Position numbers and translations under genes: made by a program | Part shown: positions 1 to 64,000 of the stretch, piece after piece | Layout of the letters: each line of letters begins with the position of its first letter | Numbering within the stretch: position 1 is the stretch's first letter | Notes under the pieces: model-generated | Seen by the model: the letters and a program-made list of their open reading frames with translations, nothing else | Told to the model about the DNA's origin: nothing | The model's database searches: none | Source of the DNA: Rhodovarius crocodyli | GTDB lineage: Bacteria; Pseudomonadota; Alphaproteobacteria; Acetobacterales; Acetobacteraceae | Length of the DNA stretch: 64,000 nt | Direction: 5' to 3' | NCBI RefSeq assembly: GCF_004005855.1 | Contig: NZ_SACL01000001.1 | Span: 558,001-622,000, forward strand

Positions 1-109
1 CCATGGTCTCGGTATCCACGGCGACGACATCGCCGAACTCCACATCATGAGGCAGGTCGCCCTGATGCAGATGGATGGTAACACCGGAGTGGAAGCTTGT
101 TTGGACCAT
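1..109 (-). CDS. rnd: Ribonuclease D-like 3'-5' exonuclease (5' end only)
   Basis: Only the first 36 codons are in the window; the gene runs off the left edge. The peptide starts MVQTSFHSGVTIHLHQGDLP and reaches VAVDTETM, which matches the first exonuclease motif (DxE) of the DnaQ-like fold as placed in alphaproteobacterial ribonuclease D, close to the N terminus. RNase D trims the 3' ends of tRNA and other stable RNAs. The ATG at 109 is preceded by AGGAGAG at a normal distance. It lies beside tRNA-Leu on the same strand. Another DEDD exonuclease is possible because so little is visible. Confidence 0.6.
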   Translation of the reverse strand, partial: MVQTSFHSGVTIHLHQGDLPHDVEFGDVVAVDTETM

Positions 110-139
110 CTTGCGCTCTCCTGTTCAGGAACGCGCAGA

Positions 140-226
<87 letters not shown>

Positions 227-335
227 ACGTTGCGGTGAGCGGGTGTTTAGAGGCAGGCGCCGGGGCCGTCAACACGGGGTACCGAGAGAATTTTCAGCAT
301 TATATCTTTCGTGTGGATAACAGGGTGAAAGCCGA

Positions 336-1244
336 ATGACAGAGATCATCACACTGTTCGGGGGCGCGGGCTTCATCGGCCGCCATGTCCTGCAGAAGCT
401 GGTCAGGCGCGGGCTCACCGTCCGCGTCGCGTCGCGCAGCGCCCTGTCCGGACGCAGCCTGTGCGTGGGGGCGGAACCGGGCCAGGTCATTCCGCTGCGT
501 GTCGACCTGCGGGACCCGGCCGCCATCGCCGCTGCGGTGCGTGGCAGTCGCGCCGTGGTCAATTTCGTCGGCATCCTGGCCGAGGCGAGGGGCGGTGACT
601 TCGAGGCGCTGCAACACCAGGGCGCCGGGGCCATCGCCAGGGCCGCGACCGAGGCCGGGGTTCGCGACATGGTGCACCTCTCGGCCATTGGCGCCGCCGC
701 CGACAGCCCCAGCCTGTATGCCCGCACGAAAGCCATGGGAGAGCAGGCGGTGCTGGCAGGCTTTCCCGGTGCGGTGATCCTGCGCCCGTCGCTGGTGTTC
801 GGCGCGGGGGACGGCTTCTTCAACCGCTTCGCTCAGATCGCCCGCCTCTCCCCTGTCATGCCCGTCTTCTACGGAAACACCAGATTTCAGCCGATTTGGG
901 TGGAGGACGTAGCGGAAGCCGTGGTGCGCTGCCTTGAGGCTCCGGCCCTTCGTGGACAGACACTGGAACTCGGCGGCCCCTCCATCAGAAGCTTCCGCCA
1001 ATTGATGCAGGATGTGCTACGCTACACTGGGCTGAGACGGCGACTGTTGGACATTCCCCCTGCCATAGCTGAGTGGCAGGCCCGGATCATGGAGCATGTG
1101 CCGGGCAAACCCCTCACCCGGGACCAGTTGGTGCTGCTGCAGCGCGATAATGTTGTGACGGGCAAGGATGGTCTAAGCGCCCTTGGTATAACGCCACACC
1201 CGGCGGACGTGATTGCGCCCGGTTATCTGCGTGGCCCCAGATAG
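336..1244 (+). CDS. Complex I NDUFA9-family NAD(P)-binding protein
   Basis: A 302-residue member of the atypical short-chain dehydrogenase (NmrA/NDUFA9) family. The N terminus carries the Rossmann motif LFGGAGFIGRHVLQKL. Later come VNFVGIL and HLSAIGAAADSPSLYARTK, the region that holds the S-x-Y-x-x-x-K-like residues of this family. Mitochondrial NDUFA9 is a supernumerary complex I subunit; alphaproteobacterial homologues are usually annotated as NDUFA9-like and may bind NADPH or quinone precursors. It stands alone, with an AT-rich gap on each side. Family assignment is firm; the exact role is unknown. Confidence 0.85.
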   Translation: MTEIITLFGGAGFIGRHVLQKLVRRGLTVRVASRSALSGRSLCVGAEPGQVIPLRVDLRDPAAIAAAVRGSRAVVNFVGILAEARGGDFEALQHQGAGAIARAATEAGVRDMVHLSAIGAAADSPSLYARTKAMGEQAVLAGFPGAVILRPSLVFGAGDGFFNRFAQIARLSPVMPVFYGNTRFQPIWVEDVAEAVVRCLEAPALRGQTLELGGPSIRSFRQLMQDVLRYTGLRRRLLDIPPAIAEWQARIMEHVPGKPLTRDQLVLLQRDNVVTGKDGLSALGITPHPADVIAPGYLRGPR

Positions 1245-1307
1245 GTCCGATTTATGTCTTATTCCACATGATACATGAGGGATGAACCTCCCGCGCAGCC
1301 GATATGC

Positions 1308-1342
1308 GCCCATATAAGTCAGCAATACTGCCATATATGGGC
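1308..1342. promoter_or_regulatory. Inverted repeat upstream of gltD
   Basis: A 9-bp perfect inverted repeat, GCCCATATA at 1308-1316 and TATATGGGC at 1334-1342, is separated by 17 bases. The right arm lies inside a second palindrome, CCATATATGG. The 183-bp gap around it is clearly more AT-rich than the flanking genes. It could be a regulator site for gltD or the 3' hairpin of the preceding gene; no T-run follows directly. Confidence 0.4.
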
Positions 1343-1427
1343 AATTAGGGCTTTTCCTGGGCGATGGCTTTTGTTAATGGCCGTCCTCGCGGCTTTGCCG
1401 GCCGCTTTCCTTGTGGGGTGAAGTGCC

Positions 1428-2864
1428 ATGGTCGAGAAGATGCTTCAGTTCGTCCGCCTGCAGCAGCAGACGCCGGAGAAACGCGAAGCCGCGGCCCGTC
1501 GGCTCGACTTCAACGAGATCTACGCCGCATTCGACCCCACCAAGGCGAAGGACCAGGCCAGCCGCTGCAGCCAGTGCGGCGTGCCGTTCTGCCAGGTCCA
1601 TTGCCCGCTGAACAACAACATCCCCGACTGGCTGAAGCTGACCGCCGAAGGACGGCTGGAGGAAGCCTACGAGGTCGCGTCCAGCACCAACACCTTCCCC
1701 GAGGTCTGCGGCCGCGTCTGCCCGCAGGATCGCCTCTGCGAAGGCAATTGCGTGATCGAGAAGGGCTTCAACAGCGTCACCATCGGCTCCGTCGAGAAGT
1801 ATATCGTCGACACCGCCTGGGAGAACGGTTGGGTGAAGCCCCCCACGCCCCGCAAGGAGCTGGGCATCAGCGTGGGCATCATCGGCGCGGGCCCGGCCGG
1901 CCTCGCGGCAGCCGAGCGCCTGCGCGTGCGCGGCTATGAAGTGCATGTGTATGACCGGTACGACCGCGTCGGCGGCCTGCTGGTCTATGGCATCCCCAAC
2001 TTCAAGCTGGAGAAGGAAGTCGTGCTGCGCCGCTGGAAGCAGTTCGAGGCCGGCGGCATCCACTTCCACATGAATGTCGACATCGGCCGCGACATCACGC
2101 TGACCGCCCTGCGCGAGAAGCACGCTGCCCTGTTCATCGCCACCGGCGTGTACAAGGCGCGCGACATCGCCCTGCCGGGCAATGATCTGCCGGGCGTGGT
2201 CAAGGCGCTGGACTACCTCACCACCTCCAACCGCCAGGGCCTGGGCGACAGCGTGCCCGCCTATGAGGACGGTTCGCTCAACGCGCGCGGCAAGCATGTT
2301 GTGGTCATCGGCGGCGGCGACACCGCGATGGACTGCGTGCGCACCGCCGTGCGCCAGGGCGCGGCTTCGGTGTCCTGCCTGTATCGGCGCGACAAGGCGA
2401 ACATGCCCGGCTCCATGCGTGAGGTGTACAACGCCGAGGAAGAAGGCGTGCGCTTCGTGTGGCTCGCAGCCCCCCAGGCCTTCGAGGGCACCGACCACGT
2501 GACCGGCGTGCGCGCCGTGCGCATGCACCTGGGCCTGCCTGACGCCACCGGCCGCCAGCAGGTCGAGGAGATCGAGGGTTCCTCCTTCGTCCAGCAGGCC
2601 GACATGGTCATCAAGGCGCTGGGCTTCGATCCGGAGGACCTGCCGGCGATGTTCGACGAACCGGCCCTGACCGTGACCCGTTGGGGCACGCTGAAGGTCG
2701 ATTACCGCACCCAGATGACCGCCCTGCCCGGCGTCTTCGCCGGCGGCGACATCGTGCGGGGCGCCAGCCTCGTCGTGTGGGGCATTCGTGACGGCCGCGA
2801 CGCGGCCGACCAGATCCATCAGTATATCGGGGCGCAGCAGGCGCTCGGCACCGCGGCGGAGTGA
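1428..2864 (+). CDS. gltD: Glutamate synthase (NADPH) small subunit
   Basis: The 478-residue beta subunit of NADPH-GOGAT passes electrons from NADPH through FAD and 4Fe-4S clusters to the large subunit. Visible features are the N-terminal cysteine motifs CSQCGVPFCQVHCPL and CGRVCPQDRLCEGNC (about residues 46-108), an FAD-binding GIIGAGPAGLAAAERL (about 150), and a second dinucleotide motif VVIGGGDTAMDCVRTA (about 290), followed by the C-terminal FAD stretch GVFAGGDIVRGASLVVW. Length is normal. The stop sits a few bases before the gltB start, so the pair is an operon for ammonia assimilation. Confidence 0.97.
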   Translation: MVEKMLQFVRLQQQTPEKREAAARRLDFNEIYAAFDPTKAKDQASRCSQCGVPFCQVHCPLNNNIPDWLKLTAEGRLEEAYEVASSTNTFPEVCGRVCPQDRLCEGNCVIEKGFNSVTIGSVEKYIVDTAWENGWVKPPTPRKELGISVGIIGAGPAGLAAAERLRVRGYEVHVYDRYDRVGGLLVYGIPNFKLEKEVVLRRWKQFEAGGIHFHMNVDIGRDITLTALREKHAALFIATGVYKARDIALPGNDLPGVVKALDYLTTSNRQGLGDSVPAYEDGSLNARGKHVVVIGGGDTAMDCVRTAVRQGAASVSCLYRRDKANMPGSMREVYNAEEEGVRFVWLAAPQAFEGTDHVTGVRAVRMHLGLPDATGRQQVEEIEGSSFVQQADMVIKALGFDPEDLPAMFDEPALTVTRWGTLKVDYRTQMTALPGVFAGGDIVRGASLVVWGIRDGRDAADQIHQYIGAQQALGTAAE

Positions 2865-2869
2865 AGGAC

Positions 2870-7396
<4,527 letters not shown>

Positions 7397-7419
7397 ACAC
7401 TCCCTTCGGCCCCTCGCTG

Positions 7420-7454
7420 AACCGCCGGTTTCCTCACGGAGACCGGCGGTTTTC
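7420..7454 (+). terminator. Rho-independent terminator after gltB
   Basis: A perfect 10-bp stem, AACCGCCGGT at 7420-7429 and ACCGGCGGTT at 7442-7451, has a 12-base loop and ends in TTTTC. It lies 24 bp after the gltB stop and separates gltDB from eno. Confidence 0.85.
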
Positions 7455-7481
7455 ATTTGTCCCTACAACCGGCGGCCTTGA

Positions 7482-8819
<1,338 letters not shown>

Positions 8820-8829
8820 GCGAAATTAC

Positions 8830-8846
8830 ATTCGCGGGGCGCGAAT
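8830..8846. other. Short hairpin after eno
   Basis: ATTCGCG at 8830-8836 and CGCGAAT at 8840-8846 form a 7-bp stem with a GGG loop, 10 bp beyond the enolase stop. No T-run follows, so it may be a weak terminator or an mRNA 3' end. Confidence 0.4.
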
Positions 8847-8878
8847 AGGCTTGCCACGAGTCCCGCGGACTGTTTCTC

Positions 8879-8884
8879 TATAAT
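8879..8884 (+). promoter_or_regulatory. Candidate -10 box (TATAAT) for the septum-initiator gene
   Basis: A perfect TATAAT in otherwise GC-rich DNA, 70 bp before the ATG at 8954. A TTGCCA lies at 8851-8856, but the 22-bp spacing is too long for an ordinary sigma-70 promoter, so only the -10 element is proposed. Confidence 0.35.
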
Positions 8885-8953
8885 ACAAGCGAGGGTTGCA
8901 GCCTGGATGGGGGTCCGGGCTGTCGCCTTTTTCCGGTCGGGGGATTGGGGGCA

Positions 8954-9292
8954 ATGGGTTTCTGGCGCGGGCTGAAACGGCGGGTAAAAGCCGCCGTCCC
9001 ATTCCTGTTTTTCTCCGTCCTGGGCAGCTACTTCGTTTGGCACAGCGTCCATGGCGAACGCGGCACGCTGGCACGTGAACATCGCCAGGAAGACATCCAG
9101 GAAGCTCGCCGCCTGCTCGCCGCCGCCCAGACGGAGCTGGCCGTCGTCCAGCGCCGCGTCGCGGGCCTGCGCAGCGACGCCCTGGATCGCGACCAGCTGG
9201 ATGAGCGCAGCCGCGCGCTTCTGAATCTGTCAGATCCGCAGGACATCGTTGTTCCCTACGGCCCTGGCCAACGTCTTTTCAGACCTGAGTGA
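8954..9292 (+). CDS. Septum formation initiator (FtsB/DivIC-like) protein
   Basis: A 112-residue single-pass membrane protein. After a basic N terminus (MGFWRGLKRRVKAA) there is one transmembrane helix (VPFLFFSVLGSYFVW), then a predicted coiled coil (about residues 38-85), matching the DivIC/FtsB layout. FtsB works with FtsL and FtsQ in the divisome. Its place between eno and pdhA is conserved in many alphaproteobacteria. The ATG at 8954 starts just before the hydrophobic segment; a TTG at 8945 is also in frame. Confidence 0.85.
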   Translation: MGFWRGLKRRVKAAVPFLFFSVLGSYFVWHSVHGERGTLAREHRQEDIQEARRLLAAAQTELAVVQRRVAGLRSDALDRDQLDERSRALLNLSDPQDIVVPYGPGQRLFRPE

Positions 9293-9329
9293 CACTTAAC
9301 TGATATTCGGTTAATTACATTTTTTGCGT

Positions 9330-9370
9330 TGCACCATAAGGGTTTCGAGCGAAGCTCGCCCTTGTGGCAA
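9330..9370 (+). other. Long hairpin in the pdhA leader
   Basis: CCATAAGGG (9334-9342) pairs with CCCTTGTGG (9359-9367) with one G-T pair, and inside it CGAGC-GAA-GCTCG makes a second perfect stem. Flanking TTGC/GCAA bases can extend it. It lies about 45 bp upstream of pdhA, after an AT-rich stretch with TTAAC/GTTAA arms (9296-9314). It could be an attenuator, an mRNA-stability hairpin or a terminator for the preceding gene. Confidence 0.4.
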
Positions 9371-9414
9371 TGCTGGTGCGCGCGTAAATCGGTGGAGCAC
9401 TAAGGAGGCTCCCC

Positions 9415-10443
9415 ATGGCCAAGGCCGCTCCCTCGACGAAAGCTGCACGTAAAGGGGGGAAGGGCGACAACGCGCCCATCCTGAACCTGTCGCAGCTCAC
9501 CTCCTGCTACCGCGACATGCTGCTGATCCGACGCTTCGAGGAGAAGGCGGGCCAGCTGTACGGCATGGGCCTGATCGGCGGCTTCTGCCACCTGTACATC
9601 GGCCAGGAAGCCGTTGTCGTGGGCATGCAGTCCCAGCTGAAGCCCGGCGACCAGGTCGTCACCTCCTATCGCGACCACGGCCACATGCTGGCCTGCGGCA
9701 TGGAAGCCCGCGGCGTGATGGCCGAGCTCACGGGGCGTGAGGGCGGCTACTCCAAGGGCAAGGGCGGCAGCATGCACATGTTCAGCCGCGAGAAGGGTTT
9801 CTACGGCGGCCACGGCATCGTCGGCGCCCAGGTCTCCGTCGGCATCGGCCTGGCCTTCGCCAACTGGTACCGCGACAACGACCACGTCTCGACCGCCTAT
9901 TTCGGCGACGGCGCGGCCAACCAGGGCCAGGTCTTCGAGAGCCTCAACCTCGCCGCGCTGCTGAAGCTGCCCTGCATCTTCATCATCGAGAACAACAAGT
10001 ACGGCATGGGCACCAGCGTCGAGCGCGCCTCCGCCAGCCGCGACCTCAGCAAGAACGGCGCGCCCTGGGGCATCCCCGGTGAGCAGGTGGACGGCATGGA
10101 CGTGCAGGCGGTGGCCGCCGCCGCGCAGCGCGCTGTGCAGTACTGCCGCGGCGGGCACGGCCCGTATCTGCTGGAGATGCAGACCTATCGCTATCGCGGC
10201 CACTCCATGTCGGACCCGGCGAAGTACCGCACGCGCGAGGAAGTGCAGAAGATGCGCGAGCAGCGCGACTGCATCGAGAACCTGCGCCGCATCCTGCAGG
10301 ACGACGGCGTGACCGACGCGGACCTGAAGAAGATCGACGACGAGGTGAAGGCCATCGTGCAGGACAGCGCCGATTTCGCGCAGACCTCGCCCGAACCCGA
10401 TCCTTCTGAACTGTGGACTGACGTGCTGCTGGAGGCCCGCTGA
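9415..10443 (+). CDS. pdhA: Pyruvate dehydrogenase E1 component, alpha subunit
   Basis: A 342-residue thiamine-diphosphate-dependent E1 alpha subunit that decarboxylates pyruvate with PdhB. The TPP motif [18 protein letters not shown] leads to [11 protein letters not shown]. The phosphorylation-loop equivalent [15 protein letters not shown] is present near residue 262. A strong AAGGAGG lies just before the ATG. It heads the tightly packed pdhA-pdhB-pdhC-GNAT-lpd run. Confidence 0.97.
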
Positions 10444-10444
10444 T

Positions 10445-11791
10445 ATGGGTGTGGAAATCCTGATGCCGGCCCTGTCGCCGACGATGACCGAGGGCAAGCT
10501 GGCCCGCTGGCTCAAGAAGGAAGGCGACAGCGTCAAGTCCGGCGATGTGATCGCTGAGATCGAGACCGACAAGGCGACCATGGAGGTCGAGGCGGTCGAT
10601 GAAGGCACGCTGACGAAGATCGTGGTCGCCGAAGGCACCGAGAACGTGTCGGTGAACAGCGTGATCGCCGAGTTGGACGGTGGTTCGGGCGGCGCTGCCG
10701 CGGCCCCCGCCCCGGCCGCCGCTGCCCCTGCTGCCGCACCGGCCGCGCCCGCCGTGGTATCCCCCCCTGCCGCCGCCTCGGTAGCTTCCGAGGAGAAGGA
10801 CTGGGGCCCGACCAAGACCCAGACCGTGCGCGAAGCCCTGCGCGACGCGATGGCCGCCGAAATGCGCGCCGACGACAAGGTGTTCCTGATGGGCGAGGAA
10901 GTCGCCCAGTACCAGGGCGCCTACAAGATCAGCCAGGGCCTGCTGGATGAGTTCGGCCCGAAGCGCGTGCTCGACATGCCGATCACCGAACACGGCTTCA
11001 CCGGCATGGCCGTGGGCGCGGCCTTCGAAGGGCTGAAGCCCATCGTCGAGTTCATGACCTTCAACTTCTCGATGCAGGCCATCGACCACATCATCAACTC
11101 CGCCGCCAAGACGCTCTACATGTCCGGCGGTCAGCTGGGTTGCCCTATCGTGTTCCGCGGCCCGAACGGTGCCGCCGCGCGCGTCGCCGCCCAGCACAGC
11201 CAGTGCTACGCCAGCTGGTACGCGCATGTCCCCGGCCTGAAGGTGGTGGCCCCCTGGTCCGCCGCCGATGCCAAGGGCCTGCTGCGCGCCGCCATCCGTG
11301 ACCCGAACCCGGTCGTGTTCCTCGAGAACGAGATCCTGTACGGCCACAGCTTCGAAGTCCCCGAAGCCGAGGATTTCGTGCTGCCGATCGGCAAGGCCAA
11401 GGTGGAGCGCGCCGGCACGGACGTGACGCTGGTGGGCTTCTCCATCTCGGTCGGCATGGCGATGCAGGCGGCTGAAAAGCTGGCCGAACAGGGCATCTCC
11501 GCCGAGGTGATCAACCTGCGCAGCATCCGCCCGCTGGACATCGACACCATCGTCGCCAGCGTGAAGAAGACCAACCGCCTGGTGACGGTCGAAGAAGGCT
11601 GGGCCTTCTCGGGCATTGGCGGCGAAGTGGCGATGCAGGTGATCGAGAGCGCCTTCGACTGGCTGGATGCGCCGCCGGCGCGTGTCGCGGGCAAGGATAT
11701 TCCGATGCCCTACGCGGCCAATCTCGAGAAACTCGCCCTGCCGCAGGTTGACGACGTGGTGGAAGCCGCCAAGCGTGTGACGTACCGGTAA
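10445..11791 (+). CDS. pdhB: Pyruvate dehydrogenase E1 component, beta subunit, with lipoyl domain
   Basis: A 448-residue E1 beta subunit with an extra N-terminal biotinyl/lipoyl domain. The lipoylation motif [12 protein letters not shown] is at about residues 40-51. An Ala-Pro-rich linker (about 82-118) leads into the transketolase pyrimidine-binding domain, with [16 protein letters not shown]. This fusion is typical of alphaproteobacterial complexes. It starts one base after the pdhA stop codon. Confidence 0.97.
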
Positions 11792-11805
11792 GGGGGAAAA
11801 GCCAC

Positions 11806-13095
11806 ATGGCCACCAATATCCTGATGCCCGCGCTGTCGCCGACCATGACGGAAGGCACACTGGCGCGCTGGCTGAAGAATGAGGGCGACAAGGTCAAATC
11901 CGGTGACGTGATCGCCGAGATCGAGACCGACAAGGCCACCATGGAAGTCGAGGCTGTCGATGAAGGCATCCTCGGCAAGATCCTGGTGCCCGGCGGCACC
12001 GCGAACGTGAAGGTCAATGACCCGATCGCGGTGCTGGTCGAGGAAGGCGAAAGCGTGGATGGCCCGGCCCCCGCGCCGAAGTCCGCCGCAGCCACCCCTG
12101 CCCCCACCGCCGCCGCAGCACCGGCGGCGGCCCCCACGGCGGCCCCCACAGCAGCAGTGGCCGCTTCCGGTGATCGCGTCGTCGCCTCCCCGCTCGCGAA
12201 GCGGATGGCCCAGCAGGCGGGCATCAGCCTCGCCGGCGTGTCGGGTTCCGGCCCGAACGGGCGCATCGTGAAGGCCGACGTGGAAGCGCAGCTGGGCAAG
12301 CCCGCCGCTGCTGCTGCCCCTGCCGCCGCAGCACCGGCGGCTACCGCTGCGGCCGCCCCGGCGCCGAAGCCCGCCCCGGTCGCCCTGCCCGCGGGTGCGA
12401 AGACCACCGCCGTGCCCAACAGCACGATGCGCAAGGTCATCGCCCGCCGCCTGTCGGAATCGAAGGCCACCATCCCGCACTTCTACGTCGCGATGGATAT
12501 CGAGCTCGACGCGCTGCTGGACCTGCGCTCCAAGCTGAACGCGCGTTCGCCCAAGGATGGCGCGGGTGCCTACAAGCTCTCGGTCAATGACCTGGTGATC
12601 AAGGCCGCCGCCGTCACGCTGCGCCGCATCCCCGGTGTCGCCGCCAGCTGGACCGAGGAAGCGATCATCCGTTACGACGAGATCGACATCTCGGTCGCCG
12701 TCGCGATCCCCGACGGGCTGATCACGCCCATCGTCAAGAACGCCGACGTGAAGGGCCTGGCCGCGATCTCGAACGAGATGAAGGACCTCGGCGCGCGCGC
12801 CAAGTCCGGCAAGCTGAAGCCCGAGGAATTCCAGGGCGGCTGCTTCAGCATCTCGAACATGGGCATGTACGGCGTGAAGGACTTCGCCGCGATCATCAAC
12901 CCGCCCCAGGCCGGCATCCTGGCCGTGGGCGCGGGCGAGCAGCGCGCGGTGGTCAAGAACGGCGCGCTGGCCATCGCCACCGTCATGACCTGCCAGCTTT
13001 CGGTCGATCACCGCGTGATCGACGGGTCGCTGGCGGCGGAATGGATGGCCGAGTTCAAGCGCGTCGTCGAAGACCCGCTGAGCCTGATGCTGTGA
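11806..13095 (+). CDS. pdhC: Dihydrolipoamide acetyltransferase (E2 of pyruvate dehydrogenase)
   Basis: A 429-residue E2 core protein. In order it has one lipoyl domain ([15 protein letters not shown]), an Ala-Pro linker, a peripheral subunit-binding domain ([19 protein letters not shown]), a second linker, and the catalytic domain ending with the HxxxDG active site in [10 protein letters not shown]. It transfers acetyl groups from E1-bound lipoate to CoA. Its lipoyl domain is nearly identical to the one on PdhB. Confidence 0.97.
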
Positions 13096-13556
13096 CGATC
13101 AGGCAGGCCGGCGCGTCGGATGCCGGGGCGGTCCACGCCCTGATCCGGGCGCTGGCCGTCTATGAGAAGCTCGAGGACAAGTTCCAGGCAGGGGTCGCGG
13201 ACATCGCTGCCCTGCTGGACAGCGGGGCGTGCAGCGCCCTGCTGGTGGAACACGGGACTGAGGCCGTGGGCCTCGCCCTGTATTACCCGACCGTGCTGAC
13301 TTTCGCCGGCAAGCGTGGGTTGTGGCTGGAAGACCTGTTCGTCCAGCCCGACCATCGCGGCAAGGGCCATGGGCTCGCGTTGTTGAAGGCCCTGGCGCGC
13401 ATCACCGTCGAGGGCGGCTACGGCGCGCTCGAATGGAATGTTCTCGACTGGAATACCCCGTCGATCGACTTCTACGGGCAGATCGGCGCAGAGCCCCAGC
13501 ATGGTTGGACCGACCAGAGATTGACCGGCGACGCGCTCAGCGCGTTGGCCGCCTGA
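13092..13556 (+). CDS. GNAT acetyltransferase, SSAT-like
   Basis: A 154-residue N-acetyltransferase. The acetyl-CoA loop is in [20 protein letters not shown], and the later [20 protein letters not shown] resembles spermidine/spermine N1-acetyltransferases. The most likely start is GTG at 13092, which overlaps the E2 stop as GTGA; an upstream in-frame ATG at 13041 lies inside pdhC. The substrate is not shown by the sequence. Its position between E2 and E3 suggests co-expression with the dehydrogenase complex, perhaps only as a passenger. Confidence 0.85.
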
Positions 13557-13566
13557 GGAGAGGCAC

Positions 13567-14961
13567 ATGGCAGACCAATTCGACGTCGTGGTGGTGGGCG
13601 GTGGCCCGGGCGGCTACGTCGCCGCGATCCGCGCGGCCCAGTTGAAGATGAAGGTCGCGCTGGTCGAGCGCGAGCATCTGGGCGGCATCTGCCTGAACTG
13701 GGGCTGCATCCCCACCAAGGCCCTGCTGCGCGCCAGCGAAATCAACCACCTGCTGCACAGCCTGGATGCCTATGGCTTCGCGGCGGACAATGTGCGCTTT
13801 GATTTCAAGAAGGTCGTGCAGCGCAGCCGCGGTGTGGCGGGCCAGCTGTCCGGCGGCGTGAAGCACCTGCTGAAGAAGAACAAGGTCACCGTCTATGACG
13901 GGCACGGCAAGCTGGCCGGCCCGGGCAAGCTCTCCGTCACGAAGGACGGCAAGCCGGTGGCCGAGATCGCGGCCAAGCACATCATTCTGGCCACCGGCGC
14001 GCGTGCGCGCGTGCTGCCGGGCCTCGAGCCCGATGGGCAGACCATCTGGTCCTACCGTGAGGCGATGGTCCCCGATGCGCTGCCGAAATCCATCATCGTC
14101 ATGGGCAGCGGCGCCATCGGCAGCGAGTTCGCCAGCTTCTACCTGAACATGGGTGCGAAGGTGACGCTGGTCGAGGTGATGGACCGCATCCTGCCGGTCG
14201 AGGACGCCGAGATCTCCGCCTTCGTGCAGAAGAGCTTCCAGAAGCAGGGCATGCAGGTGCTGACCGGCGCGCGGCTGCAGGGCGTGCGCAAGGAAGGTGG
14301 CGGCATCACCGCCATCATCGAAGCCGGCGGCAAGGTGCAGGAAATCAAGGCCGACAAGCTGATCTCGGCGGTCGGCATCGTCGGCAATGTCGAGAACCTG
14401 GGCCTTGAGGGCACCAAGGTGAAGGTGGACCGCACCCACATCGAGATCGACGCCTATGGCCGCACCGGCGAACCGGGCGTCTATGCCATCGGCGACATCG
14501 CCGGCCCGCCCTGGCTCGCGCATAAGGCCAGCCACGAGGGCGTGATCTGCGTGGAGGCCATCGCCGGCCTGCACCCGCACGCGATGGACGCGCTGAACAT
14601 CCCCGGCTGCACCTACTGCCGCCCGCAGGTCGCCTCAGTCGGGCTGACCGAAGCAAAGGCGAAGGAAGCCGGGCATGAGGTCCGCGTGGGCCGCTTCCCC
14701 TTCATCGGCAACGGCAAGGCCATCGCGATGGGTGAGCCCGAGGGGCTGGTGAAGACCGTGTTCGACGCCAAGACCGGCGAATTGCTGGGCGCGCACATGG
14801 TCGGCCCCGAAGTGACCGAGATGATCCAGGGCTATGTGGTCGCCCGCACCCTGGAATCGACGGAAGCCGAGCTGATGCACACCGTCTTCCCGCACCCGAC
14901 CATCAGTGAATCGATGCATGAATCCGTGCTCGACGCCTATGGCCGCGTGATTCACATCTGA
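13567..14961 (+). CDS. lpdA: Dihydrolipoyl dehydrogenase (E3)
   Basis: A 464-residue FAD flavoprotein that reoxidises dihydrolipoamide with NAD+. It has the FAD motif [18 protein letters not shown], the redox disulfide [16 protein letters not shown], the NAD motif [15 protein letters not shown] and the C-terminal catalytic HPHPTISE. It lies 10 bp after the acetyltransferase gene and completes the pyruvate dehydrogenase set. Confidence 0.97.
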
Positions 14962-14985
14962 GACTTCGTCCACCCGCATGAAACT

Positions 14986-15006
14986 CCCCCTCCCGCTGGG
15001 AGGGGG
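14986..15006. repeat. GC-rich palindromic element between lpdA and lipA
   Basis: CCCCCTCCC-GCT-GGGAGGGGG is a perfect 9-bp stem with a 3-base loop. Elements of this kind (C-rich/G-rich palindromes between genes) are dispersed in many high-GC alphaproteobacteria, so this is probably a copy of such a family. It sits directly upstream of the lipA start and would form a hairpin in the lipA leader. Confidence 0.5.
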
Positions 15007-15016
15007 CCGGGGCTAT

Positions 15017-16003
15017 ATGCCAGCCATGGCCACGCGCATCGAAATCCGTCACGGCAGCGGCAGCCCCGCCGCCGGGGCGGCACGCCACCCCGAAAAGGCC
15101 CATCGGCCCGACAACCCCATCCAGCGGAAGCCCGCCTGGATCCGGGTGAAGGCGCCGACGCACCCGATCTACCACGAGACGCGTGAGCTGATGCGCAGCA
15201 ACAAGCTCGTCACCGTCTGCGAGGAAGCGGCCTGCCCGAACATCGGTGAATGCTGGTCGCAGCGCCACGCCACCATGATGATCATGGGCGAGATCTGCAC
15301 GCGCGCCTGTTCCTTCTGCAACGTCACCACCGGCCTGCCCAAGGCGCTGGACGGCGACGAACCGAACCGGGTGGCCGATGCGGTCGCCAAGCTCGGCCTG
15401 CGCCACGTCGTCATCACCAGCGTGGACCGCGACGATCTGAAGGATGGCGGGGCGGAACACTTCGCCCAGGTCATCCGCGCGACGCGCGCGGCAGCGCCCG
15501 AGACCACGATCGAGATCCTGACGCCGGATTTCCTGCGCAAGGACGGCGCGCTGGAGGTCGTGGTGGCGGCCCGGCCGGACGTGTTCAACCACAACCTCGA
15601 AACCGTCCCCCGGCTGTATCCGACGATCCGCCCGGGCGCGCGGTACTTCCACTCCCTGCGGCTGCTCGACCAGGTGAAGCAGCTGGACCCGACCATCTTC
15701 ACCAAATCCGGCATCATGGTCGGCCTGGGTGAGGAAAAGATGGAAGTGCAGCAGGTCATGGACGACCTGCGCAGCGCGGATGTGGATTTCCTGACGATCG
15801 GTCAATACCTGCAGCCCAGCGTGAAGCACGCCGCCGTGGCCCGCTTCGTCGAACCGGGTGAGTTCGACGATTATGCTGCCACCGCGCGCGGGAAGGGCTT
15901 CCTGCTGGTCTCGTCCACGCCGCTGACCCGCAGTTCGTACCACGCCGACCGCGACTTCGCGGCGCTGAAGGCCGCCAGGCTCGAGCGTCTCGGCCGGGCC
16001 TGA
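15017..16003 (+). CDS. lipA: Lipoyl synthase
   Basis: A radical SAM enzyme of about 328 residues that inserts two sulfurs into octanoyl groups on E2-type proteins. The auxiliary cluster motif [13 protein letters not shown] precedes the radical [13 protein letters not shown] motif, and the C-terminal RSSYHA supplies the serine ligand of the auxiliary cluster. The start is uncertain: ATG at 15017 or 15026 both fit, and the longer reading from 14978 crosses the palindromic repeat. It matures the lipoyl domains encoded just upstream. Confidence 0.95.
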
Positions 16004-16005
16004 CC

Positions 16006-16473
16006 ATGCCTACCCACGCGCAGAAGAAGGTGCTCCGGTACACGCCGGAGCAGATGTTCGCCCTGGTGGCCGACGTGCGGCGCTACCCGGAATTCCTGCC
16101 CTGGTGCGTGGGCACGCGGATCATCAGCAGCGACGACACCCAGCTGGTCGCCGACATGACCATCGGCTTCAAGGTGTTCCGCGAAACCTTCCGCAGCGAG
16201 GTCGCTCTCGACGCCCCGCACGAGGTGAAGGTGCGCTACCTGAACGGCCCGTTCCGCTACTTGACGAACAACTGGCGGTTCAACCCGCACCCGCAGGGCA
16301 CCGAGGTCGATTTCTTCGTGGATTTCGAATTCCGCAGCCCGCTGCTCAAGGCGACCATCGGCCTCGTGTTCAACGAGGCGGTGCAGATGATGGTGCGCGC
16401 CTTCGAACGGCGCGCCATGGCGCTGTATGGCCGCCCCACCGCCGGCGGCGGGGTTCCGCAGCCGGCGCAGTAG
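16006..16473 (+). CDS. COQ10/RatA-family START-domain protein
   Basis: A 155-residue SRPBCC/START-fold protein of the COQ10 family, with VRRYPEFLPWCVGTRI near the N terminus and VNFRYL-like LNGPFRYLTNNWRF in the middle. COQ10 binds ubiquinone and supports respiratory electron transport. The E. coli relative has been called RatA. It starts two bases after the lipA stop, so it is in the same transcription unit. A ubiquinone-binding role is more likely here than a toxin role. Confidence 0.88.
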   Translation: MPTHAQKKVLRYTPEQMFALVADVRRYPEFLPWCVGTRIISSDDTQLVADMTIGFKVFRETFRSEVALDAPHEVKVRYLNGPFRYLTNNWRFNPHPQGTEVDFFVDFEFRSPLLKATIGLVFNEAVQMMVRAFERRAMALYGRPTAGGGVPQPAQ

Positions 16474-16479
16474 CGCCCC

Positions 16480-17169
16480 CTACCGGCGCGGTAGCGGCCC
16501 GAGCAGGCCGAGGTTCAGCGCGGTCTTGTACAGCCGCACCTCGAAATCGGGCTTTGCCGCCTGCTCGCGCAGGCCCTCCAGTTCCTCGGGCGTCGGCTCG
16601 GTCAGAGCCGGCAGCATGGCAGGCGGCGGGGCTTCCGGCACCGGAAAGCCCAGCATCGTCTGGACCACCTCATCGGTGACGGGCGCGGTAGCCCCGCAGG
16701 TCAGCGTCACCTCACCGATCGGCATCAGCCGCCCGGCGAAGGCGCAGCCCAGAAACTCCTCACGCTCCAGCGCCGCGTCCCACAGGACGAAGCTGGTACC
16801 GCGCAGCACATCCACGCAGCGCACGCCGCCCGCTGTCTCGGTCGAGAGCAGGTGGAACAGGGTGAAGTTCGCGTGGCCGGCGGCGGAGAGCACCTCCGCC
16901 TGCTCACCGGTCGCCGTTTCGGCGGTCGCTCGCTGCTCACGCTCGATGGCCGCCGTGTGGCCGCCCACGGGAGCGAAGACCGCGAGGTCGAACAGCAGGC
17001 CGAACTGCACGTCGTTGCTGACCAGCGGTTCCTTGCCGCCCCACAGCCCCAACGCGCGCGCCTGGGACGCCATGGTGGCGGCGGGCACGCGCTTGGCAGC
17101 CCCGGTCAGAACCTTCTCGCGCGCCGCCGACAGCGCCTGGTAGCGGGGGTTATTGGCAAGCTGGCTCAC
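16480..17169 (-). CDS. Conserved hypothetical protein
   Basis: A 229-residue protein with no motif I recognise. The first two thirds look globular (for example NDVQFGLLFDLAVFAPVGGH and HANFTLFHLLS); the C-terminal third has a Pro-rich stretch (PVPEAPPPAMLP) before a last helical part. No signal peptide or membrane segment is seen. It overlaps the stop of the upstream Ldh-family gene by four bases, so the two are probably co-transcribed. The function is unknown. Confidence 0.7.
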   Translation of the reverse strand: MSQLANNPRYQALSAAREKVLTGAAKRVPAATMASQARALGLWGGKEPLVSNDVQFGLLFDLAVFAPVGGHTAAIEREQRATAETATGEQAEVLSAAGHANFTLFHLLSTETAGGVRCVDVLRGTSFVLWDAALEREEFLGCAFAGRLMPIGEVTLTCGATAPVTDEVVQTMLGFPVPEAPPPAMLPALTEPTPEELEGLREQAAKPDFEVRLYKTALNLGLLGPLPRR

Positions 17170-18257
17170 AGGCCCTCCGGTATGGTCACGCCCAGCCTCA
17201 CGGCCGTGGCCCTGATATTCGCCCAGGCTTCCTGCGGCAGCGGCACGCCCTGCGCAAGACGCTCGGCGCGGCGTTTTGCCTCGGGCTCACCGGGAATGAG
17301 CACGGGGGCGGCAGGATCGGCCGCCTGGCACTCCTTCACCCAGGCGATGTAGTGGCGACCCGCTGCCTCGAACGCTGCCTGATCACCGAAATGCTTGGGC
17401 GACAGCATGATGGACAGCATGCCGTTTGTGATGCGCGCGCGCTCCTTCACCGGCCCCGAGGTCGCGCTGCCCGTCAGCGCGCCGGCCAGCAATTCGCAGA
17501 TCAGCGCCAGCCCCGACCCCTTATGGTCGCCGAAGGCGCGGATCGCCCCGGTGCCGAGAGAGGCATTGCGCGGCCCCACCGCCTCATAGGGCCCGTAGAG
17601 CGTGTGCGGGTCAGACGAAAGCCGGCCGTCGCGCTCGATCAACGCGCCCTCGGGCAGCGGCTTGCCGCCGTTGCTCGCGACCAGCACCTTGCCCTCCGCG
17701 ACCAGCGAGGTCGCGAAATCCAGCACCACCGGCCCATCGGGCAGCGGCACGCCCACGCTGATGGGCGCGGTGGAGAAACGGCGCTCCGTCCCGCCGAAAG
17801 GCGCGACCAGCACGCTGCCGCCGACATTGACGAAGTTGATCGCGATCAGCCCCGCGCGCAGCGCCATTTCCGAATAGTCACCCACACGGCCGATATGGCT
17901 CGCGTTGCGCAGGCCCATGATGCAGGAGCCGGTTTCGAGCGCGCGCTTGATGGCGAACTGCGTCGCCTGCTCCGCCACCGTCTGGCCGAAGCCGTATTGC
18001 CCGTCCAGCAGGACGAAGGCCCCACCATCCGTCACCACGCTGATCTGCTGGCCCTTGATGATATAGCCGGCCTCCAGCCACTCGATGTAGCGCGGCACCC
18101 GCACCACCCCGTGGCTGTCATGCCCAGCGAGGTTGGCACCCACCAGGTGGTTCGAGATCCGCGCGCTTTCCTTGTCCGAGCAGCCGGCGTGGCGGAACAC
18201 CTCGGTGATCACGCCCTCCAGCACGGGGGCGGGGATCAGGATGTCGGTAGCGGCCAT
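17166..18257 (-). CDS. Ldh-family (malate/L-lactate/ureidoglycolate-type) dehydrogenase
   Basis: A 363-residue NAD(P)-dependent oxidoreductase of the LDH2/MDH2 family, which is unrelated to ordinary lactate dehydrogenases. It shows the typical GHDSHGVVRVPRYIEWL near residue 55, carrying the catalytic-region histidine, and ASHIGRVGDYSEMAL near residue 120. Family members reduce or oxidise 2-hydroxy acids; the substrate cannot be told here. Confidence 0.85.
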   Translation of the reverse strand: MAATDILIPAPVLEGVITEVFRHAGCSDKESARISNHLVGANLAGHDSHGVVRVPRYIEWLEAGYIIKGQQISVVTDGGAFVLLDGQYGFGQTVAEQATQFAIKRALETGSCIMGLRNASHIGRVGDYSEMALRAGLIAINFVNVGGSVLVAPFGGTERRFSTAPISVGVPLPDGPVVLDFATSLVAEGKVLVASNGGKPLPEGALIERDGRLSSDPHTLYGPYEAVGPRNASLGTGAIRAFGDHKGSGLALICELLAGALTGSATSGPVKERARITNGMLSIMLSPKHFGDQAAFEAAGRHYIAWVKECQAADPAAPVLIPGEPEAKRRAERLAQGVPLPQEAWANIRATAVRLGVTIPEGL

Positions 18258-18354
18258 GGTTTCCTCGTCATTCGGTTCTTGGTCTGAATGGACGTTGCAA
18301 CGGTTGCACCCGTTACGCCAGCATCAGCCCCAGGCAATTCAACCAACCCGGGGA

Positions 18355-19182
18355 ATGTTCAGGATGCTGCGACGTGCCGTCGTTGTTCTCTTGCTGGCGC
18401 TGCCCGTGCCCGCCCTCGCGCAGACGCCACTGGAACGCGGGCGAACCCTGGTCGAAGGGATCGCCGCCTGCGGCAATTGCCACACACCCAAGGGACCGCA
18501 GGGCGATCTGCCCGGCATGGCCTTTGCCGGTGGGCTGGTGATCGACGAACCCAATGCCTTCCGCGCGGTCACCAGCAACATCACGCCCGACCCGGAGACC
18601 GGGATCGGCCGCTGGACGGATGCGCAGATCATCCGCGCCATCCGCGAAGGGGTGCGCCCGGATGGCCGGGTGCTCGGCCCGCCCATGCCCTTCGCCCTGT
18701 ACCGCGACATCAGCGACCGTGACGCCACGGCCATCGTCGCGTACCTGCGCAGTCTTCGCCCGGTGCGGAACGTGGTGGAGGCATCGCGCTACCCGATGCC
18801 GCTGCCGCCGGCCTATGGCCCGCCGCTCGGCACCGTCGCCGGCCCGGCGGACACGCCGATCGCGCGCGGCGCGTATCTGGGCGGCCCCCTCGGCCACTGC
18901 ATCGAATGCCACAGCCCGATGGGTACGGGCGGTCAGCGCGACTTCACGCGCGCCGGCACCGGCGGGCCGCCGCTGAACGGGCCGATGGGCGCCATCGTCC
19001 CGCCCGCCATCAACGGACCCGCGCTGCGGGGCTGGACCGATGCGCAGATCGAGCGCGCGATCCGCCAAGGTGTGTCCAGCGACGGCCGGCGCCTCGCCCC
19101 TCCGATGGCCTTCCCGCATTATGCCCGCATCGGCGGCACGGAGATGCGCGACCTGATCGCCTATCTGCGCAGCCTGCCCTGA
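18355..19182 (+). CDS. Diheme cytochrome c, periplasmic
   Basis: A 275-residue protein with a signal peptide (MLRRAVVVLLLALPVPALAQ) and two CxxCH heme-attachment motifs, CGNCH and CIECH, each followed by distal methionine candidates (PPMPFAL and PPMAFPH). Two similar cytochrome domains in one chain suggest an electron carrier for a membrane or periplasmic dehydrogenase. The start at 18355 is chosen because it begins just before the signal peptide; an ATG at 18364 is the alternative. It lies divergent from the Ldh-family gene. Confidence 0.9.
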   Translation: MFRMLRRAVVVLLLALPVPALAQTPLERGRTLVEGIAACGNCHTPKGPQGDLPGMAFAGGLVIDEPNAFRAVTSNITPDPETGIGRWTDAQIIRAIREGVRPDGRVLGPPMPFALYRDISDRDATAIVAYLRSLRPVRNVVEASRYPMPLPPAYGPPLGTVAGPADTPIARGAYLGGPLGHCIECHSPMGTGGQRDFTRAGTGGPPLNGPMGAIVPPAINGPALRGWTDAQIERAIRQGVSSDGRRLAPPMAFPHYARIGGTEMRDLIAYLRSLP

Positions 19183-19296
19183 CGCGTCGCGTCCCATTCG
19201 CCGCGCCCCGGTTGCGCCGGGACGCCGTGTGATGGAGGCTGCGCCGCCCCCGTGCCGGCCCCTTTGCCGCGCGCGGCGGATGCGAGGATGCAGGTG

Positions 19297-20406
19297 ATGG
19301 ATACGCAGCGCGTGGACGCGATCGTGGTGGGGGCCGGCATGTCCGGGGCCACCGCCGCGGCCAATCTGGCCGAAACCCACAAGGTGGCCCTTCTGGAGAT
19401 GGAGGACACCGCCGGCTATCACACCACCGGTCGAAGTGCCGCGATCTGGATCCGCAACTACGGCGCGCATGACGTGCGCGTGCTGACCGCGGCATCCAAG
19501 GAATTCTTCCAATCCCCGCCGGAGGGCTTCACCGACACCGCGCTGGCCGCCGACCGGCCCGTGATGCACATCGCCCCCGCGGCCCAGGTGCAGGTGCTGC
19601 ATGACCTGGTGCAGGGCGGGGCCGTGATCGAGGAAATCAGCCCCGCCCGCGCGAAGGAACTCGTCCCGGCCCTGCGCGACGGCTATGTCGCGGCGGCCGC
19701 CCTTGAAACCGACTGCTTCGACATGGAGGTGGCGGCCCTGCACCAGGGCTATCTGCGGCAGTTGAAGCACCGCGGCGGCATCATCGCCCTGCGCAACCGC
19801 GCCAGCCGCATCTGGCGTCAGGACGGGATGTGGCACGCCGAAACCAGCGCGGGGGCGGTGTTCATCGCGCCCGCCATCGTCGACGCCGCCGGCGCCTGGG
19901 GCGATGAGGTCGCGACCCTGGCCGGGGAACCGACGGTCGGCCTGCAGCCCAAGCGCCGCACCGGCGTGATCATCGACCCCACGCCCTTCGACGTGCACCA
20001 CTGGCCGCTGGTCGATGACGCCAGCCACACCTGGTACGCCCGCCCCGAGGCCCGCAGCAAACTGATGTTGAGCCCGGCGGACGAAACGGACACCGAACCC
20101 TGCGACGCCCAGCCCGATGAGCTGGACGTGGCGATCGCGGTGGACCGCATGCAGCAGGCCATGACCATCGAGGTCCGCCGCGTCGAACACAGCTGGGCGG
20201 GGCTGCGCACCTTCGCCCCGGACCGGTCGCTGGTGATCGGCCCGGGCCGCCAGCCCGGCTTCTTCTGGATGTGCGGCCAGGGCGGCTACGGTATCCAGAC
20301 CGCCCCCGCGGCCGGGCGGCTGATCGCCACCCAGATCCGCGGCGAGGCCCCGCCCGCCGATGTCGCCGAAGCCGTGCCGCTGCTCGACCCGAAGAGGTTC
20401 AACTGA
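19297..20406 (+). CDS. FAD-dependent D-amino-acid dehydrogenase, DauA-like
   Basis: A DAO-fold flavoprotein of about 369 residues. The FAD motif IVVGAGMSGATAAANLAE is at the N terminus. Several stretches closely resemble Pseudomonas D-arginine dehydrogenase DauA: GYHTTGRSAA, ALHQGYLRQL, GLQPKRRTG, EHSWAGLRTF and GQGGYGIQT. It probably oxidises D-amino acids to 2-oxo acids and passes electrons to a quinone or cytochrome. The start at 19297 is nine bases after GAGG; ATG at 19288 is also possible. Its stop overlaps the next start as TGATG. Confidence 0.82.
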   Translation: MDTQRVDAIVVGAGMSGATAAANLAETHKVALLEMEDTAGYHTTGRSAAIWIRNYGAHDVRVLTAASKEFFQSPPEGFTDTALAADRPVMHIAPAAQVQVLHDLVQGGAVIEEISPARAKELVPALRDGYVAAAALETDCFDMEVAALHQGYLRQLKHRGGIIALRNRASRIWRQDGMWHAETSAGAVFIAPAIVDAAGAWGDEVATLAGEPTVGLQPKRRTGVIIDPTPFDVHHWPLVDDASHTWYARPEARSKLMLSPADETDTEPCDAQPDELDVAIAVDRMQQAMTIEVRRVEHSWAGLRTFAPDRSLVIGPGRQPGFFWMCGQGGYGIQTAPAAGRLIATQIRGEAPPADVAEAVPLLDPKRFN

Positions 20407-21380
20407 TGTCCGTCCTGCCCAGCTACGCCGATGTGGTGGCCGCCGCCGACCGCATCGCGCCCTATATCCGCCGCACGCCCATGATGCAGCACCCCGCGTT
20501 GGACGCCGCCGTGGGGGCGACCGTGCTGATCAAGCCCGAGCCGTTGCAGCGCACCGGCAGCTTCAAGCTGCGCGGGGCCACCAACGCCGCCCTGCGCCTG
20601 CCCGAAGCGGCCCGCGCGGGGGGCATCGTCACCCATTCCTCGGGCAATCACGGCCAGGCGGTGGCCTGCGCGGCGGCGGCCCTCGGCATGCCCGCCACCG
20701 TCGCCATGCCCTCCGACGCGCCGGGGCTGAAGGTGCGGGCCACCAAGCGCTGGGGGGCGGAGGTCGTGCCCTTCGACCGGCATGGCGTGGACCGTGACGA
20801 TCTCGCCCGCGGTCTCGCCGCCGAGCGCGGCGCCACCGTCATTCCCCCCTTCGATCACCCCGACGTCATCGCCGGCCAAGGCACGCTGGTGCTGGAGCTG
20901 CTGGAGGATGCGGCGGCGGAGGGCCTCACGCTCGACACGCTGGCGGTCTGCACCGGCGGCGGGGGGCTGCTCGGCGGTTGCTCGCTGGTGATGGCCGAAC
21001 GCCTGCCCGGCGCCAAGGTCTGGGCGGTGGAACCCGAGGGCTGGGACGATTACGGCCAGAGCCTGCGCGCCGGCAGCCGCATCGCCAATGACGGCAAGGG
21101 CCCGGGGCTGTGCGACGCGCTGCTGTCCAAGCAGCCCGGCGAGATGACCTTCGCGGTCAACCAGCCCCGCGTCGAGGGCGGCGTGTTCGTCACCCAGGAC
21201 GAAGTATTCGCCGCCATGCGCTTCGCGTTCGAACATCTGAAGATCGTGGTCGAACCCGGCGGGTCGGTCGCGCTCGCCGCCGTGCTGGCGGGCAAGGTGA
21301 AGGGCGAGGTGATCGGCGTGGTGGTCAGCGGCGGCAACGCCGACCCTGCGATCTTCGCCCAGGCGCTCGCCGCCGGCTGA
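20406..21380 (+). CDS. Threonine/serine dehydratase family protein
   Basis: A 324-residue fold-type II PLP enzyme. The Schiff-base lysine lies in TGSFKLRGA, followed by SSGNHGQAVACAAAALG, and the phosphate-binding glycine loop is CTGGGGLLGG. Such enzymes deaminate serine or threonine to 2-oxo acids; close relatives also racemise serine or act on hydroxyaspartate. Overlap with the DauA-like gene suggests a two-enzyme amino-acid catabolic operon. Confidence 0.87.
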   Translation: MSVLPSYADVVAAADRIAPYIRRTPMMQHPALDAAVGATVLIKPEPLQRTGSFKLRGATNAALRLPEAARAGGIVTHSSGNHGQAVACAAAALGMPATVAMPSDAPGLKVRATKRWGAEVVPFDRHGVDRDDLARGLAAERGATVIPPFDHPDVIAGQGTLVLELLEDAAAEGLTLDTLAVCTGGGGLLGGCSLVMAERLPGAKVWAVEPEGWDDYGQSLRAGSRIANDGKGPGLCDALLSKQPGEMTFAVNQPRVEGGVFVTQDEVFAAMRFAFEHLKIVVEPGGSVALAAVLAGKVKGEVIGVVVSGGNADPAIFAQALAAG

Positions 21381-21392
21381 GCCCTAGCTTTG

Positions 21393-21419
21393 GCGCTGCC
21401 TGCCATTCGCGGGCAGCGC
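21393..21419. other. Hairpin between the dehydratase gene and purH
   Basis: GCGCTGCC (21393-21400) and GGCAGCGC (21412-21419) form an 8-bp stem just after the dehydratase stop. There is no T-run, so it may be an mRNA-end or factor-dependent terminator structure. Confidence 0.4.
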
Positions 21420-21474
21420 TGGACCTTTGCGCGCTTTGGGTGTTGAAGGCGCCGCAACGTCGCAGGGACCTGTC

Positions 21475-23040
21475 ATGACCGAGATCCTTCCCATCCGCCG
21501 CGCCTTGCTGTCCGTGTCGGACAAGACCGGGCTGATCGAGTTCGGCCGCTTCTTGGCCGCGCATGGGGCGGAGATCCTCTCGACCGGCGGCACGGCGAAG
21601 GCGCTGCGCGACGCCGGCATCCCGGTGAAGGATGTCTCGGACCACACCGGCTTTCCCGAGATCCTGGACGGGCGCGTGAAGACGCTGGTTCCCCAGGTTC
21701 ATGGCGGCATCCTCGGCCGGCGCGACCTGCCCGAGCATCAGGCCCAGATGGCCCAGCACCAGATCGCGCCGATCGACCTCGTCGCCGTCAACCTCTATCC
21801 GTTCGAGGCGACGGTCGCGCGCGGCGCGGCCTTCGACGACTGCATCGAGAACATCGACATCGGCGGCCCGGCGATGATCCGCTCGGCGGCCAAGAACCAC
21901 GCCGATGTGGCCGTGGTGACCGACCCCGCGCAGATGGCGCGCATCGTCGAAGCCGGCGGGACCACCGCCGAGATGCGCCGCGAATTCGCAGCCGCCGCCT
22001 ATGCCCGCACCGCGGCCTATGACGCGGCGATTTCTTCCTGGTTCGCCGGGCAGCTGGGCCAGGAATTCCCGCCCCGCCTCGCTTTCTCGGGCCAGCTGGC
22101 GCAGACCCTGCGCTATGGCGAGAACCCGCATCAGAAGGCGGGCTTCTACCTCGATGGTTCCAACCGCCCCGGCATCGCGACCGCGCGCCAGGTGCAGGGC
22201 AAGGAGCTGTCGTACAACAACCTCAACGACACCGACGCCGCCTTCGAATGCGTGGCGGAGTTCGACAAGCCCACGGTCGTCATCGTCAAGCACGCGAACC
22301 CCTGCGGCGTGGCCGAGGGCACGAGCCTGACCGAAGCCTGGGACCTGGCACTGCGCTGCGACCCGGTCAGCGCCTTCGGCGGCATCGTCGCGGTGAACCG
22401 CAAGCTGGATCTCGCGACCGCCGAGAAGATCGCCTCGATCTTCACCGAGGTGGTGATCGCCCCCGACGCGGATGAGGACGCGATCGCGGCCTTCGCCCGC
22501 AAGAAGAACCTGCGCCTGCTGCTGACCGGCGGCCTGCCTGACCCGGCCTCGGCGGGCATGACCTTCCGTTCCGTGGGTGGGGGCTTCCTGGCCCAGGGCC
22601 GCGATTCGGGCCGTGTCTCGGCCGAGACGCTGAAGGTGGTGACCAAGCGCGCGCCGACCGAAGCCGAGCTGGCCGACCTGATCTTCGCCTTCCGCGTGGG
22701 CAAGCACGTCAAGTCGAACGCCATCATCTACGCCAAGGATGGTGCGACGGTGGGCATCGGCGCCGGCCAGATGAGCCGCGTGGACAGCAGCCGCATCGCA
22801 GCCTGGAAAAGCGGTGAGGCCGCGAAGGCTGCCGGGCTCGACACCCCGCTCGCGGTCGGCAGCGTGGTGGCCTCCGACGCGTTCTTCCCCTTCGCCGACG
22901 GCCTGCAGGCCGCCGCCGCCGCGGGTGCCACCGCCGTCATCCAGCCCGGCGGCTCCATGCGCGACAATGAGGTGATCGCCGCCGCCGACGAGGCAGGCCT
23001 CGCCATGGTGTTCACCGGGATGCGACACTTCCGCCACTGA
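21475..23040 (+). CDS. purH: Bifunctional AICAR transformylase/IMP cyclohydrolase
   Basis: A 521-residue enzyme for the last two steps of purine synthesis. The N-terminal cyclohydrolase domain has [23 protein letters not shown] and [19 protein letters not shown]. The C-terminal transformylase domain holds [11 protein letters not shown], the region of the catalytic Lys-His pair. The start at 21475 follows AGGGACCT; an upstream ATG at 21427 would add 16 poorly fitting residues. A hairpin follows the stop. Confidence 0.97.
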
Positions 23041-23043
23041 TGC

Positions 23044-23065
23044 GGGGCCGCGAATCGCAGGCCCC
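23044..23065. other. Hairpin after purH
   Basis: GGGGCC (23044-23049) and GGCCCC (23060-23065) make a 6-bp all-GC stem in the 42-bp gap before rmuC. A second AGGGGCCT can pair alternatively. No T-run is present. Confidence 0.35.
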
Positions 23066-23082
23066 AACCAAGGGGCCTGTGC

Positions 23083-24468
23083 ATGAGCGGTGAGACGATC
23101 GTGATTTTGGGCGCCCAGCTGCTGTTGCTGCTGGGCGTCGTGCTTTTGTGGCTGCGCAAACCGCCGGCCGACACCGCCACCCAGGAAAAGCTGGCCGCGC
23201 TGCAGGCCGCCATCCCGGCCGAGCTGCGGGCGGAACTCGCCCAGCGCCTGCCCGAACTGTCCCGCGAAATCAGCGCGTTTGCCGTCGAACAGGGCAAGCT
23301 GCTGGCGGGGCAGGAAAAATCGCTGCTGCAATCGCTCTCGACCAGCCGTGAACAGGCGGCCGAACACGCCGCCAGCCTGCGCCGCGACCAGGCGGCCAAC
23401 ACCGCGGAGGCCCGCCAGGCGCTGGAAGCCGTGCGCACCACCCTGGCCGAGGGCGTGGGCAAGCAGGGCACTGCCCTCGCCGAGGAAATGACCCGCACGC
23501 GCGATCTGATGGATGCCCGGCTGAAGGAGCTGCGCGAGGGCAACGAGAAGAAGCTCGCGGAAATCCAGGCCAGCGTGAACGAGCAGCTGGCCGGCGCGGT
23601 CGAGAAGCAGATGAACGAAAGCTTCAACCGCGTGATCGACCAGTTCACCGCCGTGCAGAAGGCCATGGGCGACGTGCAGGCCGTGACCGCGCAGATCGGC
23701 GACATCAAGCGCCTGTTCGGCAATGTGAAGACGCGCGGCGGCTGGGGTGAGACCCAGGTGAAGGCCATGCTGGACGATATTCTGCCCGAGGGTTCCTACG
23801 AGGTGAATGTCCGCCTGCGCGAGGGCAGCTCCGACGCGGTGGAGTTCTGCGTGGTGATGCCGGTGCAGGGCAGCGAGCGGGTGCTGCTGCCGGTCGACGC
23901 CAAGTTTCCGGTCGAGGATTTCGAAAGGCTGCTGGCCGCCTGGGAAGCCGCCGACCCGGTGGCCGAGACCGCCGCGCGCAAGTCCCTGGAACTGCGCATC
24001 CGCAGCGAGGCGCAGAAGATCGCCCAGAAATACATCTGCCCCCCGCGCACGGTCGAATTCGGCGTGATGTACCTGCCGACGGAAGGGCTCTACGCCGAGG
24101 TCGCGCGCATCCCCGGGCTGATCGACGATATCGGGCGCAATCATCGTGTGCTGGTGCTCGGCCCCACGCTGCTGCCCGCGCTGCTGCGCACCATCCAGCT
24201 GGGCCACGTCACGCTGGCTTTGTCCAAGAACGCCGAGGGCGTGAAGGATCTTCTGGCCGCGACGAAAAGCGAGATGCAGAAGATGGACGACGTGCTGGGC
24301 AGCCTCAGCAAGCAGGTCGGGACCGTCACCACCACAATCGGCAAGGCGCAGACCCGCACGCGCGCCATCGCGCGCAAGCTGCGCGGGGTGGACGCCATGC
24401 CCGACGAAGCCGCACGGGCCTTGATCGGCGTGGATGAAGGCCCGGACGAGGAGAACGAAGCACCATGA
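23083..24468 (+). CDS. rmuC: DNA recombination protein RmuC
   Basis: A 461-residue protein with an N-terminal membrane helix ([19 protein letters not shown]), a long coiled coil (about residues 28-190), and the RmuC nuclease-like domain, seen in [35 protein letters not shown] and [13 protein letters not shown]. RmuC limits inversion and duplication between short inverted repeats in E. coli. Its stop overlaps the transporter start codons. Confidence 0.95.
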
Positions 24469-25703
24469 TGCAGCTGCAATCGGCCGCCGGGCTGCTGGGC
24501 CTGTGCCTGCTGGCCTGGGTGTCGGGCGGGTGCCGGCGCGGCGTGCGCTGGCAGGTGGTGGCGGCGGGTATCGGCGCGCAGCTGGTGCTCGGCGTGCTGA
24601 TGCTATGGGTGCCGCCCTTCCGCGCCGCCTTCTCGGTAATCGGGGATGGCGTGACGGCACTGGCCCGGGCCACCCAGGCTGGCACCTCGCTGGTTTTCGG
24701 CTACCTGGGCGGCGCCCCGCTGCCCTTTGCCGAAACCGCGCCGGGCGCGAGCTTCATCCTGTTCTTCCAGGCGCTGCCGCTGGTGCTGGTGGTGGGCGCG
24801 CTGTCGGCGCTGCTGTATCATTGGCGGGTGCTGCCCTTCATCGTCGGGCTGCTGGCGCGAGGGCTGCGGCGCAGCTTCGGCCTGGGCGGCGCGGCGGGTT
24901 TTTCGGTCGCGGCCAATGTGTTCGTGGGCATGGTCGAGGCCCCGCTGCTGATCCGCGCCTGGCTTGCGCGGCTGACCCTCTCGGAATTGTTCGTGGTGAT
25001 GGTGGCCGGCCTCGCGACCATTTCGGGCAACATGCTGGTGGTCTACGCCACCATGATCTCCTCGGTCGTGCCGGATGCGGCAGGGCAGCTGCTGGCGGCG
25101 TCGCTCATCGCGGCCCCGGCCTCGGTCATGGCCGCACTGCTGATGGTTCCGGCTACCGAGCCGCCAACCGAGGCCGGCGGCGGGATGTCGGTGCCGCTGT
25201 ATAACTCGACCATGGAAGCGCTGGTGCAGGGCACGCAGGATGGGCTGCAGCTGCTGCTGGGCATCATGGCGTCGCTGATCGTGTTCGTGGCGCTCGTCGC
25301 GCTGGTGAACATGGCGATCGAGCCCATCTTCGGCGTGACGCTGCAGGGCATCGCCGGCTGGCTGTTCCGCCCGCTGGCGCTGATGATGGGCATCCCCTGG
25401 GCCGAAAGCGGCACGGTGGCTGCCTCGCTCGGCATCAAGACCGTGATCAACGAGTTCGTGTCCTACCTCAACCTCGCCCAGTCGGGGGGCGCGGGGCTGT
25501 CGGAAAGATCGCGCATCATTCTCAGCTACGCGCTGTGCGGCTTCACCAATATCGGCTCGCTCGGGATCATGCTGGGTGGGATGAACGCCATGTGCCCCGA
25601 GCGGCGGGCCGACATCGTGCGGCTTGGCTGGCCCAGCCTGTGGGCCGCCACACTGGCGTGCTGCATGACCGGTGCTACGGTGGGCATTCTGACACCCGGC
25701 TGA
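24465..25703 (+). CDS. Concentrative nucleoside transporter (CNT/NupC family)
   Basis: A 412-residue inner-membrane protein with about ten hydrophobic segments. CNT-like stretches include PFAETAPGASFILFFQALPL, VAANVFVGMVEAPLLIRAWL and GIKTVINEFVSYLNLA, the last matching the conserved NEF region of the family. CNT proteins import nucleosides with a proton or sodium. Two adjacent ATG codons (24465 and 24468) are possible starts; either overlaps the rmuC stop. Confidence 0.88.
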   Translation: MMQLQSAAGLLGLCLLAWVSGGCRRGVRWQVVAAGIGAQLVLGVLMLWVPPFRAAFSVIGDGVTALARATQAGTSLVFGYLGGAPLPFAETAPGASFILFFQALPLVLVVGALSALLYHWRVLPFIVGLLARGLRRSFGLGGAAGFSVAANVFVGMVEAPLLIRAWLARLTLSELFVVMVAGLATISGNMLVVYATMISSVVPDAAGQLLAASLIAAPASVMAALLMVPATEPPTEAGGGMSVPLYNSTMEALVQGTQDGLQLLLGIMASLIVFVALVALVNMAIEPIFGVTLQGIAGWLFRPLALMMGIPWAESGTVAASLGIKTVINEFVSYLNLAQSGGAGLSERSRIILSYALCGFTNIGSLGIMLGGMNAMCPERRADIVRLGWPSLWAATLACCMTGATVGILTPG

Positions 25704-25717
25704 AGCGGATAGCGTCC

Positions 25718-27043
25718 ATGTCCCACCTGATCCACCGTAACCTGCGGGCCACCCCGCCGCTCGCCGTCGAAGGCAAGGGCATCTGGCTGACGGCGGCGGA
25801 CGGGCATCGGGTGATGGATGCCTCGGGCGGGGCGGCGGTGGCCTGCCTCGGCCACGGGCACCCGCGCGTGCTGGAAGCCATGGCGGCGCAGATGGGCAAG
25901 CTGACCTACGCGCACACCGCCCTGTTCGGCTGCGAAAGTGCCGAGGCCCTGGCCGACACGCTGGTCGGCCACCGTCCGGGCGGGCTTTCCTTCGCGTATT
26001 TCGTGTCCTCCGGCAGTGAGGGGATGGAGGCCGCGATCAAGCTCGCGCGGCAGCATTTCCTCGAAAAGGGCCAGCCGCAGCGCACGAGATACATCGCCCG
26101 GCGCCAAAGCTACCACGGCAACACGCTGGGTGCGCTGTCGGCGGGCGGCAACGCGATGCGCCGCGCGCCCTATGCGCCCCTGCTGACCGACGCCTTCAGC
26201 CATGTCTCGCCCTGCTACGCCTATCGCGACCGGCAGGACGGCGAAACCGATGCCGAGATGGTGGCGCGGCTGGCGGCGGAGCTGGAGGCGGAGTTCCAGC
26301 GCCTCGGCCCGCAGAACGTGATTGCCTTCTGCGCGGAAACCGTGGTGGGCGCCACGCTGGGCTGCGCCACCGCCCTGCCCGGCTATTTCCCGGCCATGCG
26401 CGCAGTCTGCGACCGCCACGGCGCGCTGCTGATCCTGGATGAGGTGATGTCGGGCATGGGCCGCACCGGCACCCTGCATGGTTGGGAACAGGAAGGCGTG
26501 ACGCCGGACATCCAGGTGATCGCCAAGGGGCTCGGCGGCGGCTACCAGCCGATCGGGGGCATTTTGGCGACCGAAGCGGTGATCGCGCCGATCCGCGACG
26601 GCTCGGGCAGCTTCATGCACGGCCATACCTATCAGTCCCACCCGGTGGCCTGTGCCGCGGCACTCGCCGTGCAGCAGGTGATCCGCGAGGAAGCGCTGAT
26701 CGACAACGTGGCCGCCATGGGCCGCCTGCTGGAAACCCGGCTGACGGAACGGCTGGGCAACCACCACCATGTGGGTGACATCCGCGGCCGCGGCCTGTTC
26801 TGGGCGATCGAGCTGGTTGCCGACCGCGCGACCAAGGCGGTGTTCGACCCCGCGCGCAAGCTGCACGCCCGCGTGGCCGAAGAAGCCTATGCGCGGGGGC
26901 TGGGCTGTTACCCGATGGGGGGCACGATTGACGGCCGCCAGGGCGACCACGTCATCCTCGCCCCGCCCTACAACGTGACCGAGCAGGAGATCGGCATGAT
27001 CGTGGAGCGTTTCGGCGACGCGGTGGAAGCAGCCCTGGCCTAA
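25718..27043 (+). CDS. Class III aminotransferase
   Basis: A 441-residue PLP-dependent aminotransferase of the class III (ornithine/GABA/omega-amino acid) type. It shows FVSSGSEGMEAAIKLARQHF, the aspartate motif LLILDEVMSGMGRTG and the Schiff-base lysine in QVIAKGLGGGYQPIGG. The substrate is not evident; such enzymes often use beta-alanine, taurine, GABA or amines with pyruvate. The ATG at 25718 begins 15 bases after the transporter stop. Confidence 0.88.
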   Translation: MSHLIHRNLRATPPLAVEGKGIWLTAADGHRVMDASGGAAVACLGHGHPRVLEAMAAQMGKLTYAHTALFGCESAEALADTLVGHRPGGLSFAYFVSSGSEGMEAAIKLARQHFLEKGQPQRTRYIARRQSYHGNTLGALSAGGNAMRRAPYAPLLTDAFSHVSPCYAYRDRQDGETDAEMVARLAAELEAEFQRLGPQNVIAFCAETVVGATLGCATALPGYFPAMRAVCDRHGALLILDEVMSGMGRTGTLHGWEQEGVTPDIQVIAKGLGGGYQPIGGILATEAVIAPIRDGSGSFMHGHTYQSHPVACAAALAVQQVIREEALIDNVAAMGRLLETRLTERLGNHHHVGDIRGRGLFWAIELVADRATKAVFDPARKLHARVAEEAYARGLGCYPMGGTIDGRQGDHVILAPPYNVTEQEIGMIVERFGDAVEAALA

Positions 27044-27114
27044 AAGGCGCACGCACGGGCGGCATGTGCGCCCAGGTCTTGACGTGGGGCGCTGGTAATG
27101 CGCCCAACACGGCC

Positions 27115-28059
27115 ATGAGCGAGCCCTTGCCCGATTTCCTGCGCACCGACCGCCCCCCCGTGCCCGATGTGGTGGAGGCGACGGCGGTGCAGCCCTTTCA
27201 CCTGGACAAAAAGCCGGTGCGCGGCCGACTGGTGAAGCTCGGCACGCTGGCCGACGCGCTGCTGTCGCGCCACGACCATCCGGACGCGGTGGGCCGGCTG
27301 CTGGGTGAGGCGCTGGCGCTGACCGCCGGCCTTGCCGCGGCGCTGAAATACAAGGGCAGCTTCTCTATCCAGGCCAAGGGTGACGGCGTGGTGCCCATGC
27401 TGGTCGCCGACTGCACCGATGACGGCCAGCTGCGCGGCTATGCCCGTGCCGAGGCCGAGAAGCTCGCCGAATTGCTGAGCGTCGAACCCGCCCCAGGCGC
27501 CGGCGCGCTGCTCGGCAACGGCTATATCGCCTTCACTTGCGACCAGGGCGCGGATATGGACCGCTACCAGGGCATCGTCGCGCTGGAAGGGGCGACGCTG
27601 GCCGAGATGACGCATGGCTATTTCGCCGCCAGTGAGCAGCTGCGCGCCTTCATCCGCCTGGCCTGCGCGCGCACCGAGGATGGCTGGCGCGCCACCGCCT
27701 TCATCATGGAACGCGTGGCGGCGGCAGGGGGCATCGACGACCTGCCCGAAGCCGAGGCGGATGACGCCTGGACCACCGCGGTCAGCCTGGCCTCGACCCT
27801 GACCGACGCCGAGATGCTGGATGACGCGCTGCCGGCCGAGGAGCTGCTGTTCCGCCTGTTCCACCAGGAAGGGCTGATGATCAACCGCGCCCGCGCGCTG
27901 TCCTACGGCTGCCGGTGTTCCCGCGCGCGCCTGTCGGGCGTACTGGCGGGCTTCCCGGACGACGACCTCGACCACATGGCCGAGGAGGGCGTGATCACCA
28001 TGACCTGCGAATTCTGCAACCACGGCTTCCAGTTCAACCGTGCCGAGGTGAAGCGGTGA
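27115..28059 (+). CDS. hslO: Redox-regulated chaperone Hsp33
   Basis: A 314-residue cytosolic holdase activated by oxidation. The C terminus holds the zinc-binding cysteines as GCRCSRARL and, about 33 residues later, TCEFCNHGFQF, the Hsp33 CxC...CxxC pattern. The start at 27115 leads into MSEPLPDFLRTD; an in-frame start at 27064 is less likely. Its stop overlaps the next start as TGATG. Confidence 0.95.
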   Translation: MSEPLPDFLRTDRPPVPDVVEATAVQPFHLDKKPVRGRLVKLGTLADALLSRHDHPDAVGRLLGEALALTAGLAAALKYKGSFSIQAKGDGVVPMLVADCTDDGQLRGYARAEAEKLAELLSVEPAPGAGALLGNGYIAFTCDQGADMDRYQGIVALEGATLAEMTHGYFAASEQLRAFIRLACARTEDGWRATAFIMERVAAAGGIDDLPEAEADDAWTTAVSLASTLTDAEMLDDALPAEELLFRLFHQEGLMINRARALSYGCRCSRARLSGVLAGFPDDDLDHMAEEGVITMTCEFCNHGFQFNRAEVKR

Positions 28060-28409
28060 TGACGCGCCTGCTGCCCGCGCTGGCGGGCGTCTCGGGGCTG
28101 CTGGCCGTCGCGGTCGCGGCCGTCGGTGCGCATGTCGCGGCCGGAGAGGCGGAGCGGCGGATGCTGGAAAGCGTGGCCTCGCTGGCGGGGTGGCATGCGC
28201 CTGCCCTGCTCGCGCTCGGGCTATGGGCCGACCGCAACCGGGCCATGGGTTATGCCGGGCTGTTGCTCGCGGCCGGCCTCGCGCTGTTCTGCGGTGCGGT
28301 GCTGTACCGCGCGCTGGCCGGGGTTTCGCTCGGCCCCGTGGCGCCCGTCGGCGGCACGACGATGATGCTGGGCTGGGTCGCGCTGGGCCTCGCCGCGCTC
28401 AGGCGCTGA
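28059..28409 (+). CDS. DUF423 membrane protein
   Basis: A 116-residue protein with about four hydrophobic segments. Features fitting DUF423 (YgdD-like) are the N-terminal LLAVAVAAVGAHVA, HAPALLALGL in the middle, and the C-terminal VAPVGGTTMMLGWVALGLAA. The role of this family is unknown. It is translationally coupled to hslO by a one-base overlap. Confidence 0.85.
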   Translation: MTRLLPALAGVSGLLAVAVAAVGAHVAAGEAERRMLESVASLAGWHAPALLALGLWADRNRAMGYAGLLLAAGLALFCGAVLYRALAGVSLGPVAPVGGTTMMLGWVALGLAALRR

Positions 28410-28490
28410 AAATCCTCGCCCCGCTGTGCTATGCAGCGGGGATGGCCGGTTCCGGCTTCGTCCCTATCCTTTTCTGCCCAGGCCCCTGCC

Positions 28491-29633
28491 ATGCCCCGCC
28501 CACCCGGCCCTCGTTCCCCGAAAGCCCCCGGCTCGAAGCCGCCGGCGCGTCGCGCCCATCTCTCTCCCAAGCAGGATCAGGGCGAGCGCGCCCCGCGCGC
28601 GCCCAGCATGCCGGCCTTCCACCGTCAGCGCCGCCAACCGATGCGCCCGGCGGCCATCGACACCCCCGCCGAGCCCGCGCCGCCGCCGGAGAACCCCTGG
28701 CCCTTCGAGGAACCGCCCGCCACCTGCTGGGTGGCAGCGGTCGGCTTCGAGGAACAGCTGCTGGAAGAACTGCGGCGCAAGGGCGTGCATCATCTGGTGC
28801 AGTTCGGCCGCCTGATCATGTCTTCGGAGCGGGCCCAGCCTGCCGCCTGGGCGCTGGCCATCTGGAATGCGCCGCTGCTGCTGCCCGCTGCCTCGGTCAA
28901 GACAGCCGCTGATGCGCTGCGCGCCATCCAGCGCAACTGGGCCCTGTTGCCGGCCTTCCACCATCGCCGCGCCTCGCTGATCTCAGGGCATCTGCCCCCC
29001 GTGAAGGCCGCCCCCCTTGCCTTCCCGGAGCAACCGCCTTCCAGCCATCTCGGTGGCTGGACGCTGCTGTCGCCGGAACTCATCCTGGCCTCGCCGACCG
29101 TCAGCAGCCCCTTTCCGAATGGGGAACCCCGCTTCGTCGAGGATAAGGAAGGACCGCCCTCGCGCGCCTACCTGAAACTGTGGGAGGGGCTAACGCGCAT
29201 CGGTGAGCATCCCCAGCCCGGCCAGCGCTGCCTGGACCTCGGCGCCTCGCCCGGTGGCTGGACCTGGGCGATCGCGCGCCTCGGCGCAAGCGTGGAAGCC
29301 GTGGACAAGGCGCCGCTGGCGCCGGATGTCGCCGCCATGCCCGGCGTCAGCTGGCGGCAGGACAGCGCCTTCGCGCTCGACCCCGAGAAGGAAGAGGCGG
29401 TCGACTGGCTGTTCAGCGACGTCATCTGCTACCCGGGCCGCCTGCTGCGGCTGGTGGAACGTTGGATCGCGGCGGGCAAGGCGCGGCGGATCTTCTGCTC
29501 CATCAAGTTCCAGGGCGGCACGGATCACGATCTCGCGACGCAGTTTGCGGCTATTCCCCATGCGCGGGTGTTCCACTCGGCGCACAACAAGCACGAACTG
29601 ACCTTCGCCTGGTTGCCCCCGGCGCATTCGTAA
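28491..29633 (+). CDS. RlmM-like 23S rRNA 2'-O-methyltransferase
   Basis: An SAM-dependent methyltransferase with an FtsJ/RrmJ catalytic domain. The SAM motif is CLDLGASPGGWTWAI, and the K-D-K-E catalytic tetrad is seen in YLKLWEG, FSDVICYPGRL, CSIKFQG and NKHELTFAW. The upstream part has a THUMP-like region, as in RlmM, which modifies C2498 of 23S rRNA. The first 60 residues are basic, Pro-rich and probably disordered. The start is uncertain (28491, or in-frame 28431). Confidence 0.85.
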   Translation: MPRPPGPRSPKAPGSKPPARRAHLSPKQDQGERAPRAPSMPAFHRQRRQPMRPAAIDTPAEPAPPPENPWPFEEPPATCWVAAVGFEEQLLEELRRKGVHHLVQFGRLIMSSERAQPAAWALAIWNAPLLLPAASVKTAADALRAIQRNWALLPAFHHRRASLISGHLPPVKAAPLAFPEQPPSSHLGGWTLLSPELILASPTVSSPFPNGEPRFVEDKEGPPSRAYLKLWEGLTRIGEHPQPGQRCLDLGASPGGWTWAIARLGASVEAVDKAPLAPDVAAMPGVSWRQDSAFALDPEKEEAVDWLFSDVICYPGRLLRLVERWIAAGKARRIFCSIKFQGGTDHDLATQFAAIPHARVFHSAHNKHELTFAWLPPAHS

Positions 29634-29649
29634 GGCTACAGCACATCAT

Positions 29650-30303
29650 ATGTCCGTTCGTATCGCTCCCAGCCTGCTCGCCGCCGATTTCACCCGCCTT
29701 GGCGAGGAACTTCGCGCCATCGAGGCCGCTGGCGCCGACTGGCTCCACCTGGACATCATGGACGGGCACTTCGTGCCGAACATCAGCTACGGCCCGGCAT
29801 TGGTGAAGGCGCTTCGTCCGCTCTCGGCCATGCCGTTCGACGTGCACCTGATGATCGAACCCGCGGATCCGTATCTGGAGGCCTTCGCCGACGCCGGCGC
29901 CGATGTCATCTCCGTGCATGTCGAGGCCGGGCCGCATATCCACCGCTCGCTGCAGGCCATCCGCAAGCTGGGCAAGAAGGCCGGCGTCGTGCTGTGCCCC
30001 GCAACGCCCGCCAGCTCGATCGAGTATCTGATGGATCTGGTGGATCTGGTGCTGGTCATGACCGTCAATCCGGGCTTCGGCGGACAATCCTTCATTCAGA
30101 ACCAGTTGCCGAAAATCTCCGCGATCCGCAGGATGATCGAAGCTTCCGGCCGGGATATCGCGTTGGAGGTGGATGGCGGCGTGACGGCCAGCACGGCGCC
30201 CCTGTGCCTTGAGGCCGGCGCTGATGTGCTGGTGGCCGGCACGGCCGTCTTCGGTGCCAAGGATTATGCCGCGGCGATCGCCGCTTTGAGAGGGGGGAGG
30301 TAG
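29650..30303 (+). CDS. rpe: Ribulose-phosphate 3-epimerase
   Basis: A 217-residue TIM-barrel enzyme that interconverts ribulose 5-phosphate and xylulose 5-phosphate. It shows the N-terminal IAPSLLAADFTRLGEE, the metal and catalytic region HLDIMDGHFVPNISYGP, FDVHLMIEP, MTVNPGFGGQSFI and the second catalytic aspartate in LEVDGGV. The heparinase-like gene starts eight bases later. Confidence 0.97.
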   Translation: MSVRIAPSLLAADFTRLGEELRAIEAAGADWLHLDIMDGHFVPNISYGPALVKALRPLSAMPFDVHLMIEPADPYLEAFADAGADVISVHVEAGPHIHRSLQAIRKLGKKAGVVLCPATPASSIEYLMDLVDLVLVMTVNPGFGGQSFIQNQLPKISAIRRMIEASGRDIALEVDGGVTASTAPLCLEAGADVLVAGTAVFGAKDYAAAIAALRGGR

Positions 30304-30311
30304 CGCCTGAC

Positions 30312-31961
30312 ATGCCGGATCTGATCCGCAACGCTAGGCGCTGGCTGGCTGGGCTGAAGCCGCTTCGGGTGCCGGAAGCACCCGCGCGCCCGTTCAAGGA
30401 TCTCTGGCCAGGCGAGGCCGCCCGGGGCGCCAGGCTGGTGCAGGGCGAATTCGAGATCGCCGGCTCAGCCTTCTCACTGCTGCCTGCTGTCGATGAGCAG
30501 CCATCCATCGGCTGGGCGCCCGCCGATGGGCCGCTGCTGTGGCGTGCCTCGGCGCATGGTTTCGCCTGGCTGCGGGATCTGCGGGCACTCGGCACGGATG
30601 CGGCGCGCGTGCGCGCGCGTGACCTCGCCTATGACTGGCTGGCGCATGGCTCCACCCAGGATCTGGCCCAGGCGCCGGAAGTGGCCGGTGCGCGCATTTC
30701 CGCCTGGCTCGGCCATTGGGATTTCATGGCCGCCACCGCCGATGACGGCTTCCGCCGCGCGCTGATGCAGCGCCTGGCCCAGGATGCCCGCACCATTCTG
30801 GCCGGCCTGCCGGCCGAGGCCGCCCATCGGGGCGCGCTGGTCACGCTGAAGGCCGCCATGGCGGCCGCCGTGGCGCTGGAGGAGGAGGGTTGGCTCGGCC
30901 GCGCTCTGCGTCTGCTGCCCAGTGAGCTGGAGCGCCAGTTCTATCCGGATGGCGGCCATGTGGAACGTAGCCCCTCCCAGCATCTGGCCGCCGTGCAGGA
31001 TGTGATCGAGATCCGCAACCTGCTGCACGGCGCGGGGGTCAATGCGCCCACGCAGCTGGCCCTGGTGCTGGAACGCGCGTGCCAGGCACTGCGCTTCTTC
31101 CGCCATCAGGATGGCGGGCTGGCGCTGTTCAACGGCACGCGTGAGGAAGCCGGCACCCTGGTGGATCTGGTGCTGCATCACGGCCAGGCACGCGGCCGCG
31201 CCCCCATGGTGCTCGCCGATACGGGCTTTCACCGCATGCAGGGGAGCCGCACGCTTGTGATCGTGGATTGCGGTGCACCGCCCCCGGGCCGCGCACCAGA
31301 TGTCGCGACCGGCCTGCCGCGCGGTACGGACCGTTTCGCCCATGCGGGCACGTCTTCCTTCGAGATGTCGGTCGGTCGCGACCGGCTGATCGTGAACTGC
31401 GGCGCCTTGCCGATGACGGACGGGAACTGGCGTGACGCGCTGCGCTCCACGGCCGCGCATTCCACCCTGGTGCTGGCCGACACATCCTCCTCCGAGATGC
31501 GCGAGGACGGCTTGGCCCGCCGGCCGGAACGCGTTGAGGTGGACCGCCAGGAGCAGGACCACGCCCATTGGCTGGACATCGCCCATGACGGCTATCGCAA
31601 GCCGTTCGGCGCCATCCATCGCCGCAAGCTGTACCTCGCCGAAGGCGGGGACGACCTGCACGGAGAGGACTCGCTCGAACTGCCTGGCGGCGGCACCGAG
31701 ACCCTGGCCTGGACTGTGCGGTTCCATCTGCACCCCGGTGTTACGGCCAGCATTTCGGGCGACGGCAGCCATGTGCTGATGCGCCTGCCCTCGGGCCATG
31801 GCTGGCGCCTGGTGGCGGGCGGGGCACGCGTGGCGCTTGAGGAAAGCGTCTACATGGCCGCCGAGCCACGCCGCAGCCAGCAGATCGTCCTGCATGCCGA
31901 GCCGGGTACGGAAGCCGTGGGCTGGGAAATCACCCGCATCGTGGCACAGCAGGAAGGCTGA
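30312..31961 (+). CDS. Heparinase II/III family protein
   Basis: A 549-residue two-domain protein. The N-terminal half is alpha-helical (toroid-like), and the C-terminal half is a beta-rich heparinase II/III-type domain, seen around DTGFHRMQGSRTLVIVDCG and FAHAGTSSFEMSVG. Family members are polysaccharide lyases, but alphaproteobacterial copies next to rpe have no proven substrate and may act on cell-envelope glycans. No signal peptide is visible. Confidence 0.8.
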   Translation: MPDLIRNARRWLAGLKPLRVPEAPARPFKDLWPGEAARGARLVQGEFEIAGSAFSLLPAVDEQPSIGWAPADGPLLWRASAHGFAWLRDLRALGTDAARVRARDLAYDWLAHGSTQDLAQAPEVAGARISAWLGHWDFMAATADDGFRRALMQRLAQDARTILAGLPAEAAHRGALVTLKAAMAAAVALEEEGWLGRALRLLPSELERQFYPDGGHVERSPSQHLAAVQDVIEIRNLLHGAGVNAPTQLALVLERACQALRFFRHQDGGLALFNGTREEAGTLVDLVLHHGQARGRAPMVLADTGFHRMQGSRTLVIVDCGAPPPGRAPDVATGLPRGTDRFAHAGTSSFEMSVGRDRLIVNCGALPMTDGNWRDALRSTAAHSTLVLADTSSSEMREDGLARRPERVEVDRQEQDHAHWLDIAHDGYRKPFGAIHRRKLYLAEGGDDLHGEDSLELPGGGTETLAWTVRFHLHPGVTASISGDGSHVLMRLPSGHGWRLVAGGARVALEESVYMAAEPRRSQQIVLHAEPGTEAVGWEITRIVAQQEG

Positions 31962-31971
31962 ACCCGGCATC

Positions 31972-32565
31972 ATGAGGCATGATGCCATCGAGCATCTGGT
32001 GGGCCTTCTGTCCAAGCTGCCGGGGCTGGGCCGCCGCAGCGCCAGGCGGGCAGTTCTGCGCATGCTGCAGGACCCGCCGACGCGCATGCTGCCACTGGCC
32101 GAGGCCCTGACAGCGGCGGCATCCGCGGTCAGGCCTTGCCAGCTCTGCGGCAACCTGGACAGCACGAACCCCTGCCGCGTCTGCTCCGATCCGGCCCGCG
32201 ATCAGGACGTCATCTGCATCGTGGAAGGCGTGGCGGAACTGTGGGCCCTGGAACGGGCCCACGCGCATCACGGGCTGTATCATGTGCTTGGCGGCCTTCT
32301 GTCGGCGCTCGGCGGTACCGGCCCGGCGGATCTCTCGATCCAGCCCCTGATGGCGAGGCTTGCCGAAGGAAAGGTGCGAGAGGTCATTCTGGCCTTGCCC
32401 GCGACGGTGGATGGCGCCGCCACCGCCCATGTACTGGCCGAGAGGCTTGCCGGCACCGGTGTTCAGATCACGCGCCTTGCTCAGGGCGTGCCCATCGGGG
32501 GTGCGCTGGACGTGCTGGACGACGGCACCCTGGCCGCCGCGCTGAAATCCCGTCGGGCGATCTGA
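31972..32565 (+). CDS. recR: Recombination mediator RecR
   Basis: A 197-residue protein of the RecFOR pathway. It has an N-terminal helix-hairpin-helix (SKLPGLGRRSARRAVLRML), a four-cysteine zinc finger (CQLCGNLDSTNPCRVC) and a TOPRIM domain starting at VICIVEGVAEL. It helps load RecA on gapped DNA. The ATG at 31972 is used; a longer frame upstream lies inside the previous gene. Confidence 0.96.
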   Translation: MRHDAIEHLVGLLSKLPGLGRRSARRAVLRMLQDPPTRMLPLAEALTAAASAVRPCQLCGNLDSTNPCRVCSDPARDQDVICIVEGVAELWALERAHAHHGLYHVLGGLLSALGGTGPADLSIQPLMARLAEGKVREVILALPATVDGAATAHVLAERLAGTGVQITRLAQGVPIGGALDVLDDGTLAAALKSRRAI

Positions 32566-32615
32566 CACCCGGTCCACGTTACGCTTCGTAGTGAAATTGG
32601 CGCCGTGGATCGCGA

Positions 32616-32630
32616 GCGACTCTCAGTCGC
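32616..32630. promoter_or_regulatory. Perfect palindrome upstream of the PepSY gene (possible Fur-type operator)
   Basis: GCGACT-CTC-AGTCGC is a perfect 6-3-6 palindrome within GAGCGACTCTCAGTCGCAT. It recalls the CTCTCA-centred iron boxes seen before some PepSY and TonB genes. It lies 39 bp before the ATG at 32670. The link to iron control is inference. Confidence 0.35.
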
Positions 32631-32669
32631 ATCGGCTATGGAAAGCGTGACGCAGCAAAGGTGTACCGG

Positions 32670-33575
32670 ATGAAGGTCTGGCTTTTACGTTTCCATCGCT
32701 GGGTAGCCCTGACCTTCTCGCTGCCCCTTCTGCTGGTGATCGGCTCGGGCCTGTTCCTGTCGCTGGAACCTGCCCTCAAGGCCAGCGTGCCGGCCGGCAC
32801 CGTAACATTGGAACGCCTTTCCGCGATTGCCACGGCCGCGGGGCCTGACGCCGCACGGGGTGCTCTGTTCATCCGCGGCTATGACGGAACCGCCGCGATG
32901 GGTCCGCGCGGCGCCATGGTCAGCTACGAGCTGGCCTCTGCCTCCCCGGCATCGCCCGGCCTGCTTGCTGCCTCATTCGGCACCATGCGGCGCTTCCATG
33001 AGACGCTGCTGCTGGATCTGGGGCCTCTCGTCACCGCCAGCACCATCGCCATGGTGATCCTCGCCCCGCTCGGCCTTCTGCTCGGTTGGCCGAGACTGCG
33101 GAACACGCTGTCCGGCTGGCACAAGGCGACGGGCTGGTTCCTCATCCCCCTTGTCGTCGGCAGCCCCTTGACCGGCGTGGCGCTGGCCTTCGGGATCAGC
33201 TTCACCCCACCCATGCCGCGCACCCAGGGCAGTGCCCCGCCCCTGGACATCATTCTGCGGCAGGTCGCCGCGCAGCATGATCTGAACGGACTGGATTTCG
33301 TCAGGCCGATCGGCGGGGCGCGCCTCGTCAGGGTTCTGGATTCCAGCGGCACCGCGGTGATCTACCGCGCGGAGGCCGATGGCCTGCGGCGCATGCCCAC
33401 GGGCTGGCCGCGCGTGCTGCATGAGGGCAACTGGGGTGGGTTGATCGGCAGCGTTCTGAACGTCATCGCTTCGATCGCCATGCTGGGCCTGCTGGTTACC
33501 GGCTTCCTGATCTGGGGAAGGCGTCACCTTGTGAAGCGACGCAACCGTGCGGCGCGGCTGGCCCGCGCCGGCTGA
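32670..33575 (+). CDS. PepSY-associated membrane protein
   Basis: A 301-residue protein of the PepSY_TM group. It starts with RFHRWVALTFSLPLLLVIGSGLF, a first membrane helix preceded by the typical HRW motif. Further helices are VTASTIAMVILAPLGLLLGW and a last one near MLGLLVTGFLIWG, with periplasmic loops between. Such proteins often act in siderophore or ferric reduction and are iron-regulated. The ATG at 32670 follows AAGG at normal spacing; GTG at 32661 is in frame. Confidence 0.78.
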   Translation: MKVWLLRFHRWVALTFSLPLLLVIGSGLFLSLEPALKASVPAGTVTLERLSAIATAAGPDAARGALFIRGYDGTAAMGPRGAMVSYELASASPASPGLLAASFGTMRRFHETLLLDLGPLVTASTIAMVILAPLGLLLGWPRLRNTLSGWHKATGWFLIPLVVGSPLTGVALAFGISFTPPMPRTQGSAPPLDIILRQVAAQHDLNGLDFVRPIGGARLVRVLDSSGTAVIYRAEADGLRRMPTGWPRVLHEGNWGGLIGSVLNVIASIAMLGLLVTGFLIWGRRHLVKRRNRAARLARAG

Positions 33576-33579
33576 GAAC

Positions 33580-35229
33580 TCAGACCTTGCTGAAACCGGG
33601 GGCGCCTTGCAGTGCCTCCGTCGTATCGAAGTCGCGCAGCACGCCGTCATCCGGCATCTCGACGTCGACCACGCGGTCGGCGTGCAATCCGACGAGATGC
33701 CTGGCCCCGACGTCCCCCGTCACCGCCATCATCGCAGGGATGAACTCTCTACCCCACAGCATGGGGTTGCCCTGCTTGCCCCGAAACGTGGGCTGCACGA
33801 TGGCGCGTCCTTCCTCGGGATCGAAGGCGGCCAGAAGCCGGTCCATCATCGAGGCGCTGACGAGCGGCATGTCCCCGAGGCACACGAGTACGCCGTCCGC
33901 CTGTGCGGGCACGGCCGACAGACCCGCGCGCAGGCTTGCCGAAAGGCCCTGCGCGTAATCCTCGGCATGCGCGAAGATCACAGGACGACCGGCCAGTGCT
34001 TCCTGCACCCGTTCCCGCTCATGGCCTGTCACCACGATCACGGGGCGGGCCAGGCTGGCCAGGGCCTGATCGACGACACGCGTCACCATCGCCACGCCCT
34101 TGTCGTCCATGACCAGCAGCTTGTTGAGCGGAGCCATGCGGCGCGACCTGCCCGCTGCCATGACGACGGCGGCGACCTGGCGGGCCTTTCTCGGCGCGTG
34201 CGGCGAGGGCAGCGAATGAGGCGCCTTGTCACGCGGCAACGGCCGCTCGGAGATCTCCTTCAGAAGGCCCCCGACGCCCATGCGCATCACCTCGCGGCCT
34301 GTCACCTCCAGCCCGGCGAAAAGCCGGTGCAGAAGCAGGTCGAAGCCGTTCATCTTCGGGCTCTTGGCACAGCCGGGCAGCACGATGGCCGGCGCATCCC
34401 CGATGGCACCCAGGCACAGCAGGTTGCCGGGATCCACCGGCATGCCGAAGTGGATCAGGCGGCCACCGGCGCGTTGAATGGCGGCAGGCGCCACATCACG
34501 CCTGTCCACGACCGCGGAGGCCCCCGCCACCAGGAACATCTCCGCCCCCTGCTTGCGAAGGCGGTTCAAGGCATCGGCGATGGCCGAGGTTTCGTGCTTC
34601 GCGCGCTCTACCGGCAGCATGCTGCCGTTCAATGCCTCGATCCGCGCCCGCGTCACCTCGACAGCGCCCTCCATGGCGCTTTCCTTCTGGCCGGGCAGTT
34701 CACTCATCACCAGCCCGACCTTGAGCGGGCGCAGCGGCGCGATGGTGAAGACAGGCTTGGGCAAGGCCTTCAGCATGGCCTCGGCGATCTGCATGACCGC
34801 ACCCGGCACCGCGAAGGGGATGATCTTGATCGTCGCCAGCATCTCCCGCGTCGTCACCAGGCTGTGGTTCGGCAGGGTGGCGATGGTCAGGCTTTCGTCC
34901 AGCGCGTTCAGCCGGTCGATGGCCGAGGTATCCAGCACCAGAAGCCCCGGGGCATCCGCCAGCAGGTTCACGCGCCCTGTCGCGGCACGGGACTTGGCGA
35001 TCAGGGGGGCCATCAAGGCCTCCGCGATACGGTGCGCGGCCTCGTCCTCCGGCACGTCACCGGGCTCCATGACGGCGGCGATCACCTCCTGCATGCCGGC
35101 GGCGCGCAGGGCGTCGACGTCATCCTGCTGCAGCACGGAGCCCTTCTTCAGGACGCGTCCGGACAAGCGCAGCGTATGCGCCAGCACCGCGCCCTTCGCC
35201 TCATGCAGGGATGTCGGGCCGAAGCGCAT
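33580..35229 (-). CDS. MoeA-like/MobA-like fusion (molybdopterin cytidylyltransferase type)
   Basis: A 549-residue two-domain protein. Residues 1-340 resemble the MoeA/MogA molybdopterin-binding fold, with VGLVMSELPGQ and the glycine-bearing APAIVLPGCAKSPKMNGFD. From about 350 comes a nucleotidyltransferase domain with AAVVMAAGRSRRM and VLVCLGDMPLV, as in MocA/MobA. It would attach CMP to molybdopterin for xanthine-oxidase-family enzymes. It is the last gene of the six-gene cox-like maturation operon, one base from the XdhC gene. Confidence 0.85.
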   Translation of the reverse strand: MRFGPTSLHEAKGAVLAHTLRLSGRVLKKGSVLQQDDVDALRAAGMQEVIAAVMEPGDVPEDEAAHRIAEALMAPLIAKSRAATGRVNLLADAPGLLVLDTSAIDRLNALDESLTIATLPNHSLVTTREMLATIKIIPFAVPGAVMQIAEAMLKALPKPVFTIAPLRPLKVGLVMSELPGQKESAMEGAVEVTRARIEALNGSMLPVERAKHETSAIADALNRLRKQGAEMFLVAGASAVVDRRDVAPAAIQRAGGRLIHFGMPVDPGNLLCLGAIGDAPAIVLPGCAKSPKMNGFDLLLHRLFAGLEVTGREVMRMGVGGLLKEISERPLPRDKAPHSLPSPHAPRKARQVAAVVMAAGRSRRMAPLNKLLVMDDKGVAMVTRVVDQALASLARPVIVVTGHERERVQEALAGRPVIFAHAEDYAQGLSASLRAGLSAVPAQADGVLVCLGDMPLVSASMMDRLLAAFDPEEGRAIVQPTFRGKQGNPMLWGREFIPAMMAVTGDVGARHLVGLHADRVVDVEMPDDGVLRDFDTTEALQGAPGFSKV

Positions 35230-35906
35230 CAGCGGCTGGCCAGCCGCGAACCGCGGCGCACCGCCACGATCTCGGCCATGATGGACAGTGCGATCTCAGG
35301 TGCCGTCACCGCTCGGATATCGAGGCCGACGGGCGCGTGGATGCGGGCGACGGCATCCTCACCGTGGCCCATTTCCTGCAGCCGCGCGACCCGCTTGGCA
35401 TGGGTGCGCGTGCTGCCCAGGGCGCCGATGTAGAACGCCTGGCTGCGTAAGGCCGCGTCCAAGGCGGGATCGTCGATCTTGGGGTCATGCGTCAGCGTGA
35501 CGATGGCCGTGCGCGTGTCGGGCTTCAGCTGGGCCATCGCGTCGTCGGGCCATTCGTGATTGATGTCCACGCCGGGCAGACGCTCCTCGGTCGCGAAGGC
35601 GCTGCGCGGGTCGATCACCGTCACCGCATAGCCCAGTGCCGCGGCCATGGGCAGGATGGCCTGGCCCGCATGCACCGCCCCCACGATGAACAGGCGCAAC
35701 GGCGGGTTGTGGGGGTGAATGAACCATCCCTCGTGATTGGCGGCCTTATCGGCGGCCAGGGCGGCCTCCGCGGCAGTCGCCAGGCCGGGCTCGGCCTCAT
35801 CCTCGGGGAACAGCAGCTGTGCGCCGTCGGAGAGGCGGGTGCAAAGGGCGACCGGCGTCTTGGCTTCGATGGCAGCCTGAAGCCGCGAAAGGGTTTCGGG
35901 GGTCAA
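35229..35906 (-). CDS. XdhC-family protein, Rossmann half (CoxF-like)
   Basis: A 225-residue protein whose main part is the XdhC C-terminal Rossmann domain, seen in LFIVGAVHAGQAILPMAAAL and AIVTLTHDPKIDDPALDAAL, ending with RIHAPVGLDIRAVTAPEIAL. XdhC proteins bind the molybdenum cofactor and hand it, sulfurated, to xanthine-dehydrogenase-type enzymes. Here the usual N-terminal half is on a separate upstream gene that overlaps it by four bases. Confidence 0.88.
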   Translation of the reverse strand: MTPETLSRLQAAIEAKTPVALCTRLSDGAQLLFPEDEAEPGLATAAEAALAADKAANHEGWFIHPHNPPLRLFIVGAVHAGQAILPMAAALGYAVTVIDPRSAFATEERLPGVDINHEWPDDAMAQLKPDTRTAIVTLTHDPKIDDPALDAALRSQAFYIGALGSTRTHAKRVARLQEMGHGEDAVARIHAPVGLDIRAVTAPEIALSIMAEIVAVRRGSRLASR

Positions 35907-36217
35907 CCGAGCTTCTCCACGAACACCTTCAGCTTACCGCCGCAGGCCAAGCCCACTTCCCAGGCCATCTCGTCCGAAATACCGAAGTCCAGCAGCTGCG
36001 GTTTCCCGTCCTGCATGGTGCGGCGCGCGACATCCGCCACCGCGCCTTCGATGCAGCCACCGGAAACGCTGCCGGCCATCCGGCCGCTTTCGGAAACGGC
36101 GAAACGGGAGCCCGGCGGGCGTGGGCTGGAGCCCCAGGTTTCCACCACGGTCGCGATCGCCACCGCCTCGCCGGCGTCACGCCAGCCGGCGGCGACGGAC
36201 AGGATATCCTCGCTCAT
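35903..36217 (-). CDS. XdhC/CoxI N-terminal domain protein
   Basis: A 104-residue stand-alone XdhC_CoxI domain. The signature VVETWGSSPRPPGSRFAV and SGSVSGGCIEGAV-like GSVSGGCIEGAV are clear. It ends where the Rossmann half would start in one-piece XdhC, and overlaps that gene by four bases, so the two chains probably act together in inserting molybdenum cofactor. Confidence 0.88.
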   Translation of the reverse strand: MSEDILSVAAGWRDAGEAVAIATVVETWGSSPRPPGSRFAVSESGRMAGSVSGGCIEGAVADVARRTMQDGKPQLLDFGISDEMAWEVGLACGGKLKVFVEKLG

Positions 36218-37422
36218 CGGGTCCTCCCGCTGCTTCGTTCGCTCAATGCCGCCACCAGTTGCTGGAGGGAGGCCAGGCTATGGACCGGCCGGAACTCATG
36301 CACATGCGGCAGCATAGCACGGATACCTTGCGATTTCGGTTGGAACCCCGAGTAGCGCAAGAGCGGATTCAGCCAGATCAGGCGCCGGCAGGACTGTTGC
36401 AAGCGCTCGGTCGCTTCCGCCAGGCCTGCCGCGCCGTCGCGATCCAGCCCGTCCGTGATCAGCAGAACGACCGCCCCCTGCCCCAGGACACGACGGGACC
36501 AGAGCTTGTTGAACTTCTCCAGCGCCTCACCGATGCGGGTGCCGCCGGACCAGTCGGGCACCAGCTTCGCCACCATCTCGAAGGCGACTTCCGCGTCCCG
36601 ATGCTTGAGCTGGCGGGTGATGTTGGTCAGCCGCGTGCCGAACAGAAAGCAGGAAACGCGGTCGCGGTCATTGGTGACGGCGTGCAGGAAATGCAGCAGC
36701 ACCTGGGCATAGCGCGCCATGCTGCCGGAAATGTCGCAGATAGCCACCAGCGGCGGCGGCCGGGTGATGCGCCTGGCCCGCACCAGGGAAATGATCTCGC
36801 CGCCCGTCCGGCGGGAGCGGCGCAGGGTCGCGCGAAGGTCGATGCGCGAACCCCGCGTGCCCAGCCGCATCCGGCGGGTCGGGCGTTCGTCCAGCGGCAG
36901 ATGCAGCTTGCGGATCTCGGCGCGCGCCATTGCCAGTTCGGCGGCGCTCATGGCCTCGAAATCCATGGTCTGCAGCTTCTCCAACGCGCTGACGGTCAGC
37001 GAGGCGTCCTGCAGCGGAGGCGGTTCCTCCGGCTCCTTCGGCGGGGGCGGCGGACGGTCGCCCGCCATCGCCTCGGCCATGCGCCGACTGCCTGCCCGCG
37101 GCTTCTCCTCGGGCTTCATGCCCTCCAGCAGCGCCATGGCGGCCGCGTGGCGGCTCGCTTCCGGGTCACGCCAGAAAATGGCGAAGGCGGTGTCGAAAAT
37201 CTCCGCGTGCTCGTGCCGGTGCACCATGACGGCCCGCAGCGCCGCACGGACCTCGGCCTTCTGGCCGATATCGATCAGCGACAGCGCGCGCGCCGCGGCC
37301 AATGTTTCCGAGGGCCCGACAGGAAGGCCAGCGCGCCGCAGCAGCCGGGCGAACGCCACCACATTGGCGGCGAGTGCCCGACCAGGCGGTGGCGCGAGAA
37401 AGGCCGCGGCGCCTTCGGTCAC
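36214..37422 (-). CDS. VWA-domain protein, CoxE-like
   Basis: A 402-residue protein with a von Willebrand factor A domain. The MIDAS motif is in VAICDISGSMARYAQ, with the later aspartate in LLITDGLDRDG. Before it lie basic linkers and a KEPEEPPPL segment. CoxE works with the AAA+ protein CoxD in maturing the copper-sulfur-molybdenum centre of aerobic CO dehydrogenase. It overlaps both neighbours by four bases. Confidence 0.88.
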   Translation of the reverse strand: MTEGAAAFLAPPPGRALAANVVAFARLLRRAGLPVGPSETLAAARALSLIDIGQKAEVRAALRAVMVHRHEHAEIFDTAFAIFWRDPEASRHAAAMALLEGMKPEEKPRAGSRRMAEAMAGDRPPPPPKEPEEPPPLQDASLTVSALEKLQTMDFEAMSAAELAMARAEIRKLHLPLDERPTRRMRLGTRGSRIDLRATLRRSRRTGGEIISLVRARRITRPPPLVAICDISGSMARYAQVLLHFLHAVTNDRDRVSCFLFGTRLTNITRQLKHRDAEVAFEMVAKLVPDWSGGTRIGEALEKFNKLWSRRVLGQGAVVLLITDGLDRDGAAGLAEATERLQQSCRRLIWLNPLLRYSGFQPKSQGIRAMLPHVHEFRPVHSLASLQQLVAALSERSSGRTR

Positions 37423-38276
37423 TGCGGGCCGCGCGCCTCGTCGATCAGACGGGCGGCCTCTGCACCGCGCAGCTTGGCGATGTCGTCCTGGTACTTCAGC
37501 AGCACGCCCAGCGTCTCGTCGACCACGGCGGGCTCCAGCTCCTTGGCGTTCAGCGCCTCCAGCGCGTTGGCCCAGTCGATGGTCTCCGCCACGCCCGGCA
37601 GCTTGAAATAGTCGCCCTGGCGCAGCTTCTGCACGAAGGCGACCACCTGGTCGGCCAGCGCGTCCTGCATCCCCGGCGCGCGGAGCTTCAGGATCGCGCG
37701 CTCACGCGCCGCATTGGGGTAATCCACCCACTGGTACAGGCAGCGCCGCCGGATGGCGTCATGCACTTCCCGCGTGCGGTTGGAGGTGATGACGACGACA
37801 GGCGGGGTCTGCGCCTTGATGGTGCCGAACTCCGGAACCGTGATCTGGAAATCGGCCAGGATCTCCAGCAGGAAGGCCTCGAACGGCTCATCCGCGCGGT
37901 CCAGCTCATCGATCAGCAGAACGGCCGGCGGCCCGGAAAGGGCAGCCAGCAGCGGGCGTTCCTGCAGGAATTCCCGCGCGTAGATGTCCGGCTTCTCGCC
38001 ACCTTCGGCCATGCGGATGGCCATCAGCTGGCGTGCCGCATTCCACTCATAAGCCGCGGCCGAGATATCGAGCCCGTCATAGCACTGAAGCCGAACGAGC
38101 TCCCGGCCCAACCCTCGGGCCAGCACCTTCGCGATCTCGGTCTTGCCCGTGCCGGGCTCGCCCTCGAGAAACAGAGGACGGCCCATGGCCATGCCGAGAT
38201 GCACGACGGTGGCCAATGCACGATCGGCCACATAGCCCTGCGAGGCGAGCAGCGCCTCCGTGGCCTCGACGCTCAT
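37419..38276 (-). CDS. MoxR-type AAA+ ATPase, CoxD-like
   Basis: A 285-residue AAA+ ATPase with Walker A GEPGTGKTEIAKVLA, Walker B VLLIDELDRADEPF and sensor 1 VVITSNRTREV. MoxR proteins pair with VWA-domain partners to remodel cofactor-bearing enzymes, and the partner gene lies directly downstream. Its start overlaps the CoxG-like stop by one base. Confidence 0.9.
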   Translation of the reverse strand: MSVEATEALLASQGYVADRALATVVHLGMAMGRPLFLEGEPGTGKTEIAKVLARGLGRELVRLQCYDGLDISAAAYEWNAARQLMAIRMAEGGEKPDIYAREFLQERPLLAALSGPPAVLLIDELDRADEPFEAFLLEILADFQITVPEFGTIKAQTPPVVVITSNRTREVHDAIRRRCLYQWVDYPNAARERAILKLRAPGMQDALADQVVAFVQKLRQGDYFKLPGVAETIDWANALEALNAKELEPAVVDETLGVLLKYQDDIAKLRGAEAARLIDEARGPQ

Positions 38277-38917
38277 CAGGACAGGAAGAGCAAGTACAGG
38301 ATGATCAGGAACAGGAAGCTGCCGATCACCCCGGGGATGGGAATGCCGGCGATCTCGCTCGGGATCAGGTCAAAGATCGAGAGCCCGCCGGTCGCCACCG
38401 GAACCGGTGCGGGGGCAGGCGCCGCAGCCGGGGCGGGCGCACCCTCGACGGCCACCGGAGCGGCCTCGACAGGCGCGGGCGTGAGCTGCGCGGCGAAGCG
38501 GTCGAAGAACTGATCCGCCATCTGCTTGGCCGTGGCGTCGATCAGCCGCGCGCCCAGCTGGGCCATCTTGCCGCCGACCTGTGCCTTCACCTGGTAGGAC
38601 AGCAGGGTCTCGCTGGGGCCCTTGGACTCCAGCTTCACGTCGGCACCGCCCTTGGCGAAGCCCATGGCGCCGCCATTGCCCTCACCGGCGATGGTGTAGC
38701 TCTCGGGCGGGTTCAGGTTTTCCAGCTTCACCTTGCCGGTGAAGCGGGCAGCCATCGGCCCGATCTTGATCGCCACGCGCGCCGTCATGTCGGTGTCGCT
38801 CTGCTTCTCGACAGCCTCGCAGCCCGGAATGGCGGCCTTGAGCTTCTCCGGGTCGTTCAGGGCGGCCCAGACCTGTTCACGTGGCGCCGGAATCAGGCGC
38901 TCGCCGGTCATTTCCAT
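38276..38917 (-). CDS. CoxG-like SRPBCC protein with C-terminal membrane anchor
   Basis: A 213-residue protein. Residues 1-150 form the CoxG SRPBCC domain (GERLIPAPREQVWAALNDPE, AIPGCEAVEK, KVKLENLNPPESY). An Ala-Pro linker follows, and a C-terminal helix (GVIGSFLFLIILYLLFL) should anchor it in the membrane. CoxG is needed to attach CO dehydrogenase to the membrane in Oligotropha. The ATG at 38917 follows GGAGAG and is the first gene of the operon. Confidence 0.88.
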   Translation of the reverse strand: MEMTGERLIPAPREQVWAALNDPEKLKAAIPGCEAVEKQSDTDMTARVAIKIGPMAARFTGKVKLENLNPPESYTIAGEGNGGAMGFAKGGADVKLESKGPSETLLSYQVKAQVGGKMAQLGARLIDATAKQMADQFFDRFAAQLTPAPVEAAPVAVEGAPAPAAAPAPAPVPVATGGLSIFDLIPSEIAGIPIPGVIGSFLFLIILYLLFLS

Positions 38918-39098
38918 GGTGCATCTCTCCGCTGTCTTACAGGGTTTTAGGGTTCGCGGGGCTGGCTGGAAAGTCCCGGCCGGCAGAGGTAGCTGGGAAC
39001 GCGGCTCAATCCTTAAAGGGCTTGAGAGACCCCGAGGTGGCCTGTCCTGCCCGATCCGCTGCGCTATGGTGCCCCGCGAACCCCAAGGGAGTAGGCCC

Positions 39099-40022
39099 AT
39101 GCCATACGTGATCGGCGACGAACTGCCCAATGCTCCGGCCGGCGAGCGCTTCCGCGCGCTGCTCGACCGCCCGCAGATCCTGCAGATGCCCGGCGCCCAT
39201 CTGGGCATTGCGGCCCTGCTGGCCAAAAAGGCGGGTTTCGATGCGGTCTACCTCTCGGGTGCCGCCATGTCGGCCACCATGGGCCTGCCGGACCTGGGCA
39301 TGATCACCATTGAGGACGTGTGCTTCCATGTCCGCCAGGTGGCACGGGCCTCCATGCTGCCGACGCTGGTCGACGGCGACACCGGCTATGGCGAGGCGCT
39401 GAACGTCATGCACATGGTCCGCGCCTTTGAGGATGCTGGTGCCGGCGCCGTTCAGCTGGAAGACCAGAACCTGCCCAAGAAGTGCGGCCACCTGAACGAC
39501 AAGAAGCTGGCGAGCGCGGATGAGTTCGCCGCCAAGATCGCCGCCGCCCGCAAGGCGCGCCGCCACCTCTACATCATCGCCCGCACGGATGCGGTGGCCA
39601 GCGAGGGCATGGACGCGGCCGTTGATCGCGCCAAGCGCTACCTGGACGCCGGCGCCGATGCCATCTTCCCCGAGGCGCTGACCACCCGGGAGATGTTCAT
39701 CGAGTTCGCCAAGCGCATGCCCGGCGTGAAGCTGCTGGCCAACATGACCGAGTTCGGCCGCACGCCCTTCTTCACCGCACAGGAGTTCGAGGAGTTCGGT
39801 TACTCCATGGTGATCTGGCCGGTGTCGCACCTGCGCATCGCGAACAAGGCGATGGAGGGCCTCTACAACCAGATCAAGGCGGAAGGCGGCACCCACAACG
39901 CCATCGGGCGGATGCAGACCCGCGCCGAACTCTACGAGACCATCGGCTATCACAAGTACGAGGAACTGGACGCGAGCCTGGTGAAGACGATCATCCCGAC
40001 CGGCATGCCGCAGCGGGACTGA
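39099..40022 (+). CDS. prpB: Methylisocitrate lyase-type protein
   Basis: A 307-residue member of the isocitrate lyase/PEP mutase family. It has LVDGDTGYGEA (metal-binding region), LEDQNLPKKCGHL (the KKCGH catalytic loop of methylisocitrate lyases) and IARTDAVA. PrpB splits 2-methylisocitrate to pyruvate and succinate in propionate use. It stands alone, without prpC or prpD nearby, so oxaloacetate- or carboxyphosphonoenolpyruvate-type activity cannot be excluded. Start 39099 has AAGGGAG upstream. Confidence 0.82.
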   Translation: MPYVIGDELPNAPAGERFRALLDRPQILQMPGAHLGIAALLAKKAGFDAVYLSGAAMSATMGLPDLGMITIEDVCFHVRQVARASMLPTLVDGDTGYGEALNVMHMVRAFEDAGAGAVQLEDQNLPKKCGHLNDKKLASADEFAAKIAAARKARRHLYIIARTDAVASEGMDAAVDRAKRYLDAGADAIFPEALTTREMFIEFAKRMPGVKLLANMTEFGRTPFFTAQEFEEFGYSMVIWPVSHLRIANKAMEGLYNQIKAEGGTHNAIGRMQTRAELYETIGYHKYEELDASLVKTIIPTGMPQRD

Positions 40023-40412
40023 TCACTCGGCGGGCTCAAGCTTCTCCGGCTTGCAGCCCTCCTGCATCTGCTCAAGCTGGCGCCGGATCTGCGCCAGCTC
40101 ATTCTCGCTCAGGTCCTCCAGCGACATGAAGCTGTTGCGCGCCCGGTTCGTGGCGCGGATCAATTCGTCCAGCTTGATGTGCAGGGCCTCGGTGTCCCGG
40201 TTCTGGGCGTTCTGGATCAGGAACACCATCAGGAAGGTGATGATGGTGGTGCCGGTGTTGATCACCAGCTGCCAGGTATCGGAGTAGCCGAAGATCGGCC
40301 CCGTGATGCCCCACACGACGATGGTGGCCATGGCCAGCATGAAGGCCCAGGGTCGGCCGGCCTGACGCGCGGCACCCCTGGCGATGCTGGTGAAGATGCG
40401 TTCCTGTCCCAT
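40023..40412 (-). CDS. Low-affinity iron permease family protein
   Basis: A 129-residue membrane protein. Two hydrophobic segments (FMLAMATIVVWGITGPIFGY and LVINTGTTIITFLMVFLI) and the following IQNAQNRDTEALHIKLDELI are typical of the family named after yeast Fet4 fragments. The C terminus is charged and helical. The start at 40412 fits family length; a GTG at 40487 is in frame but would reach over the divergent deacetylase start. Confidence 0.82.
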   Translation of the reverse strand: MGQERIFTSIARGAARQAGRPWAFMLAMATIVVWGITGPIFGYSDTWQLVINTGTTIITFLMVFLIQNAQNRDTEALHIKLDELIRATNRARNSFMSLEDLSENELAQIRRQLEQMQEGCKPEKLEPAE

Positions 40413-40477
40413 GCGGCCAGAAACGTTCCGCCCCTCAAAAGGTTGCGGTTGCGCATTGGCAGAGCCTAATCGGAGGA

Positions 40478-41587
40478 ATGCCCGCACCGCTTCTCATCGG
40501 CAGCGAGATCTACCGCCGATCGACCTACGGCCCCAAGCACCCGCTCGCGATCCCGCGCGTCTCCACCGCGCTCGACCTCATCCGCGCGCTGGGCTGGATG
40601 GACCCCGCACGTTACCTCGACAGCCCGATGGCGAGCGTGGAGCAACTGACGCGCTTCCACACCCCGGCCTATGTCGCGGCGCTGCAGCGGGCGGAGGCGA
40701 CCCAGCAGGTGGACCCCGCCGACCGCGACCGCCACCGCATCGGCGCGGACGGCAACCCCGTCTATCGGGAGATTTTCCGCCGCCCCGCCACCAGCGCGGG
40801 GGGCGTGATGCTGGCCGCGCGGCTGACGGCCGAGCAGGGCGGGATCGTGCATGTGCCGGGCGGGGGCACCCATCATGGCCGCGCCGACCGCGCCAGCGGC
40901 TTCTGCTACGTGAATGATGCGGTGCTGGGTTTGCTCACCTGGCTCGACGCCGGGCTGACCAACATCCTGTATGTCGATATCGACGCCCATCACGGCGACG
41001 GCGTGCAGGACGCCTTCCATGACGACGCCCGGGTGTTCACCCTGTCGGTACATGAGGGCAAGCGCTGGCCCTTCACCGGCGCGGCGGATGACGTGGCGGG
41101 CGGGCAGGCGCGCAACTTCCCGCTGGCCGAGGCCGCATCGGACACCGACATGCTGGCGGTGCTGGAGCACGGCATCCTGCCCATCGTCGCCGCCCTGCGG
41201 CCGCAGGCCATCATGCTGCAATTCGGCGCCGACGCGATCGAGGAAGACCCGCTGTCGCGCCTTGGCATGTCCAACCAGGCGCATTGGGCGGTGCTGCGCG
41301 CGCTGAAGGACGCCGCGCCGCGATTCATCCTGCTCGGCGGCGGGGGCTACAACCCGTGGTCGGTCGCGCGGTGCTGGGCCGGGGCGTGGGGGGTGCTGAA
41401 CGGCCACAACCCGCCCGAGCGCCTGCCGGAGCCGGCCGAAGCGGTGCTGCGCGCGTTGACCTTCCACCGCGCCGCCGGGCGTAACCCGCCCGAGCATTGG
41501 TTCACCACCCTGGCCGATGCCCCGCGCACCCGGCCGTTACAGGACGAAACCCGCGCCCTGCTGCAAAATCTGCTGCCCGTGGCATGA
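40478..41587 (+). CDS. Histone deacetylase-like (AcuC/acetylpolyamine type) hydrolase
   Basis: A 369-residue zinc-dependent amidohydrolase of the arginase/deacetylase fold. The catalytic histidine pair is in GGGTHHGRADRASGFCY and the zinc ligands in VDIDAHHGDGVQ and FGADAIEEDPLS, with the transition-state region GGGGYNPWSVAR. Bacterial members deacetylate polyamines, acetoin-linked proteins or acetylated lysines. The nearest Shine-Dalgarno-like GGAGG is only one base from the ATG, which is unusually close. Confidence 0.88.
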   Translation: MPAPLLIGSEIYRRSTYGPKHPLAIPRVSTALDLIRALGWMDPARYLDSPMASVEQLTRFHTPAYVAALQRAEATQQVDPADRDRHRIGADGNPVYREIFRRPATSAGGVMLAARLTAEQGGIVHVPGGGTHHGRADRASGFCYVNDAVLGLLTWLDAGLTNILYVDIDAHHGDGVQDAFHDDARVFTLSVHEGKRWPFTGAADDVAGGQARNFPLAEAASDTDMLAVLEHGILPIVAALRPQAIMLQFGADAIEEDPLSRLGMSNQAHWAVLRALKDAAPRFILLGGGGYNPWSVARCWAGAWGVLNGHNPPERLPEPAEAVLRALTFHRAAGRNPPEHWFTTLADAPRTRPLQDETRALLQNLLPVA

Positions 41588-41594
41588 TGGGGGC

Positions 41595-42089
41595 ATGAAG
41601 CGCCGCGCCCTGCCTTTCCTCCTGGCCCTTGCCGCCAGCCCCGCCCTGCTGAACCCGGCATCCGCCCAGCCGGGTGTGGACCGCCCGCAGCCCACCCTGC
41701 CGGAAGAACCGCTGACCATCATCACCCGTGACGGCACCCGCCACGAATTCCGGGTGGAGATGGCGATCGATGCCGGGCACCAGACCATCGGCCTGATGTT
41801 CCGCCCGAGCGTCGCGCCCAATGGCGGCATGCTGTTCGACTGGGGCGCCCCGCGCGAGTCGATGATGTGGATGCGCAACACCATCTCCAGCCTCGACATG
41901 GTGTTCATCACCCAGGAAGGGCGCATCCTGCGCATCGCGGAGCGCACGACGCCGCTCAGCCTCGATACCATCGCCAGCCGCGGGCCGGTGCGCGCCACGC
42001 TGGAACTGGCCGCCGGCACCGCCGAACGGCTGAACCTGCGCCCCGGCGACCGGGTGGAGCAGCGGATCTTCAACGCCCCCACACGCTGA
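41595..42089 (+). CDS. DUF192 protein with signal peptide
   Basis: A 164-residue exported protein. The signal peptide is MKRRALPFLLALAASPALLNPASA. The DUF192 domain shows FRVEMAIDAGHQTIGLMFR, GGMLFDWG, MWMRNTISSLDMVFI and LELAAGTAERLNLRPGD. The function of the family is unknown. The gene ends 20 bp inside the convergent LysR gene. Confidence 0.88.
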   Translation: MKRRALPFLLALAASPALLNPASAQPGVDRPQPTLPEEPLTIITRDGTRHEFRVEMAIDAGHQTIGLMFRPSVAPNGGMLFDWGAPRESMMWMRNTISSLDMVFITQEGRILRIAERTTPLSLDTIASRGPVRATLELAAGTAERLNLRPGDRVEQRIFNAPTR

Positions 42090-42963
42090 GCAGGAACTCA
42101 GCGAAGCGCTGCACCGTGGGTGAGGGATGTTCCCTCTCCCACACCGCGCGGATGGATATGGCGGCGCGCACGTCGTCGAGTTCCCGCACCACGATGCCGC
42201 GGCGCTGCACGTTGCGCACGCAGCTGGAATAGACGCTGACCCCCGCCCCCGCCGCGACCAGGCCGAAAATGCCCTGGCTGCTGGACGCTTCCTGGATGAT
42301 GTCGGGGAAGAAGCCGCGCTGGCGGCACATGGCGAAGATCGTTTCGCGATAGCCGAACCAGTCATCCCCGGTGCCGATGACGAAGGGTTCCTGCGCCAGT
42401 GCCGACAGGGTCAGGCCCGGCACATCCGCCAGCCGGTGCGTGGCGGGCAGAAGGGCAACATAGCTGTCCTCGGCCAGCGGGTAGCTCGTCATCACCTCGC
42501 TGCCCATGCCGTCCAGCATGAAGCCGATGTCGATGCGCCGTTCCAGCAGGGCGGCCTGCTGGCGGCTGGTGGGCATGTAGTGCAGTTCCAGCCGGATTTC
42601 GGGGTGGCGTTCGCGGAACAGCCGCACCAGCTCGGGCAGGCGGCCATTGATGGCGAAATCCATGTAGGCCACCCGCAGCTCCCCGCTCGTGCCCTCGGCC
42701 ACGCGGCGCGCCTTGGCCACGCCGCGCTCGATCTGCGCGAGGCCCGCGCGGCATTCCTTGAGGAACGCCTCCCCCGCCACGGTCAACGACACCTGGCGGG
42801 TGCTGCGCTGGAACAGGGCGGTGCCGACCTCGGCCTCCAGCTCACGGATGGTGCGGCTCAACGCCGGCTGGGCCATGTGCAGCCGTTCCGCCGCGCGGGA
42901 GAAATGCAGCTCCTGCGCGACCTGCAGGAAGCAGCGAAGATGGCGGAGATCAAAGCGCAGCAT
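42070..42963 (-). CDS. LysR-family transcriptional regulator
   Basis: A 297-residue LysR protein. The winged helix spans about residues 4-60 (LRHLRCFLQVAQELHFSRAA, QPALSRTIRELE). The effector-binding domain follows from about 90 (GELRVAYMDFAINGRLPELV). It is divergent from the N-carbamoylsarcosine amidase gene, so it probably controls that gene and solA. ATG at 42969 is an alternative start two codons upstream. Confidence 0.9.
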   Translation of the reverse strand: MLRFDLRHLRCFLQVAQELHFSRAAERLHMAQPALSRTIRELEAEVGTALFQRSTRQVSLTVAGEAFLKECRAGLAQIERGVAKARRVAEGTSGELRVAYMDFAINGRLPELVRLFRERHPEIRLELHYMPTSRQQAALLERRIDIGFMLDGMGSEVMTSYPLAEDSYVALLPATHRLADVPGLTLSALAQEPFVIGTGDDWFGYRETIFAMCRQRGFFPDIIQEASSSQGIFGLVAAGAGVSVYSSCVRNVQRRGIVVRELDDVRAAISIRAVWEREHPSPTVQRFAEFLLSVWGR

Positions 42964-42976
42964 GGCCACTCATACC

Positions 42977-42999
42977 ATGGCAGGCATCAATCGAGCCAT
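42977..42999. promoter_or_regulatory. Possible LysR binding region
   Basis: ATGGC (42977-42981) and GCCAT (42995-42999) are inverted around 13 bases in the gap between the LysR gene and its divergent target, followed by ATTCAGTAT. The gap is AT-rich for this genome. Assignment rests on position and weak symmetry only. Confidence 0.3.
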
Positions 43000-43063
43000 A
43001 TTCAGTATTTCTCAGCCCTGCCCGCCGCAGTCCAGGATGGCCCCACCAAACCGGAGAGCCATC

Positions 43064-43783
43064 ATGACCGACGCCCTGTTCGACAAGGAACTGAATGCCA
43101 CGCTCGAAGCCGCCTTTGAGCGCGCGCGGCAGATCTACGCGAAGCGCGGCTTCCAGCGCCGCATCGGCTTCGGCAGCCGCCCCGCGCTGATCAATGTGGA
43201 CCTCGCCAATGCCTGGACCCGCCCGGGCAACCCCTTCACCTGCGAGGAAATGGACGACCGGGTGATGCCGAACGTGCAGAAGCTGCTGGCCGCCTTCCGC
43301 CGCAACGCGCTGCCGGTGGTCCACATCACCACCGCCTACCAGATCACCGACATGGACACGCCCTTTACCGACATGGGCCTGTGGCAGAAGAAGATCCCGA
43401 TCGAAGTGGTGCGGATGGACCAGCCTGAACTGTGGGCGATCGACAGCCGGATCGAGCCTATCGCCGGGGAACAGGTGCTGCTGAAGAAGCGCGCCAGCGC
43501 CTTCCACGGCACCTATCTGGCGGGCTATCTGCGCGCCGCCGGGGTGGACACCATCATCGTCACCGGCGTCACCGCCTCCGCCTGCGTCCGGGAGACGGTG
43601 TGCGACGGCATCGCCGACGGATTCCGCACCATCATCGCGCGCGAATGCGTGGGCGACCGTATTCCCGGGGCGGTGGCCTGGAACCTGTTCGACCTTGATG
43701 CGAAATTCGGCGACGTGGAACCGACGGACGCCTGCATCGCCTATCTCGACGGGCTGAACGCACGGCGCGCCGCCGCCGAATAA
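43064..43783 (+). CDS. N-carbamoylsarcosine amidohydrolase-like protein
   Basis: A 239-residue cysteine hydrolase of the isochorismatase fold. Several stretches match Arthrobacter N-carbamoylsarcosine amidase: IYAKRGFQRRIGFGSRPALI, VDLANAWTRPG, DMGLWQKKIP, GDRIPGAVAWNLFD and KFGDVEPTD. The D-K-C triad can be placed at Asp46, Lys142 and Cys174 (TASACVRETV). The enzyme would turn N-carbamoylsarcosine into sarcosine, CO2 and ammonia. Start 43064 has GGAGAG upstream. Confidence 0.85.
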   Translation: MTDALFDKELNATLEAAFERARQIYAKRGFQRRIGFGSRPALINVDLANAWTRPGNPFTCEEMDDRVMPNVQKLLAAFRRNALPVVHITTAYQITDMDTPFTDMGLWQKKIPIEVVRMDQPELWAIDSRIEPIAGEQVLLKKRASAFHGTYLAGYLRAAGVDTIIVTGVTASACVRETVCDGIADGFRTIIARECVGDRIPGAVAWNLFDLDAKFGDVEPTDACIAYLDGLNARRAAAE

Positions 43784-43793
43784 GGACCGGCTG

Positions 43794-44918
43794 ATGGCCT
43801 ATGACGTGATCGTGGTGGGGGTGGGCGGCATGGGCAGCGCCACCCTGTGGCAGCTGGCGCGCCGTGGCCTCAAGGTGCTGGGGCTCGAACGCTTCGACAT
43901 CCCGCACGGCATGGGTTCATCCCACGGCGTCACGCGCATCATCCGCCTGCCCTATTACGAAAGCCCGGCCTATGTGCCGCTGCTCAGGCGCGCCTACGCG
44001 CTGTGGCGGGAGCTGGAGGCCGCGACGGGCGCGCGGGTGCTGCACACGCACGGCTCTCTCGACGCCGGCCCCGAAGGCAGCCGCGTGTTCCACGGCGCGC
44101 TGGACGCCGCGCGCCAGCACGACCTGCCGCATGAGGTGCTGACCGGGGCGGAGATCAACGCCCGCTTCCCCGGCTACCGGCTGCCCAAGGATCACCTGGG
44201 GCTGCTGCAGCCCGAGGGTGGCTATGTCATGAGCGAAAAGGCCATCATCGCCCATGTCGCCGCCGCCCATGCCGCGGGGGCCGAAATCCATGCGAGGGAG
44301 CGCGTGCTGCGCTGGGAAGCCTCCGGCACCGGAGAGGGCGTGACGGTCACCACCGATAAGGGCCGCTACCAGGCCGGGCGGCTGGTTCTGACGGCGGGGG
44401 CCTGGATGGCCGATCTCGCCCCGCTGCTGGCGGACAAGGCGGTGCCGGAACGCCAGGTGCTGGCCTGGCTGCAGCCGAGCGAACCCGCGCTGTTCCGCCC
44501 CGAGGTCTTCCCGGTCTTCAACCTGGAGGTCGAGGAAGGCCGCTACTACGGCTTCCCCGAGGTCGAGGTGCCCGGCTTCAAGTTCGGCCGCTATCACCAT
44601 TTGAACGAGACCATGCCCGCCGAGGCGATGCGCCGCGACGTGGATGCGGCGGATGAGGCGCTGTTGCGCGCGTTTTCAGCGCGCTACTTCCCGGCGGGCA
44701 ACGGCCCGACCATGGCGTTGCGCAGCTGTATCTTCACGAACACACCCGATGAAGATTTCATCCTGGACCATCACCCCGCCCACCCGCAGGTGGTGCTGGC
44801 CTCCCCATGCTCAGGGCACGGATACAAGTTCTGCTCAGTCATAGGTGAAATATTGGCCGACCTCAGCACTGATGATGGCAAGACGGCACACAACATCGAC
44901 TTCCTGAGATTAAGGTAA
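43794..44918 (+). CDS. solA: Monomeric sarcosine oxidase/N-methyl-tryptophan oxidase family protein
   Basis: A 374-residue FAD enzyme. The FAD motif is IVVGVGGMGSATLWQLARRG. The cysteine that covalently binds FAD in monomeric sarcosine oxidase lies in RSCIFTNTPDEDFILDHHP, and the C-terminal CSGHGYKF motif is conserved. It would oxidise sarcosine to glycine, formaldehyde and peroxide. It starts 10 bp after the amidase gene, giving the last two steps of creatinine degradation. Confidence 0.87.
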   Translation: MAYDVIVVGVGGMGSATLWQLARRGLKVLGLERFDIPHGMGSSHGVTRIIRLPYYESPAYVPLLRRAYALWRELEAATGARVLHTHGSLDAGPEGSRVFHGALDAARQHDLPHEVLTGAEINARFPGYRLPKDHLGLLQPEGGYVMSEKAIIAHVAAAHAAGAEIHARERVLRWEASGTGEGVTVTTDKGRYQAGRLVLTAGAWMADLAPLLADKAVPERQVLAWLQPSEPALFRPEVFPVFNLEVEEGRYYGFPEVEVPGFKFGRYHHLNETMPAEAMRRDVDAADEALLRAFSARYFPAGNGPTMALRSCIFTNTPDEDFILDHHPAHPQVVLASPCSGHGYKFCSVIGEILADLSTDDGKTAHNIDFLRLR

Positions 44919-44968
44919 AGACCTGCGCTTGCGCATACCCGCCCACGCACCTAGGTTGCGCGCCAGTC

Positions 44969-45042
44969 CGGGGTGTGGCGCAGCCTGGTAGCGCGCCTGT
45001 TTTGGGTACAGGAGGTCGTGGGTTCGAATCCCGCCGCCCCGA
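44969..45042 (+). tRNA. tRNA-Pro (anticodon TGG); prophage attachment site
   Basis: The acceptor stem CGGGGTG/CGCCCCG closes a 74-nt tRNA with discriminator A. The anticodon arm CCTGT-TTTGGGT-ACAGG gives anticodon TGG. No CCA is encoded: TAC follows directly, unlike the tRNA-Leu gene in this window. A tyrosine integrase starts 153 bp downstream, so the 3' half of this tRNA is the likely left attachment core. Confidence 0.95.
45001..45042 (+). other. Probable attL core in the tRNA-Pro 3' half
   Basis: The phage integrates beside this tRNA, so the 3' half (anticodon loop to discriminator base) should be repeated at the other prophage end beyond the window. Exact core limits cannot be set without attR. 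Confidence 0.55.
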
Positions 45043-45056
45043 TACCCGTTTGGTAG

Positions 45057-45171
45057 TTTTCCGCGGGTTTCCGCGTTTTCGCCCGTTTTCCCTCCGTTGC
45101 CCCAAATGGCTTGCGTTCTCCCTCTGTTTCGGGTCAACCGATAGCCAGTCGGTAGCCAGATTTCCTCTGGC
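45057..45171. other. Phased T-tracts and short repeats between attL and the integrase gene
   Basis: Four T-tracts starting near 45057, 45067, 45076 and 45086 (TTTTCCGCG, GTTTCCGCG, TTTTCGCCCG, TTTTCCCTCCG) recur about every 10 bp. Next come direct repeats TAGCCAG at 45142 and 45153 and an inverted pair GCCAGA/TCTGGC (45155-45160, 45166-45171). These may be integrase arm sites or bent DNA in the integrase promoter. Confidence 0.4.
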
Positions 45172-45194
45172 CTCCTGTCTGGCAACGGAATCGG

Positions 45195-46571
45195 ATGCGT
45201 ATCAGCAAGCGGGCTCTCGAAGATTTGGACAGGCTGCCCAAGCCTGAGAAGCGAGAGATTTACTGGGACGATAAAGTCCCAGGATTCGGCGTGCGCCGCT
45301 CAATTGGCGGCCGCATCACCTATGTGGTCAAGCTCAACATCCGGGGCGGCCAGCAAAACAAGTGGGTGACCCTGGGCGACTGGCCCTCTCTTGTTCCTGA
45401 TGTCGCGCGTGACCTGGCGATGGAGCATCGCGCCGCCGGCCGCCAGGGGCGGGACTTCGAGGCGGAGAATGAAGCCCGCGCGGCGAAAGCCAGGCAGGAA
45501 GCCGCGGGCGGCATGCCGCTGGTTGATCTGCTGGACAGCTGGCGGACCCGGACAGAGGCGGAGATGCAGGCCCGCGTCACCCAGGGCCAGGCCGGCGCCC
45601 ATGAGCGCGAACTGCTGCGGCTGGAACGGAAGGTGCTGCGGCCAGACATGCAGGGCAAGTCGGTCCAGAGCTATGACGGCGCGCGTTTCCAGGCCCTCAT
45701 CAACCAGCAGGCGTCCCCCAACCTGGCGCGGAACCTGCGTACCCTGTTCGTGCGCTTCATCGAATTCGCGCAGACAGAGCTGGTCCTGAAGGGCATCCGC
45801 GTGGACTGGCCGGCAAAGCTCACTGTGCGGGGCGCCCCCAAGAGCCGGAGCTACTATCACTCCCTGGAACAGACGGCCGCAGCATGGATCGCGGCAGGCC
45901 ATCTCGGCCGCCGTGGCGCGCTCCTGCGGTTCATCATCCTGACGCTGGCTCGGCGCGGGGAGGCCGCCGCCCTGCGTGATCAGGATCTGCTGCTGGACGC
46001 CGCGCAGCTCGGCCCGCATTGGCGCCAGGTCACCATCACCAACAAATCGCGTCGTGAGCACCTGGTGCCGCTGTCGGGCCCTGCCCTGGCTCTGCTGCGC
46101 TGGCTGCCGCGCCGCTCGACCCGCACCACCCCGGAGACCGACTACATCTTCAGCGGCCGCGCCGGCCGCAAGGTCAGCGGCTGGACGGACCTGATTTCGT
46201 CCATGCGAGAGCTGGCGGGCCTACCAGAGGGTGGGCTGCATGATTTCCGCCGCACGGGTGTTTCCGTGCTGGCCGACCATGGCGTGGATGCTGTGGTGGT
46301 GGACAAGCTGCTGAACCACAAGGCAAGCGCCACACTGCCTGGCGTGATGGCCGTCTATCAGCGAAGTGAAATGTGGGTGCAGCGGCGCGCGGCCCTGGAC
46401 CTATGGGCTGACCTGCTGTTCGCGGAGATCGAGAAGCAGCTGGGCAAGCCCGTGAGCCGGGAAAACTGGGGCTTTGACGAGCCCTTCGCCGAGGTTCGGA
46501 TCGTGCGAAAGGCGGGTCAGTCTAAGGGCTCGCCGCGGCGCCGGCGCCTGCGAGGCCTGGAGCCTTCCTGA
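45195..46571 (+). CDS. Prophage tyrosine integrase
   Basis: A 458-residue site-specific recombinase. An N-terminal DUF4102-like arm-binding domain (YWDDKVPGFGVRRSIGGRIT, WVTLGDWPSL) is followed by a SAM-like core-binding domain. The catalytic domain has the first arginine in LARRGEAAALR, a lysine in TNKSRREHLVPL, HDFRRTG, and the final His/Tyr in LNHKASATLPGVMAVYQ. It integrates the phage at tRNA-Pro. Its 3' end overlaps the convergent excisionase-like gene by 55 bp. Confidence 0.93.
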   Translation: MRISKRALEDLDRLPKPEKREIYWDDKVPGFGVRRSIGGRITYVVKLNIRGGQQNKWVTLGDWPSLVPDVARDLAMEHRAAGRQGRDFEAENEARAAKARQEAAGGMPLVDLLDSWRTRTEAEMQARVTQGQAGAHERELLRLERKVLRPDMQGKSVQSYDGARFQALINQQASPNLARNLRTLFVRFIEFAQTELVLKGIRVDWPAKLTVRGAPKSRSYYHSLEQTAAAWIAAGHLGRRGALLRFIILTLARRGEAAALRDQDLLLDAAQLGPHWRQVTITNKSRREHLVPLSGPALALLRWLPRRSTRTTPETDYIFSGRAGRKVSGWTDLISSMRELAGLPEGGLHDFRRTGVSVLADHGVDAVVVDKLLNHKASATLPGVMAVYQRSEMWVQRRAALDLWADLLFAEIEKQLGKPVSRENWGFDEPFAEVRIVRKAGQSKGSPRRRRLRGLEPS

Positions 46572-46774
46572 ATCAGCTTGGTCAGCCACTCACGAAGGCC
46601 AGTCACCGGGTAGTACACGAAGCGGCCAATCTGCATCCGGGGCGGGCCATCGCCCCTATGGGCCGCCTTCTCCAGCGTTGACACACTGAAATGCGTGAAG
46701 CCCTGGGCGTGCAGCCATTCCACGGCCGCCTCGCGTGAGAGGTTGGGTGGGACGGTGCTGCCATCAGGCATCAC
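46517..46774 (-). CDS. Excisionase-like helix-turn-helix protein
   Basis: An 85-residue protein with a MerR/AlpA-type winged-helix pattern. LSREAAVEWLHAQGF and STLEKAAHRGDGPP lead to MQIGRFVYYPVTGLREWL, where the conserved R-x-x-Y-P-x-x-L-x-x-W ending of such DNA-binding domains is seen. The tail is highly basic (RPRRRRRRG). It is the last gene of the leftward operon and faces the integrase, as recombination directionality factors often do. Confidence 0.7.
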   Translation of the reverse strand: MMPDGSTVPPNLSREAAVEWLHAQGFTHFSVSTLEKAAHRGDGPPRMQIGRFVYYPVTGLREWLTKLIQEGSRPRRRRRRGEPLD

Positions 46775-47111
46775 TCACCTCCAAATCCAATTCTGCCAAA
46801 GCCAGCGCAGCGCGGGCTCGCTGCTGAATGCCGGCGCGGCGCATGGGGGCGTCATAAATGTTGTGGCAGCGCTGGCACATGGCGCGCAGGTTGCTTTCGT
46901 CACAATGTTCCGGCGTGTGGTCCAGGTGGGCCACGGTCAGTACCACCTTGCTGCCGGTGATAGGGTGAGGCTGGCCATGAACGGCGAAGCAGCGCTCGCC
47001 GTGCTGGTCGGTATGTTCGCAGCGCCAGGCCGCGCGATCGCGCCGGATGCGCAGGCTGATGGCCGGCCATTCGGCCGGATAACGCTTCCGGTTCTCGGCG
47101 CGAATCGGCAT
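46764..47111 (-). CDS. Prophage HNH-type zinc-binding protein
   Basis: A 115-residue protein with an HNH/zinc pattern: WRCEHTDQHGERC, then VAHLDHTPEHCDESNLRAMC and QRCHNIYDAP. It resembles small phage proteins of leftward operons that bind zinc through CxxC pairs and may be nucleases. The start ATG at 47111 lies five bases after the DUF2303 gene stop; its own stop overlaps the excisionase-like start by 11 bp. Confidence 0.75.
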   Translation of the reverse strand: MPIRAENRKRYPAEWPAISLRIRRDRAAWRCEHTDQHGERCFAVHGQPHPITGSKVVLTVAHLDHTPEHCDESNLRAMCQRCHNIYDAPMRRAGIQQRARAALALAELDLEVSDA

Positions 47112-47116
47112 GGCGA

Positions 47117-48076
47117 TCAGCGCTCCGCCGAGCCCATGAACAGCGGCAGCTCGGTCTCCTTCTTCACCCTCTCCGCCGCCTGGTCGAAGGCGTGGAAGAA
47201 GATGAGGTCCGGCCGGTAACGCGCCATGGTCCAGGTGATGCGGCCGTGGCTGGTGCGGTAGCGGATGCGGACTGGCATCTTGTAGGCCGCGCCGCCCTCG
47301 AAGACGGGCGCCTGCACAATGAACATGCTGGGCACCTTCAGCGGCTGCCCCAGCGCGTCGGTGTGCTGCGTCTTGAACACGAGCTGCACTTCGCCGCTCT
47401 GCAGGTTCTGGGCGTTCTGCACCTCCGAATTCTCGTTGAGCTTCAGGCCACGGCTGATCTCCAGCATCTTCTGCGGCCCGGCGAACTCGCCGCCCACGGT
47501 GCCCAGCAGATCCAGCGCAAGCGCGCCTGCGTCGTTGCGGCCATCGGTCGGCGGGATCACGATGTCCATGACCCGCTCCTCGATGAACGCAGCGAATTCG
47601 GGCTGGCCCATGGGCTCGCCGTCCACCTTGGCCCAGGCCTGCCAAGCCTCGGAGAGCGGGAAGGCATAGGTGCCGCGATGCTCGCCGAAGCGCGGGGCGC
47701 CCTCGGCCTTCTGGCGGTGATAGTCCAGCACGCTGGTCATGCTGGGCTTGTCCTCGTCCCGATGCGCGAACACCACGCTGTCGCCATCGCGGAAGCGGTT
47801 GGCGTGCTGGATGAAGCTGTCGAGGTCGGTCAGCACAGCCGTGCCCTTCCGGCGCTCGGGGGCCGTGCGGTACTCGTCGAGGTAGCGCTTCGGGCTCTCC
47901 AGCCTGAATCCGTTTGGCACCAGCAGGACCTGGCGGGCAGCCTCGCCGTCGTGCCCGCCGGGCACGTCCAGCAGCTTGGCGCCGTGCAGTTCCTTCATGG
48001 TCTCGATGATCGCGCTGGCGTCGCCTGCGCTGGCAGCCCGCAGCACAGCGCTGCCGGTGTTCGGAGGATTGGCCAT
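47117..48076 (-). CDS. DUF2303 (YfdQ-like) prophage protein
   Basis: A 319-residue protein matching the DUF2303 family of phages and prophages. Family-like segments include LTDLDSFIQHANRFRDGDSV, FAHRDEDKPSMTSVLDYHR and FAAFIEERVMDIV, with a beta-rich C-terminal half ending in RYRTSHGRITWTMARYRPD. The function is unknown; the family is usually in early operons next to recombination or exonuclease genes, as here. Confidence 0.85.
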   Translation of the reverse strand: MANPPNTGSAVLRAASAGDASAIIETMKELHGAKLLDVPGGHDGEAARQVLLVPNGFRLESPKRYLDEYRTAPERRKGTAVLTDLDSFIQHANRFRDGDSVVFAHRDEDKPSMTSVLDYHRQKAEGAPRFGEHRGTYAFPLSEAWQAWAKVDGEPMGQPEFAAFIEERVMDIVIPPTDGRNDAGALALDLLGTVGGEFAGPQKMLEISRGLKLNENSEVQNAQNLQSGEVQLVFKTQHTDALGQPLKVPSMFIVQAPVFEGGAAYKMPVRIRYRTSHGRITWTMARYRPDLIFFHAFDQAAERVKKETELPLFMGSAER

Positions 48077-48103
48077 GGTTGGCTCCTGTGGTGGTGGGAA
48101 AGG

Positions 48104-48469
48104 TCAGGCGAGGCCGTGCGCGCGTGGCACGGTCACATCGCTGAAGGGGAGGTCCGCCTGGCGCGGGTTCCGAGTGGACAGCTTGTTCTCAGGGGTCAGC
48201 CAGAACACGCTGTGGCCGCGGGCCAGCTTCGGCGTCTTGGTCTTGATGTCGCCCGTGATCTGCATCACGCCGCCTTCGGCCTTGTAGGTCAGGGCGATGG
48301 TGATCTCCCCCTTGGCCTTGCCGCCGTTGAGGCCTGCGGCCTCCACGATCGCCTCCAGCACCTCCTCCTGGATCTTGGTGAGGTCGCGGTTCAAGCGGCC
48401 GTCCTCGAAAGTGGCGAGGGCGATGGCGAAGGAATTCAGGGTGTTCGGGTCGCTTTGGGATGCGCTCAC
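48104..48469 (-). CDS. Prophage hypothetical protein
   Basis: A 121-residue protein with GTG start at 48469, chosen because it gives a four-base overlap with the upstream gene and a plausible N terminus (SASQSDPNTLNSFAIALATF). It is predicted as helix followed by a beta sheet (KGEITIALTYKAEGGVMQI, KTKTPKLARGHSVFWLTPE). Proteins of this shape often lie beside DUF2303 genes in phages. Function unknown. Confidence 0.7.
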   Translation of the reverse strand: MSASQSDPNTLNSFAIALATFEDGRLNRDLTKIQEEVLEAIVEAAGLNGGKAKGEITIALTYKAEGGVMQITGDIKTKTPKLARGHSVFWLTPENKLSTRNPRQADLPFSDVTVPRAHGLA

Positions 48470-48867
48470 GGCGCGGCCTCCGGGGTTGGGGTGGTGGGAT
48501 TGGCCAGCTCCAGCAGCACATCGGCGTGGCAGGGCTGATCGAGGGGGCACCAGCAGGCGAGGTTGCGGCCGCGCAGCTGGTGCAGGTCGCCCGGGCAGCA
48601 GCGTGTGATGAGTCCGGCCGCGAACTTCTCGCGGAAGCACGACACCGCCCGCTCGGCGGCTTCGCGCCGGGTGGCATGGCTCGGGTAATTCACTTCCCAG
48701 TCGTGCCGTCCAGCGAAGCGAGGCGAGCCGTCATCCGCAGAATGGCCGCAGACCACCACCCGGTACGGGTTGCCCCATCGTGTCGGCCGGGCAACGACAG
48801 TGGTGTTCGGCGGCTTCCGCCAACCATGGGCCCGGCTGAGCTGGACGCGGCTGGGGGCGTCGGTCAT
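48466..48867 (-). CDS. DUF4326 protein
   Basis: A 133-residue protein. The N-terminal RVQLSRAHGWRKPPNTTVVA, RPTRWGNPYRV and the cysteine-bearing LRGRNLACWCPLDQPCHADV with HADVLLELAN are the DUF4326 signature. The family is common in phages and has no proven role. It overlaps both neighbours by four bases. Confidence 0.82.
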   Translation of the reverse strand: MTDAPSRVQLSRAHGWRKPPNTTVVARPTRWGNPYRVVVCGHSADDGSPRFAGRHDWEVNYPSHATRREAAERAVSCFREKFAAGLITRCCPGDLHQLRGRNLACWCPLDQPCHADVLLELANPTTPTPEAAP

Positions 48868-49367
48868 GCCCCGCACCCCACGCTGCGCCCATCCTCGCCG
48901 GGCTGGGTAAACTCCTGCCAGGGCACCCACCCCTGCGGGCAGTGGAAGCCCCAGGGCCGCACCCGCGGGCCGACCATGAACAGCGTCCACACCTCCAGCT
49001 CCTGGCCGGTCAGGGTGTCCCGCTCCAGCTCCACGCGGTGGGTGTGTTCCGGCGCGCGGAAGATCACGTCGCCGGTCGCGCGAAAGACCGGTTCGTGGTC
49101 CAGCGGGGTGTGCTCGTAGTAGTTGCCGAGCAGCAGCATCCCCAGGCTGGGCCACGGGTGGTCGTGCTGGGCGCGGTCATCATCGCTGGCCAGGAAGTGG
49201 TGCAGATACACCGCAGGCCCCTGGCCGCGCGGCGTGATGTGCCAGCGGCGCAGATAGGGGCGGCCATCCCGGGTCGGGATCACCTCGTCCGGGTCACGCG
49301 CATTGGCGTGGCAGCGCATCAATTCGGCCAGCACCACGGCGCGGAGGAAGGGCGGGAAGATGAACAT
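48864..49367 (-). CDS. Cupin-fold prophage protein
   Basis: A 167-residue protein. DRAQHDHPWPSLGMLLLGNY and APEHTHRVEL supply metal-binding histidines in a double-stranded beta-helix pattern, and RVRPWGFHCPQGWVPWQEF is a typical ending in this phage group. It may be a small-molecule or nucleotide-modifying enzyme; no substrate can be named. Confidence 0.72.
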   Translation of the reverse strand: MFIFPPFLRAVVLAELMRCHANARDPDEVIPTRDGRPYLRRWHITPRGQGPAVYLHHFLASDDDRAQHDHPWPSLGMLLLGNYYEHTPLDHEPVFRATGDVIFRAPEHTHRVELERDTLTGQELEVWTLFMVGPRVRPWGFHCPQGWVPWQEFTQPGEDGRSVGCGA

Positions 49368-49379
49368 GTCCGCCTCCCC

Positions 49380-49667
49380 TCAGGCCGCTGCCGCGGGCGC
49401 GTCGGGGAACTCCTGCGGGCACAGGCTTTCGCCCGGCTGCAGCACGGCCAGGGCGCCGGCCTGGGTCAGGCGGAACACCTCGGCCTGCGCGCCCTCGGCG
49501 TCCGGCAGCTCGGCGGCGCCGCACGCCACCAGGCCGTGCCAGGTGTTGAGCTTGCCCGGCGCGTCGGGGGCCACGGCCATGCGGTTGCGGGTGGTGGTGT
49601 TGCCCGGCGCGGGCAGGCCCAGGGCTGCCCGCGCCTCGGCGCGCTGGTGGTGGGTCAGGTTGAGCAT
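49380..49667 (-). CDS. Prophage hypothetical protein
   Basis: A 95-residue protein starting MLNLTHHQRAEARAALGLP. The middle has TWHGLVACGAAELPDAEG and VFRLTQAGALAVLQ, a short helix-turn-like region, and the end is Pro/Ala-rich. It lies 12 bp upstream of the cupin-like gene in the leftward operon. Not recognised. Confidence 0.6.
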   Translation of the reverse strand: MLNLTHHQRAEARAALGLPAPGNTTTRNRMAVAPDAPGKLNTWHGLVACGAAELPDAEGAQAEVFRLTQAGALAVLQPGESLCPQEFPDAPAAAA

Positions 49668-49698
49668 GGGATGCTCCTGCGGATGGGGTGGTGGGGGG

Positions 49699-49845
49699 TC
49701 AGGCCAGCAGGGCCAGCAGCGCCAGGCAGGCGCCGATGCGGGTCACGCGGCGGATCAGGCGGCGCCGGCGGCGGCGACGCATGGCGCGGGCGTGGTGGCT
49801 GGGGCTCCAGCTGAGGCCGAACAGGTGGGTGCAGCCGCTACGCAT
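49699..49845 (-). CDS. Small prophage membrane protein
   Basis: A 48-residue protein with a basic middle (MRRRRRRRLIRRVTR) followed by one hydrophobic stretch (IGACLALLALLA) at the C terminus. The ATG at 49845 overlaps the exonuclease gene by eight bases. The short length and simple composition make it tentative. Confidence 0.4.
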   Translation of the reverse strand: MRSGCTHLFGLSWSPSHHARAMRRRRRRRLIRRVTRIGACLALLALLA

Positions 49846-50389
49846 TGGGCTGGGCCTCCGTGCGGAGCGCCGCCAGCAGGCGCATGCAGTGCTTGGCCTG
49901 GTGCAGGGCGTCGGCCAGGGCGGTGTGGCGCTCGCCCTCAAAGGGCGGTTCCTCGATGTGCGGAAGCAGCGCGCGCAGGGTGCGGTAACAGCGGTCCTGC
50001 TTGTAGGACCAGGGGCGGATCATGGCCCAGGCACGGAAGGCCTCGGCCAGCACCACATTGTCGAATGCGGCACCGTTGCCCCACAGGGCGCTAAGCGGGC
50101 CGTGCTGATTGCCCCGCAGCCATGTGTGGAGTTGGGATAGGGCGTTCCCGAACTGGGCGCCTTCGTCGTCCCATTGCGCGCGAACCGCATCCGGCTGGCG
50201 CATCCACCAGGACACAGTGTCCATGTCCACATGGCCGCCCAGGCTGTCGGCGCTGTCCGGCCGGATCCGCGCCTCGAAGGTGCTCAGCACCTCCATCCGC
50301 TGCGGGTCGAACGCCACGGCGCCGATGGCGATGATGGCGGCGTTCGGCCGGGTGCTGAGGGTTTCCAGGTCGAGCATGACGTGCATCAC
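49838..50389 (-). CDS. Prophage 3'-5' exonuclease (RNase H-like fold)
   Basis: A 183-residue nuclease. The first acidic motif is in HVMLDLETLSTRPNAAIIAIG, DNVVLAEAF supplies the second, and HTALADALHQAKH the third, as in phage exonuclease VIII/Rv2179c-like DEDD proteins. The W-rich TVSWWMRQPDAVRAQW is typical of the group. It probably trims single strands during phage recombination or replication. Confidence 0.85.
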   Translation of the reverse strand: MMHVMLDLETLSTRPNAAIIAIGAVAFDPQRMEVLSTFEARIRPDSADSLGGHVDMDTVSWWMRQPDAVRAQWDDEGAQFGNALSQLHTWLRGNQHGPLSALWGNGAAFDNVVLAEAFRAWAMIRPWSYKQDRCYRTLRALLPHIEEPPFEGERHTALADALHQAKHCMRLLAALRTEAQPNA

Positions 50390-50652
50390 GCAGCCCTCCG
50401 CCCCAGCGGGTGGCGCCGGCGGAAGGCCTGAACCTCCGCGGTGGCCGCCAGCAGGATGGCGCTCTCGGCCTGCAGCAGCTCCGGCGTGCAGTGAGACAGC
50501 GGCAGGGCATCGCAGATGTGGCTGGCGGCGGCGCGCAGCGCGTGCAGGCTGGACCGCAGCCGGGACAGCTCCACGGCGCTGGGCTGGTGGCCTGCGTAAT
50601 CCGTGGTCACCTCGCTGCGGATCTTGTCGATCGCCTCATACGCGCGGGTCAT
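50386..50652 (-). CDS. Prophage hypothetical protein
   Basis: An 88-residue, mostly helical protein (MTRAYEAIDKIRSEVTTDYA, ELSRLRSSLHALRAAASHIC). It overlaps each neighbour by four bases in the leftward operon. Not recognised. Confidence 0.6.
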   Translation of the reverse strand: MTRAYEAIDKIRSEVTTDYAGHQPSAVELSRLRSSLHALRAAASHICDALPLSHCTPELLQAESAILLAATAEVQAFRRRHPLGRRAA

Positions 50653-51092
50653 GCGGCGGCGTCCGGCAGTCGCAGGGCATCCGCGGCGATGCCGGCGGCA
50701 TCGGCCAGGGCGGCGCGCATGCTGGGCGTGCGCTGGTCCTCGGGGATGGTGCGCGTCACCTCCAGCACCAACAGGGCCAGCTGGCGGGTGGTGATGCGGG
50801 CGTCCAGGGCCAGCAGGCCCGGATAGGCGTTCTGCTGCGGCTCCCCGCGGTCCAGCTCTGCCAGCGCGCCATCCACGGCCGAGAGCAGGTTCGCTTCAGG
50901 CCGGTGGCAAAGGGCCTTCCGCGCCTCCATCGCCATGCGCAGCAGCGCGTAGCGCCCGGCGGTGATGGTGGCGTGCAGGGCGGCGGGATCGCGGCGGCGC
51001 GCCGGGGGCGCGTCGGCGGCGACGTGGCCGGTATGGGCCTGGGGCCGGGTGAGCTCAGGCGAATGCGCGATGGGCGCGGGGGTGTCGAGCAT
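50649..51092 (-). CDS. First gene of the leftward operon, hypothetical
   Basis: A 147-residue helical protein of unknown function (TITAGRYALLRMAMEARKAL, LLALDARITTRQLALLVLEV). The ATG at 51092 is preceded by GGAGG five bases upstream, so this start is preferred over a TTG at 51104. It lies directly behind the leftward promoter and operators. Confidence 0.62.
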   Translation of the reverse strand: MLDTPAPIAHSPELTRPQAHTGHVAADAPPARRRDPAALHATITAGRYALLRMAMEARKALCHRPEANLLSAVDGALAELDRGEPQQNAYPGLLALDARITTRQLALLVLEVTRTIPEDQRTPSMRAALADAAGIAADALRLPDAAA

Positions 51093-51130
51093 GGATGCCT
51101 CCAAGCCACCCGGGTGGGCGGCTGAGGGGC

Positions 51131-51158
51131 ATCATATGCGGGGAAGTTACCGCGTCAA
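51131..51158 (-). promoter_or_regulatory. Leftward early promoter with operator in its spacer
   Basis: On the minus strand TTGACG (51158-51153) and TATGAT (51136-51131) are separated by 16 bp, near the sigma-70 consensus. The operator copy ATGCGGGGAAGTTACCGCGT (51136-51155) fills the spacer, so repressor binding would block polymerase. Transcription would start near 51124 and run to 46517. Confidence 0.75.
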
Positions 51159-51164
51159 GAATTA

Positions 51165-51184
51165 ATGCGGGGAAGTTACCGCAT
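51165..51184. promoter_or_regulatory. Second leftward operator
   Basis: ATGCGGGGAAGTTACCGCAT is the best copy of the operator: 6-bp arms ATGCGG/CCGCAT around an 8-base core. It begins 29 bp from the first copy, just upstream of the -35 box, and ends two bases before the repressor stop codon. Confidence 0.8.
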
Positions 51185-51186
51185 AT

Positions 51187-51954
51187 CTATCGTCGTCCGA
51201 TTCGCGGCTCCCTGCGTATGCTGTCCGTCACGAGTGCGAGGATCACCAGGTCCTCGCCATCCGACATGCTGACGCCCGCCTTTATCTCCCCCGGCAACTG
51301 CTCATCTCCGTTCCCGACATTCACGGGGCTAGCCTCAAGGATGAAGGGGGTTTGGAACTCGGGTTCTGTGCTCCGGGGCCAAAGCAGATGCCTGCCGCGG
51401 GTGTCCCGCTCGTATTCCTTCAGCGTCGCCTCGAAGGCTGAGCCGCCGGGTTGGCGGCGAAGCACCACAACCCTCTCGCCAGGGTGAGGCGGGCGGCCGA
51501 TGTCGGCGAAGCGGACCACAACGACAATGGTGCCGTCAGGATAGAGTTTGTTCATACTCTCGCCGCGAACCAGCAAGCCGAACTTCTCTACGCCTGGAAA
51601 ATCATTGTCCATCGGAACAGTAATGCCAGACCATTCGCTGGTTGGCCATTCCAAAGCTTCACGCCAAATTCCGGCCTGTACTTCGCCCTTCACCTGGATC
51701 TGGCGCATGGCGAAACGGGGCTGGAGCATTGGCTGTGGAACTGCGGCTTCGTTCGCTTCCAGTAGGAAGGCTGGCGTCACCCCGAGCACCCTGGCCAGTC
51801 GCGCGAGCTTGGCTGCATTGGGGCTATGCCCGCGGCGCCGGATGTCGCGCACGAAATCCACGCCCGCCTCGGCTTTGAGGCTGGCTTTGCGATCGCTCAG
51901 CTTCAATTCCTTGAGCCGCGCGTCGATCCGCTTCAGCAGTTCAGTCTCGACCAT
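51187..51954 (-). CDS. Prophage CI-type repressor (HTH plus S24 peptidase)
   Basis: A 255-residue repressor. The N terminus has a helix-turn-helix (LKLSDRKASLKAEAGVDFVRDIRR, read in parts, to LARLARVLGVTPAFLL). The S24 domain has the predicted self-cleavage Ala94-Gly95 in EVQAGIWREA, catalytic Ser133 in VRGESMNKLYPDG and Lys179 in EATLKEYE. It should keep lysogeny and be inactivated through RecA. The start at 51954 is inside an operator copy. Operators flank both ends of the gene. Confidence 0.9.
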   Translation of the reverse strand: MVETELLKRIDARLKELKLSDRKASLKAEAGVDFVRDIRRRGHSPNAAKLARLARVLGVTPAFLLEANEAAVPQPMLQPRFAMRQIQVKGEVQAGIWREALEWPTSEWSGITVPMDNDFPGVEKFGLLVRGESMNKLYPDGTIVVVVRFADIGRPPHPGERVVVLRRQPGGSAFEATLKEYERDTRGRHLLWPRSTEPEFQTPFILEASPVNVGNGDEQLPGEIKAGVSMSDGEDLVILALVTDSIRREPRIGRR

Positions 51955-51972
51955 GCGGGAATTTACCCGCAG
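51953..51972. promoter_or_regulatory. Operator over the repressor start codon
   Basis: ATGCGGGAATTTACCCGCAG keeps the ATGCGG-N8-CCGCA pattern with a different core. Two bases overlap the repressor's start codon (51954-51952 on the minus strand), so binding could stop its own transcript: likely autorepression. Confidence 0.65.
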
Positions 51973-51987
51973 ACGAACATTGATAGC

Positions 51988-52012
51988 ATGCGGTAACTTC
52001 CCCGTTGCCAAA
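51988..52012 (-). promoter_or_regulatory. Repressor promoter with operator in its spacer
   Basis: Read on the minus strand, TTGGCA (52012-52007) lies 17 bp from a weak -10 region near TGCTAT (51989-51984). The operator copy at 51988-52007 matches 17 of 20 bases of the best copy and lies between them. The -10 is poor, so the promoter assignment is less sure than the operator. Confidence 0.5.
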
Positions 52013-52034
52013 TGCGGGGAAATATCCGCATATT
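52005..52034 (+). promoter_or_regulatory. Rightward early promoter with operator in its spacer
   Basis: TTGCCA (52005-52010) and CATATT (52029-52034) are 18 bp apart. The operator ATGCGGGGAAATATCCGCAT (52012-52031) lies in the spacer. The predicted transcript start near 52041 is the A of the first rightward ATG, so the message may be leaderless; no Shine-Dalgarno is seen there. Confidence 0.6.
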
Positions 52035-52040
52035 GCCCGC

Positions 52041-52349
52041 ATGACGCTCGAAGCCGACCTGATCCGATGCGCTGACGCCTATTGCGCAGCAAAGGGTATC
52101 GCCCGTGCGACGCTTTCCACGCTGTTGATGAACGATGGGCGAAGCCTTGAGAGGGTTGCCATTGGCGGCAGCCTTACGGTGCGCATCTGGCAGCGCTCTA
52201 TGAGCTGGCTGTCTGCAAATTGGCCTGACGGCGAGCCTTGGCCTGATGGCGTGGCCCGCCCCGATCCGCAAACTGTCGTTGATGGCCCGCGGCACCGGCC
52301 GCGCGGGCGCCCGCCTCGGCATGCGGACGCTGCCCGCGAGGTGGCTTGA
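52041..52349 (+). CDS. Cro-like first rightward gene (putative DNA-binding protein)
   Basis: A 102-residue protein. The N-terminal LIRCADAYCAAKGIARATLS looks like helix-turn-helix 1, and DGRSLERVAIGGSLTVRIWQ with RSMSWLSANWPDG matches a group of phage proteins next to repressors. The C terminus is basic and Pro-rich. Position opposite the repressor suggests a Cro or early-regulator role, by inference. Confidence 0.65.
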   Translation: MTLEADLIRCADAYCAAKGIARATLSTLLMNDGRSLERVAIGGSLTVRIWQRSMSWLSANWPDGEPWPDGVARPDPQTVVDGPRHRPRGRPPRHADAAREVA

Positions 52350-52354
52350 TGTTG

Positions 52355-52744
52355 TCACTGACTACTCCTGTGCATCTCTGCGCGTCCAAGACGAGTAAGT
52401 GCGGCGCTACATTCGCTCGCGCGGCTTTCGGCATCGAGAAGGCGTCCCAGCGTCGCCTCAACCCGAGCAAATACATAGCCGGCGACATACGCCTGCTGGT
52501 CGCCCGCCATTGTGGTGAGGTTCGCTCGAAGCCTGCGCAGCAGGGCTTCAGCGGCGTCTCTGTCCGCCGAGACCCGGCAGAACTGCCACACCTCCGCCGC
52601 GGCCGCGTAGCTCTGGGCGAAGCGGACGGAATCCCGATTTCCAAACGAGGGGAGCAGGGGGGCCGGTTCGCTCTGTCCCTTGGCCACTCCCGCCCCCGTC
52701 AGCAGCATCCCCGCCGCCAGCACCATGAGGTGTCGTGATGTCAT
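52355..52744 (-). CDS. Exported prophage protein, copy 1
   Basis: A 129-residue protein with a signal peptide (MTSRHLMVLAAGMLLTGAGV). The mature part is helical and has spaced cysteines (VWQFCRVSADRD, SRASECSAALTRLG). It is a paralogue of the protein at 52833-53204: the first 18 codons are identical, while the mature parts share only a loose pattern (QQAYVAGY/QRGYVSGY, C.AALTRLG/CREALARLG). Probably a periplasmic lysogeny (moron) protein. Function unknown. Confidence 0.65.
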   Translation of the reverse strand: MTSRHLMVLAAGMLLTGAGVAKGQSEPAPLLPSFGNRDSVRFAQSYAAAAEVWQFCRVSADRDAAEALLRRLRANLTTMAGDQQAYVAGYVFARVEATLGRLLDAESRASECSAALTRLGRAEMHRSSQ

Positions 52745-52812
52745 CGGAACTCATCCCCCTTCTGAAAGAGCTGATCGAAGAACAGCGCCGCACCCGGCTG
52801 ATGCTGGCGCGG
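52690..52812. repeat. 123-bp direct repeat, copy 1
   Basis: Identical to 53150-53272, 460 bp away. It holds the first 18 codons of the leftward exported protein and the first 25 codons of a rightward ORF, whose start codons nearly touch (52744 minus, 52738 plus). AGGTG at 52728-52732 serves the plus start. Confidence 0.95.
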
Positions 52813-52830
52813 ACGGGGCGGGCGGCGTGA
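52738..52830 (+). CDS. Truncated small ORF sharing the repeat
   Basis: A 30-residue ORF, MSSELIPLLKELIEEQRRTR then LMLARTGRAA and stop. Its first 25 residues are identical to those of the 56-residue ORF at 53198. The stop soon after the repeat end suggests a shortened copy or simply the flank of the duplicated module. Confidence 0.35.
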   Translation: MSSELIPLLKELIEEQRRTRLMLARTGRAA

Positions 52831-52832
52831 TG

Positions 52833-53204
52833 TCATTCTCTCCGCATGCCGGATGTTTGGGCGTGTCCAAGCCGAGCCAAGGCCTCGCGGCATCCGGCGC
52901 GACGTTGCTCGCGGCTTGCTCCATTCATGAGGTCGGCAAGGAAGTTTGCCATTGTGTAGCCGGAGACGTACCCGCGTTGCTCGGGTGCCATCTCTGCCGC
53001 CCTTGCCTGCAGGGCCTCAAGCATCTGTTCGGCTCCGGCCTTCTGTTGGCCCTCGCATCTCGCTGCGACAGCGGTTGCGGCAGAGATCGTCATGGCAAGG
53101 GCGATGGTTCCCGGCGCAGGCCGCGTCGGGAAGTCGAGTTCCGCCCTTGCCGCCCCCGTCAGCAGCATCCCCGCCGCCAGCACCATGAGGTGTCGTGATG
53201 TCAT
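52833..53204 (-). CDS. Exported prophage protein, copy 2
   Basis: A 123-residue paralogue of the protein at 52355-52744. It has the same signal peptide (MTSRHLMVLAAGMLLTGAARA), then a different mature part with QRGYVSGYTMANFLADLM and RAGCREALARLG. The nearly identical signal region against diverged mature parts indicates recombination at the shared module. Function unknown. Confidence 0.65.
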   Translation of the reverse strand: MTSRHLMVLAAGMLLTGAARAELDFPTRPAPGTIALAMTISAATAVAARCEGQQKAGAEQMLEALQARAAEMAPEQRGYVSGYTMANFLADLMNGASREQRRAGCREALARLGHAQTSGMRRE

Positions 53205-53272
53205 CGGAACTCATCCCCCTTCTGAAAGAGCTGATCGAAGAACAGCGCCGCACCCGGCTGATGCTGGCGCGG
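53150..53272. repeat. 123-bp direct repeat, copy 2
   Basis: Exact copy of 52690-52812. It ends inside the 56-codon plus-strand gene; the boundary bases on both sides differ from copy 1. Confidence 0.95.
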
Positions 53273-53368
53273 GCCATGGCCATGCAGTTGGGCCTGGCGA
53301 ATCCGATTTCGCGCGAAGCTGGCGCTTCGCTGGAAAAGCGGCTCCTCGATCTGGATCACGGAACATGA
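53198..53368 (+). CDS. Small prophage protein (56 aa)
   Basis: MSSELIPLLKELIEEQRRTR begins an amphipathic helix, followed by LMLARAMAMQLGL and a charged tail ending LEKRLLDLDHGT. The start is six bases inside the start of the leftward exported protein, so the two genes diverge with overlapping starts. AGGTG lies at suitable distance. Likely real; role unknown. Confidence 0.55.
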   Translation: MSSELIPLLKELIEEQRRTRLMLARAMAMQLGLANPISREAGASLEKRLLDLDHGT

Positions 53369-53652
53369 CGTGCGTTGGGGAAGGGGATGTTCCGCGTCCG
53401 CTCCGTGAAGGCGCAGCCGGGCGTTTCGCAGGTCAGCGTCAGGCGCTCACCCCAGAGGCCGCCGGAGAAGCCGTCAATATCCTCGATGCGCGTGACCTTG
53501 AGGTTGTTGTGGCACGCCGTGCAGCGCAGCGGGTGCGTGCTTGCGCTTTCCATCTCCATCATCCGCCGTCTGATCCTGCCGATCGTCGCGATCCCTACGA
53601 CCCAGTCGGTGATGGGCCGCGCGAACTTCCAGGCAATGGCAGTGATCTCCAT
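53356..53652 (-). CDS. Prophage zinc-ribbon-like protein
   Basis: A 98-residue protein. The N-terminal helix-rich part (MEITAIAWKFARPITDWVVG) is followed by HPLRCTACHNNLKV and LTLTCETPGCAFTE, two cysteine pairs that fit a zinc ribbon. It overlaps the 56-aa gene tail by 13 bp. Four bases upstream is the stop of a relic 11-codon ORF that carries the shared MTSRHLMV start. Confidence 0.55.
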   Translation of the reverse strand: MEITAIAWKFARPITDWVVGIATIGRIRRRMMEMESASTHPLRCTACHNNLKVTRIEDIDGFSGGLWGERLTLTCETPGCAFTERTRNIPFPNARHVP

Positions 53653-53667
53653 CGGTCAGCTACCCCT

Positions 53668-53692
53668 CACCATGAGGTGTCGTGATGTCATC
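53668..53692. repeat. 25-bp third copy of the repeat centre
   Basis: These 25 bases equal the centre of the 123-bp repeat (including both opposed start codons). Leftward it encodes MTSRHLMVRGS then stop; rightward it starts the 95-residue gene at 53685. It is a relic or seed of the duplicated start module. Confidence 0.85.
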
Positions 53693-53972
53693 CGTCCTGT
53701 CTCCCTGTGTCCAAAACTGCCCCCGCTCACCTTCTGCCGAACCGCGCCAGCCTGCCGGCATGCCTGATCGCTACCGCGCCCAAACCGAGCTGGCGCCGCT
53801 CCTCTACTTGATCCGCGACTGGGGCACGGGTGCCTATGCGCTGTGGTCGCGCGATCCGGAGTTCGGGCCGCGCTTCATGGGTGTCCCGGGGCCCGAGCCG
53901 GAATCGCGCCTCATGCCCCTGACGGATGTGCAGGCGGGCGTGCTGCTCGCTCGCGCTGGATTGTTTCGATGA
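53685..53972 (+). CDS. Prophage hypothetical protein
   Basis: A 95-residue protein starting MSSVLSPCVQNCPRSPSAEP, with two early cysteines, then APLLYLIRDWGTGAYALWSR and ESRLMPLTDVQAGVLLARAG. Its start codon and AGGTG come from the 25-bp repeat. Its end overlaps the convergent gene at 53911. Function unknown. Confidence 0.55.
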   Translation: MSSVLSPCVQNCPRSPSAEPRQPAGMPDRYRAQTELAPLLYLIRDWGTGAYALWSRDPEFGPRFMGVPGPEPESRLMPLTDVQAGVLLARAGLFR

Positions 53973-54201
53973 GCGCGTCGAGCATGAGGTCTAAGGCTTG
54001 TTGCTGCGTGATCATCTCCACTGAGGCGCTGGTTGCTTCCAGCTGCAAGCTTTTCAGCTTGAACATGACGCCGGCGGTTCTCGGCAAGTCGATCCGCACC
54101 GAGAGCGAGTATGTTTCCTCCGGTGGCTTTTCCCGGGAAATCAGGCGGCTGCTGAATTCCTTGATCTCGATTTGGGTCGGATCGATGTACGGGCTTTTCA
54201 T
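53911..54201 (-). CDS. Prophage hypothetical protein
   Basis: A 96-residue protein (MKSPYIDPTQIEIKEFSSRL, then beta-like EETYSLSVRIDLPRTAGVMF and helical SASVEMITQQQALDLMLDAL). It lies leftward between rightward genes, suggesting its own promoter. Not recognised. Confidence 0.55.
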   Translation of the reverse strand: MKSPYIDPTQIEIKEFSSRLISREKPPEETYSLSVRIDLPRTAGVMFKLKSLQLEATSASVEMITQQQALDLMLDALIETIQRERAARPPAHPSGA

Positions 54202-54300
54202 CTCGGTTCTCCATGGTTGTGTGTTGCAGCCCCATGGTGAACCGCCGGCCGGCATGGCGTCCATCGCCATCGCTGGCCGGCGCGCGCTGCCGGGGGTGGC

Positions 54301-54672
54301 ATGACCGCCATCTGCCTTCCGCCTCGCCCTGCCGGCGTCGCCCTTCGCATGCGCGTCCTGCGCGCCTGCCAGGGTTCGGTTTCCATCGCCCGGCTTGCCC
54401 TGGATTGGGTCAATGAGGCCCCGGATGAGGCCGATCGGGCGGACCGCCTGGAATGTCTGTGTCTGGTGGCGCCGCGCGCCCTGCGCGATGCCCATGGGGC
54501 GGAGCTGCTGAAAGCCGCGCGCCAGGCGCTCCGGTGGGTGCGGGAGGAAGGCTGCAACCTTCCCCCCGCGCAGGTCACCAAGTCGCGTAACACCAGTCTC
54601 CATGCCCCGAAACTACTGCAGGAGCATGGAGCATGTCCGCTCCCTCAAGGGAGCGAGTCTGCTCCCAAATGA
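54301..54672 (+). CDS. Prophage hypothetical protein
   Basis: A 123-residue protein with a helical middle (MRVLRACQGSVSIARLALDW, ELLKAARQALRWVREEGCN). First gene of the continuous rightward replication operon. Its stop overlaps an internal ATG (54669) of the next gene. Not recognised. Confidence 0.55.
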   Translation: MTAICLPPRPAGVALRMRVLRACQGSVSIARLALDWVNEAPDEADRADRLECLCLVAPRALRDAHGAELLKAARQALRWVREEGCNLPPAQVTKSRNTSLHAPKLLQEHGACPLPQGSESAPK

Positions 54673-54917
54673 CCCTTGCAACCGCCCTTTCCGGATTTGC
54701 GGACAAGCGCCTGGCGGCGGCTTCGGGCCAGCACCCGAAAACCTGCGCCCGCTGGCGGCGCGAGGAAGCCACGCCCTCCGGTGAGGCCGTGCTGCGCATG
54801 ATGCGGGAGGATGACGAGATCTGCGCCGCCCTGCTGCGCGCGGCCCAGCGGTTGGATGAGGCGCAGCGTGTGCAGGTGGCCCAGGCCCTGCGCGCGGCGC
54901 TGGAGGAATTCGGATGA
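54633..54917 (+). CDS. CII/Cro-like HTH protein
   Basis: A 94-residue protein. LSGFADKRLAAASGQHPKTC and ARWRREEATPSGEAVLRMM resemble the DNA-binding part of phage regulators with a helix-turn-helix. The start at 54633 has AGGAG eight bases upstream; ATG at 54669, which overlaps the previous stop as ATGA, would shorten it by 12 residues. Probably an early regulator. Confidence 0.6.
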   Translation: MSAPSRERVCSQMTLATALSGFADKRLAAASGQHPKTCARWRREEATPSGEAVLRMMREDDEICAALLRAAQRLDEAQRVQVAQALRAALEEFG

Positions 54918-55156
54918 AGGCCGCCCTCCGCGCCGTCGCCGCGAAGCTGCGCGATTCCATCCGCTTCCACCGCTGTGGCTGGGGCTGGGGTGTCGATCTG
55001 TGGTGGCCCAGCCTGTGCCTGGGCCGTGTCGAACTGCGCTGGTCCCGCCCCGGGGCCCGTGAGGAAATGCGCCGCCTTCGCGGCGTCGAGGACGCCCATG
55101 CGGCCCTGCGTGAGCGGGTGCAGGGCCTCTCCCGTGATGTGGAGCGGAAACAATGA
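54914..55156 (+). CDS. Prophage hypothetical protein
   Basis: An 80-residue basic protein with WGWGVDLWWPSLCLGRVELR in the middle and a helical end (MRRLRGVEDAHAALRERVQ). It overlaps both neighbours by four bases as ATGA. Not recognised. Confidence 0.55.
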   Translation: MKAALRAVAAKLRDSIRFHRCGWGWGVDLWWPSLCLGRVELRWSRPGAREEMRRLRGVEDAHAALRERVQGLSRDVERKQ

Positions 55157-56406
55157 GCAAGCTGCCCGTCGCCGTCGCCAAGGTGCTGCGCCTGGCGGCC
55201 TATCTCCAGGGCCTGGCAAGCAAGCCGGCGCCCAGCAATGTTGAGATGGCGCAGGCCACCGGCTCATCCGTGGCCAATGTCTCGCACCAGCTGCGCTCCG
55301 CCGTGGAGTATGGGCTGCTGCATGTCGCCTATCCTGCCCATGGCGTGAGGGTCATCTGCGGCGCCGATTCGGCTTGGTCCACGCTGCCCAGCGTTCCATC
55401 CGCTGGCCGGAAAGTCGCTGATCCCCTGGCCGATGGCCGGATTGTCAGCATGGCGCCGCGCCTCTGGACTGATGCCGAGACGACGCAACTGCGCGCCATG
55501 TGGCCCGACCCGCTGCTGACAATCCAGGAAATCGCCCGTTGCCTGGGCCGCAAGCGCACCGATGTGCATGGCCGCGCCCATGTGTTGCGCCTGGCACCGC
55601 GCCCGCCGGAATGGAAGCAGCGAGAGGCCCGGTTGGGCCTGCGCGGCGGGCTGTCGGCCAGGGCCCGCGCGGCGCTGGAGCTGCTGGCGCAGTACGATGG
55701 CAAGCCGGCGCCGACGAACGCCGTGATCGCGCGCGGCGTTGGCTGCAGCGCGCATGCCGTGACGGAATACCTGACCGAGGCAGCCCGCGTCGGCAAGCTG
55801 ACCGTCACCGTCATCACCAGCAATGTCCGCGTGCTGGCCTGCCCCACCGGCGCCTGGGCCACCACGCGCTCCCTGCCTTCCGGCGGTGCGGTGCCGGTCG
55901 ATGCCTGGCCGGTGGAGCGCGATGCGCAGCTGCGCCAGCTATACTGTGTCCAGGGTCTGTCGATGTCGGCGATTGCTGCTGCCCTTGGCCTGTCCAAGGG
56001 GGCCGTGTCGGGCAGGGTCACACGCTTGAGGCTGCTCAAGGCAGCGGTTGCAGCGCCGAGAGCGCCGCGTCAGCCCCGCCCCCGCCAGCCGGGTGAGGTG
56101 GTGCGGCGCGTGCGCATGCCCGGCGAAGGCGGCAAGCCGAAGCTGGCCGAAGGCACATCGGCGGAGCGCAAGGTGGCTGCCCAGGCGGCTCAGCGCGCCC
56201 CGGCGGCGCCGCTGCCCTCACTGGAACAGCTGATGCAGGATGGCTGCCGCTGGCCGCTGTGGCCCGACATGGCGCGCCCCAACCACGAATATTGCGGCAA
56301 GCCGCGCGCACGGCGCTGGTCGGGCCGCGAAATGGCGTTGGCCTCTTATTGCTCCGCCTGCCTCCAGCGTTCCGCGGCTTTCGCGGTGATCGCGGAGGCG
56401 GCGTGA
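55153..56406 (+). CDS. GcrA-like regulator with duplicated DNA-binding units
   Basis: A 417-residue protein made of two similar units. Each has a winged-helix-like part (about 8-70 and 170-230, both with KPAPxN) and a GcrA-type helix-turn-helix (WTDAETTQLRAMW...EIARCLGRKRTDVHGRAHVL at about 105-146; PVERDAQLRQLY...AIAAALGLSKGAVSGRVTRL at about 253-292). The C terminus (365-405) has CRWPLW, YCGKP and YCSACLQR, as in the sigma70-interacting tail of Caulobacter GcrA. It probably controls phage or host transcription with sigma70. Confidence 0.75.
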   Translation: MSKLPVAVAKVLRLAAYLQGLASKPAPSNVEMAQATGSSVANVSHQLRSAVEYGLLHVAYPAHGVRVICGADSAWSTLPSVPSAGRKVADPLADGRIVSMAPRLWTDAETTQLRAMWPDPLLTIQEIARCLGRKRTDVHGRAHVLRLAPRPPEWKQREARLGLRGGLSARARAALELLAQYDGKPAPTNAVIARGVGCSAHAVTEYLTEAARVGKLTVTVITSNVRVLACPTGAWATTRSLPSGGAVPVDAWPVERDAQLRQLYCVQGLSMSAIAAALGLSKGAVSGRVTRLRLLKAAVAAPRAPRQPRPRQPGEVVRRVRMPGEGGKPKLAEGTSAERKVAAQAAQRAPAAPLPSLEQLMQDGCRWPLWPDMARPNHEYCGKPRARRWSGREMALASYCSACLQRSAAFAVIAEAA

Positions 56407-57233
56407 CCGCGCCCGCCCTCCGTATCCTCTCGCTCGGCGCCGGCGTGCAATCCACCACCATGGCGCTGATGGCCGCCCACGGGCTGCTCGGCCACGTCGA
56501 TGCCGCGATCTTCGCCGATACGGGCGCGGAGCCGGCGCCGGTCTATGACCATCTGCGCTGGTTGACCTCGCCCAACGTGCTGCCCTTCCCGGTGCATGTT
56601 GTGATGCGCGGCCACCTTCGTGACGACATGCGCGCTGACCTCAACACCACGGGCGGTCGCTTTGTGAGCGTGCCATTCTTCGGCCGCACTCCCGCCGGAG
56701 CCACGATGATGGCGCGGCGCCAGTGCACCAGCGAGTACAAGCTGAAGCCCATCCGGGCCTGGGTTGTGCAGGAGTATCAGCGCCGCACCGGCCTGAGCCG
56801 CCCCACGGCTAGCTGGTGCGAAATGCTCATCGGCATCTCTGTAGATGAGGTGATCCGCGCGAAGCCCAGCCGGGTCCGATACATCGACAATGCCCATCCC
56901 CTGCTTGATGTGCGGATGCGGCGCTGGGATTGCCTGCGCTGGCTCGACCGCCACGGCTATCCGCGCCCGCCGAAATCCGCCTGCTCGGAGTGCCCGTTTC
57001 GCACCAACGCTGAATGGCGATGGCTGCGCGAGAACGACCCCGCCGGCTTCGAGCATGCATGCGTCTCTGATGAGATGCTGCGGCAGGGCATACAGGCCGG
57101 CCGCTTCCAGTCCGAGCTGTACCTGCACCGCAGCCTGGTGCCGCTGCGCGTCGCGGATCTTCGCAGCGACGAGGAGCGCGGTCAGCTGGCCATGCCCATG
57201 CTGAATGAGTGCGAAGGGATGTGTGGCGTATGA
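56403..57233 (+). CDS. Phage PAPS-reductase-like (PP-loop) protein
   Basis: A 276-residue protein with GTG start at 56403 overlapping the regulator stop as GTGA. The PP-loop ATP motif is ILSLGAGVQSTTMALM. Further family marks are FADTGAEP, RQCTSEYKLKPIRAW, CSECPFRTNAEWR and the C-terminal ECEGMCGV. Relatives lie in many phages; sulfate reduction is unlikely, and an adenylating or thiolating role on nucleic acid is possible but unproven. Confidence 0.78.
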   Translation: MTAPALRILSLGAGVQSTTMALMAAHGLLGHVDAAIFADTGAEPAPVYDHLRWLTSPNVLPFPVHVVMRGHLRDDMRADLNTTGGRFVSVPFFGRTPAGATMMARRQCTSEYKLKPIRAWVVQEYQRRTGLSRPTASWCEMLIGISVDEVIRAKPSRVRYIDNAHPLLDVRMRRWDCLRWLDRHGYPRPPKSACSECPFRTNAEWRWLRENDPAGFEHACVSDEMLRQGIQAGRFQSELYLHRSLVPLRVADLRSDEERGQLAMPMLNECEGMCGV

Positions 57234-57619
57234 CCGCCCTCCCGCTCCCCCTGTTCGATGACCCGGCCCAGCCGGCGCCATCCATCCAGCTTCCGGCACG
57301 GCTGCCGGAAGGCTCGCGGCCCCGCGCCGCGGGCGTTTCCTCCCGGATCAACTCCCCCGGGGCCCCGCGCCCCGGGGCTTTTTCCGCCGAGGATATCGCA
57401 GCCCGCCTGCGCAGCCGGACCACGCAGCTGCTGGCCTCAGCCATCGATGGTGACCGCCAGGTGGCGTCCATCCTGCTGGCCGGCGGCCAGCTGGTCATCG
57501 ATGATGTGCATGAGGTGGTAGGGCGCTGGCCCGGCATCAGCATCCTGCTGCGCCGTCAGTGCTGGGCCATGCACTGCCCGCCCCGAACCGTGGCTCGAAT
57601 GTGCGGTGAGCCACTGTGA
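57230..57619 (+). CDS. Prophage hypothetical protein
   Basis: A 129-residue protein with a Pro-rich first half and a helical second half (FSAEDIAARLRSRTTQLLAS, LVIDDVHEVVGRWPGISILL). It overlaps both neighbours by four bases. It sits just before the primase and may assist replication. Not recognised. Confidence 0.55.
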   Translation: MTALPLPLFDDPAQPAPSIQLPARLPEGSRPRAAGVSSRINSPGAPRPGAFSAEDIAARLRSRTTQLLASAIDGDRQVASILLAGGQLVIDDVHEVVGRWPGISILLRRQCWAMHCPPRTVARMCGEPL

Positions 57620-58638
57620 CCATCCCGGCCGAGCAGCTGGACGCCATCAAGCGCGCCACCCGGCTATCCAGCCTGGTGCAGGGCGAGGTGCGGTTGAAGC
57701 GCAACGGCGCCGGCCGCTGGTCGGGCTGCTGCCCGTTCCACCCGGACAAGAGCCCGTCCTTCAGCGTGGTGGACGATAAGGGGTTCTATCACTGCTTCGG
57801 GTGCGGCGCGCATGGCAGCGCGCTGGATTGGTTGATGCAGCGGCGCGGCCTCAGCTTCATGGAGGCCGTCGAAACCCTGGCGGCCGACGCCGGCATTGCC
57901 CTGCCGTCGCGCCGCGAACGCCCGGCCCCCGTGCCCCCCGCGCTCCGCCCGAAGCCTGTGGCGCCCCTGGCCGATGCCGAGCCCGATGATGGGGATCGCA
58001 TCGAGGCGGCACGCCGGATCTGGATCGGGGCCAGCGACATTGCCCTGGATGGCCCGATCGCGGCCTATCTGCGGCGCCGCCATATCTGGCCGCTGCCGCC
58101 TGCTGCGCGCCAGGTGCTGCGCCAGGCCAGGCTGGAGCATCCGCACATGCGGTCGCGCCATTGGGCCATGGTGGCCCGCGTGGATGCCCCCGATGGCACG
58201 CCCTGCGCCGTGCATCGCATCTTCTTGACCGATGACGGCCGGAAACTGCCGGTTGAGCATCCCAAGCTGGCCAAAGGTCGGCTCAAGGCCTCCACCATCC
58301 GGCTGGCGCCGGTCGGGCCGGAGATCGGCGTGGCGGAGGGCATCGAAACCGCCCTGGCCGCCGCGCAGCTCTCCGGCATCGGGGTGTGGGCCTGTATCTC
58401 CGCCACGGTGCTGGAGCAGTTCTCGCCGCCCTTCGATGTGGGCCGCGTGGTCATCTTCGCCGATCGGGACCAGCCCAAGCCGCGCTCGCCCGAGGGCCGC
58501 GGCCTCCAGGCTGCCCGCACCCTGCAGGAGCGGCTGAGGCCCCTGCATGTCGAAACCGAGATTCGGATGCCCCATGCGCCCTTCGGCGACTATGCCGATG
58601 TGCTGGCGGCCATCCGCGAACAGGAGGCAGCACGATGA
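57616..58638 (+). CDS. Phage primase (CHC2 zinc finger and TOPRIM)
   Basis: A 340-residue primase with GTG start overlapping the previous stop. The CHC2 zinc finger is CCPFHPDKSPSF...YHCFGCGAHGSALDW (residues about 38-73). After a Pro-rich linker, a TOPRIM domain shows EIGVAEGIETALAAA and VVIFADRD. It makes primers for phage replication with the ATPase encoded next. Confidence 0.9.
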   Translation: MTIPAEQLDAIKRATRLSSLVQGEVRLKRNGAGRWSGCCPFHPDKSPSFSVVDDKGFYHCFGCGAHGSALDWLMQRRGLSFMEAVETLAADAGIALPSRRERPAPVPPALRPKPVAPLADAEPDDGDRIEAARRIWIGASDIALDGPIAAYLRRRHIWPLPPAARQVLRQARLEHPHMRSRHWAMVARVDAPDGTPCAVHRIFLTDDGRKLPVEHPKLAKGRLKASTIRLAPVGPEIGVAEGIETALAAAQLSGIGVWACISATVLEQFSPPFDVGRVVIFADRDQPKPRSPEGRGLQAARTLQERLRPLHVETEIRMPHAPFGDYADVLAAIREQEAAR

Positions 58639-60368
58639 CTGTGGTTCAGCTGCGAAAGGATTTCGACGGCCCGCCGCCCCCACCCCCCGAGCCCCCCGAG
58701 CCGCCTGCGGATGAGGGGCCGGCTGGTGGCCCCATCACGGTGCTGGGGCAGCGCAACGGCACCTTCTACTTCTTCGACTATATGGGCCAGTTCCGCGAGC
58801 TGACGGCCCACCAGATCGGGATCAAGCAGCACATCAACGCCCTGTTCGGCGATCGGGGCATCCAATGGTTGGTGGACCAGTTCCCTGCCTTCGACAAGCA
58901 CGGTGACCCCACGGGCAGCTACAGCGTCGACGGCGCCAACCGCTGGATCATCCGCGAGGCTGGTTCGATGGTGTTCGATGGCTCCATGCCCAGCCGGGGC
59001 CTGGGCCTCTGGCGGGCGGGGGAAGCCGTGGTGGCCCATCTCGGCGACCGCATCTGCTGGGATGGCGAATGGCGCCACCCCGGCTTCCAAGCCGAGGGCG
59101 CGCTGTGGCCGGCCCGGCCGCCGCTGTTCGAGGTGCAGCCCCCCGCGCCCCCCGGTGACCTGGCGGAGCTGGAGGCGATGATGCGCCGATGGAACTGGGC
59201 GCATGACGGCTCGGCCGAGGTGATGTTCGGCCTCTGGTGCGCCGGCGTGCTGGGCGCGTCCATCCCCTGGCGCCCGCATGCCTTCATCGTGGGCGAGGCC
59301 TACTCCGGCAAGTCCACCCTGTTCGGGCTGCTGGCGGCGGCCAACCCCACGGCCCTGCTGGTCAACAGCTATACCGAGGCTGGCATCCGCCAATCCCTCA
59401 GCCAGCGCGCATCCGCGGCGCTGATGGATGAGGCCGATGCGGATGAACAGGCGGAGGCCGAAAAGCTGCAGCGCGTGATCGGCTTCCTGCGCCTGACATC
59501 GGGCGGCCAGGGTGCCCAGGTCCTGCGCGGCAGCCCGGACGGCTCGGCGCAGCGTTTCGACGTGGTGTGCAGCGCCATCATGGGCGGCATCCTGCCCCCG
59601 AATTTCAAGCCACAGGACGCCAGCCGCATCACGCGCCTGGACCTGCGGCGCAAGGCGGCAGACAGCAAGGGCCTGCCATCCGAGGTGCAGATCCGCGATC
59701 TGCGGTCACGGGCGCCGGCCTTCCTGTCTCGCGCGCTGCTGGTCGCGCCTCGCTTCATGGAGGTGTTCAGGGTCTATCATGCCGCGCTGATCGAGCTGGA
59801 CGGTAATGCGCCGCGAATGGCGGACCAGCTCGGCACCATCCTGGCCGCCAGGCACATCATGCTGAGCGACCGGCCGCCGGAGGCCGTGGGCGATGATCTC
59901 GATCTGGTGCGCTGGGCCATCCCGTCAGCCGAGGATCGGGAGAGCGAGGGCGGGCCAAGGCAGTGCCTGCACCACCTGCTGCATGCGCAACTCGATCAGC
60001 AGAAGGGAGGCGAGCGGCCCGTGGTCTGGCGCACAGTCCTGGACGCTATCGCGGCCGATGCGGGGATCAGGGACGAAGCGAAGCGCAGCCTGCTGAACCA
60101 TGGCATGCGCGTCGGGCCCTATCCGCTGAAGGATCAGGCTGGCGCGCCCGTGCTGTACGTCATGAACCAGCACCAGCAGCTGGCCCGCATGTTCGCAGGC
60201 ACTAGATGGGCAGGCGAGAAATGGCGCGAGGATCTGGCGCGACTTCCCGGCGCTGTCGTGCCGCCGAACCCTATAAAGCTCTCGACGGGCAACAAGATCC
60301 GTGTCGTGGTGATTCCGCGCGCCCTGCTGCCCTATCCAGGGGACGGAGGGGACGGTGACCAGGATTAG
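58635..60368 (+). CDS. Phage replication P-loop ATPase/helicase-like protein
   Basis: A 577-residue protein. A Pro-rich N terminus (PPPPPPEPPEPP) precedes a middle ATPase with Walker A FIVGEAYSGKSTLFGLL and Walker B ASAALMDEADADEQ. The C terminus is helical. It overlaps the primase gene as ATGA and is likely the replicative helicase or loader. Its last codons (PGDGGDGDQD) are written with GGGGAC repeats that begin the array downstream. Confidence 0.75.
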   Translation: MTVVQLRKDFDGPPPPPPEPPEPPADEGPAGGPITVLGQRNGTFYFFDYMGQFRELTAHQIGIKQHINALFGDRGIQWLVDQFPAFDKHGDPTGSYSVDGANRWIIREAGSMVFDGSMPSRGLGLWRAGEAVVAHLGDRICWDGEWRHPGFQAEGALWPARPPLFEVQPPAPPGDLAELEAMMRRWNWAHDGSAEVMFGLWCAGVLGASIPWRPHAFIVGEAYSGKSTLFGLLAAANPTALLVNSYTEAGIRQSLSQRASAALMDEADADEQAEAEKLQRVIGFLRLTSGGQGAQVLRGSPDGSAQRFDVVCSAIMGGILPPNFKPQDASRITRLDLRRKAADSKGLPSEVQIRDLRSRAPAFLSRALLVAPRFMEVFRVYHAALIELDGNAPRMADQLGTILAARHIMLSDRPPEAVGDDLDLVRWAIPSAEDRESEGGPRQCLHHLLHAQLDQQKGGERPVVWRTVLDAIAADAGIRDEAKRSLLNHGMRVGPYPLKDQAGAPVLYVMNQHQQLARMFAGTRWAGEKWREDLARLPGAVVPPNPIKLSTGNKIRVVVIPRALLPYPGDGGDGDQD

Positions 60369-60581
60369 GCGTCCCCTCACATATCGTTGATATTGCTCGG
60401 ATAATCGACGCCAGGGGACAAGGGGACGCAGGGGACGCAATAATAGGGATACGATATGTGCATGCAGGCGTGACCGCATGGTCACCTCATGCCCGTCCCC
60501 TGCGTCCCCTTGTCCCCTCATTAGAATTCAACAGGTTTATCAAAAGGATAGAAGGGGACATGAAGGGGACAGCGAGGGGAC
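60339..60581. repeat. GGGGAC repeat array with 25-bp inverted repeat (origin candidate)
   Basis: Twelve GGGGAC motifs lie in 243 bp: direct at 60339, 60348, 60414, 60422, 60431, 60554, 60565 and 60576; inverted at 60371, 60495, 60504 and 60512. Bases 60413-60437 and 60494-60518 are a perfect 25-bp inverted repeat. CACATATCGT (60378-60387) and ACGATATGTG (60451-60460) are another, and GTGACC-GCAT-GGTCAC forms a central hairpin. AT-rich stretches lie between. The place after primase and helicase suggests a replication origin. Confidence 0.65.
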
Positions 60582-61192
60582 AGGCTGAATTGCGCGAGAT
60601 CGTGCAGGGTCAAACCTATCACACGCCCACCTCCATGGCGGTTCAGGCCGTCGCGGAGCGGCTGGAGAAGGTCGAGGTTGCCCGCGCCATGCGTGAGCGA
60701 GCCAGCCTCGAATTCGACTCCCCACCACCTCCTCGCGCCATGCAGCGCAACGCGGCGGTGCAGCTCCACATGGCGGGCCACATCCGCACCGAGCAACTGC
60801 GCGCGGCACAGGAGGTCGAGCGGATGTTCTTCATCTCCACCTCGGGTGTCCGCGGCAGGATCGCGGCCAGCTATACCGAGCGCACCTCGGGTGGCCAGGC
60901 CGGTGATGACTGGTCGGATGCTACCCGCATTGCCTACACGGAGCGCTTCAAGCCATGGTCGGACTGGGCTGGCCGGCAGGTAGTGCGCGGCCGCACCTAT
61001 CGAGAGATCACCTTGATGCTCTGCACGGACAACCTCAGCCCGCGACAGATGAGGGCGCAGATCGGCCTGCATGAAGTGACCATCCTCCGTCACCTCCAGA
61101 TCAGCCTGCTGGAATACGCAATGATCGGGGGATGGGTGGACCCGCCGATGACCGAAATAAACCTGCTTGACCCAAGTGGCGTTTCAACCTAG
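60560..61192 (+). CDS. Putative late regulator (Q-like position), hypothetical
   Basis: A 210-residue protein. The ATG at 60560 lies between two GGGGAC copies, so AAGGGG is both repeat and Shine-Dalgarno. The end has YREITLMLCTDNLSPRQMRA and QIGLHEVTILRHLQISLLEY, an HTH-like region. Its place before HNH and terminase genes fits a late-gene activator. No family was recognised with certainty. Confidence 0.55.
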   Translation: MKGTARGQAELREIVQGQTYHTPTSMAVQAVAERLEKVEVARAMRERASLEFDSPPPPRAMQRNAAVQLHMAGHIRTEQLRAAQEVERMFFISTSGVRGRIAASYTERTSGGQAGDDWSDATRIAYTERFKPWSDWAGRQVVRGRTYREITLMLCTDNLSPRQMRAQIGLHEVTILRHLQISLLEYAMIGGWVDPPMTEINLLDPSGVST

Positions 61193-61268
61193 TGAATCGG
61201 TATTCTGAATGAATTGTGCCCGAGGCTGGAGACGGCCCCGGGCTTTCTCGTTTCTGGGAGGGCGTGGT

Positions 61269-61574
61269 GTGACCATATCCATGGCGCGTCCGCGCCTCGC
61301 CTCCGCCGATCTCCGCACCGCCCGCCAGCCTGTGAAGCGGGCCGCCTCCCACTACCGCACCCCCGAGCATGCCGCCTGGCGCGCCGATGTGGTGCGTCGA
61401 GCGGGCGGCGCCTGCCAGGCCTGCGGCCGCACCGGCACACGCCTGTTCGCGGACCACATCGTGGAGCTGAAGGACGGAGGCGCAGCCACGGACGTGGCCA
61501 ACGGGCAGGCCCTCTGCGGTTCCTGTCACACCGCGAAGACGGCGCGTGAGCGTGCCAAGCGGAGTGCAACATGA
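61269..61574 (+). CDS. Phage HNH endonuclease
   Basis: A 101-residue HNH protein. CQACGRTGTRLFADHIVELKD and NGQALCGSCHTAKTA give two zinc CxxC pairs and the catalytic H-N-H set. The GTG at 61269 has GGGAGGG upstream; ATG at 61281 is possible. HNH proteins next to terminase help cut cos ends in related phages. Confidence 0.88.
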   Translation: MTISMARPRLASADLRTARQPVKRAASHYRTPEHAAWRADVVRRAGGACQACGRTGTRLFADHIVELKDGGAATDVANGQALCGSCHTAKTARERAKRSAT

Positions 61575-61813
61575 CCAGCAGGGCAAAGCTTGACCGCGAT
61601 CTGCGCAGCCGCATCCGCCATCCTGATCTTCAGTCGCAACTGCATTGGCGCCAGCAGGCCAAGGTGCTGAAGACCGTCAGGCGTGTGAAGCGCAACGTGC
61701 CTCGCCGCTTCACACGGCGTCCCCCCATCACCTTCTCCCGCTCGATCTTCCGCAACGGTCGGCAATGGTACCTCCTCTGGGGGCGCTACATCCGCCGACC
61801 CACGGCCGTCTGA
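61571..61813 (+). CDS. Small basic prophage protein
   Basis: An 80-residue strongly basic protein (KVLKTVRRVKRNVPRRFTRR, FRNGRQWYLLWGRYIRR). It overlaps the HNH gene as ATGA. It may bind DNA. Not recognised. Confidence 0.5.
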   Translation: MTSRAKLDRDLRSRIRHPDLQSQLHWRQQAKVLKTVRRVKRNVPRRFTRRPPITFSRSIFRNGRQWYLLWGRYIRRPTAV

Positions 61814-61830
61814 CCGGCAGCCGCGCGCTA

Positions 61831-61861
61831 GACGCGGGGCAGCCCGCCCCAGCCCCGCGTC
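61831..61861 (+). terminator. Hairpin after the small basic gene
   Basis: GACGCGGGGC (61831-61840) and GCCCCGCGTC (61852-61861) form a perfect 10-bp stem. No T-run follows directly, so it may end the early transcript or be part of the packaging region. Confidence 0.45.
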
Positions 61862-61969
61862 AGGCGCGGGGGAGGGGGGGTATCAATCTCTGGAAGGTCA
61901 GGGCCCCCAGACCGCAGTGGGTCTCACGCGCAGAATTTTTTTCTCCATCGTGAAATTCAGGAGGGCACC
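61862..61969. other. Possible cos/packaging region
   Basis: This non-coding gap has a G-run, CAGGGCCCCC, the inverted pair AGACC/GGTCT and a CGCGCAGAATTTTTTT stretch, directly before the terminase genes and beside an HNH endonuclease. In HK97-like phages the cos site usually lies here. The exact nick sites cannot be told. Confidence 0.35.
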
Positions 61970-62635
61970 ATGGAGGATGATGCCTCCCGCCGTGGACCTG
62001 GTCGGCCGCCGCATGAGCCCACGGATGAGACCCGCGCCAAGGTGTTGGAGCTGACTGCGAAGGCCGTGGACATCTGCAACATCGCGGAAGCCATCGGCGT
62101 GTCGGAGCCGACCCTGCACGCGCACTATGCTGAGGAACTGGAGGCAGCTCGCCCCCAGCAAAATTTTCCATTTCTGGAGTTTCAGCAGGCCAGCGAGCCT
62201 CGCCTCACGCGACCACATGCCGGCGGCCGGCCTCCCCACGTGCCGACGCCCGAGCTTCGGGAGAATGTGGAGATCCTGGTCGCCAGCGGTATGCGCGCTT
62301 GGCAGATTGCGGCGGCCCTCGGGATCTCGGAACCGACGCTGGCTGAGCACTACGAGCACGAGCTGGCGAACGGCAAGGCGAAGAAAACCGCCGCGGTGGT
62401 GCTGGCGCAGTTCAGGGCTGCAACGGAGGGCAATGTCGCGGCCCAGAAGGCATGGTTGGGCCAGAGCCTTGCCATGGAGAAGGGGCCAGCTTCGGGCCAG
62501 GCCCCGCCGTCATCCGGCTCTGCGCCGCTGGCGCGCCTCGGTAAGAAGGAAGTCGCGCAGCACCTGGCCCAGGAGGCCGCGACCGGCAAATTCGCCACCC
62601 CCGCGCCGCCCAAGCTGGTGGTGAACAACAAATGA
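61970..62635 (+). CDS. Terminase small-subunit-like protein with duplicated HTH
   Basis: A 221-residue protein. Two similar units (about residues 11-60 and 86-134) each start GRPPH and have IAEAIGVSEPTLHAHY or IAAALGISEPTLAEHYEHEL, a helix-turn-helix. The C terminus is Ala-rich and ends with PPKLVVNNK. Directly before the large terminase, it probably recognises packaging DNA. AGGAGGG precedes the ATG. Confidence 0.72.
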   Translation: MEDDASRRGPGRPPHEPTDETRAKVLELTAKAVDICNIAEAIGVSEPTLHAHYAEELEAARPQQNFPFLEFQQASEPRLTRPHAGGRPPHVPTPELRENVEILVASGMRAWQIAAALGISEPTLAEHYEHELANGKAKKTAAVVLAQFRAATEGNVAAQKAWLGQSLAMEKGPASGQAPPSSGSAPLARLGKKEVAQHLAQEAATGKFATPAPPKLVVNNK

Positions 62636-64000
62636 TGCGCTGGTCCACCGCCTGCCCGGATTGGGAGCGACGCATCATCAAGGGCGAGAGCCTGATCCCG
62701 TTTCCGCCGCTGTTCCCGACCGAGGCGCATGAGGCCATGCGCATCTTCGAGGATCTACTGATCGTTGATGCGCCCGGCAGCCCTCGCATTGGCGATGCGT
62801 GTCGGCCTTGGGTGCTGGACTTCGCCCGTGCCGTATTCGGTTCCTATGACGCCCAGAGTGGGCGCCGGCTGATCCGGGAGTACTTCCTCTCGGTAGCCAA
62901 GAAGAACGCCAAGTCCACAATAGCGGCGGGCATCATGCTCACCGCGCTGCTGCGGAACTGGCGTGAGTCGGGCGAGTTCATGATCCTCGCTCCCACGATC
63001 GAGATCGCCAACAACAGCTTCGGCCCGGCGCATGACATGATCCGCAAGGATGAGGAACTGCAGAAGCTCCTCGATGTCAGCACCCATGAGCGCCTGATCC
63101 GGCACCGCAACACCAAGGCTACACTGAAGGTGGTGGCCGCCGCTGACGATACGGTGGGTGGCAAGAAAACCATCGGCCTGCTGGTGGATGAGGTGTGGCA
63201 GTTCGGACTGAAGCCGAACGCCAGCAGCATGCTGCGCGAGGCGATGGGCGGGCATGCCTCCCGGCCCGAGGGCTTCGCCATCTACCTGACCACGCAGTCA
63301 TCCCAGCCGCCGGCGGGCGTGTACAAGGAGAAGCTGGACTACTTCCGCGACGTGCGGGATGGCCTGATCGACGACAATGCCAGCCTGCCGGTGCTGTACG
63401 AGTTCCCGGAGTCGATGCTGAAGGCCGGCCAGCACCGCGTGGCCGACAACTTCTACATCACCAACCCCAACCTGGGCGCTTCGGTCGATCTGCCCTTCCT
63501 CCTGCGGGAAATGGCCAAGGCCGAGCGTGTAGGCGAAGCGGAGCTGAACGACTTCCTGGCCAAGCACCTGAACGTGCAGATCGGCCAGAACATGCGCAAC
63601 GGCCGCTGGGCCGGCGCAGATCACTGGCCTTCCAGTGTCGATGCCTCGATCACGCTAGAGACCATCATGGCGCGGTGCGACGTGATCACGGTGGCTGTCG
63701 ATGGCGGTGGCCTCGATGACCTGCTCGGGCTTTGCGTGCTGGGGAAGGATCGCGTGACGGATCGCTGGCTGTCTTGGGTCAGGGCCTGGGTGCATCCGGT
63801 GGCGCTGGCCCGGCGCAAAAGCATCGCCAGCGAACTGGCTGACTATGCCAAGGCTGGCGACCTGGTGATGGTGGACACCATCGGCCAGGACGTGCGCGAG
63901 GTGGCCGACCTGATCGCCCGCATCCGTAACGCTGGCAAGCTCGGTGGCATCGGACTGGACCCGTATGGCATCGGGGACATTCCGGCCGAGCTGCGGGCCC
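62632..64000 (+). CDS. Phage terminase large subunit (3' end beyond window)
   Basis: At least 456 residues of an HK97-type large terminase. The ATPase part has the deviant Walker A SVAKKNAKSTIAAGIMLTAL, the adenine-region ILAPTIEIANNSF and Walker B IGLLVDEVW. The nuclease domain begins with VAVDGGGLDDLLGL, whose aspartates bind metal. The start at 62632 overlaps the small-subunit stop; ATG at 62635 is the alternative. It packages phage DNA into proheads. Confidence 0.92.
   Translation, partial: MMRWSTACPDWERRIIKGESLIPFPPLFPTEAHEAMRIFEDLLIVDAPGSPRIGDACRPWVLDFARAVFGSYDAQSGRRLIREYFLSVAKKNAKSTIAAGIMLTALLRNWRESGEFMILAPTIEIANNSFGPAHDMIRKDEELQKLLDVSTHERLIRHRNTKATLKVVAAADDTVGGKKTIGLLVDEVWQFGLKPNASSMLREAMGGHASRPEGFAIYLTTQSSQPPAGVYKEKLDYFRDVRDGLIDDNASLPVLYEFPESMLKAGQHRVADNFYITNPNLGASVDLPFLLREMAKAERVGEAELNDFLAKHLNVQIGQNMRNGRWAGADHWPSSVDASITLETIMARCDVITVAVDGGGLDDLLGLCVLGKDRVTDRWLSWVRAWVHPVALARRKSIASELADYAKAGDLVMVDTIGQDVREVADLIARIRNAGKLGGIGLDPYGIGDIPAELRA

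Follow-up and report, generated by a model that had tools for sequence, protein, structure and literature searches.

A GGGGAC iteron array at the 3' end of an ATPase gene as the putative replication origin of a complete prophage of Rhodovarius crocodyli

The DNA analysed, referred to here as the window, was a stretch of 64,000 nucleotides from Rhodovarius crocodyli (NZ_SACL01000001.1, positions 558,001 to 622,000), and all coordinates are positions within it. The first gene in the replication cassette of the prophage in this region is a plus-strand gene for a DnaG-type primase (57616-58638) with a CHC2 zinc ribbon, DUF7146 and Toprim_3, as indicated by Pfam and PHROG matches. This is followed by a plus-strand gene (58635-60368) for an ATPase of 577 residues that matched phrog_21086 and phrog_35358 and, at thresholds up to E = 1, no Pfam family. 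An array of GGGGAC copies (60339-60581) begins in the end of the ATPase gene, and on its 3' side are, in order, a plus-strand ORF of 210 codons without family matches (60560-61192), an HNH gene and terminase genes, with the HNH and terminase small-subunit-like genes 0.6–1.4 kb downstream of the array. The same prophage encodes TerL, a connector or head-tail adaptor, a head closure protein and a tape measure; the terminase, connector and tape-measure genes indicate that this prophage is complete and not a satellite. Several other features were noted upstream of the cassette. The gene at 55153-56406 encodes a phage protein of 417 residues that is related to a host regulator through its C-terminal GcrA cell-cycle-regulator domain, and the PAPS-reductase-like phage gene at 56310-57233 was also matched by a profile of the phosphorothioation-defence protein SspD (E = 7e-10). 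Two adjacent small ORFs (52355-52744 and 52833-53204, minus strand), both starting with the signal-like MTSRHLMVLAAGMLLTG, are apparently a local duplication.

The window contains 24 copies of GGGGAC, counted on both strands, as opposed to 51 predicted from shuffles; the motif is therefore globally depleted, and 12 of these 24 copies lie within the 243 bp from 60339 to 60581. The Poisson expectation for a segment of this length is 0.20 copies, with a probability of 5e-18 for at least 12 copies and of approximately 3e-12 once all hexamers and positions are allowed for. Thus, both the 12 copies reported in the initial annotation and its rough estimate of fewer than one copy by chance were confirmed.

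The copies fall into four blocks. Block A (60339-60376) contains copies at 60339 and 60348 on the plus strand and at 60371 on the minus strand, block B (60413-60437, plus strand) has iterons at 60414, 60422 and 60431 (spacings of 8 and 9 bp), block C (60494-60518, minus strand) has iterons at 60495, 60504 and 60512 (spacings of 9 and 8 bp), and block D (60554-60581, plus strand) has iterons at 60554, 60565 and 60576 (both spacings 11 bp). An AT-rich element (60520-60552) in which 24 of 33 bases are A or T lies between blocks C and D and, from its composition and position, is a putative DNA unwinding element. The array had been described as situated directly after primase and helicase-like genes, and this order was correct apart from the boundaries. 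Thus, the final ATPase codons already contain the first two copies of block A, and the opening codons of the following ORF, which starts at 60560, contain the last two copies of block D, the remaining copy of which overlaps the Shine-Dalgarno sequence of that ORF. The iterons at both ends of the array therefore double as coding sequence, with 60339-60353 contributing to the last ATPase residues (PGDGGDG) and 60565-60581 to the N terminus encoded by the following ORF (MKGTARGQ). Copies homologous to those of block A were also present in loci L017 and L275.

Triplets B and C together form a perfect 25-bp inverted repeat with 56 nt between its arms, in agreement with the initial description of a triple array and its exact inverted partner. 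The nested inverted repeats that had been listed are also present, one composed of GTGACC (60470-60475) and GGTCAC (60480-60485), a palindrome at 60470-60485 inside the spacer between blocks B and C (60438-60493), the sequence of which varies among relatives, and the other composed of CACATATCGT (60378-60387) and ACGATATGTG (60451-60460). The latter pair is broken in a sister prophage and is therefore probably incidental. If transcribed, the 25-bp repeat could act as an RNA hairpin, either a terminator or a regulatory RNA, and its predicted fold is stable (-72 kcal/mol, z -7.4). This explanation of the array is nevertheless very improbable, since the stem is not followed by a U-tract, block D, with direct copies at 11–12 bp, takes no part in it, and what the relatives conserve is the 7-bp unit and its spacing rather than a continuous stem. 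A G-quadruplex function was also considered and was rejected because the iterons of most relatives are without G runs. GC skew, which had been suggested as a check, had no extremum at the array and was uninformative.

Comparison of 57223-60606 with the corresponding loci of a second prophage in the same genome (L002 and L008) indicated 97.5% identity over these 3.38 kb, which is the only stretch common to both prophages in the region compared; otherwise they are different. The sister prophage retains 11 of the 12 GGGGAC copies, and the common block stops within approximately 25–30 bp past the last copy, from which it appears that the primase gene, the ATPase gene and the array travel as one cassette. 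The array, situated at the close of this block, is part of the primase-ATPase module. The ORF after the cassette is merely 44% identical to its counterpart in the sister prophage (L014), and this value, compared with that of the cassette, suggests replication-cassette recombination.

A literal GGGGAC array was not found in any of 30 homologues of the ATPase (25–51% identical). When the search was widened to any repeated 7-mer, the most frequent 7-mer at the 3' end of the gene was present in 6–12 copies in most of these 30 homologues as opposed to 3–6 copies in shuffles. The set was then enlarged with viral contigs to 63 non-redundant relatives, with an array defined as at least 6 copies, and 45 of the 63 had a comparable array where the ATPase gene ends, with 42 of these arrays beating all 100 shuffles. 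Thus, the array that had been expected in related replication modules was absent as literal GGGGAC and present with a diverged iteron, and its recurrence in the same layout 3' of the ATPase gene lends support to the initial suggestion of a likely phage replication origin. In the same 63 relatives, control searches of the 5' end of the gene reached 6 copies once and yielded no convincing array, and arrays in mid-gene controls were confined to a handful of simple repeats or a truncated locus. The remaining 18 relatives, mostly the most diverged, had no clear array, and the pairing of ATPase and array is therefore not universal in the wider family. Outside this set, the same layout was found in Bdellovibrio phage phi1422 (11 copies of TGTTACC), a weaker case was noted in Synechococcus phage MinM1 (6 copies of GTGTGAG), and the array was absent from most other distant named phages examined. 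A scan of genome contigs with the ATPase yielded no relative, and none was found in a nucleotide search of plasmids.

The distribution of the arrays also bears on whether the array might be a packaging (pac/cos) or recombination site, as the nearby HNH and terminase small-subunit-like genes would allow. Among 65 searched loci, with limited flanks, a terS relative was present in 2 and an HNH gene in 11, whereas the arrays accompany the gene for the ATPase, the tail of which covaries with the iteron (see below). A packaging or recombination site is thus hardly credible.

The iteron varies by lineage (GGGAC, GGAACAC, TGTGACC, TGTAACC, GTAGCC, AGGGAAC, GGTAACC and others) as a unit of 7–8 bp, and most iterons, read in the orientation of block B, fit NG[T/G]NACN with the register across clades set by eye. 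The geometry of the array varies far less than these letters. Thus, the B-C-D layout was seen in 44 of the 45 array-bearing relatives, with three copies in block B, mostly 8–9 bp apart, a gap of approximately 70 bp, three inverted copies in block C, also mostly 8–9 bp apart, and three copies in block D with spacings of 11–12 and then 10–11 bp (the first spacing was 11–13 bp in 32 of 33 relatives). The gap between blocks C and D had a median length of 43 bp and a mean AT content of 73% compared with 38% for the gene body, the value for the gap being the higher one in 43 of 44 relatives.

The array might alternatively be an operator or other regulatory site through which a transcription factor or the ATPase controls the downstream genes while replication starts elsewhere. 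The ribosome-binding site and the start of the next ORF coincide in part with block D, so that binding to this block must affect expression of this ORF, and initiators often autoregulate. However, the downstream genes vary between relatives while the array stays beside the ATPase gene; counterparts of the next ORF were present in only 4 other searched loci, including the sister prophage, and this ORF is not a consistent partner of the array. In addition, an operator would not require as many as four triplets together with an AT-rich element in fixed helical phase, and the origins of PICI are a close architectural match. Regulation as the sole role of the array is therefore improbable.

The AlphaFold (AF2) model of the ATPase had a pLDDT of 87, and its top structural match was the SCCmec helicase Cch (5dgk; VIA-align Z 17.1, rmsd 6.4, 412 residues), with residues 32-563 of the model aligned to residues 39-548 of 5dgk at 8% identity in the structural alignment. 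This predicted match spans the MCM-like N-domain, the AAA+ core and the C-terminal domain, and the next matches were MCM helicases (Z 15.6 and below); the Z score of 7ola_C was 13.6. The Walker A lysine and Walker B Asp-Glu are invariant. Neither D5_N nor Primase_Cterm, the profiles of D5-type primase-helicases (SaPI5 Rep, Cch2 and the P4 alpha class), was matched by the window ATPase in Pfam, DUF927 did not appear in the list of the 25 commonest families of 29 aligned relatives, and a profile search of the PDB returned only P-loop matches of note. The C-terminal domain (residues 511-568, encoded at 60165-60338 on the plus strand, with a wing-like loop at approximately 540-548), when modelled in isolation, gave weak winged-helix matches only, the best of which was TcpK (Z 4.9, 92 residues), and a Foldseek search with this domain alone gave nothing below E 0.4. 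On the basis of the full-length model, the ATPase is a putative self-loading initiator helicase of the Cch/SaPI Rep structural type.

Shared ancestry would be expected to tie differences between iterons to differences throughout the ATPase, and every segment did show such a correlation. It was strongest for the C-terminal 67 residues (511-577), with a Mantel r of 0.308 (p 0.001), and was maintained in a partial Mantel test given the ATPase core (0.335, p 0.001; the converse was negative), which removes shared ancestry only in part. The signal of residues 511-577 also persisted after controlling for other ATPase segments whereas the converse did not. Comparisons of individual loci were in line with these results. 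Thus, the ATPases of L278 and L027 are 89% identical with tails that differ mainly in RRNAKAMRVG as opposed to RRSKTNVRIG, and between these loci nearly all iteron copies change from GTAACC to GTGACC within origin DNA that is approximately 65% identical. L032, which is 41% identical to L027, has the loop RRSKSSVRIG and the same TGTGACC iteron as L027. Similarly, L004 and L025 (72% identical) have a K/N difference at the same place in the loop and GTAGCC and GTGAAC iterons, respectively. On the AlphaFold model the covarying loop is predicted to lie in the strand region after helix 529-535. In relatives with AGGG[AC]AC iterons (L280, L288, L289, L291 and L035) the wing loop is approximately seven residues longer, and a reading of alignment column 546 in this clade was dropped for that reason. 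The correspondence between loop and iteron, as drawn from these sequences, is a correlation and would not in itself be evidence of binding. Taken with the other findings, binding of the array by the adjacent ATPase is quite likely. The broader proposal, slightly favoured here, is that these ATPases form a wide family of phage self-loading initiators in which the wing-like loop is a readable iteron code, with approximately 12 scattered copies rewritten together whenever the loop changes and their spacing fixed.

Origins of PICI lie immediately 3' of rep and have two iteron sets that flank an AT-rich region (Fillol-Salom 2018, PMC6092414), and both SaPI Rep and Cch2 bind the downstream origin through a C-terminal domain (PMC7581432). 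The window system resembles these pri-rep-ori modules in the succession of primase gene, initiator-helicase gene and candidate origin immediately 3', the array starting in the last ATPase codons, in short iteron sets around an AT-rich region, with blocks C and D flanking the 73% AT segment; it may also resemble them in C-terminal recognition. It differs in its four-block layout, in its carrier, which is a complete prophage rather than a phage-dependent satellite, and in an ATPase that matches no DUF927 or D5 Pfam profile. The predicted fold of this ATPase is shared with Cch/SaPIbov1 Rep (5dgk) and with the Cch2/SaPI5 type (7ola), although the low identity to the former and the lack of a detectable DUF927 profile match set it apart. 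TcpK of pCW3 (5vfy/5vfx) reads tandem 9-mers through a beta-wing (PMC6137059), the element that covaries with the iteron here; TcpK is, however, a conjugation protein without an ATPase, and its match to the C-terminal domain is too weak for homology. The origins of iteron plasmids and lambda-type O origins likewise combine an array of initiator sites with an adjoining AT-rich region that melts. The iterons of these systems are longer (approximately 17–22 bp) and their initiators are not ATPases, unlike the 7–8 bp units and helicase-type ATPase candidate of the window, which is thus distinct from a classical iteron plasmid with its non-ATPase Rep. By analogy, the best reading is that the window system would work like a SaPI/PICI rep-ori within a complete prophage.

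The observations made here comprise an array with a conserved position and layout, an AT-rich element, covariation of the iteron with the C-terminal domain, and a fold match. From these it is inferred that the initiator binds the array directly, that the DNA melts, that the helicase is loaded and synthesis primed, and that the site is active as an origin. Thus, 60339-60581 is very probably the replication origin of the prophage, with the adjacent self-loading initiator helicase as its likely binder. The initiator would be the ATPase encoded just upstream, acting as a self-loading hexameric helicase, the C-terminal winged-helix-like domain of which would recognise the 7–8 bp iterons. Inverted triplets B and C and phased triplet D, with copies 11–12 bp apart or approximately one helical turn, would position initiator assemblies around the AT-rich segment between C and D. 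This segment would then melt and take up the helicase on its separated strands, with synthesis primed by the neighbouring DnaG-type primase. An origin layout reported as confined to satellite islands would thereby extend to complete phages, with position, anatomy and a candidate initiator provided for many alphaproteobacterial and other prophages without annotated origins, and the dozens of initiator and iteron pairs on one scaffold constitute a natural data set for co-evolution of initiator-origin specificity.

Other viral contigs were also noted to carry GGGGAC arrays, mostly close to or at the 3' ends of unrelated replication helicase genes (AAA_25, Prim-Pol/D5_N, PriCT-2, CHC2/DUF927 and others). 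Arrays with copies in mixed orientation were located in L091 (13221-13490), L050 (803-1132), L061 (6027-6334), L242 (1399-1709), L248 (8222-8424) and L250 (4010-4248). The placement of an origin 3' of the initiator-helicase gene may thus extend to unrelated phage helicases (AAA_25, Prim-Pol and D5-like types), and the occurrence of GGGGAC itself beside such helicases may be partly convergence or chance, or may reflect a common preference for G-rich short iterons. A scan of viral contigs with AGGGGAC gave 24 matches, nearly all of them true mixed-orientation clusters, whereas the permuted motifs AGGCGGA and AGACGGG gave 15 matches with few true clusters and 1 match, respectively; the greater number of true clusters indicates that GGGGAC arrays are enriched in viral contigs. 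The control scans also met genuine-looking arrays of other iterons, with 16 copies of GGCGGA in L256 (892-1242) and 8 copies of GACGGG in L271 (1671-1795), so that a scan for clustered heptamers in mixed orientation could find phage origins generally.
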